From assembly GCA_015485525.1 (NCBI GenBank), contig WFTM01000403.1, positions 1-34,248 of the forward strand: a stretch of 34,248 nucleotides of DNA, in the 5' to 3' direction. The notes under the pieces are model-generated. The model made no database searches. It saw only the letters and a list, made by a program, of their open reading frames with translations, and was not told the origin of the DNA. Shown here in pieces: positions 1 to 34,248 of the stretch. Both the position numbers and the translations under genes were made by a program. Source of the DNA: Candidatus Zhuqueibacterota bacterium (GTDB lineage Bacteria; Zhuqueibacterota; Zhuqueibacteria; Zhuqueibacterales; Geothermadaptataceae). Within the stretch, counting starts at the first letter, position 1, and each line of letters begins with the position of its first letter.

Positions 1-2
1 AG

Positions 3-1043
3 GAAGTTCGTCATTACGATCGTTTTCTGCACTTTGCAGTCGCTGCGAGCGATCTGGCTCTGCAGGATGCCGGGCTGAACAAAGACTCTCTGCCCTCGGA
101 TCGCACCGGCGTGCTGGTGGGCTCAGGCATGGGCGGTATGGAGACTTTTGTCGAGAACACACTGGCTTTGGAAAATCGCGGACCGAGGCGGGTTTCGCCG
201 TTTTTCGTGCCGGCGATTATCGGCAACATGGCTTCGGGCCTGCTCACGATACGCTACGGGGTGCGCGGTGCTAATTTTGCCATCGCCTCTGCCTGCGCCA
301 CGGGTGCGCACAGTATCGGCGAGGGGATGCGCATGCTGCAGAACGATAAAGCCGACATCATGATCGTCGGCGGGGCAGAGGCGGCCATCATTCCTCTGGG
401 GGTAGCCGGGTTCATTGCCGCACGCGCACTCTCTGCGCGTAACGAAGAGCCGGCGCGTGCCAGCCGTCCGTTTGATATCAATCGCGATGGCTTTGTCATG
501 GGCGAGGGGGCTGGAATTCTGATTTTGGAAAAGGAGCGCGCAGCCAGGGCGCGCGGGGCGCGTATCTACGCCACCCTCGCCGGTGCCGGATATTCTTCGG
601 ATGCCTACCATCCGACAGCACCTTCGGAAGATGGCGCGGGCGCACGTCTGGCCATGGAACGGGCGCTGCAGGATGCCGGCGTGCAGCCGGAGGAACTCGG
701 CTACATCAACGCCCATGCGACTTCGACGCCCCTCGGCGACAAAGCGGAAGTCGCGGCCATGCGCGGCCTGCTCGGCAAAGCTGCTGATTCCGTGGCTGTG
801 AGCTCGACAAAATCCATGACCGGCCACCTGCTCGGTGCTGCAGGCTCTGTGGAGGCGGCCTACGCCGTGCTCGCCCTGCACCGCGGGTATATTCCGCCGA
901 CGATAAATCTCGAAGAGGTCGATCCGGAGTGTGAAATGGACCACGTCGCCAATTCACCGCGCGAAGCCCGGTTCGACTATGCCCTGTCCAACGCCTTTGG
1001 CTTCGGTGGTACTAACGCAGCGCTGCTGTTTGGACGGGCGTGA
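3..1043 (+). CDS. fabF: 3-oxoacyl-ACP synthase II (FabF), 5' end truncated by window edge
   Basis: Frame open from base 3 (EVRHYDRFLHFAVAASDLALQDAGL...). Motifs CATGAHSIGEG (Cys), NAHATSTPLGD (His), KSMTGHLLGAAGSVEA (Lys/His), NAFGFGGTNA. Confidence 0.95.
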   Translation, partial: EVRHYDRFLHFAVAASDLALQDAGLNKDSLPSDRTGVLVGSGMGGMETFVENTLALENRGPRRVSPFFVPAIIGNMASGLLTIRYGVRGANFAIASACATGAHSIGEGMRMLQNDKADIMIVGGAEAAIIPLGVAGFIAARALSARNEEPARASRPFDINRDGFVMGEGAGILILEKERAARARGARIYATLAGAGYSSDAYHPTAPSEDGAGARLAMERALQDAGVQPEELGYINAHATSTPLGDKAEVAAMRGLLGKAADSVAVSSTKSMTGHLLGAAGSVEAAYAVLALHRGYIPPTINLEEVDPECEMDHVANSPREARFDYALSNAFGFGGTNAALLFGRA

Positions 1044-1052
1044 GTTGCCATC

Positions 1053-1110
1053 CCCCTCTCGTCACACCGCTCCCGCGGTGTGACGCCCTGTTTGCCGCTC
1101 CAGCGGCAGT
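1053..1110 (+). repeat. Two-hairpin dispersed repeat (family A), copy 1
   Basis: ccctctcgtcacaccgctcccgcggtgtgacgccctgtttgccgctccagcggcagta: 11-bp stem CGTCACACCGC/GCGGTGTGACG plus a second stem TGCCGCT/AGCGGCA. Reverse complement recurs at 7400-7457. Confidence 0.8.
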
Positions 1111-1376
1111 AGGACCGGAGAAATGAGATGCCACCTGCCCTGAGGCGCGCTGAAGCGTGCACTACGAACGTTTTCCTCTCATCACACCGCATAATACAAG
1201 CACGTATGCAACATCTTCCTGACCCACACGAGGTGTGCAAAAGCCTCATTTTTAACTGACTTTTAATCCCCCCGAAACATGTTTGAAATATTTCCATCAT
1301 ATATTTATGCCTTCATCTACCCAGTCGATTAACTTCAAAAACCTTCTCATACCAACCCAGAAAGGATAAAAGCACA

Positions 1377-3566
1377 ATGCTGAGCGTAGAAACCGATCTG
1401 TTGAAATCCAAAGCTGTTCACAGCAATGGAAACGGCAAGCACACCCGGAGGGCAGTGGAATATTTTGGAAAAAACACCTTCAACGATGAGGTGATGCGCG
1501 AAAAACTGCCTAAAGAAGTGTATAAAAAACTGCGCGCGACCATCCGCAAGGGCGTAAAGCTGGATAAGGACGTTGCCAACACCGTCGCCCACGCGATGAA
1601 GGAGTGGGCTATTGAGCATGGAGTCACCCACTACACGCACTGGTTCCAGCCGATGACCGGGCTGACGGCTGAGAAGCATGATGCGTTTCTGGAAATCGAC
1701 AACGATGGCGAACCCATCGAACGTTTCAGCGGAGATGAGCTGATCCAGGGTGAACCTGATGCCTCCAGTTTCCCCAGCGGCGGCATGCGCACGACGTTCG
1801 AAGCGCGCGGCTACACGATGTGGGACCCGTCCAGCCCGGCGTTCATCGTCGATGGCCCGCATGGTTCCATCCTCTGTATCCCCTCGGTCTTCATTTCCTA
1901 CAATGGCGAAGCGCTGGACAAAAAGACGCCGCTCCTGCGCTCGATGCGTGCTCTCGATGCTGCTGCCCGCGAAATGCTCGCTCTGTTCGGACGTGATGTT
2001 GAGCGTGTGATCACTACGCTGGGGCCGGAGCAGGAGTACTTTCTCATCGATAAAGAGTTTTATCACAACCGCCCGGACCTGATTCATGCAGGCCGTACTT
2101 TGCTCGGCGCTGCTCCGCCCAAGGGGCAGGAAATGGAAGACCATTACTTCGGCAGCATCAAAGAGCGGGTGCTCGGTTTTATGCAGGCTGCTGAAGAAGA
2201 GCTGTATCGCCTCGGTGTACCGGCCAAGACGCGGCACAATGAGGTGGCACCGCACCAGTTTGAGATCGCGCAGATATTCGGCGAAGCCAACGTGGTGGCG
2301 GATCGCAACCAGCTGGTGATGGAAGTGCTGAAAAAAGTGGCCGCACGCCATGGCTTTGCGCTGCTCCTGCATGAAAAGCCCTTCGCCGGTGTCAATGGCA
2401 GCGGCAAACATCTGAACTGGTCCATCACGGACAGCGAGGGCAAGAATCTGCTCGATCCCGGCAAGACGCCGGAAGACAACCTGCAGTTTCTCGTCTTCCT
2501 GGTCGCGGTGCTCAAAGCTGTGTACGAGTACAGCGACCTGTTGCGCGCATCGATTGCCTCGGCCGGCAATGATCATCGTCTCGGCGCCAACGAAGCCCCT
2601 CCGGCGATCATGTCGGTTTTTCTCGGTTCAACCCTGACGCAGATTCTCGACAAAATTGAAACCGGAAATGGAGAAGCTGTCAGCGAGCAGAAACTGATCG
2701 ATCTCGGCCTCAGCAATCTGCCGACGATTCTGCAGGATAATACCGACCGCAACCGGACGTCGCCTTTTGCATTTACCGGCAACAAGTTTGAATTTCGCGC
2801 GGTTGGCTCCTCAGCGAGCATTTCGCTGCCGGCGACCATTCTCAATGCCGCAGTTGCTGAAGCATTGGCAGGTATGCAGGAAAAAATCGCCGCGCGCCAA
2901 AAAAAGGGTGATGATCTCAACAGCGCTGTCTTTGCTGTCGTAAAAGAAGCTGTCACAGCAACCAAAGCCGTGCGTTTTGAAGGCAACAACTATGCGGAAG
3001 AGTGGGTTGCAGAAGCAGCAAAACGCGGTTTGCCCAATCTCAAGGATACTCCATCTGCTCTGCAGGCGCTGATCGAAGAGAAAAATATCCGCATGCTGGA
3101 AAAGCAGAACGTGTACAGCGAGAGCGAGCTGCAGTCGCGTTACAACACCAAGATGGAGCAGTTCTGCAAAACCATCGCTATCGAGACAGAAACGCTGTTG
3201 ATGCTGGCACAGACCAGCGTGTTGCCCGCAGCCATGCGTTACCAGACCGAGCTGCTGGACAATACCAGCCGCCTGCGCGAGGCAGCGGATTTGCTCGGTC
3301 AGGAGTCGTGTTTTGATGAACAGGTGCAGTTGCTGCGTTCTCTGAGCGCCGAAATCCGCGATCTGCATCGCAGCGTGCAGGAGTTGGTACAGTTGCGTCA
3401 TAAAGCAGAAGACTTTGAGCAAATCAGCGATGAAGCGCGTTTTGTGGCCGCTGAAATCCGCCCGATGCTCGAGCAGGTCCGTTGCCACTGCGACGCTCTG
3501 GAAAAGCTCGTGCCGGATGCTGATTGGCCGCTGCCGACTTATAGCGAGATGTTGTTCATCATGTGA
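1377..3566 (+). CDS. glnN: Glutamine synthetase type III
   Basis: 729 aa; N-terminal VEYFGKNTFNDEVMREKLPKEVYKKL, GPEQEYFLIDK, NEVAPHQFEIAQIFGEANVVADRNQL, GSGKHLNWSITD, long C-terminal helical region typical of GSIII. RBS-like agaaagga upstream. Confidence 0.95.
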   Translation: MLSVETDLLKSKAVHSNGNGKHTRRAVEYFGKNTFNDEVMREKLPKEVYKKLRATIRKGVKLDKDVANTVAHAMKEWAIEHGVTHYTHWFQPMTGLTAEKHDAFLEIDNDGEPIERFSGDELIQGEPDASSFPSGGMRTTFEARGYTMWDPSSPAFIVDGPHGSILCIPSVFISYNGEALDKKTPLLRSMRALDAAAREMLALFGRDVERVITTLGPEQEYFLIDKEFYHNRPDLIHAGRTLLGAAPPKGQEMEDHYFGSIKERVLGFMQAAEEELYRLGVPAKTRHNEVAPHQFEIAQIFGEANVVADRNQLVMEVLKKVAARHGFALLLHEKPFAGVNGSGKHLNWSITDSEGKNLLDPGKTPEDNLQFLVFLVAVLKAVYEYSDLLRASIASAGNDHRLGANEAPPAIMSVFLGSTLTQILDKIETGNGEAVSEQKLIDLGLSNLPTILQDNTDRNRTSPFAFTGNKFEFRAVGSSASISLPATILNAAVAEALAGMQEKIAARQKKGDDLNSAVFAVVKEAVTATKAVRFEGNNYAEEWVAEAAKRGLPNLKDTPSALQALIEEKNIRMLEKQNVYSESELQSRYNTKMEQFCKTIAIETETLLMLAQTSVLPAAMRYQTELLDNTSRLREAADLLGQESCFDEQVQLLRSLSAEIRDLHRSVQELVQLRHKAEDFEQISDEARFVAAEIRPMLEQVRCHCDALEKLVPDADWPLPTYSEMLFIM

Positions 3567-3590
3567 TGTGGTGAATGTCTGAATTCAAAA

Positions 3591-3622
3591 AAGCATGCCT
3601 CTTTGGGGGCATGCTTTTTTTT
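3591..3622 (+). terminator. Rho-independent terminator downstream of glnN
   Basis: AAGCATGCC-loop-GGCATGCTT followed by a T run, 25 nt after the stop codon. Confidence 0.85.
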
Positions 3623-3635
3623 GCACCGGTTGGGT

Positions 3636-3663
3636 GTACCGCGACATTTATGTCGCGTGGTAC
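3636..3663. repeat. Palindromic repeat (family F), core CGCGACATTTATGTCGCG
   Basis: gtaccgcgacatttatgtcgcgtggtac; related palindromes at 29419-29436 and 29457-29478. Confidence 0.75.
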
Positions 3664-3701
3664 GATCGCCTATACATTAAACCAGGGACAAAACCCGCCC
3701 C

Positions 3702-3729
3702 GTAAGGGCGACCCGCCGGTCGCCCCCAC
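3702..3729. repeat. REP-like palindromic repeat (family B), copy 1
   Basis: gtaagggcgacccgccggtcgcccccac; near-identical to 4051-4079. Confidence 0.8.
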
Positions 3730-3854
3730 ACCCGTGCGCCTCAACAAACAAACCCGGGCCAGAATCCCAATCCTTCGGTTCCATCATGGCCGGATTTAAA
3801 TCCGTGATCACCAAACGGATAAACGGAAAAATAAATATCGGGAGGCAAAATTCC

Positions 3855-3882
3855 GTAGGGGTTCAAAATTTTGAACCCCTAC
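3855..3882. repeat. Perfect 28-bp palindrome with family B-like ends
   Basis: gtaggggttcaaaattttgaacccctac is its own exact reverse complement. Confidence 0.85.
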
Positions 3883-4050
3883 AACAACAACGACGACAAA
3901 ATAAATATCAAAAAATCATCCCCACATCCATTGGCGCCATTGCATGTGATTTAAAATCGGCGTTACAAAATAGTTTCGCCCAAATATCGATATGTACACC
4001 GTTTCCGTTTGGCAACGCAATTATTGTTGATGATCACAGGCACGAAACCC

Positions 4051-4079
4051 GTAGGGGCGACCCGCCGGTCGCCCCTGCA
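4051..4079. repeat. REP-like palindromic repeat (family B), copy 2
   Basis: gtaggggcgacccgccggtcgcccctgca. Confidence 0.8.
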
Positions 4080-4092
4080 CCGCGGATCCCAT

Positions 4093-4220
4093 CCGGAATT
4101 CTATCGTCAACAATCCCCAAAATTGGGCCGGGACAAATATCATTTTTTAAAACCCTCAACACCGGACCGGATTTGCAAAATGATGATTTCCCAACCCGCA
4201 CAATCTGAGGAAGAGTACGG
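4093..4220 (-). repeat. Dispersed ~120-bp repeat (family E), copy 1
   Basis: Reverse complement (actcttcctcagattgtg...tttgcaaatccgg...gatatttgtccc-ggcccaatttt...attgttgacgata) aligns with 29226-29342. Confidence 0.8.
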
Positions 4221-4271
4221 TCGGCGTGGCACCGGGGACGAGATAGCATCGTGCGCCGGAGGGAGGTAAAC

Positions 4272-4302
4272 AAAAAAAGGGCAGGAAGACCTGCCCTTTT
4301 TT
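4272..4302. terminator. Bidirectional rho-independent terminator downstream of the TonB-dependent receptor
   Basis: aaaaaaaGGGCAGGaagaCCTGCCCtttttt; A run on one side and T run on the other; receptor stop at 4325 on the minus strand. Confidence 0.85.
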
Positions 4303-4324
4303 ACATTCAATTCATGCTTGCGGC

Positions 4325-7075
4325 TTACAGGTTGAACTGCAGACGGGCGTAGTAGAAACCACCGTTCATGCCAAACTGCGTGACACGACGGCTGTACGGG
4401 AAACGGCCGTTGCTGTAGTTCGATGCTTTCTGGTGCTTGTCCGGGAAGGTGTTGAAGATGTTGGTGCCACCAATGGACAGACGGACGTAATCGGTGATAT
4501 CATAGCCGAAATCCAGATCGAAGATCGTTTTCGGGCTGAAGACTTCGTCGTTTGCCGGATTGGTCGGGCGGTACTCAACCTGGCCATAGTAGGTTGCACG
4601 TATGTTGAGGGACATTCTGTCCTGTGCATAGCGGACGCCAACGGATGCCTTCTGGCGCGGCAGAGCGGTTTCCAGGCGGTTGCGCTCTTCGCGGTTGAAG
4701 ATGGTGTTACGAACAGCATTCAGGTCACCACCGGCAAAACGCAGAGCGACACCTTCAGGAATGTTGGTGGTGTCAACCGTGGTTTTGGTCAGGGTTGCGG
4801 AACCGGTGAGGGTCAGCGTGCCACTGCCCAGAGGTTTTGCATAAGAGGCGACGACTTCGGCACCGAGGGTTTTGGTGTCAACAGCATTGCTGAAGAACTG
4901 TGCCTGGCCGACGCCCTGGCTCTTGAAGGGCTCGAGAATCTGCTTGACGATCGGGTTACTATCCGAAAAGCGGCTGGTGAGCACGATCCGGTCAGCGATA
5001 TCGATCCGGTAGAAATCAGCGGTGATGGCGAGGCCATCCATCGGCTTCATGGTGAAACCAGCGCTGTAGTTGATCGAGGTTTCTTCCTTCAGGTCCGGAA
5101 TACCAAAAGCCTTTGTAACCGGGCTTTTGTTGTTGGCCGTGAGAACACGCTTGGGAGTCAGCACGTTGTTCTCATCGAGAACGAACTGGATACTGACGTT
5201 GTTGAACCAGACCTGATGCAGAGAGGGAGCGCGAAAGCCCGTGCTGACAGCACCACGGAGTGCAAAGCCATCGGTCACTTCAAAACGGGAAGCGATCTTA
5301 CCGATGAGCGTGCTGCCGAAATCGCTGTAGTTTTCGTAACGGGCACCGAGGTCAACCATCAACTGGTCGTTAACCTGGGTTTCCAGACCGGCATAGGCAC
5401 TGATACTGTTGCGATAGCGGTTGACTTCGTTGTCAGGCTGGAAACCAGCGAACACCTGTGAACCGGGAGCTTTCGGAGCACCGGTGGAGGTGGTGTCGAA
5501 ATCGATACCAGGACGATCGCCACCATTACCGAGCTGCCAGCTTGCTTCCTCACCAGCGATGATCTGATAGTTTTCAACGCGGAATTCACCACCCATGGCA
5601 AAGGTGACGGATTTGAATGCGTTGGTACGCAGGAGACGGACCAGATCGAGGTTCCCCGTGGTCTGGTTGAAGACCAGGCGGCCGGCGTCAAAGGAGGTCG
5701 GGCTCGAGGGACCCATGGAAGCGTTGTTGGTGTTTTCGATGTTGAACTGGAATGAGTTGCCGCCGGTGGTGATGCTCAGATCGACATCCCAGCCGTTGTG
5801 CGTGCCGCGCAGACCGGCAGTCATAGCGCGGTCGCCGATAGCGGTGTGGATTTCAGGCAAAAAGCCGTAGGGATAGATTTCCGGAACCACGCGGGCTTCC
5901 GAGTTCGGCAGACGGTAAAAACCCGTTGCCGCGCCGCGGCGATACGAGAAGCCGCCGAAGGTATAAAATTCGTCGGTATCAGACAGCGGAACGACTGAGT
6001 TGAAGAACAGGGCGCCGACCGTTGCATAGCCCTGGCCGGTTTTCATGGAAAAGTCACGGCGGGTTTTGCCGATGCGACGCAGCTCAGCGTCGGTAGCCTC
6101 TTTGCCCGAGATACCGGGGAAGATATCACCCTGCCACTCGTCGGAGCGGTCGGTACGGCCACGATCGAAAAATTCACCGGTGACATTGAAAAAGCCGCTT
6201 TCACCGATTTTGAAGCCATAGTTGATATCAGCCTTAACCTGCTCGCCGTCACCTGAAGCGGTCTGGCCGGTCATGGCGTTGACTTCGACAAAGTCTGTTT
6301 GCTCTTTCAGCACGATGTTGATCACACCGGCGATGGCGTCGGAGCCGTACTGAGCAGCGGCACCGTCGCGCAGAACTTCGATGCGCTCGATGGCAGAAGT
6401 CGGGATAGCGTTCAGGTCAACGCCGACCGTACCGCGACCGAACGTTCCGTTGACGTGAACCAGAGCGCTGGAGTGACGGCGCTTGCCATTGATAAGAACC
6501 AGAACCTGATCCGGCCCCAGGCCACGCAAACTTGCCGGGTTGATGTGGTCAGTTCCGTCGGCAATCGTCTGGTGCGATGCGTTGAACGAAGGCGCAACAG
6601 TAGCCAGCATCTGGTTGGTTTCGGTATGGCCGGACTCGCGCACTTCGGTCGAGGAAATGACATCGACAGGGACAGGGGTTTCGATTGCGGTACGTGCCTG
6701 GCGGGAACCCACGACCACCAGCTCGTCACCGAAAGCAAGGGCGCTCTCTTCCAGCTCAAAATTGACTTCGACTGTCGTCCCTGCTGTCACTGTAATTTCT
6801 TTTTCATCAGACTTATAGCCGATGAACGATGCGCGCAGGGTGTACACACCCGGAGCCAGGGTGAATTTAAACTCGCCGTCGAGGTTGGTGCTGGCACCGC
6901 GCAGCGTACCTTTGACAGATACACTCGCGCTCGGCAGCGCTTCACCTGTTCCTGCGACTGTTACTTTACCACTCACCGTGCCTTTGTCTTGCGCAGAAAG
7001 CGGCATGGCCAGTAACAGCGACACCAGTACGAGCAGACCGGTGCGAACCATGTTTTGGGTTTTACTGGTAGGCAT
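4325..7075 (-). CDS. TonB-dependent receptor with N-terminal carboxypeptidase-regulatory-like domain
   Basis: ORF opens at 7147, but ATG at 7075 has RBS ggaggagaaaga and begins MPTSKTQNMVRTGLLVLVSLLLAMPLSAQ (signal peptide). GTVSGKVTVAGTGEALPSASVSVKGT domain, plug SLRGLGPDQVLVLINGKRRH...ERIEVLRDGAAAQYGSDAIAGVINIVLK, beta-barrel C terminus. Confidence 0.93.
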   Translation of the reverse strand: MPTSKTQNMVRTGLLVLVSLLLAMPLSAQDKGTVSGKVTVAGTGEALPSASVSVKGTLRGASTNLDGEFKFTLAPGVYTLRASFIGYKSDEKEITVTAGTTVEVNFELEESALAFGDELVVVGSRQARTAIETPVPVDVISSTEVRESGHTETNQMLATVAPSFNASHQTIADGTDHINPASLRGLGPDQVLVLINGKRRHSSALVHVNGTFGRGTVGVDLNAIPTSAIERIEVLRDGAAAQYGSDAIAGVINIVLKEQTDFVEVNAMTGQTASGDGEQVKADINYGFKIGESGFFNVTGEFFDRGRTDRSDEWQGDIFPGISGKEATDAELRRIGKTRRDFSMKTGQGYATVGALFFNSVVPLSDTDEFYTFGGFSYRRGAATGFYRLPNSEARVVPEIYPYGFLPEIHTAIGDRAMTAGLRGTHNGWDVDLSITTGGNSFQFNIENTNNASMGPSSPTSFDAGRLVFNQTTGNLDLVRLLRTNAFKSVTFAMGGEFRVENYQIIAGEEASWQLGNGGDRPGIDFDTTSTGAPKAPGSQVFAGFQPDNEVNRYRNSISAYAGLETQVNDQLMVDLGARYENYSDFGSTLIGKIASRFEVTDGFALRGAVSTGFRAPSLHQVWFNNVSIQFVLDENNVLTPKRVLTANNKSPVTKAFGIPDLKEETSINYSAGFTMKPMDGLAITADFYRIDIADRIVLTSRFSDSNPIVKQILEPFKSQGVGQAQFFSNAVDTKTLGAEVVASYAKPLGSGTLTLTGSATLTKTTVDTTNIPEGVALRFAGGDLNAVRNTIFNREERNRLETALPRQKASVGVRYAQDRMSLNIRATYYGQVEYRPTNPANDEVFSPKTIFDLDFGYDITDYVRLSIGGTNIFNTFPDKHQKASNYSNGRFPYSRRVTQFGMNGGFYYARLQFNL

Positions 7076-7399
7076 TCTTTCTCCTCCATAACGTTTAACC
7101 AGTACGCGGGGTGTGGGTGCTGTGCTCAAAAAATGTTTTCCCTCCACATTCGCAATTTTGCGAAATAAGAAATAAAATTAAGCAGGATTCCCACACCGAT
7201 AATTGTGGCGCGAAAAATAAATTGATCTCTCATTAAATCAAAGAAAAAAAAGACGAAATGGTAATATGGTTTCATGCATGGTGGTGTATCACCTGTCATA
7301 TTACCAGAACAGCACACATCTCTTCTTTTTTGTGACTTCTACAATTGCAGAATAATCATTGTGTTAGCTGTCTTTACTTCCGAGTATTCAATTTGTGTA

Positions 7400-7457
7400 C
7401 TGCCGCAGGAGCGGCAACAGGGGCGTCACACCGCGGGAGCGGTGTGACGAGAGGGGA
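7400..7457 (-). repeat. Two-hairpin dispersed repeat (family A), copy 2, inverted relative to copy 1
   Basis: ctgccgcaggagcggcaacaggggcgtcacaccgcgggagcggtgtgacgagagggg; reverse complement nearly identical to 1053-1110. Confidence 0.8.
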
Positions 7458-7612
7458 AGCGGTTAGAGAGAAATGAAAAGGTGACTCATTCAGGTAAATT
7501 GCCTGTTTTAAAACTGAAAAATTCCTAAATTGGACATCCCTCGAAGAGTCGGGATACTTGCAAAATGCATTCTGTCTAATATGATTCGCGATCACCATTA
7601 CCGAACGAAACC

Positions 7613-8443
7613 ATGTTGACATTCGACGATGTAACTGTTGTGTACAAAAATGTTTCCGGCCAGGCGAAGACTGCAATCGATGGTATTTCTCTGCGTATCC
7701 GGCCCGGGGAGTTCGTTACCATCATGGGGGCAAACGGCTCCGGGAAAACCACTTTCGCACGGCTTTGCAATGGTTTGATTTTCAGCACATCGGGAAGCGT
7801 ATGTGTTGATGACGTCGCTGTCCGGCCGGATGACCCGAAGGCAATCCTGGAAATCCGGCGCAGGGTCGGAATGGTTTTTCAGAATCCGGATCACCAGTTC
7901 GTCTCCACGACTGTGGAGCGGGAGATCGCCTTCGGGCTCGAAAATCTCGGCATGGACCGCGAGGTTATGCGAACGCGGGTTGCTGAAATGCTCGAACGCT
8001 TCGATCTCAAATCTGCACGCATGAAAGCACCGCATCAGCTTTCAGGAGGGCAGAAACAGCGGCTGGCTATTGCCTCGGTTCTGGTGATGCGGCCGCGTTA
8101 TCTTATTTTTGACGAACCCGCCGCAGTCCTCGATATGCGCCATCGCCGTGCGCTGATGCAGGCCATGCTCGATCTTTTTCATCATACCAGCACAAATACT
8201 CCGCACACGCTGATCAATATCACCCAGCATCCGGAAGAGGCATTGTTCAGCAACCGTCTCATCATCCTGCATCAGGGTAAAATCGTTCTCGATGGCCCGC
8301 CGGAAAAACTCCTGCTGCAGGAAGACACCCTCGTCCGCTTTGATATCCGCCCGCCTGTTGAATTTTCTGCTTTTATCCGGTTAAAAAAGAATAAATTTCC
8401 GTTAACTTCCGTGGATGAGCTTTTCCTGTCGCCGATATTGTAG
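7613..8443 (+). CDS. ABC transporter ATP-binding protein, ECF/CbiO (EcfA-like) type
   Basis: Walker A GANGSGKTTFARL, Q-loop GMVFQNPDHQFVSTTVEREIAFGLENLG, signature LSGGQKQRLAIASVL, Walker B YLIFDEPAAVLD. Confidence 0.88.
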   Translation: MLTFDDVTVVYKNVSGQAKTAIDGISLRIRPGEFVTIMGANGSGKTTFARLCNGLIFSTSGSVCVDDVAVRPDDPKAILEIRRRVGMVFQNPDHQFVSTTVEREIAFGLENLGMDREVMRTRVAEMLERFDLKSARMKAPHQLSGGQKQRLAIASVLVMRPRYLIFDEPAAVLDMRHRRALMQAMLDLFHHTSTNTPHTLINITQHPEEALFSNRLIILHQGKIVLDGPPEKLLLQEDTLVRFDIRPPVEFSAFIRLKKNKFPLTSVDELFLSPIL

Positions 8444-8445
8444 GC

Positions 8446-10617
8446 ATGGAAAAAGAACATTCAGAACGCCTCGAGGACATCCGTTTTCTTCTCGAGCAGC
8501 GCAGGCAAACGTCCGATGAGGAAGGGCACTATTACGATCTCGAGGGCGTTTTTGCTTTTTTACAGAAGCCGGAAAGCGCTGACTCTCCTGCAGGAGGTAC
8601 AGGAGAGACGGAAGACGAGCTGAACGAGGCTGATCAGGATATTATCATCGAATTCTCTTCTGACGCCCTGGTGCCGGCCCCGGGTTTTTCTGCCGACCTG
8701 CCTGGTATGCAGGTCGCTGAGGAGCCTGCTGACGATGCTGGTGACACAGTTGAGCATGAGCAGTCCCCTGCGTTCGAACCGCAGACTGAGTACTCATTTT
8801 CAACCGCAGATGACCCAGATAGTGTTGACGAGTCGCGGCAACACGAACCTCAGCAGGCAGACCCGGCTACGAAGGAACAGCCGCCTGTGCAGGAATCTGC
8901 GGCCAGCGCCTCAGTGACTGCTGCCATGGGAATTTTGCTGCAACAGCAGTTGTCTGCCGGCATCGATGTGGGCAGTGCGTTCTTGAAGTATATCGGTTTG
9001 CGCAGTGCGGCAAGCGGTGTTCTGCAGTTGCAAAGCGCTGTCATCGATCCTTTGCACAACATCGAGGAAGTCGAAGACGGTCAGGAGAAAATCAGCAGAA
9101 AGCTGAAACATGTCGCCACACGTCTGCGCGGCCGTTTCAAGAGTACGGACTGGGTGGTCGGTGCTGTTTCCGGACTGGAAGTGATCTATAAACGCATCGC
9201 GCTGCCGAAAATGTCGAAAAAAGAGCTGCGCGAGGCTGTTCCCTGGGCTGCGCGTAAGGATTTGCCTTTTGAAGTCGAAGATGCGGCGCTGGACTTTCAG
9301 ATACTTGGCAACACCCGCGAAGGCAAGGTCGAGAAGATCGAGATAGCCACATTGGCGACACCGCGGCAGGTGGTCGATGATCATCTTGCTCTGTACCATG
9401 AGCTCGGTGTGATTCCCGCTAAAATTACCGGTATCCCTGTTGCGATTCGCAACGTCATTTGCCGCAGTAAGGCGTTGCTGCGCCAGCGTGTGCTGGTCAT
9501 TGAAGTGGGGGCAAAGAGCACGCACATGGTGTTTATCAATCAGGGGCGGCTCGAGTTTCACCGCGAGTTCAGCACCGCTGCCGATGATCTGTTCGAAGCT
9601 TTTTGTAATGGCACCGGCCTTGTGGGAACCCAGGGGGGCTGGGACCGCCGGCAGGCGAGAGAGCTGTTCGACGAGCTCGGCCTGCCCCTTGACACAGACC
9701 CTGATCCGCGCTGGCATGAGAGAAAGATGGAGGATATCGGTGCCAATGTCCGCACCGTCATCGATCGTCTGACCAGCGAGGTGAGACGGTCGGTGGATTA
9801 CTACCGTGACAAGTTCAAGGCAACGGGATTTGATGCCGTCTATCTCAGCGGTGGCGGAGCGAGCGTACGGCATTTGATAGACCATGTCGCTGCTGTGCTG
9901 GATCAGCAGATGGAGGTGCTCAACCCCTTTGAAATTGCGGGCGTGAGAAAATGGCAGGAGAAGCTGCCGGCTGTGGGACAGGCAGCGCATTTTACGGTTG
10001 CTCTCGGTCTTGCTCTGGATAAAAGTGACAGCCTGAACCTTTTGCCGGAGGAGATGAAGGGGGCGCACCGCATCCGCAAAGTGAGGAAGTTTTTGCGCTA
10101 TGCTGCGGCTGCAACAGTGCTCACCCTCGGCATGGTTACGGCGTATTTTACACTGCAACTCAATCGTTTCTCATCCGACCTGCAGCGGTTGCAGCAGGAG
10201 TATCAACGGCTGGTGCCCAAGCAGAAGGAGTACATGGCACTCAAGAAGCGGCTGGAAACTCTGCAGGCAGTAGCTGAAGGCTATCAGTCGGAAATTTTTG
10301 TCAACACCACCGCCAAAACGCATCTGCAGGCGCTCTCCCATCTGGTCAAGAGCAACCTGGCCCTGACATCGATCACCATCGAGCCGGTCGTGCTCAGCGA
10401 GTCTGCGGAGGGTGAAGCCAAGGAAGAGCAGCCCCCGGGCACAGAACGCATCACCATCAGCGGTGTGGCGTTCCCGGACCAGGCACTGGAAGGCGCGCAC
10501 CTGGCCGCCTTTTTGTTAAATCTCGAGCAGTCGGGATATTTTCAGAAAATTCAGATTAAGAACCGGGAAACCCGGGCTGACGGCACCATCCAGTTTGTCG
10601 TGCAATGTTATTATTGA
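8446..10617 (+). CDS. Type IV pilus assembly PilM-PilN fusion with a long acidic N-terminal extension
   Basis: PilM actin-like core from AGIDVGSAFLKYIGL; VYLSGGGASVRHL; then TM helix FLRYAAAATVLTLGMVTAYFTL plus coiled coil and PilN-like C terminus. Starts 2 nt after the ABC ATPase stop. Confidence 0.85.
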   Translation: MEKEHSERLEDIRFLLEQRRQTSDEEGHYYDLEGVFAFLQKPESADSPAGGTGETEDELNEADQDIIIEFSSDALVPAPGFSADLPGMQVAEEPADDAGDTVEHEQSPAFEPQTEYSFSTADDPDSVDESRQHEPQQADPATKEQPPVQESAASASVTAAMGILLQQQLSAGIDVGSAFLKYIGLRSAASGVLQLQSAVIDPLHNIEEVEDGQEKISRKLKHVATRLRGRFKSTDWVVGAVSGLEVIYKRIALPKMSKKELREAVPWAARKDLPFEVEDAALDFQILGNTREGKVEKIEIATLATPRQVVDDHLALYHELGVIPAKITGIPVAIRNVICRSKALLRQRVLVIEVGAKSTHMVFINQGRLEFHREFSTAADDLFEAFCNGTGLVGTQGGWDRRQARELFDELGLPLDTDPDPRWHERKMEDIGANVRTVIDRLTSEVRRSVDYYRDKFKATGFDAVYLSGGGASVRHLIDHVAAVLDQQMEVLNPFEIAGVRKWQEKLPAVGQAAHFTVALGLALDKSDSLNLLPEEMKGAHRIRKVRKFLRYAAAATVLTLGMVTAYFTLQLNRFSSDLQRLQQEYQRLVPKQKEYMALKKRLETLQAVAEGYQSEIFVNTTAKTHLQALSHLVKSNLALTSITIEPVVLSESAEGEAKEEQPPGTERITISGVAFPDQALEGAHLAAFLLNLEQSGYFQKIQIKNRETRADGTIQFVVQCYY

Positions 10618-10665
10618 AACCAGCCTCTGCGGTACAGCCCGAAAGGCGCATGCGGACGGAATGAT

Positions 10666-11235
10666 ATGAAAAATGCAAAACGCAATATCCTGATTTTCAG
10701 CGGCGTGCTGATTTCTATCAGTGCTTCGTGGTATGCCTGGCTGATCCAGCCGAATCAGGTTCGACTGGAGACATTGCAGAATCAGATCAATACGGTTTTT
10801 CAGCAGGTCGAGGCGGCCACGGCGCAGTTGCAGCAGTTTGATGATTTGCGTCGCCGGATCAGTGTGATGGAAGACAGCGTGGCCCGGCTGGAGCGCCGCT
10901 TGTATCCGCGCGAGAAAATTCCGTCGATACTGAAGCAGATCGCCCGGCTCGGCCGCCGGCATGGCCTGGAGATTTTTGCCCTGTACCCGAAATTCGATGA
11001 GCTGCTGCTGAACCAGTCGGGGAGCGACAACACCTCACTCGCCGTGTTGCCGGTGGAGATACAGCTCGAGGGCGGTTATCGTGCCATCGGCGAGTTTGTC
11101 GGCAAATTGGATCGCCAGCGGTTTTTATTTTCGGTCGTGCGGATGGACCTGGCCATGACACGGGAAAGCTACCCGCGCGTGCGACTTATATTATATGGAA
11201 GGCTTTTCCTGCGCAAGGCCCGACAGGAGGTTTAG
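10666..11235 (+). CDS. pilO: PilO-like type IV pilus inner-membrane protein
   Basis: N-terminal TM, coiled coil, ferredoxin-like C-terminal region (LAVLPVEIQLEGGYRAIGEFVGKLDRQRFLFSVVRMDL); position after PilMN. Confidence 0.8.
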   Translation: MKNAKRNILIFSGVLISISASWYAWLIQPNQVRLETLQNQINTVFQQVEAATAQLQQFDDLRRRISVMEDSVARLERRLYPREKIPSILKQIARLGRRHGLEIFALYPKFDELLLNQSGSDNTSLAVLPVEIQLEGGYRAIGEFVGKLDRQRFLFSVVRMDLAMTRESYPRVRLILYGRLFLRKARQEV

Positions 11236-11377
11236 CCAGAACGAGCAGATTTAATTCTCCTGTCTGCCCTCATGCTGCAGGTTGACGCCTCAGCCAAACT
11301 CAGTTCAGCTTTTTACACCTCGTCCCGGCAGCCCGGAATCTTGTGAGTGATGCTAATTCATGGATAAAGTGGAATAG

Positions 11378-11872
11378 ATGCAGAAACGGGAAAAAATTCT
11401 CGCGGCAATCACCCTGGTGAGCGCCATGCTTTTCGTGTTCAATCAGTTTGTTTGCGCGAAGAAGCCCGAGCCGGCAGTGAACAAAAGCAGCCGGCGGGCG
11501 CCGGCAGTACGCCCGGTCGTCAAGGGTGAGCAGATTTCTGATGCCGAGCTGCGCAAACGCCTGAAAGAATGGAAGCCGGTCGTGAGCTACGAAACGTGGG
11601 GACGGGATCCTTTTGAAGGGGCGCTCAAATTCGAAGCAGAGGACAGCACGGCAGACTCGACAGCAACGTTGAGTCTGACCGGAATCGTCTGGAAAAACAA
11701 AACACCGCTGGCTCTCATCGGGGATTGGATTCTCGGCGTCGGCGATAAGCAGGGTGGTGTCGAAGTGCTGAAAATTTTCCCGGACCGGGTCATCGCCCGC
11801 AGGGGGACGGAGATGTTGACACTGTACCTGCATCAGGATGATAAGAATGAAAGCACGATATCTGGTTTTTAA
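11378..11872 (+). CDS. PilP-like pilot/lipoprotein-type component of the type IV pilus (164 aa)
   Basis: N-terminal TM, WGRDPFEG, then HR-like domain LSLTGIVWKNKTPLALIGDWILGVGDKQGGVEVLKIFPDRVIARRGTE; between pilO and the secretin. Confidence 0.65.
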   Translation: MQKREKILAAITLVSAMLFVFNQFVCAKKPEPAVNKSSRRAPAVRPVVKGEQISDAELRKRLKEWKPVVSYETWGRDPFEGALKFEAEDSTADSTATLSLTGIVWKNKTPLALIGDWILGVGDKQGGVEVLKIFPDRVIARRGTEMLTLYLHQDDKNESTISGF

Positions 11873-13543
11873 ATTTTTGCTGATCACCTCGCTGCATGCT
11901 GCGGACAAGGCGCAGGTACTGGAAATTCGCTATGCCGACCTCGGCAAACGGGAGCGTATCGAAGTTTTATGCTCCCGGCCGGTGCGCTACACCAGCACGA
12001 CAGCACAGGATCCGGATGCGATACTCGTCTATCTGCGCGATGCTGTTTTGCCTGCAGACAGTGTCCGGCTGGTGCCTCCGGCATTGGCGTCCCGTCTCGA
12101 AATCAGGAGCTGGATGGAGCACCCGCCGGTTGTGAAAATCTCCCTGCGTTACGCGGGTGGGGGCAGATATTCCATTTTTACCATCGACGACAGCAACTTG
12201 CTGGTTATCGAAGTGAGCAGGGAGGCGGAGAGGCTGGAGGATGAAAAGCCGGCGACTGAGGCTGTTGATGAAACGCCAAAGCCTTCGGCCCGGGCTTTTT
12301 TCAGAAAATTGAGCAACGGCGCGCGTATCACCGCTGATTTCCGCGATGCGGATATCGCCAACGTGCTGCGCCTGTTTGCTCGGCAGAACTCGCTCAACAT
12401 TGTGGCCAGCGACAGTGTGCGCGGCCGGGTCACTGTGACGCTGCACAACGTCACTCTGGAGCAGGCACTGGAGAGCATCCTGCGTGCGAACGGCTACAAG
12501 TATATCCTCGAAAATGGCATCCTGCTGGTCAAGCCTGCCAATACGTTCAACCTCGATGAGATGGAGACGCGCGTCTATCGCCTCAATTACATCGATGCAC
12601 ATAACCTCAAGCAGGCCGTGGAGGAGCTTATCTCCACGGAGGGGAAGATCAAGGTACTGGCCACGGGCTTTCATAACCGTAAGGACGTGTATGAAGTCAA
12701 TGATCAGGCTCCACCGGAACGCGAAAAACGCTACTGGCAGCGCTCCAGTGTGTTGATCGTCACTGATTTTACTTCCAATCTCAAGGCGATCGACAAGCTC
12801 GTTTCCGAGCTCGATGTTGCTGTGCCGCAGATTATGATCGAAGCCAGGCTGATCGAAGTTTCGCCGCTGGATAACAGCAACATCGGCATCGACTGGACAA
12901 AGGCGCTGAAGCTGGATATCTATGACGCGCAGTTGCTGGAAAGCGGGGGACTGCTGGAGTATTCCTCGCGAACCGAGCTGCCGAACAAAAACCGGACGAT
13001 CCAGTTGGGAACTCTGAACACCAGCCAGTTCGGCGCTGTGATCAATTATCTCAAAGAAAACACGCGCACCCGCCTTGTTTCCAATCCGCGCATCGTGGCC
13101 ATGGATAACGAGCCATCAGACATCTCGGTCGGCACGACCTTCCCGATTCCGCAAATCAACCGTGGTGTCGGCGGCCAGGGCGATATCGTGACCTTTACCT
13201 ACCGCGATGTCAACATTACCCTGCGTGTTATCCCGCACGTGATCAATTCCAACACCATTTCCATGTATGTCAATCCGATCATCGAAGAGGTGACCGGCGA
13301 AGTCACAGTCGAGGGCAACAGCGCGCCGATCACCTCAAAGCGTGAGGTGGATACGGTCGTCAAGGTGCGCGACGGCGATACCATCGTCATCGGTGGCATG
13401 ATCAAAGAAAAGGAAGTCGTGAGTGTGCGCAAGGTCTGGCTGCTGGGGAGTATCCCGCTGCTCGGCCACTTGTTCCGCAACAAGAGCGTGTCGCGCCAGC
13501 AAACCGACCTGCTGATTTTCATCACCCCAAAAATCGTCGTGCA

Positions 13544-13547
<4 letters not shown>
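11838..13547 (+). CDS. pilQ: PilQ/GspD-family secretin (AMIN/STN/secretin)
   Basis: ITADFRDADIANVLRLFARQNSLNIVASDSVRGRVTVTLHNVTLEQALESIL (STN), secretin VPQIMIEARLIEVS, TRLVSNPRIVAMDNEPSDISVGTTFPIP, DGDTIVIGGMIKEKE, PLLGHLFRNK, LLIFITPKIV. Start may be 11847. Confidence 0.93.
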
Positions 13548-14605
<1,058 letters not shown>

Positions 14606-14904
14606 CCTGACACAGAGGGGCTGAGGCGTGCCGGGTCAGTCGTCATGGCGCACGATGAATATTTCTGCTTGCTTTTCTTCCCATCAGGTATAACTTTATC
14701 CCCAACTCTGCCGGAACGGGCTGCAAGGCCCGGGTATGCCTGAGGGAACATGAAGACGTTTTCAGGTTATGCAACTCATCCGGCTGTATTGTATTATCCT
14801 GTCAGTCAGGACGTGATCGAGCATGCCCGCGGGTGCGCTCCAAGCCGGATCGCGATCCTGCAACAGTCCATCTGGATTGCTCAAGTTATCGAAAGGGAAA
14901 TGGA

Positions 14905-16197
14905 ATGCGAACATCAGGACGAATTCTCCTTGCACTGCTTCTCCCCTGTGCTCTCTGGGCACAGACTTCCATCCTCGTGCCTGGCCGCACGGACCAGGGC
15001 GCTTTCATGGGCGGCCTGGGCATGGCGGTCATCGATGATACGACGTTCATCACCATGAATCTGCGTCCCGAGCTGGCTATCGGCAAGTTTGGTATCGGGC
15101 TGGATATTCCGCTGCGCTACAACACGTCCTCCGGCGAAATGCGCGGGCAGGACTGGAATGATGCGTACGACTATTTCCGCGTTATCCGATACGCGCGTTA
15201 CGGCCGCAAGCGCGACAAATTTTATACGCGTGTCGGTGCGCTGGATGCAGCGCGGATCGGGCATGGTTTTATCATGAACTACTATGCCAATCAGATGATC
15301 AATTATGACGAACGCAAGCTCGGCCTTGCCCTTGATGTCGATGCCGGATATTTTGGTTTTGAAAGTATGACCAGCAACCTCGGGCGTGCTGAAATTTTTG
15401 CCGGCCGGGCCTTCTTCCGCCCGATTTACGGCTCCGGGGTGCCAATCCTGCGCAATTTTGCTATCGGCGCGAGTTACGTCAGCGACATCGATCCGGATGG
15501 CAACCGCAGCACCGATGACGGCGTCTCCGAGTACGGCTTCGATGTCGAGCTGCCGCTGGTGAAAACAGGCCTTGTGCAGTTTCTGCTCTATTCTGACTGG
15601 GCGAAGATCAACAAATGGGGCAGTGGATCTGCTGTCGGAGCTGAGCTGTCACTGCGCGGCCTGATGAATCTCTTCAGCTTCACCGTGCAGCTCGAGCGCC
15701 GTTTTCTGCAGGGTCAATTTCTGCCGGCCTATTTCAACTCATTTTATGAACTCGAGCGCTACCGCATCGACGATAACGGTGTCGCCATCCCCAAGGAGTC
15801 CCTGCTCGCGGGCATACCGAAATCCAACGGAACATTTGGGCTGCTCTATGGCCAGGTTTTGAATACGCTGGAAATACTCGGCACTTATGAGCGCCTGGAC
15901 GGCGTGCCGAACAGTGGCATCATGCATATCGAAGCCAAAGTCCCCAATACCGTGCCGAAGATCACCATGCACGCCTCTTACAACCGGATCAATATCGATA
16001 CATTTTCCGATGCCATACGCTTTGATGATAATTCCGTAGCCCGGGCCGGGATTGGTTATAAAATTTATCCCTTCCTCGTGCTGTATATGGATTATATCTG
16101 GACATACCGCTACGATGAGGTGCAGGACCGGTACCGAATCCAGCGCCGGATAGAACCTCAGATCGCCTTTGTCTATCCCTTTGCGATCGTCAAATGA
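14905..16197 (+). CDS. Uncharacterised secreted/outer-membrane beta-barrel-like protein
   Basis: ORF open from 14833; ATG at 14905 has RBS gaaaggga and a signal peptide MRTSGRILLALLLPCALWAQ; C terminus with alternating beta strands (AGIGYKIYPFLVLYMDYIWTYRYDEV...EPQIAFVYPFAIVK). Confidence 0.7.
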   Translation: MRTSGRILLALLLPCALWAQTSILVPGRTDQGAFMGGLGMAVIDDTTFITMNLRPELAIGKFGIGLDIPLRYNTSSGEMRGQDWNDAYDYFRVIRYARYGRKRDKFYTRVGALDAARIGHGFIMNYYANQMINYDERKLGLALDVDAGYFGFESMTSNLGRAEIFAGRAFFRPIYGSGVPILRNFAIGASYVSDIDPDGNRSTDDGVSEYGFDVELPLVKTGLVQFLLYSDWAKINKWGSGSAVGAELSLRGLMNLFSFTVQLERRFLQGQFLPAYFNSFYELERYRIDDNGVAIPKESLLAGIPKSNGTFGLLYGQVLNTLEILGTYERLDGVPNSGIMHIEAKVPNTVPKITMHASYNRINIDTFSDAIRFDDNSVARAGIGYKIYPFLVLYMDYIWTYRYDEVQDRYRIQRRIEPQIAFVYPFAIVK

Positions 16198-16308
16198 GTG
16201 AGGCACCCGGTATTCAGGCTGAGGCTTTGAGCAACCGGTTGATGATCTGGCCTTCGTGCTCCGGGTACCGGGTGTATGAATTTTCCAGGTTAAATTTCCA
16301 GGGGGAGT

Positions 16309-16992
16309 ATGCCGTTTCCTCTCGCTCATCAGCTTGGCAGTCTGTTTTATCCGGCAGACTGCCTGCTGTGCCATGCTTCGCAAAAAGACCTGCGTCACTG
16401 GGTGTGTGAGCCATGCTATGCCGGGCTGTGTGCTTTGCCGCTGGCCGGGCAAAGGGATATCCGGCTTGGGAACAGCCGGGTCATGCCTGTTTTCAGCCGC
16501 TGGTTTTATGATGAGACAGTGCAGGAGCTGATCCATGCTTTGAAATACGCCAGGCACTTTTCTCTTGCCGCCCAGCTGGGCGAAGAACTCACCCGCGGGC
16601 TTGAACAGGCCGGATGGGATATGCAGGGCTGCATCCTGGTACCGGTACCGTTGCATAAGCGCAGGCTGGAAGAACGCGGTTTCAATCAGAGTGAGAAACT
16701 CGCAAGGGCAATTGCCAAGGCAACAGACGCGCGGCTGAAGGTTGTGCCGCTGGTCCGCCGCGTGCGTTACACCCAGTCGCAGACGCAACTGAGCAGTGAA
16801 CAGCGGCAGCAGAATGTTGCCGGTGCGTTTGCTCTCAGCCGCATGCGGAAAAGGCATGTGGCGGGTGCGCGCCTCATGCTTGTCGATGATGTGCTGACAA
16901 CCGGGGCAACGCTGCAGGCATGTGCGCACATACTGCTCGCAGGCGGCGCTGCAGAAGTCCGGGCCATCACTATGGCCAGAGTGCATGCCTGA
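16309..16992 (+). CDS. ComF-family phosphoribosyltransferase-like protein
   Basis: N-terminal CLLCHASQKDLRHWVCEPCYAGL (CxxC pairs), VPVPLHKRRLEERGFNQSEKLARAIA, PRTase motif LMLVDDVLTTGATLQAC. Confidence 0.9.
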   Translation: MPFPLAHQLGSLFYPADCLLCHASQKDLRHWVCEPCYAGLCALPLAGQRDIRLGNSRVMPVFSRWFYDETVQELIHALKYARHFSLAAQLGEELTRGLEQAGWDMQGCILVPVPLHKRRLEERGFNQSEKLARAIAKATDARLKVVPLVRRVRYTQSQTQLSSEQRQQNVAGAFALSRMRKRHVAGARLMLVDDVLTTGATLQACAHILLAGGAAEVRAITMARVHA

Positions 16993-17050
16993 CGAGCGTT
17001 ACCTGTGCGCAGCTGCATGGGAAAAAAACATCTCAGACCGGGAATTAACC

Positions 17051-17079
17051 TTGACATTTATGGGGTTTTGTGCTATAAT
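17051..17079 (+). promoter_or_regulatory. Consensus sigma70-type promoter upstream of pfkA
   Basis: TTGACA (17051-17056), 17-nt spacer, extended -10 TGcTATAAT (17074-17079). Confidence 0.8.
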
Positions 17080-17197
17080 TCGAATTCTGTTTTATTTCGG
17101 TATTGTGGTTTTTCAGGATAGATGTGAGGTGTGGCTTTTTACACATTGGCCCCCAAACACCTTGCTGTCGGGTTTAAGCAAACAAACGGGATGACTC

Positions 17198-18214
17198 GTG
17201 CCAAGAATTGGACTGATAACCAGCGGTGGTGATTGCCCCGGGTTGAACGCTGCGATTCGCGCTGTGACGCGCCAGCTGATCAACAAATATGATGCTGAAG
17301 TTATCGGTATCCGCAATGGATTCAGCGGACTGGTCGAAGGCAGCTTTGAACCAGTCAGCCTGTACTCAGTATCAGGTATCTTACCGCGTGGCGGCACCAT
17401 ATTGGGCACCTCCCGCATCGATCCACTGGCCGACCCCAGGGCAATAGACACGATCAAAAGCCATCTCGATCGTTATGAAATCGATGCCATGGTTGTCATT
17501 GGAGATCGCGATGCGATCGATGTTTCCCATAAGCTGACCAAGCATGGCCTGAATATCGTTTGCATACCCGCGACGATCGATAATGACATAGCAGAAACCG
17601 GAATGTGTTTCGGGTTCAGTACTGCAGTCAAAATTGCCACAGAGGCGATCGATCGGCTGCACTCGACGGCAGATTCTCATCACCGTGTCATGGTTGTAGA
17701 AGTGATGGGGCGGGAAACCGGATGGATTGCTACCTATGCAGGCCTGGCCGGTGGCGCTGATATTATTCTCATTCCGGAAATCGATACTTCGATCGATGAA
17801 ATTTGTTCTTTGATTACCAAACGCCATGCGCGCAGAAGCTTCAGTATCGTGGTCGTCGCCGAAGGTGCCAATCCGGCTGGAGTCGAACGGCTCAAAGCCA
17901 GGGATGAAGAGATCAGTCACCAGCACGGGGTTGGAGAGTGTGTTGCCAGAGAAATTGAAAAACGCACGGAAGTGGAAACGCGCATCGCCGTTCTCGGGCA
18001 TATTCAGCGAGGCGGTACGCCGACTTCGGCTGACCGTATTCTGGCAACGCGTCTCGGTGTTAAAGCAGCCGATTTTGTCGTCAGCGGTGAGTACAATGTC
18101 CTCGTCGGTTTGCGCGATGCCAGGGTTCGCAGCATGTCACTGGATACCGTAGCGGGCCGGGTTAAAAAAGTCGATCCGGATATGTACGAAATCGCTTCGG
18201 TCTTTTTCGGATGA
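17198..18214 (+). CDS. pfkA: 6-phosphofructokinase family protein (altered GGDGS motif)
   Basis: GTG start; PRIGLITSGGDCPGLNAAIRAV, GGTILGTSR, PATIDNDI, AIDRLHSTADSHHRVMVVEVMGRETGW, GHIQRGGTPTSADR. Confidence 0.9.
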   Translation: MPRIGLITSGGDCPGLNAAIRAVTRQLINKYDAEVIGIRNGFSGLVEGSFEPVSLYSVSGILPRGGTILGTSRIDPLADPRAIDTIKSHLDRYEIDAMVVIGDRDAIDVSHKLTKHGLNIVCIPATIDNDIAETGMCFGFSTAVKIATEAIDRLHSTADSHHRVMVVEVMGRETGWIATYAGLAGGADIILIPEIDTSIDEICSLITKRHARRSFSIVVVAEGANPAGVERLKARDEEISHQHGVGECVAREIEKRTEVETRIAVLGHIQRGGTPTSADRILATRLGVKAADFVVSGEYNVLVGLRDARVRSMSLDTVAGRVKKVDPDMYEIASVFFG

Positions 18215-18243
18215 TAACCGCGACAGGAAGGGAGCAGCAGGAT

Positions 18244-19002
18244 ATGGCAAGACAGAGCATCATAGCGGGAAACTGGAAAATGCACAAAACACCCGCGGAA
18301 ACCCTGCGCCTGTTGAACGGTTTAAAGGTTCGGGCGGTCAATATCTCCAATGTTGAAATGGTGGTATGCCCGACGTTTGTCTCCCTCACCATCGCTGCCG
18401 AGGCGTTGAAAGACTCGCGCATAACCCTCGGGGCGCAAAATATGTTCTGGGAAACAGAAGGCGCCTATACCGGTGAAATTTCGGCGCCGATGCTGAAAGA
18501 AGCAGGCTGTACTTACGTTATTTTGGGTCATTCGGAGCGGCGCCAGTATTTTGGCGAAACAGATGAGACGGTCAACAAGCGTATGCATCGTGCTCTTGCC
18601 GAAGGCCTGAAGCCGATTATGTGTATCGGTGAAACCTTGCAGGAACGCGAGGACAACCGGATGTTCGAAGTCCTCGAACGCCAGGTTACTGCTGGTTTGT
18701 CTGGGATATCGGCCGGCCAGATGGCCGATGTCGTACTTGCCTATGAGCCGGTTTGGGCCATCGGTACCGGTAAAACCGCGACGCCGGAACAGGCAGATGA
18801 GGCGCATGCTTACATCCGTGGCCTGATCGCAAAAGCATACGGAGATAGCGTTGCAAGCGCCATCCGCATTCAATATGGCGGTAGCGTAAAACCCGGCAAT
18901 GCAGCGGAATTGCTGAGCAAAGATAATATCGACGGTGCCCTCGTTGGAGGGGCCAGTCTGGATGCAGAGAGTTTTATCGCAATTATCAAAGCTGCCGAGT
19001 GA
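18244..19002 (+). CDS. tpiA: Triosephosphate isomerase
   Basis: Preferred start MARQSIIAGNWKMHKTPAET with RBS; GHSERRQYFGETDE, AYEPVWAIGTGKTATPEQA, IQYGGSVKPGNAAEL. The ORF extends upstream to 18211. Confidence 0.96.
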   Translation: MARQSIIAGNWKMHKTPAETLRLLNGLKVRAVNISNVEMVVCPTFVSLTIAAEALKDSRITLGAQNMFWETEGAYTGEISAPMLKEAGCTYVILGHSERRQYFGETDETVNKRMHRALAEGLKPIMCIGETLQEREDNRMFEVLERQVTAGLSGISAGQMADVVLAYEPVWAIGTGKTATPEQADEAHAYIRGLIAKAYGDSVASAIRIQYGGSVKPGNAAELLSKDNIDGALVGGASLDAESFIAIIKAAE

Positions 19003-19032
19003 GGGCAGCACAAGCTAAGGTGATATGAAATT

Positions 19033-19422
19033 ATGTATACGCTGATCTTGATTCTTTTTTTAATAGTCTGTATTTTAATGACTATTACTATCCTGATGCA
19101 ATCCAGTAAAGGCGGTGGGCTGGCAGGCGCTTTTGGCGGTGCCGGCGCTGGCATGGGTTCTGTCTTTGGTGGCCGAGGCGCAGCGACGTTCCTGAGCAAA
19201 GCGACCTCGATTCTGGCAGCAGCCTTCTTTGTTCTGGCTTTCATCCTGTCATACATGGATTCCGGCAGCTCGACGGCACCGGCGGGAATCGTCGAGCAAG
19301 AGCTGCAGAAGCAAGGCCAGACAGAGCAGGTGTTGCCCCCGCTGCAGGAGTCGATCCCGGCGGTACAGACGCTGGAACAAACACAGGGTGAAGCAAGTTC
19401 ACAGCCTGATACATCGAAGTAA
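19033..19422 (+). CDS. secG: Protein translocase subunit SecG
   Basis: Two TM helices; ILMQSSKGGGLAGAFGGAGAGMGSVFGGRGAATFLSKATSILAAAFF. Confidence 0.93.
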   Translation: MYTLILILFLIVCILMTITILMQSSKGGGLAGAFGGAGAGMGSVFGGRGAATFLSKATSILAAAFFVLAFILSYMDSGSSTAPAGIVEQELQKQGQTEQVLPPLQESIPAVQTLEQTQGEASSQPDTSK

Positions 19423-19566
19423 AGTCAAAAACGTCCAGACATGGACATTCTCTTGCGCAACAGCGGCTCCATTGGAAAATATGGTCGAGCAGATGCGCAG
19501 AAACACAGTTGTCCCGCTTCCTGTGTATGAAACACATTTGCACGAGGAAACGGGATCGTAGAACAT

Positions 19567-19650
19567 GCGGAAGTGGTGGAACTGGTAGACACGCTATCTT
19601 GAGGGGGTAGTGCCCAAACAGGCGTGGGGGTTCGAATCCCCCCTTCCGCA
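19567..19650 (+). tRNA. tRNA-Leu (anticodon GAG), CCA not encoded
   Basis: Acceptor GCGGAAG/CTTCCGC, anticodon arm CTATC-TTGAGGG-GGTAG, long variable arm, T arm GGGGG-TTCGAAT-CCCCC. Confidence 0.95.
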
Positions 19651-19764
19651 CTTTTTCTTGGGTGTTCTTCGCCAGGAGACTAAAATAAATAGGAAAATCC
19701 CCGGAATGAGCTGGTCTCGCCGGGATCATCGACTCATCAGTTCTATTCATGGGAGGATAAACGG

Positions 19765-20730
19765 ATGAAATCGTACAAATTCCTGTTCAGCGTACTCTTG
19801 CTGACAGGAGTGAGTTTCGTGCTTGCTCCTGCAGCATCGGCGCAGGACAAGCAAGCTGAGTACCAGAAGCAGCTCGAAGAGTACAAGCGTAAGAAGGCTG
19901 AAATCGAGGCGAAAAATGCTGAGAAAGCCAAAGAACTCGAGCGCATCAAAAGAGAAAACAGAAAGAAAAAAGCCTATAATGACGGCAACAGAGCACTGCG
20001 AGTGCGCAAATACCGCGAGGCTATTACCAAATACGATGAAGCTCTGAGCATCGATGATTGTTTTGCTCCTGCTTTGCATGGTAAGGGACAGGCATACTAC
20101 CGCATGCGCAAATATCGTCCTGCTGTCGAGCAGTTTACCAAAGCCGTCGGCTGTAACCCTCAGGACTTTAAGTCGTACTGGTGGCTGGGAAATACATACC
20201 AGAAGCTGGGAAAGTATGATGATGCTATCACCGCTCATAACAAGGCGATAGAAATCAACCCGAACTATGAGAAAGCATACTACAGCCTCGGCACTATTTA
20301 TCTCAGCAAGAAAAAGAATTTCAAAAAGGCTGAGGATGCTTTCAGACAGGCAACCGAGGTTAACCCCAACTATGCCAAAGCCTTCGGCGCTCTGGGTGAT
20401 GCGTTGGATAATCAGGGTAAATCTTCTGCTGCTATCGAAGCATATAAAAAATCTGCTGCGCTTAAGAAAGATGCCCGCGTTCTCTACCGCCTTGCCGCTG
20501 TTTATAACAAACTCGGCAAACCCGGCCTGGCACTGAAAGCTGCTCAGGATGCCCTGAAAGTTAAGGCGAACTATGCGCCGGCTCTCTTTGAAGCAGGCGT
20601 TGCTGCCAAAGTGATGAAGAACTACACGCAAGCGATCACTTATTTCGAGAAGGCGGCAAAAGACAGAACATGGCGGAAAAACGCCAACTGGGAGATCGAA
20701 GACATCAAGCTGAAGATGAAAAGCGAATAA
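19765..20730 (+). CDS. Secreted TPR-repeat protein
   Basis: Signal peptide MKSYKFLFSVLLLTGVSFVLAPAASAQ, charged coiled coil, then TPR repeats (KAIEINPNYEKAYYSLGTIYL, QATEVNPNYAKAFGALGDAL). Confidence 0.88.
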   Translation: MKSYKFLFSVLLLTGVSFVLAPAASAQDKQAEYQKQLEEYKRKKAEIEAKNAEKAKELERIKRENRKKKAYNDGNRALRVRKYREAITKYDEALSIDDCFAPALHGKGQAYYRMRKYRPAVEQFTKAVGCNPQDFKSYWWLGNTYQKLGKYDDAITAHNKAIEINPNYEKAYYSLGTIYLSKKKNFKKAEDAFRQATEVNPNYAKAFGALGDALDNQGKSSAAIEAYKKSAALKKDARVLYRLAAVYNKLGKPGLALKAAQDALKVKANYAPALFEAGVAAKVMKNYTQAITYFEKAAKDRTWRKNANWEIEDIKLKMKSE

Positions 20731-20766
20731 TTTTCTTCTTCTGTCAAAAACACCGGTTTTCATATT

Positions 20767-20793
20767 GAGCCCTGCATGCAGGGCTCTTTTTTT
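20767..20793 (+). terminator. Rho-independent terminator after the TPR gene
   Basis: GAGCCCTGCATGCAGGGCTC followed by TTTTTTT. Confidence 0.9.
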
Positions 20794-21025
20794 ACTCTGA
20801 ATGGTCTTCTTGATGTTCAGAGATATTCACCACCTCCGGGCTGGAAACACCAGCTCCACCTGTATTCTGTTCAGCCTTGCGTGTCAAACTCTGATCCTGA
20901 TATGCGGGAATCGAACCGGGAACTGCCTTCCCCGCTTCCCATTTGCGAGTTGATGAAGCTGCGCATCACTGATGGTCTGGAATTTCATAGCCTGATAATC
21001 CCACAAATCTTGCAATCATCAGACT

Positions 21026-21210
21026 GGTTATCCACTTAACTCAGCACGGTTGCCTCTTTTCTAACAGACCGCCTGAGCACAGCACGTGCATACACCCGAA
21101 CAGTCATTCCGATTTCCCCGCAGGGAAAGACCGGAATCTCCCTGACTCAGGTACGTGCCAGAAAAGATGAGATTTCGGTATCTGGGCCTGGCCCGATCAG
21201 TTAAGGTGAC
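21026..21210 (+). repeat. Dispersed repeat (family D), copy 1 (~185 bp)
   Basis: ggttatccacttaactcagcacggttgcc...gatttccccgcagggaaagaccggaatctccctgactcagg-tacgtgcc...; aligns with 21410-21597. Confidence 0.75.
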
Positions 21211-21409
21211 AGGATACCTCGGAATGGAACCCCTTGAGAAGAATTTTTCATTTATGACGGCTTTTTTGCTGTTACGTCACGTTGGCAATCAATCGGGATA
21301 GAATGGCTGGATTGAAAAGTAGCAGGTAGTAGCTTTGGATAGATCCGGATGAAGAAACATTGCCCAATTTCATGACTTTGCCGCTATAGTTTTATCACAG
21401 GCTTTCTCT

Positions 21410-21597
21410 GGTTATCGATTTAACTCAGCATGGTTGCTTTTCTTTCAGCCAGTCTGCCAGAGCACGGAACGTGCCTGCATCAGAACCGTTATTCCGGTTT
21501 CCCCGCAGGGGAAGACCGGAATCTCCGAGACTCAGGCACGTGCCCGAAATGACACATGCCGGTATCCGGGCCGGGCCCGGGTTGCTGAGTGAACTGG
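21410..21597 (+). repeat. Dispersed repeat (family D), copy 2 (~188 bp)
   Basis: ggttatcgatttaactcagcatggttgc...ggtttccccgcaggggaagaccggaatctccgagactcaggcacgtgcc...gggttgctgagtgaactgg; ends carry related inverted termini. Confidence 0.75.
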
Positions 21598-21686
21598 ATG
21601 CCAGGGAGGCTCCCTACCCGTCCTCATGGCGGCCAAAGCGATGTGACGGGAGAGGATAAACCAACTCGTACGAATGAATTATTGCC

Positions 21687-22343
21687 GTGTCTCATAAACA
21701 GTTTTTTCAAGATGCGCTGACTGCACGGGAAAACAGCCTTGTAGTGATCGCATCGTGCTCAAGCCGTGGACAGTCACATGTGTTGCGTCAGGCGATCGCC
21801 GACGCACTCCTGAACGATGTGCTCACGGTGGCTGAAGTACACGAACTGTTGTTGCAGGTACATCTTTTTGCTGGTTTCCCGGCTGCCATCGAAGGGCTTG
21901 TGGTGCTCAGGGAAGTACTCCAGGAGCACGGGTTGGAAAGCTCAGCCCCGATTCCTGAACATCTTTCACAGGATGATCTGAAACTGCGCGGTGAGGAGTT
22001 GCTGGCCGCGGTATATGGAGACAAAACCCAGCGTCTCCTGTCTTTCATCGGTAAACTCAGCCCGGTTCTGCGTCAGTGGATTGTTATAGATGGCTATGGC
22101 AAAGTGTTTGGCCGCGAGGGTTTTTCTCTCTGTGAAAAAGAGCTCTGTGTCATCGCCTGCTTGTGTGTGCTGGACTGGCCCCGGCAGTTGCAGGCGCATA
22201 TCCGGGGCGGGGTACGTGCCGGGCTCGGCCGGGAAAAAATCTGCGCTGCCATGCGCCTGGCGTTGTTAATAAACAGTTTAAAATATTATGATTCTGCCGA
22301 TATAGACGAACTCTATAGCAAGGCAATCAGCTCTTTAGCCTGA
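21687..22343 (+). CDS. Two-domain carboxymuconolactone decarboxylase-like protein
   Basis: GTG start; EVHELLLQVHLFAGFPAAIEGL and FSLCEKELCVIACLCVLDWPRQLQAHIRGGVRAGLGREKI resemble CMD family repeats. Confidence 0.7.
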   Translation: MSHKQFFQDALTARENSLVVIASCSSRGQSHVLRQAIADALLNDVLTVAEVHELLLQVHLFAGFPAAIEGLVVLREVLQEHGLESSAPIPEHLSQDDLKLRGEELLAAVYGDKTQRLLSFIGKLSPVLRQWIVIDGYGKVFGREGFSLCEKELCVIACLCVLDWPRQLQAHIRGGVRAGLGREKICAAMRLALLINSLKYYDSADIDELYSKAISSLA

Positions 22344-22557
22344 AAAATGAGATTCCGGCACATCGCTTCGCCTGTCGGTTTGGATGGCTGCGACACTGGA
22401 ACGGTGTGAGGAGATGAGGTGATTTACTCCGCAGGGCCGGATTTTCAGTTTTTCCGACTATCTGTCAGCTCTGCGTCAGGTTATGAATAGATCAGGTCAG
22501 AAAGCATCGAGCAGTTCTCATCATTAAGTTTTTCCATCACCAGGGTACAGCACGGAT

Positions 22558-23535
22558 ATGAACTCAGCGAACATCAGCATCAGATATCTCGGGCCGGATA
22601 AGAAAGTCGTGCGTGCAGGCTTTCATAAGACTTCGAATTTGAAAAAAGCCTTTGCGGAGTTTGAACTTTTCTTTGAAGAAAAACTGGCGCAGGGATATAC
22701 GCACTGGATCATGGATCTGCAGGGACTTGCTTTCCCCACCAGCTCGATGATCGCCTTTTTTATCAGCGCAACCGTACGAACACGCGCCCACGGCGGGGAG
22801 GTTACGCTGATCAATGCCAGTGAGAGCGCGAGAAATAATTTTGTTACCTTCAGCCCGCTCACTTTTCTCTCCATTGAAAATGACGAACGCCAGGTTCTGC
22901 GCGATTTTGATGTTGAGCTCGGCGCTCCATCACACCATGAGAACACGACGATACTCGATGGGGTTGATATCGCCGAGCCTCCGGAAGTTGATGTTTTCTC
23001 AGAAATCGTGCAGGATGATGCAGCACCTGCTGCTGACAAAAACCATCCTCAGGAAGATGATGTTGCTCCCCTGCCCAATATCGCGACCCGGGATACGCGG
23101 GCACATTCCTCTGAGAAACGGCAGTATCGCTTCGAGACTGAGAGCTCGCCATCGAACTTGTATGCCATGTGCAATTTTGTCGTCGAGCATGCTGCTCATG
23201 CCGGGATCAGTGAAAAGCATATTTCGAAAATCAAGATATCAATCTACGAAGCGTGCCTGAACGTTATCGAACATGCTTATCATTCACGGCCGGGCAACCC
23301 GATCGAGTTGAGGGTAGCCTACGACTCCAGCCAGTTTAAAGTTGAAATTCTCGATCACGGTCTCAGCTTTAACGAGCGCAAACGCCGCGAATATGACGTC
23401 GAAGCGGCGATGGAAAATCGTCAGACCGGTGGTTTTGGCATGCATATTATTGAGCGTGCCATGGATGAGATTGATTATGTCTCTGATCCGGTAAATGGCA
23501 ACTGCCTGACTCTGATCAAACATTTGCCGGCATAG
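22558..23535 (+). CDS. STAS-like domain fused to RsbW-type HATPase (anti-sigma/serine kinase-like)
   Basis: N-terminal WIMDLQGLAFPTSSMIAFFISATVRTRAHGGEVTLIN (STAS-like); C-terminal N-box EACLNVIEHAY, VEILDHGLSF, GGFGMHIIERAMDEIDY (HATPase_c_2). Confidence 0.8.
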   Translation: MNSANISIRYLGPDKKVVRAGFHKTSNLKKAFAEFELFFEEKLAQGYTHWIMDLQGLAFPTSSMIAFFISATVRTRAHGGEVTLINASESARNNFVTFSPLTFLSIENDERQVLRDFDVELGAPSHHENTTILDGVDIAEPPEVDVFSEIVQDDAAPAADKNHPQEDDVAPLPNIATRDTRAHSSEKRQYRFETESSPSNLYAMCNFVVEHAAHAGISEKHISKIKISIYEACLNVIEHAYHSRPGNPIELRVAYDSSQFKVEILDHGLSFNERKRREYDVEAAMENRQTGGFGMHIIERAMDEIDYVSDPVNGNCLTLIKHLPA

Positions 23536-23589
23536 TTTGACATGACCCGGAACGGATATCCGGGGATTTGGTGCAAAAGGAGTTTGCGG

Positions 23590-25035
23590 ATGGTGTCACG
23601 AACATGCCTGAGTCATGAGGTTCAGCGATTTGTCTATAGCGCCATACTATCGGCGATGTTGGCATTTTCTTTTAACGGGCCGTCTGTGCAGGCGCAGGAA
23701 GCGAGCACCGCTCCGGCCCTTGAAACAGCTATCGCTGATCTCTCACGCAAGCTGCTGCCCTCAGTTGCACGCATCACCAGCACCATCGACGCTGAAATAT
23801 ATTCACCCCGGCGTGAAAATCGTTCATCCCGCCCTTTTTCTCCATTTTCTCCCGGTGCCGATATCATGCGGCAGGAAAGCACCGGCTCTGGTGTTATCAT
23901 CTCACCGGATGGATACATCGTCACCAACGTGCATGTCATCGATGGTGCTCAGCAGATTACCGTGACTCTTGCGGATAACCGGTCCTTTTCCGCGGACATT
24001 GTCGGGCTGGACCGCTTCACCGAAATTGCAGTCATCAAAATCGCTGCAGATAAGTTGCCGTATGCACGCCTGGGCCGTTCTTCTGACTGCCGGGTAGGGG
24101 ACTGGGTTGTCGCTATCGGTAATCCGATGAATCTGCACTCGACGGTTACGGTTGGGGTTATCAGTGCCTTGCACCGTACTATCGATATCATTCAGGATAA
24201 TTTTGCCCTGGAGAGTTTTATCCAGACAGATGCGGCCATCAATCCGGGTAACAGCGGCGGGGCGCTGGTCAATTTACGAGGCGAAGTGATCGGCATCAAT
24301 ACGGCGATAGCCACGGACACTGGATATGGCATGGGCTATGGGTTTGCCATTCCCTCAGATATCGTGCGCAAAGTTTCTGCAACGCTGATTCGCTATGGTC
24401 GAATCATTCGTCCTTATTTCGGGATCGCCATGCTGAATATCGACGCTGTGCAGGCTCGGGCCCTTGGACTCGAACGCCCCATGGGGGTGCTGGTCGATGA
24501 TGTTTTCCCTGGCAGCCCTGCAGCCAGAGCCGGCCTGCAGCCGCTGGATATCATCCTGCAGATCGATGAGTTGGCAGTCACCCGGGTCAATGCTCTGCAG
24601 GAATATATTCACCAGCTCAAGCCGGGCACGGGGGTCCGAGTCCTTTTTCTCCGTGAGGGCAAAGAGCATAGCCTGCGCGTTCGTCTCGAAGAAATCAGCG
24701 GTGATCCGGCGCGTGGGAAGAAAACAGCACGCATGCAAACCGGACCGCGCTGGAAGCACCTGGGTTTGGAAGTCCGGTCGCTGACGCGCTACGACCGGAT
24801 AGAGCTCGGTTTGCGCGAAAGGAACGGGCTGTTGATTACCGGCGTAAAAGATTTTAGCCCGGCGGAAAAAAGCGGGCTGCACATCGACGACGTCATCGTG
24901 CGCTGTGACAGGAAGCAAGTTTCCACTCCGGAGCAGCTATATACTCTGATAGCCGGGAAGAAAACAGGGGATGTCCTCATCGTTGCCGTGCGCCGTCAGG
25001 ATGGCCTGTATCATCATTTTATCGAAATTCCATGA
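23590..25035 (+). CDS. HtrA/DegP-family serine protease with PDZ domains (paralogue 1)
   Basis: ORF opens at 23542; ATG at 23590 has RBS aaggag and a signal peptide. GSGVIISPDGYIVTNVHVIDGA, FTEIAVIKI, QTDAAINPGNSGGALVNL, two PDZ-like regions. Confidence 0.92.
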   Translation: MVSRTCLSHEVQRFVYSAILSAMLAFSFNGPSVQAQEASTAPALETAIADLSRKLLPSVARITSTIDAEIYSPRRENRSSRPFSPFSPGADIMRQESTGSGVIISPDGYIVTNVHVIDGAQQITVTLADNRSFSADIVGLDRFTEIAVIKIAADKLPYARLGRSSDCRVGDWVVAIGNPMNLHSTVTVGVISALHRTIDIIQDNFALESFIQTDAAINPGNSGGALVNLRGEVIGINTAIATDTGYGMGYGFAIPSDIVRKVSATLIRYGRIIRPYFGIAMLNIDAVQARALGLERPMGVLVDDVFPGSPAARAGLQPLDIILQIDELAVTRVNALQEYIHQLKPGTGVRVLFLREGKEHSLRVRLEEISGDPARGKKTARMQTGPRWKHLGLEVRSLTRYDRIELGLRERNGLLITGVKDFSPAEKSGLHIDDVIVRCDRKQVSTPEQLYTLIAGKKTGDVLIVAVRRQDGLYHHFIEIP

Positions 25036-25259
25036 TCGCTGCTCTGCCCGGGGGCGGCCAGCGCTATTTTTCTCTTGATTCACGAATAAAAAATGATGAT
25101 TTTTTCTGTTGGCCCTGAACCGTAAGCTCTGCGCCCGGCAAATCACGCGGCCCTTTTCCCGTATCCTCTCCGGAAAAGTTCTCACAGTACGAGTTTTAGA
25201 TCGGATAATGGATACTGCAACGCGAAAACAGTTTGCCAATCGGGAGAAATTTGAGACCT

Positions 25260-26201
25260 ATGGAAGTTAAAGATTACTATCATATATTGGGTGTTTCTGA
25301 AAATGCGAGCGCTGATGAAATCAAAAAGGCGTATCGTGTTCTGGCAAAGAAATATCACCCTGATGCCAATGCACAGGATGCGGCAGCAGAAGCCAAATTT
25401 AAAGATATTTCCGAAGCTTACGCGGTTTTGAGCGATGATGAGAAGCGAAAAAAATATGACCAGTTGCGCCGTTTCGGCAGCGCGCAGCCTGGTGGGGGGG
25501 ACTGGTTCTCGTTTGACCCGAGCACGTTCCGTCGCTCCGGCGGCGCAGCTCCATTTGAGGAGTTTGGTTTTTCTCAGACAGGCGGCATATCGATCTCAGA
25601 CCTGTTGAAAGAACTCTTTGGTTTTGAAGGCATGGCCCGCGATCACGGTGCTGCAAGCCGCCCGCGGCCACAGGCGAGAAAGCGCCAACAGCAGACAGCC
25701 GAAATCGCTATCTCACTGGAAGACGCGGTGCTCGGTACGACCAAATTGGTAGAAGTCACTTCGACACGCAAATGCGGGCGCTGCCATGGCACGGGCAATG
25801 TTTTGGGCAAAACCTGCCCGACGTGCCAGGGCACCGGCAAAATCAAGGCGCGGAAGAAGATCAAACTGAAAATACCTGCCGGAGTTGAGGATGGCCACAA
25901 GATGGTCCTGCGCGGCATGGGCAGCGATACTTCGGGAAAAGGCAACAATGACCTCTATGTGATCGTACGCATCAAGCCGCATAAGTTTTTTAAACGCCGC
26001 GGCAACGATATCCACTGTGAAGTTCCTGTGGATGATACGGTGCTGCAGAAGGGCGCCCGCATCCGGGTGAAAACGATCGAAGGGAAAAAAGTCGAGGTGA
26101 CGATCCCGCCGAATACGGAAAAAGGCAAGGTCTTTCGTCTGCCCGGCCTTGGGGTGAAGAAAAACGGCAGCGCCGGCGCGCAGTACGTCAAAGTCGTTTG
26201 A
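25260..26201 (+). CDS. DnaJ-family co-chaperone with a reduced zinc-finger region
   Basis: Start [37 protein letters not shown] (J domain, HPD); only two CxxCxGxG motifs ([16 protein letters not shown]); DnaJ_C domain. The ORF extends to 25233. Confidence 0.92.
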
Positions 26202-26298
26202 ACCGGCCGGTAGAGTACCCGGCTCAGATGTCTCACAATTTTGCTTTCCTCATTTCAGCGCTGCCCGCAGACGCTGTTCTTCTATTGGGAGGTTCCCC

Positions 26299-27819
26299 AT
26301 GTATATCAGCAAAAAAATGCTCGTGCTGATGGCTTTTGCCGTGGTTCTGGGTACGATCATCGGGCTGGTGATCGCATCCAGTCTGAATTTTACCCCGGAC
26401 ACAAAGGCGGGCGTGTACCTGTTCCGCGAGAATATTGCCCTGGGGGATAACGCCGGGCGGGTAGAGGAAAATGATGATCTGCTGCAGTCGCGCCGGGCGT
26501 TCGTTGCGGTGGCACGGCTGGTGACGCCATCGGTTGTGAGCATTACCAGCGAGCGTCAAGTTGAGCGCACGGCCCGCGATTTTTTCCACTTCTGGCGTGA
26601 TGACAGAGAAGATGACAACAGCGACGAGCAGCCACGTACTGAACGACAGAGCGGCCTCGGCTCCGGCGTTATCATCCACTCTGATGGCTACATCGTCACC
26701 AACAATCACGTCATCGAAGGCGCTGATAAAATCTACGTGACGATCGACCGCCAGCGCTACGATGCTGAGATCGTCGGGCGGGATACCTCCACGGATCTGG
26801 CTGTCATCAAGATCGAGGCTGATTCGTCTTTGCCGGCAATCGCTATCGGCAATTCGGACAAGATCGAGGTGGGGGAGTGGGTGTTGGCAGTGGGCAATCC
26901 TTTTTCCATTGCTCTGCAGCATACGATCACTGCTGGAATCGTCAGCGGTATCGGCAGGGCGAATGTACTGGGCAGAAATATCGAATATGAAGATTTCATT
27001 CAGACAGATGCGGCTATCAATCCCGGCAACAGTGGCGGCGCGCTGGTCAATCTCAGGGGCGAGCTTATCGGCATCAACACGGCGATTTATTCGCGCGGGA
27101 TGAGCAGTGGCAACATCGGTATCGGTTTCGCAATTCCATCCAACCTCGTTTCCTTTGTCGCCAGGCAGTTGATCGCCGGGGGGCGTGTTATCCGCGGCTG
27201 GCTGGGCGTGCAGATTTCTTCCCTGGATATGAAAACAGCGCGTGCCTATGGCCTGAAGCGCCCTCTCGGGGCCCTGGTTTCAGGTAAACCCACCGGGCCG
27301 GCAGCGGCCGCGGGCGTGATGGAACGAGATATCATCGTTGGCTTTGCCGGCGTCGCTATCAAAGACCACAACCACCTCATGCACGTTGTTGCCCGGCATA
27401 AGCCGGGAGAGGAAGTGCCGGTGGAGGTCATCCACGAGAACGGTGAACGCGAAACCCTGACCGTGGTGCTGGGCGACCGCGATGCCAGTCTATACAGCGA
27501 GAGCCGTGCACGGCAGGAGCAACGCCGGCGCAGCCAGGGTCTGATCCCGGGTTTGACTCTGCGTACCCTCGACGCCGAGCTCGCCCGCATGCTGCGCATC
27601 GATCCGGGTGTTTCCGGGCTGGTAATTCTCGAAGTTGACAAAAACAGCGAGGCTGCCTCCGAGGGTGTGGAGCCCGGTGATATCATTACAGCGGTCAATG
27701 GCACACAGGTCGCGGCTTTGTCTGATTTGGAAGAGATATTACAAGGGGATGAGGAGAATTTGCTGGTACAGCTTCTGCGGGATGGAGAAAAGTTTTTTGT
27801 GGCTCTGAATGTGGAATAG
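26299..27819 (+). CDS. HtrA/DegP-family serine protease with PDZ domains (paralogue 2), N-terminal membrane anchor
   Basis: TM KMLVLMAFAVVLGTIIGLVIA; GSGVIIHSDGYIVTNNHVIEGA, STDLAVIKI, QTDAAINPGNSGGALVNL; two PDZ regions; RBS ggaggt. Confidence 0.95.
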   Translation: MYISKKMLVLMAFAVVLGTIIGLVIASSLNFTPDTKAGVYLFRENIALGDNAGRVEENDDLLQSRRAFVAVARLVTPSVVSITSERQVERTARDFFHFWRDDREDDNSDEQPRTERQSGLGSGVIIHSDGYIVTNNHVIEGADKIYVTIDRQRYDAEIVGRDTSTDLAVIKIEADSSLPAIAIGNSDKIEVGEWVLAVGNPFSIALQHTITAGIVSGIGRANVLGRNIEYEDFIQTDAAINPGNSGGALVNLRGELIGINTAIYSRGMSSGNIGIGFAIPSNLVSFVARQLIAGGRVIRGWLGVQISSLDMKTARAYGLKRPLGALVSGKPTGPAAAAGVMERDIIVGFAGVAIKDHNHLMHVVARHKPGEEVPVEVIHENGERETLTVVLGDRDASLYSESRARQEQRRRSQGLIPGLTLRTLDAELARMLRIDPGVSGLVILEVDKNSEAASEGVEPGDIITAVNGTQVAALSDLEEILQGDEENLLVQLLRDGEKFFVALNVE

Positions 27820-28055
27820 ATGGCCGGCTCCTTTCCCTGAGTCGAGATGGGGATCGTATCTTGCCGGGAATTTTTCTTCCCCTACGACTGCCACCGTTGC
27901 AAATCCTTTTTTATCTCTCGCAGAGCCGCGGAGTTTTTTAGTTATTGTTTTTTTGTGTTTAGCGCTTTGGTTATGGCTGTGGAGTCAGGTGAAATTGGTG
28001 AGTGTAGGGGCAGGGTAAATCGTGTACCAGGAACGTTTTATTCTGTCAGGGGCCT

Positions 28056-28173
28056 GGGTATCCAGTTAACTCGGCAAACCGGGTCCGGCTCAGATACCGG
28101 CATGTGTCATTCCGGCCAAGCGAAGCGCAGTGCCGGAATCTCATCTTTTCGGGCACGTGCCTTAGTCAGGGAG
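28056..28173 (-). repeat. Family D-related segment inside tandem unit 1, inverted relative to the 21-kb copies
   Basis: ccagttaactcggcaaaccgggtccggctcagataccggcatgtgtcatt...cgggcacgtgccttagtcagggaga matches the reverse complement of 21410-21597. Confidence 0.75.
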
Positions 28174-28338
28174 AATCCTTTTTTATTTCTCGCAGAGACG
28201 CGGGGCGCGCGGAGTTTTTTAGTTTTTGTTCTTTTGTGCTTTGCGTGGTTTGGTTTTGGCTGTGGGGGCAGGTGAAATTGGTGGCTTTAGGGGCAGGGTA
28301 AATCGTGTACCAGGAACGTTTTATTTCGTCAGGGGGCC

Positions 28339-28457
28339 GGGTATCCAGTTAACTCAGCAAACCGGGTCCGGCTCAGATACCGGCATGTATCATTCCGGCC
28401 AGGCGAAGCGCAGTGCCGGGATCTCATCTTTTCAGGCAGGTGCCTGAGTCTGGGAGA
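28339..28457 (-). repeat. Family D-related segment inside tandem unit 2
   Basis: ccagttaactcagcaaaccgggtccggctcagataccggcatgtatcatt...caggcaggtgcctgagtctgggaga. Confidence 0.75.
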
Positions 28458-28729
28458 TTCCTTTTTGATCTCTCGCAGAGACGCGGAGCGCGCAGAGTTT
28501 TTTTAGTTTTTGGTTTTTTTTGCTTAGTGATTTGGTTGTGGCTGTGGGAGCAGGTGATATTGGTGATTTTGGGGGCAGGGTAAATCGTTTACTACGACGT
28601 TTTATTCTGTCAGGGAGATCGTCACACCGCACACTCATCCTTCCAAATCTGCCACTGCAAATCTCCTTGGCCGGCCGGGGTGCTGAATCCTGCTCAATCT
28701 GCATGATGTGAGGAAGAGCGTCCTCACAT

Positions 28730-29134
28730 TCAGGAAGCCTCTTCGAGGTAGGCCAGCAGTGGGCACTCTTCCTGGGATTCCGTATTCGAACACGAAGCAG
28801 AGAGTTGCCGCAGGGCGCTGAGTACGCGCTGTAAATCACGGATTTTTTCTTCGATGTGCTGGATTTTCGCCTCAGCCTGCTGCCGGACTTCGTCGCAGCT
28901 TCTGTGCTCGGCAACGCGCAGATCGAGCAGTTCAGCGATCTCCCGCAGGGAAAATCCCAACTCCTGGGCCCTTTTGATGAAACGAATGCGCTGTACCGCC
29001 TCCGGAGGATACTGGCGGTAACCGGACTCCCGGCGCGGCGGCACAGGCAAGAGTCCCTTGCGTTCGTAATAGCGGATGGTTTCGATGTTTACACCGGCAC
29101 GTTTGGCCAGCCTGCCTGTCGTCAGTGTTTGCAT
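28730..29134 (-). CDS. MerR-family regulator with Hg-MerR-like cysteine spacing
   Basis: LTTGRLAKRAGVNIETIRYYERKGLLPVPPRRESGYRQYPPEAVQRIRFIKRAQELGFSLREIAELLDL; Cys80, Cys115, Cys124. Confidence 0.93.
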   Translation of the reverse strand: MQTLTTGRLAKRAGVNIETIRYYERKGLLPVPPRRESGYRQYPPEAVQRIRFIKRAQELGFSLREIAELLDLRVAEHRSCDEVRQQAEAKIQHIEEKIRDLQRVLSALRQLSASCSNTESQEECPLLAYLEEAS

Positions 29135-29225
29135 TATTCCCTCACGTTTCTATCCTGTGAAAAGCTCACAAACCTACCGATGCCCGGGCATGCGCCTGGT
29201 GCTCCTGTATCAAACATAATTTGAT

Positions 29226-29342
29226 GCGCTCTTCCTCAGATTGTGTGGATTATCATTTTTGCAAATCCGGGCGGTGTTGGGGGTTGTAAAAGTGATATTT
29301 GTCCTCGGCCCAATTTTCGGCATTGTTAACGATATATTTTGG
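29226..29342 (+). repeat. Dispersed repeat (family E), copy 2
   Basis: gcgctcttcctcagattgtgtggattatcatttttgcaaatccgggcggtgttgggggttgtaaaagtgatatttgtcctcggcccaattttcggcattgttaacgata; aligns with the reverse complement of 4093-4220. Confidence 0.8.
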
Positions 29343-29418
29343 TTTTGTTGCGAATGCTGTGTTCGCACTCATCGCGTTGCCAGAATTTTTGTGCTGAGTC
29401 AAGGAACGTATCGGATTT

Positions 29419-29436
29419 CGCGACATGAATGTCGCG
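29419..29436. repeat. Palindromic repeat (family F): CGCGACATGAATGTCGCG
   Basis: Inverted repeat CGCGACAT/ATGTCGCG. Confidence 0.7.
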
Positions 29437-29456
29437 TTACAATCTGGGCACTACCC

Positions 29457-29478
29457 GTACCGCGACATTTATGTCGCG
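29457..29478. repeat. Palindromic repeat (family F): GTACCGCGACATTTATGTCGCG
   Basis: Same 22-mer as at 3636-3657. Confidence 0.75.
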
Positions 29479-29767
29479 CCACAGCCTGGCTCTTTAATGA
29501 ATGCTGAAAAACGTGCTCCCGCTGAAGAGAAGAGCTTACTCTGTGAAAGGCGTAAGCTTTCCGGCATTGTCTGGCACGGCTGCTCGGGTGTCAGACAGGC
29601 GCATAATCAGGCGCCGATGGTGTGCTGCTGTAAAATGGTACAATATACATCTGCGATTTGCAACGTTCATCTTTTTCGATTTATTCGCAAAGCCGCGTTT
29701 TGCGCAGGAAATTTGTGTTTGTTCGGGGGAGGTATCCTCGCCCCGGTGGCGTGGCCGGTGAGTCTGT

Positions 29768-30214
29768 TCAGGTGCTGTAGTGGGCTGCGCGGTACCAGTG
29801 CCGCGCGATACCGGATGTGGTGATAAATCCCAGCAGCCGCGAGTCCGCAGCGAGCACGGGTAATTCGTGCAGATGGTGGCGCAGGCACAGATCAAGGGCG
29901 GTTTTCAGCGTTGTATGCTCCGTGACCGACACGAAGCGTTTTTGCATGATCGCGGCGGCAGTCAGGTCATTGAGGCTGGCCGGCAGCGCCTGCTCCGGGG
30001 TCTGATGGAAATCAGCGCAGTGGAACAGCGTGCGGAAAACGGTCTTGCGTGAAATCAGGCCCAGCAATTCGTTTTGCTCATCGATGACGCACAGGTGGCT
30101 CAAGGTATTCTGGCGCTCATAGTACTGCACCAGTTTTGCCACCGGGGTTTTGGCAGGTACGAGAACGGCTTTGCGGTAGGGCTTCAGGGAAGCTACCCGG
30201 CGTTGCATGATCAT
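29768..30214 (-). CDS. Small CBS-domain-pair protein
   Basis: VPAKTPVAKLVQYYERQNTLSHLCVIDEQNELLGLISRKTV and VSVTEHTTLKTALDLCLRHHLHELPVLAADSRLLGFITTSGIARH; strong RBS aggaggtgat. Confidence 0.88.
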   Translation of the reverse strand: MIMQRRVASLKPYRKAVLVPAKTPVAKLVQYYERQNTLSHLCVIDEQNELLGLISRKTVFRTLFHCADFHQTPEQALPASLNDLTAAAIMQKRFVSVTEHTTLKTALDLCLRHHLHELPVLAADSRLLGFITTSGIARHWYRAAHYST

Positions 30215-30407
30215 AGGATCACCTCCTTCATTTTGTCACGGCAGGAAAGTGTGCCCTCCGGAGAAGGTGATTCTGGAACCGGTGTGTCCGGCGCCAGCCG
30301 GGGTGTCTGTGGAGAGGGCGTTTGTTATACCTCTGCTCATGCAATGCGTTCCCGGAGTTTTGCGTGTCACCCATCTGCCCGAAGCAACCGGGAGCAGGCA
30401 GCAGGAA

Positions 30408-31541
30408 CTACAACAGCGGGTTGCGAAAACGCGCCTCAGCCTCGACGTTCTGTTCCCACAGCCGCCGGCGGATCATCTCAGCTTGTTTGCGGAAGCGTTC
30501 GGCCTCTTCTTTGCGGCCGAGGCGGTCCGAGGCAATGGCAAGCCCTTCGATCGCAGGAACGTAGGTCATGTCGAGATCGACGCAGATGTTGAATTCGTGT
30601 ACAGCCTCTTGCACAAATCCCTGCTCGAGCAGGCGTTTACCCTCGCGAAAATGTGTTTCCAGTGAGTCGATTTTGTGTTCGAGCTTCACCCGGAATGCAT
30701 CTTCGGATTTTGTCGTGATCAGGGCACAGGGCAGATGATGCAGGACTTTTTCCGTCACACTGCCGAGCAGCAGGCGCGAGAGTCCGTTCTTACCGGTTGA
30801 GCCCATCACCACGAGATCGATCTCATTCTTTTTGATCATATCGAGGATAACATCTCCGGGTTTCCCCGGGATGATCTCCTTCCGCCATTTGATATCTGAG
30901 AGGGTGAAGGTTTCCACAAAGCTGTCGAATTTTTTCTTCTCATACTCAGCATGCGCTTCCTGTTCCTCGGGAGGCAACATGTTGGTGCTGATCAGCAACG
31001 CCGGCAGCGGCTGGATGGCATGCAGAATTGTCAGCTCTGCTTTGAAGGCGTGGGAGAGATGGATCGCATTGTTCAGCGCTCTGCGCGAGCACATGGAGCG
31101 ATCCACCGGGCAGAGGATACGGCGTGGAACCAGGGGGGTATCTTTCCGCACCACCCAGACCGGTTTGCGCGATTTCCGCACCACTTTTTGAGCCGTTACC
31201 CCGGCATGGTGGTGCGCCTCGCCAGCACCGAGGATAATCACGTTGGCATCATACTTTTCCGCACACCAGATGATTCGATCAAAAGGTGCCCCGAAGGTGA
31301 TGACGATGTCGGTATCCGCCACACCTTTCTTGCGAAGTTCGCCTGCCAGCTCCTGTAGTTTTTCATTGGCTGCGTTTTGCACATATTCGAAAATATGCGC
31401 AGGCAGGCCCGTGTCGTGAATGACATGCAGCAGGGTGACGGAAGACTGGAACCGGCGTGCGACTTCGGCCGCGACTTCTAACGCCTGAGCGGAGGATTCC
31501 CCAAAATCAGTTGCTGCGATGATACGTTCGATGAGCTTCAT
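30408..31541 (-). CDS. Tandem UspA universal stress protein with a C-terminal TPR-like segment
   Basis: MKLIERIIAATDFGESSAQALEVAAEVA; second Usp domain with ATP motif GSTGKNGLSRLLLGSVTEKVLHH; C terminus GKRLLEQGFVQEAVHEFNICVDLDMTYVPAIEGLAIASDRLGRKEEAERF. Confidence 0.9.
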   Translation of the reverse strand: MKLIERIIAATDFGESSAQALEVAAEVARRFQSSVTLLHVIHDTGLPAHIFEYVQNAANEKLQELAGELRKKGVADTDIVITFGAPFDRIIWCAEKYDANVIILGAGEAHHHAGVTAQKVVRKSRKPVWVVRKDTPLVPRRILCPVDRSMCSRRALNNAIHLSHAFKAELTILHAIQPLPALLISTNMLPPEEQEAHAEYEKKKFDSFVETFTLSDIKWRKEIIPGKPGDVILDMIKKNEIDLVVMGSTGKNGLSRLLLGSVTEKVLHHLPCALITTKSEDAFRVKLEHKIDSLETHFREGKRLLEQGFVQEAVHEFNICVDLDMTYVPAIEGLAIASDRLGRKEEAERFRKQAEMIRRRLWEQNVEAEARFRNPLL

Positions 31542-31650
31542 AAGGCACCTCCATTGAGAAAGAGAGCGTATTCATCGAGGCCGGGGCAGCCGGAATACGG
31601 AGGACCCCGCTACCGCATCGCCTCCCCCGGCCCGCTTACCCTTACTGGTG

Positions 31651-32205
31651 TTACGGCGTTGTTTTGTAAGCCTCCGGCGCGCGGATAAAAACATCCTTGC
31701 AGGCGCTGCACTCGAAATAATAGGTCATGCCGAGATACTCAAACCAATTATCCTTTTCCTTGGCCTGTCTGGATGAAACCAGAGCCCCGCAAACCGGGCA
31801 GACAGCATCTGCCTCAGACGCAGGGATGGCCGGCTGCAGGCTGGCGTGCAGCTCCGCGACATAAACGCTGACCAGTTGGATGTCCTTTTCTGTCAGCTCG
31901 ATTGGCGGCATATCTGTTTCCTCGATAAAGCGCAGGTGTGCCCGAACCAAAAGGCTGTCACCGGCGATGAAGGGATTGGTCAGGTCCGGAACCAGTACCT
32001 CACGCCCTTCGATCACCTGCATGTGATCTTCGCCTTTGATATGGCATCGTGAACATTTATTCTTTTCAAAGATGAGTTTGCCCTGCAGCGCATTTTCACT
32101 CAGAACCGCCTTGACACCTTCTTTCTCCGTCGCTGGTTTCTGGCAGGCGCTGATGGATAGCAAGAAAATGAAAAGGATCAGGATAACAGGCAGGCTGTTT
32201 TTCAT
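31651..32205 (-). CDS. Cytochrome c-type lipoprotein fused to a YHS-like domain
   Basis: Lipobox-like LLSISAC; heme motif CSRCH with downstream DMPPIELTEKDIQLVSVYV; C-terminal CPVCGALV...YLGMTYYFECSACKDVFIRAPEAYK. Confidence 0.82.
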   Translation of the reverse strand: MKNSLPVILILFIFLLSISACQKPATEKEGVKAVLSENALQGKLIFEKNKCSRCHIKGEDHMQVIEGREVLVPDLTNPFIAGDSLLVRAHLRFIEETDMPPIELTEKDIQLVSVYVAELHASLQPAIPASEADAVCPVCGALVSSRQAKEKDNWFEYLGMTYYFECSACKDVFIRAPEAYKTTP

Positions 32206-32326
32206 GGTGATTCTCCACTAAGTTTCGACCGCCCGTTGTTTTTGCCGGATGCACGTCCGAACAGGATGGGCCTGTTTCAGCGGCCAGCGGTAAGGTGACG
32301 TTTTGTTTTTTAGGCTTGTCTCCGGG

Positions 32327-32710
32327 TCACGGCGAAGCAGAGTCGATGGAAGATGACCCGGCTGTTGTTTTCAGTCTATTCAGAATCGTATGCAGCATCT
32401 TTTTTTCTTTTTTCAGTTTTTCCCGCCAGTGCGAAGATTGGCTGCGCCGTATTTCGGCCGGCAGTTCATGTAATATGGTTGTGATCAGCGAGCGAAGTGT
32501 TTCGGCATCCTCTGCAGAAAAATCGGTGGGATTCTCATGCGCTGTTATCAGCAGCTCATGCACGTGCTGCAGTTGCCGCTTTTTGATTTTGAGGTCTTCT
32601 TTGTAGCCGGAAACATCAGCGTGCCGGATTTCGACGTAGTATTCGGCAATGCGGTCTTCGATGAGAGGGAGGAGAAGGTTGAACTCTTCGCGGGTGAGCT
32701 GGACTTGCAT
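32327..32710 (-). CDS. Small helical protein with an internal ~50-aa duplication, function unknown
   Basis: ATG at 32710 preceded by RBS aggaggtgtgca; ORF extends to 32782. Two alignable 50-aa blocks starting LTREEFNLLL and FSAEDAETLR. Confidence 0.75.
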   Translation of the reverse strand: MQVQLTREEFNLLLPLIEDRIAEYYVEIRHADVSGYKEDLKIKKRQLQHVHELLITAHENPTDFSAEDAETLRSLITTILHELPAEIRRSQSSHWREKLKKEKKMLHTILNRLKTTAGSSSIDSASP

Positions 32711-33034
32711 TGCACACCTCCTTTGCATGGCGCCCGTCCGGCTTGTGCCCGTCACGGGCGGGAACACGGCCCCGGCCGGCAACTTCTCTGGCGGGCGTGC
32801 CGCCAGCAGACCGGCGCAGTCTGTTCGCCGGGTTGCGCTGGGGGAGATCGCCTGGCTCTGGCAGCCAGAAGTATTTGTCTGTCAGGAATCCAAATTGCGT
32901 GCCAGCTATACCCTCGAGTACAGGGCTGTGAAGAAGTCGATGTTAGATCATAAATTTCAATGAGTTGAGCTCTTTTTAGCCCATGCCGGGTGTGCGGTTT
33001 TTTCCCGTTTTCGACAAAACAGGGGCGTTTGTTC

Positions 33035-34248
33035 TTACTTTTGCAAAGCAATGCCGATGCGCGCATCCACGGCTTTGCAACGGGAACGCTCGGGAAAAGC
33101 GAGGAAGGGATTGATGTCCAGCTCGGTAATTTCCCCGTGCTCACAGACGAGCTGGGAGAGGCGCAGTAAGGTTTCCTCCAGGATATCCATATCGACACTG
33201 GTTTCGCCCCGTACGCCTTTGAGAATGTCGTATCCCCTGATGGACTCGATCATTTCGTGTGCGGTTTGCGGAAGAATCGGTGCGATGCGCAGGGATACAT
33301 CACGGAAAACCTCGACGTATATGCCGCCCAGGCCAAAGGCAAGCAGCGGCCCGAAATTTTCCTGCCGGGTGCAGCCAAACATCACCTCGCGCCCGCCCTG
33401 AACCATCTCCTGAATCAGGAAGCAGTAATCGCCTGTCCCGATGCCCAGATGCGAAACCGTCTGCTCCAGCTCGGCGATCGCCCGGCGCAGTTCTTTTTCA
33501 TCGCGCAGGCCGACTTTCACCGCGTTGTGTTCTGTTTTGTGCAAAACTTTGCGGCTGGACAGCTTCAGTACCACGGGAAAACCGATGCTCCGGGCTTCCC
33601 GCAGGATCTCTTCCTCATCATGAGCGATGCGGGTCTCTGCCGAGGGGATGCCGCATGCGCGCAGCACGTGCATGGCCTCGTCGTCGCTGAGAAAGTCGCG
33701 CTCCTGCGCCTGTGCTGCAGCGATGATGCGGCTTATTTTTTCAGAATCGATGTGGAATTTGCGTGGTTCGCCGGTGGGGCGGGAGCGCCACTGCTGATAG
33801 ACATGCATGGCATGCAGAGCCTTGGCCGCACTCTCGGGGAAGGCATAGGCCGGAATGTCGTGCCGTTTCAGCTCTTCCACGCCGCGAGCAATGCCTTTAA
33901 CGCCCATAAAACAGCCCATCACCGGTTTGCCGGCGTTGGCGGTGACCGAAGAGATCGAACGCGCCACGTGCAGGGGATCGGTAATCAGCGGTGGCACGAA
34001 GATGACGATCGCTGCATCGATGCCGGGATCAGAGAGCACGCACTGCAGCGCGAACTGAAAATCGGTTTCGTCAGCACCGGCCAGCAAATCGACCGGATTG
34101 GTTGTGCTGGCTTCCGGAGAAACGCGTTCGCGCAGTTTTGCCTGTGTGGCTTCGCTCAGGGCCGGCAGCTCCAGACCGAGGTTTTCGCAGGCATCGGCGG
34201 CCATGATGGCCGGGCCGCCGGCATTGGTGATCACGGCGACGCGGTTTC
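33035..34248 (-). CDS. Acetate/acyl-CoA ligase (ADP-forming), C-terminal part; 5' end beyond window
   Basis: NRVAVITNAGGPAIMAADACENLGLELP, NPVDLLAGADE, ATP-grasp part FLSDDEAMHVLRACGIPSAET...GFPVVLKLSSRKVLHKTEHNAVKVGL. Confidence 0.92.
   Translation of the reverse strand, partial: NRVAVITNAGGPAIMAADACENLGLELPALSEATQAKLRERVSPEASTTNPVDLLAGADETDFQFALQCVLSDPGIDAAIVIFVPPLITDPLHVARSISSVTANAGKPVMGCFMGVKGIARGVEELKRHDIPAYAFPESAAKALHAMHVYQQWRSRPTGEPRKFHIDSEKISRIIAAAQAQERDFLSDDEAMHVLRACGIPSAETRIAHDEEEILREARSIGFPVVLKLSSRKVLHKTEHNAVKVGLRDEKELRRAIAELEQTVSHLGIGTGDYCFLIQEMVQGGREVMFGCTRQENFGPLLAFGLGGIYVEVFRDVSLRIAPILPQTAHEMIESIRGYDILKGVRGETSVDMDILEETLLRLSQLVCEHGEITELDINPFLAFPERSRCKAVDARIGIALQK

Follow-up and report, generated by a model that had tools for sequence, protein, structure and literature searches.

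A probable stand-alone phosphofructokinase-fold pseudoenzyme derived from group III PPi-dependent enzymes in Candidatus Zhuqueibacterota

What is the function of a protein with the fold of a phosphofructokinase (PFK) if the part of its active site that should hold the phosphoryl donor is broken? The question is raised by a gene in the window, which is the 34,248-nucleotide stretch of contig WFTM01000403.1 (Candidatus Zhuqueibacterota bacterium) that was analyzed here. We propose that the product of this gene is probably a stand-alone PFK-fold pseudoenzyme descended from a group III PPi-PFK, which would bind neither PPi nor ATP, would probably still bind F6P or FBP, and would serve as a sensor or regulator.

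The gene is one unbroken 338-amino-acid frame on the + strand (17198-18214), and its translation reads VVIGDRDAIDVSHKL and CIPATIDNDI. The sequence-only reading had described IGDRDA at the donor loop, an Ala before TIDND, otherwise intact motifs, and a continuous frame; translation bears out all of this, including the SGGDCPG, MGR, and GHIQRGG motifs. Residues are numbered after E. coli PfkA, whose known active-site residues align in register. The gene and its sites are as follows.

17198..18214, + strand: PFK-A (group III) pseudoenzyme gene (candidate), 338 amino acids, GTG start (frame, motifs, Pfam, TIGR02483, AlphaFold, PDB match)
17501..17515, + strand: G102-D103-R104-D105-A106 in the protein's own numbering, E. 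coli 101-105 (translation)
17501..17524, + strand: phosphoryl-donor loop, eroded to G-D-R-D-A-I-D-V, E. coli 101-108 (GGEDTLGV in the parent group)
17570..17572, + strand: Ala125 (E. coli 124), at the PPi-contacting Lys124 site, in P-A-TIDND (Lys in 78 of 78 PPi-type relatives)
17573..17587, + strand: TIDND, kept, with Asp127 (catalytic base) and Asp129 (motif check, column comparison)
17684..17686, + strand: Arg162 equivalent, reaching the neighboring subunit's F6P site, kept (column comparison)
17705..17713, + strand: MGR, E. coli 169-171, kept (motif check, column comparison)
17861..17863, + strand: Glu222 equivalent, F6P contact, kept (column comparison)
17981..17983, + strand: Arg243 equivalent, F6P 6-phosphate, kept (column comparison)
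17999..18010, + strand: H-I-Q-R, His249 and Arg252 of the F6P site, kept (motif check, column comparison)

Profile and structure searches place the protein in the PFK-A superfamily. The Pfam PFK model (PF00365) scores 352 bits over 276 of the 277 positions of the domain, and the best PDB match to the AlphaFold model (mean pLDDT, 92.5; 87.9 for the more eroded ortholog L034) is the bacterial PFK 3pfk, with a TM score of 0.90. The best NCBIfam model is TIGR02483 PFK_mixed (group III), at 393.5 bits, which is below the cut-off of 430.55. With a looser model, NF002872 ("ATP-dependent 6-phosphofructokinase"), the protein scores 388.9 bits against a cut-off of 253, and automatic annotation would therefore misname it.

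The relatives of the protein indicate which kind of PFK it came from. Among the best 80 relatives from 84,980 species genomes, 78 are group III proteins, from many phyla, that carry the PPi-type motif GG(E/D)DT...PKTIDND, and the other two are L034 and an eroded Omnitrophota protein, L106. Residues G102, D104, T105, K124, T125, D127, D129, R162, R171, R243, and R252 are invariant in all 78 PPi-type relatives. A maximum-likelihood tree made with the donor columns left out places the clade next to the PPi-type PFKs of group III and separates it from ATP-type paralogs within that group and from group I; the eroded family forms a clade with support of 100/98 and is joined to a sister family at 96/88. 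The tree and the motif table thus place the window protein by PPi-type group III, as a PPi-PFK minus its PPi site rather than an ATP-PFK altered at two points. Alignment with the PFK groups had been proposed in the sequence-only reading, and its outcome corrects that reading on one point: GGDGS, the group I ATP-PFK motif that served it as a yardstick, belongs to the wrong group and was rejected as the baseline for change, since the parent motif is GGEDT. The same reading had correctly noted a PPi-like Asp104 and the missing Lys124. Because D104 is invariant in all 78 PPi-type relatives, Asp104 is ancestral in the window protein, having been retained rather than gained.

Three donor signatures have been published, namely, GGDGSxxG for ATP, GGDGSxxI for ADP, and GG(D/E)D(S/T)xxx for PPi (PMC11609450), and GDRDAIDV matches none of them. 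Relative to the parent group, the window protein has the changes G102D, E/D103R, T105A, K124A, W41F, and T73I, and it reads PATIDND where P[G/K]TIDND is expected. GDRDA stands where a PPi-PFK has GG(D/E)D(S/T), and Ala stands in place of Lys in P-K-TIDxD; an ATP-PFK would have GGDGSxxG with Gly104, but here residue 104 is Asp and residue 108 is Val; and the GGDGSxxI of ADP-dependent PFK-A is absent as well. The equivalent of Lys124 contacts PPi in Borrelia (B. burgdorferi) PFK, and an Asp104 obstructs the alpha-phosphate of ATP (PMC12203962).

A wider comparison used 110 columns, each at least 95% conserved in the 78 PPi-type relatives. These were sorted into donor, acceptor, and other columns by the established ligand contacts of bacterial PFK. 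The window protein departs at 6 of 10 donor columns, 0 of 11 acceptor (sugar-phosphate/catalytic) columns, and 14 of 89 other columns. The corresponding departures are 6/10, 0/11, and 6/89 in a second genus of the family (g2) and 5/10, 2/11, and 15/89 in a third (g3; L008), while the PPi-type proteins themselves depart at <1% of conserved columns. Fisher tests (for the window protein, P = 0.004 for donor versus other and P = 0.004 for donor versus acceptor; for the second genus, P = 0.0001 for donor versus other) are to be read as descriptive because the donor class contains the loop that prompted the finding; W41, T73, and K124 are donor losses of the window protein that lie outside the loop. 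The sugar-phosphate half is complete in the window protein (T125, D127, D129, R162, M169, R171, E222, R243, H249, and R252), and R72 is also kept. Two arginines that extend into the neighboring subunit's site, R162 and R243, are invariant across all orthologs, eroded or not.

Orthologs occur in 13 of the 82 genomes of the phylum, and all 13 lie within the window's own order (15 genomes). The two members of the order that have no ortholog also have no tpiA, and so the locus is probably unassembled there; absence from G001, the second genome of the window's genus, is likewise uninformative as a real loss, given that tpiA is missing too. One member of the family matches Calditrichaeota bacterium CLD5 with complete identity over 3.3 kb, which makes the organism a relative of the Calditrichota. 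All six distinct proteins of the window family, which come from separate assemblies and include that of the window, show an altered loop and lack Lys124. The loop is GDRDA with PAT in the window's genus, GDVDA with PTT in the second genus, and GGKAA or GAKSA with PST in the third, and every member has Ala for T105 and a small residue for K124. A single new donor motif common to the clade was rejected, since the loops differ genus by genus. On the evidence of these alignments, the loss is common to a whole clade and is not a product of chance or base error.

The sister family presents a different picture. Its donor loop is intact, GG(E/D)DT with PKT, but all of its proteins (L010-L016) carry Ser or Pro in place of His249; one genus also has R72L and G11S, and another has E222A. 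By these residues, erosion in the sister family lies in the other half of the active site, the sugar side. The most eroded genus of the window family has lost R171 as well, and its H249 is Tyr, so that the family as a whole does not strictly preserve an intact sugar site. Given that the donor loop persists in the sister family and His249 is changed there, no single, simple "sensor" anatomy holds across the clade.

The surroundings of the gene are conserved. Within the window, its neighbors are as follows.

16309..16992, + strand: ComF-like phosphoribosyltransferase, conserved upstream neighbor in the window family (synteny)
17051..17079, + strand: sigma-70-type promoter match TTGACA-17-TATAAT, 12/12 with extended -10, about 120 bp upstream of the gene (consensus match only)
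18244..19002, + strand: tpiA, triosephosphate isomerase, conserved downstream neighbor (synteny)
19033..19422, + strand: secG, downstream of tpiA

Every other genome of the order with a readable locus has the order pfk-gap-tpiA, with ComF upstream in the family. In the window, tpiA directly follows pfk, and 18214-18244 holds no gap gene; the gap gene of this genome sits on another contig (G000:C315:13008-13478), and the eroded pfk stayed in the operon. Farther away, the window carries a type IV pilus or type II secretion-like cluster (8446-14605), in which Pfam identifies a secretin (11838-13547) and a PilT-like T2SSE ATPase (13544-14605) and in which the upstream ORFs look by eye like pilus assembly proteins. 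Translations read by eye also suggest HtrA/DegP-like serine protease ORFs at 23542-25035 and 26299-27819, flanking a DnaJ-like ORF at 25233-26201.

A second pfk, for which the sequence-only reading had proposed a search, is indeed present. The window's own genome encodes an intact ATP-PFK (L002; NF005301, 636 bits, cut-off of 400, GGDGT/PKT) and an intact PPi-PFK (L003; NF041103, 645 bits, cut-off of 550, GGDDT/PKT), both of which share the PFK-A fold but have intact donor sites and pass their equivalog cut-offs. An NF041103 PPi-PFK is found in every genome of the order that is at least 90% complete (in G010, as a contig-truncated match). PFK activity is thus covered by other PFKs, which fits a relaxed donor site, and loss of the sole PFK was rejected because two intact PFKs of other types are in the genome. 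Class I and class II FBPases are both encoded too, and a role as a missing FBPase is not needed.

Unusual sites also occur in other PFKs encountered here. In two genomes of the same order but of the sister family (G010 and G011), a group I-type PFK (L117 and L120) carries D103N (GGNGS), an unusual Mg-site change, and Ser at 124 (ASTIDND) and is otherwise intact. L106 (2222-3238; Omnitrophota bacterium nzgw313) belongs to group III and also has a damaged site, showing G11A, GGEET, T125S, and D129A (PKSIDNA); it is probably a PPi-PFK that eroded independently.

Could the altered loop be an artifact or a sign of decay? The assembly is metagenome-like, with 493 contigs, but five further assemblies of the family show a like loss at the syntenic locus with the aligned register unchanged, and a sequencing, assembly, or binning error is exceedingly improbable; assembly error or compensating frameshifts were rejected on the grounds that orthologs carry the altered site in register. 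That a redundant PPi-PFK is becoming a pseudogene would agree with the presence of redundant PFKs in every well-assembled genome and with the faster evolution of the clade relative to the canonical paralog in the same genomes (93.0% versus 98.1% identity, G004/G002), but we consider it improbable. None of the 13 orthologs contains an internal stop or frameshift. Pairwise NG86 dN/dS in the eroded family is 0.036 for L005/L006 and 0.044 to 0.087 among third-genus pairs, with synonymous sites saturated in several family pairs, and these values of 0.04 to 0.09, far below 1, largely refute decay: purifying selection maintains the eroded PFK. Identity between the window PFK and its g2 orthologs is 64 to 65%, no lower than that of the adjacent TpiA (61 to 62%). 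The operon position is held across the order, and the acceptor site of the window protein is untouched. Low dN/dS, a consensus promoter, an order-wide operon, and confident AlphaFold models together constitute evidence against decay.

If selection maintains the protein, it might still be a working phosphofructokinase whose re-shaped donor pocket accepts a different donor or substrate. The catalytic base D127, D129, R72, R171, and the F6P site are all kept in the window protein, strong purifying selection acts on a gene placed in a glycolytic operon, and donor use in PFK-A is plastic, with ADP-dependent PFK-As having been recognized only in 2024 (PMC11609450). Nevertheless, no published donor signature fits, a new site should be conserved but the loop differs by genus, R171 is lost in one genus, and other intact PFKs are present, all of which make this reading unlikely. 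A non-catalytic subunit of a hetero-oligomeric PFK, in which R162 and R243 would complete an active partner's F6P site and the protein's own site would be regulatory, is a doubtful proposition as well. The invariance of both arginines in all orthologs speaks for it, as do the canonical group III PFKs carried by g2 and the sister family and the precedent of eukaryotic PFK, which assembles catalytic and non-catalytic units together (PMC12203962). However, neither the window's genome nor the g3 genomes contain the one group III partner of comparable size, their other PFKs being of distant types (400 to 475 amino acids), and no conserved adjoining gene encodes a partner of the PFK family.

Several known systems help to situate the protein. 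Group III PPi-PFKs (IPR012829/TIGR02483; the Amycolatopsis methanolica, Dictyoglomus, and Thermoproteus type) share its length, fold, F6P site, Asp104, and tree position, and members from Latescibacterota, Omnitrophota, Actinomycetota, and archaea are about 50 to 55% identical to it (among the Latescibacterota, L035 is a syntenic relative with an intact GGEDT loop); unlike them, it has neither GG(E/D)D(T/S) nor Lys124 and falls under the TIGR02483 cut-off. The group I ATP-PFK E. coli PfkA has the same fold (1pfk, TM score of 0.87; 3pfk as above) and F6P site, but it belongs to another group by the tree, the window protein lacks its GGDGS/PGT donor site, and the residues at effector-site positions R54, D59, R154, and H215 differ. 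A further parallel is the C-terminal half of eukaryotic ATP-PFK, which lost its ATP pocket while its F6P pocket became the fructose-2,6-bisphosphate effector site (PMC12203962). As in the window protein, the donor pocket is lost and the sugar pocket is kept, and alignments reveal that the C halves of human liver and yeast PFKs have Ala at 105 and 124 (GGFEA, IPAT), as it does. The eukaryotic half arose independently by tandem fusion, whereas the window protein is an unfused, stand-alone protein of 338 amino acids that keeps Asp127 and Asp129; the likeness is an analogy, not homology of function. A literature search confined to an open-access library returned no relevant paper on a bacterial PFK pseudoenzyme or on PFK in Calditrichota.

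The pseudoenzyme reading therefore remains the one that we favor. Residues needed for catalysis are lost clade-wide under purifying selection, and the window protein has a complete sugar-phosphate site. We suggest that the ancestor of the window family lost the donor half of the active site, with T105 replaced by Ala and K124 by a small residue, and that the loop then drifted to its four present forms in the descendants. With the donor half gone, neither PPi nor ATP would be held productively, and no FBP would be made. The protein would persist as a homo-oligomer with its binding of F6P or FBP preserved, and it would serve as a sensor, a buffer, or a regulator. Its gene would remain part of the pfk-gap-tpiA operon, and the flux would pass through other PFKs. 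To judge from the residues, catalysis has very likely been lost, and binding of F6P or FBP is likely to have been kept in the window's genus; a regulatory role, argued by analogy, is about an even proposition. Retention of D127, D129, R72, and R171 may leave the protein with residual activity or an unusual donor. The sequence-only reading had offered an altered donor, a regulatory role, or inactivity, which was the right set of options, and the evidence favors the latter two because the loop fits no published donor signature and differs in each orthologous genus.

PFK is a textbook allosteric enzyme, and its eukaryotic regulation arose when a dead active site became a sugar-phosphate sensor. 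More tentatively, with odds that we place somewhat short of even, a whole order of bacteria may possess, in its glycolytic operon, a stand-alone PFK pseudoenzyme dedicated to sensing F6P/FBP or serving as a regulatory subunit. Such a protein would be an independent bacterial parallel to the regulatory half of eukaryotic PFK, and erosion would have taken opposite halves of the active site in the sister families (the donor side versus the His249/Glu222 sugar side). There is also a trap for annotation, in that automatic pipelines, and metabolic models built for these uncultured bacteria, would list as their PFK a protein that is probably inactive. If our proposal is true, a free-standing bacterial protein would represent an independent replay of the trade in which the donor pocket is lost and the sugar pocket is kept, and the window PFK would offer a compact system for studying the step from active site to sensor.
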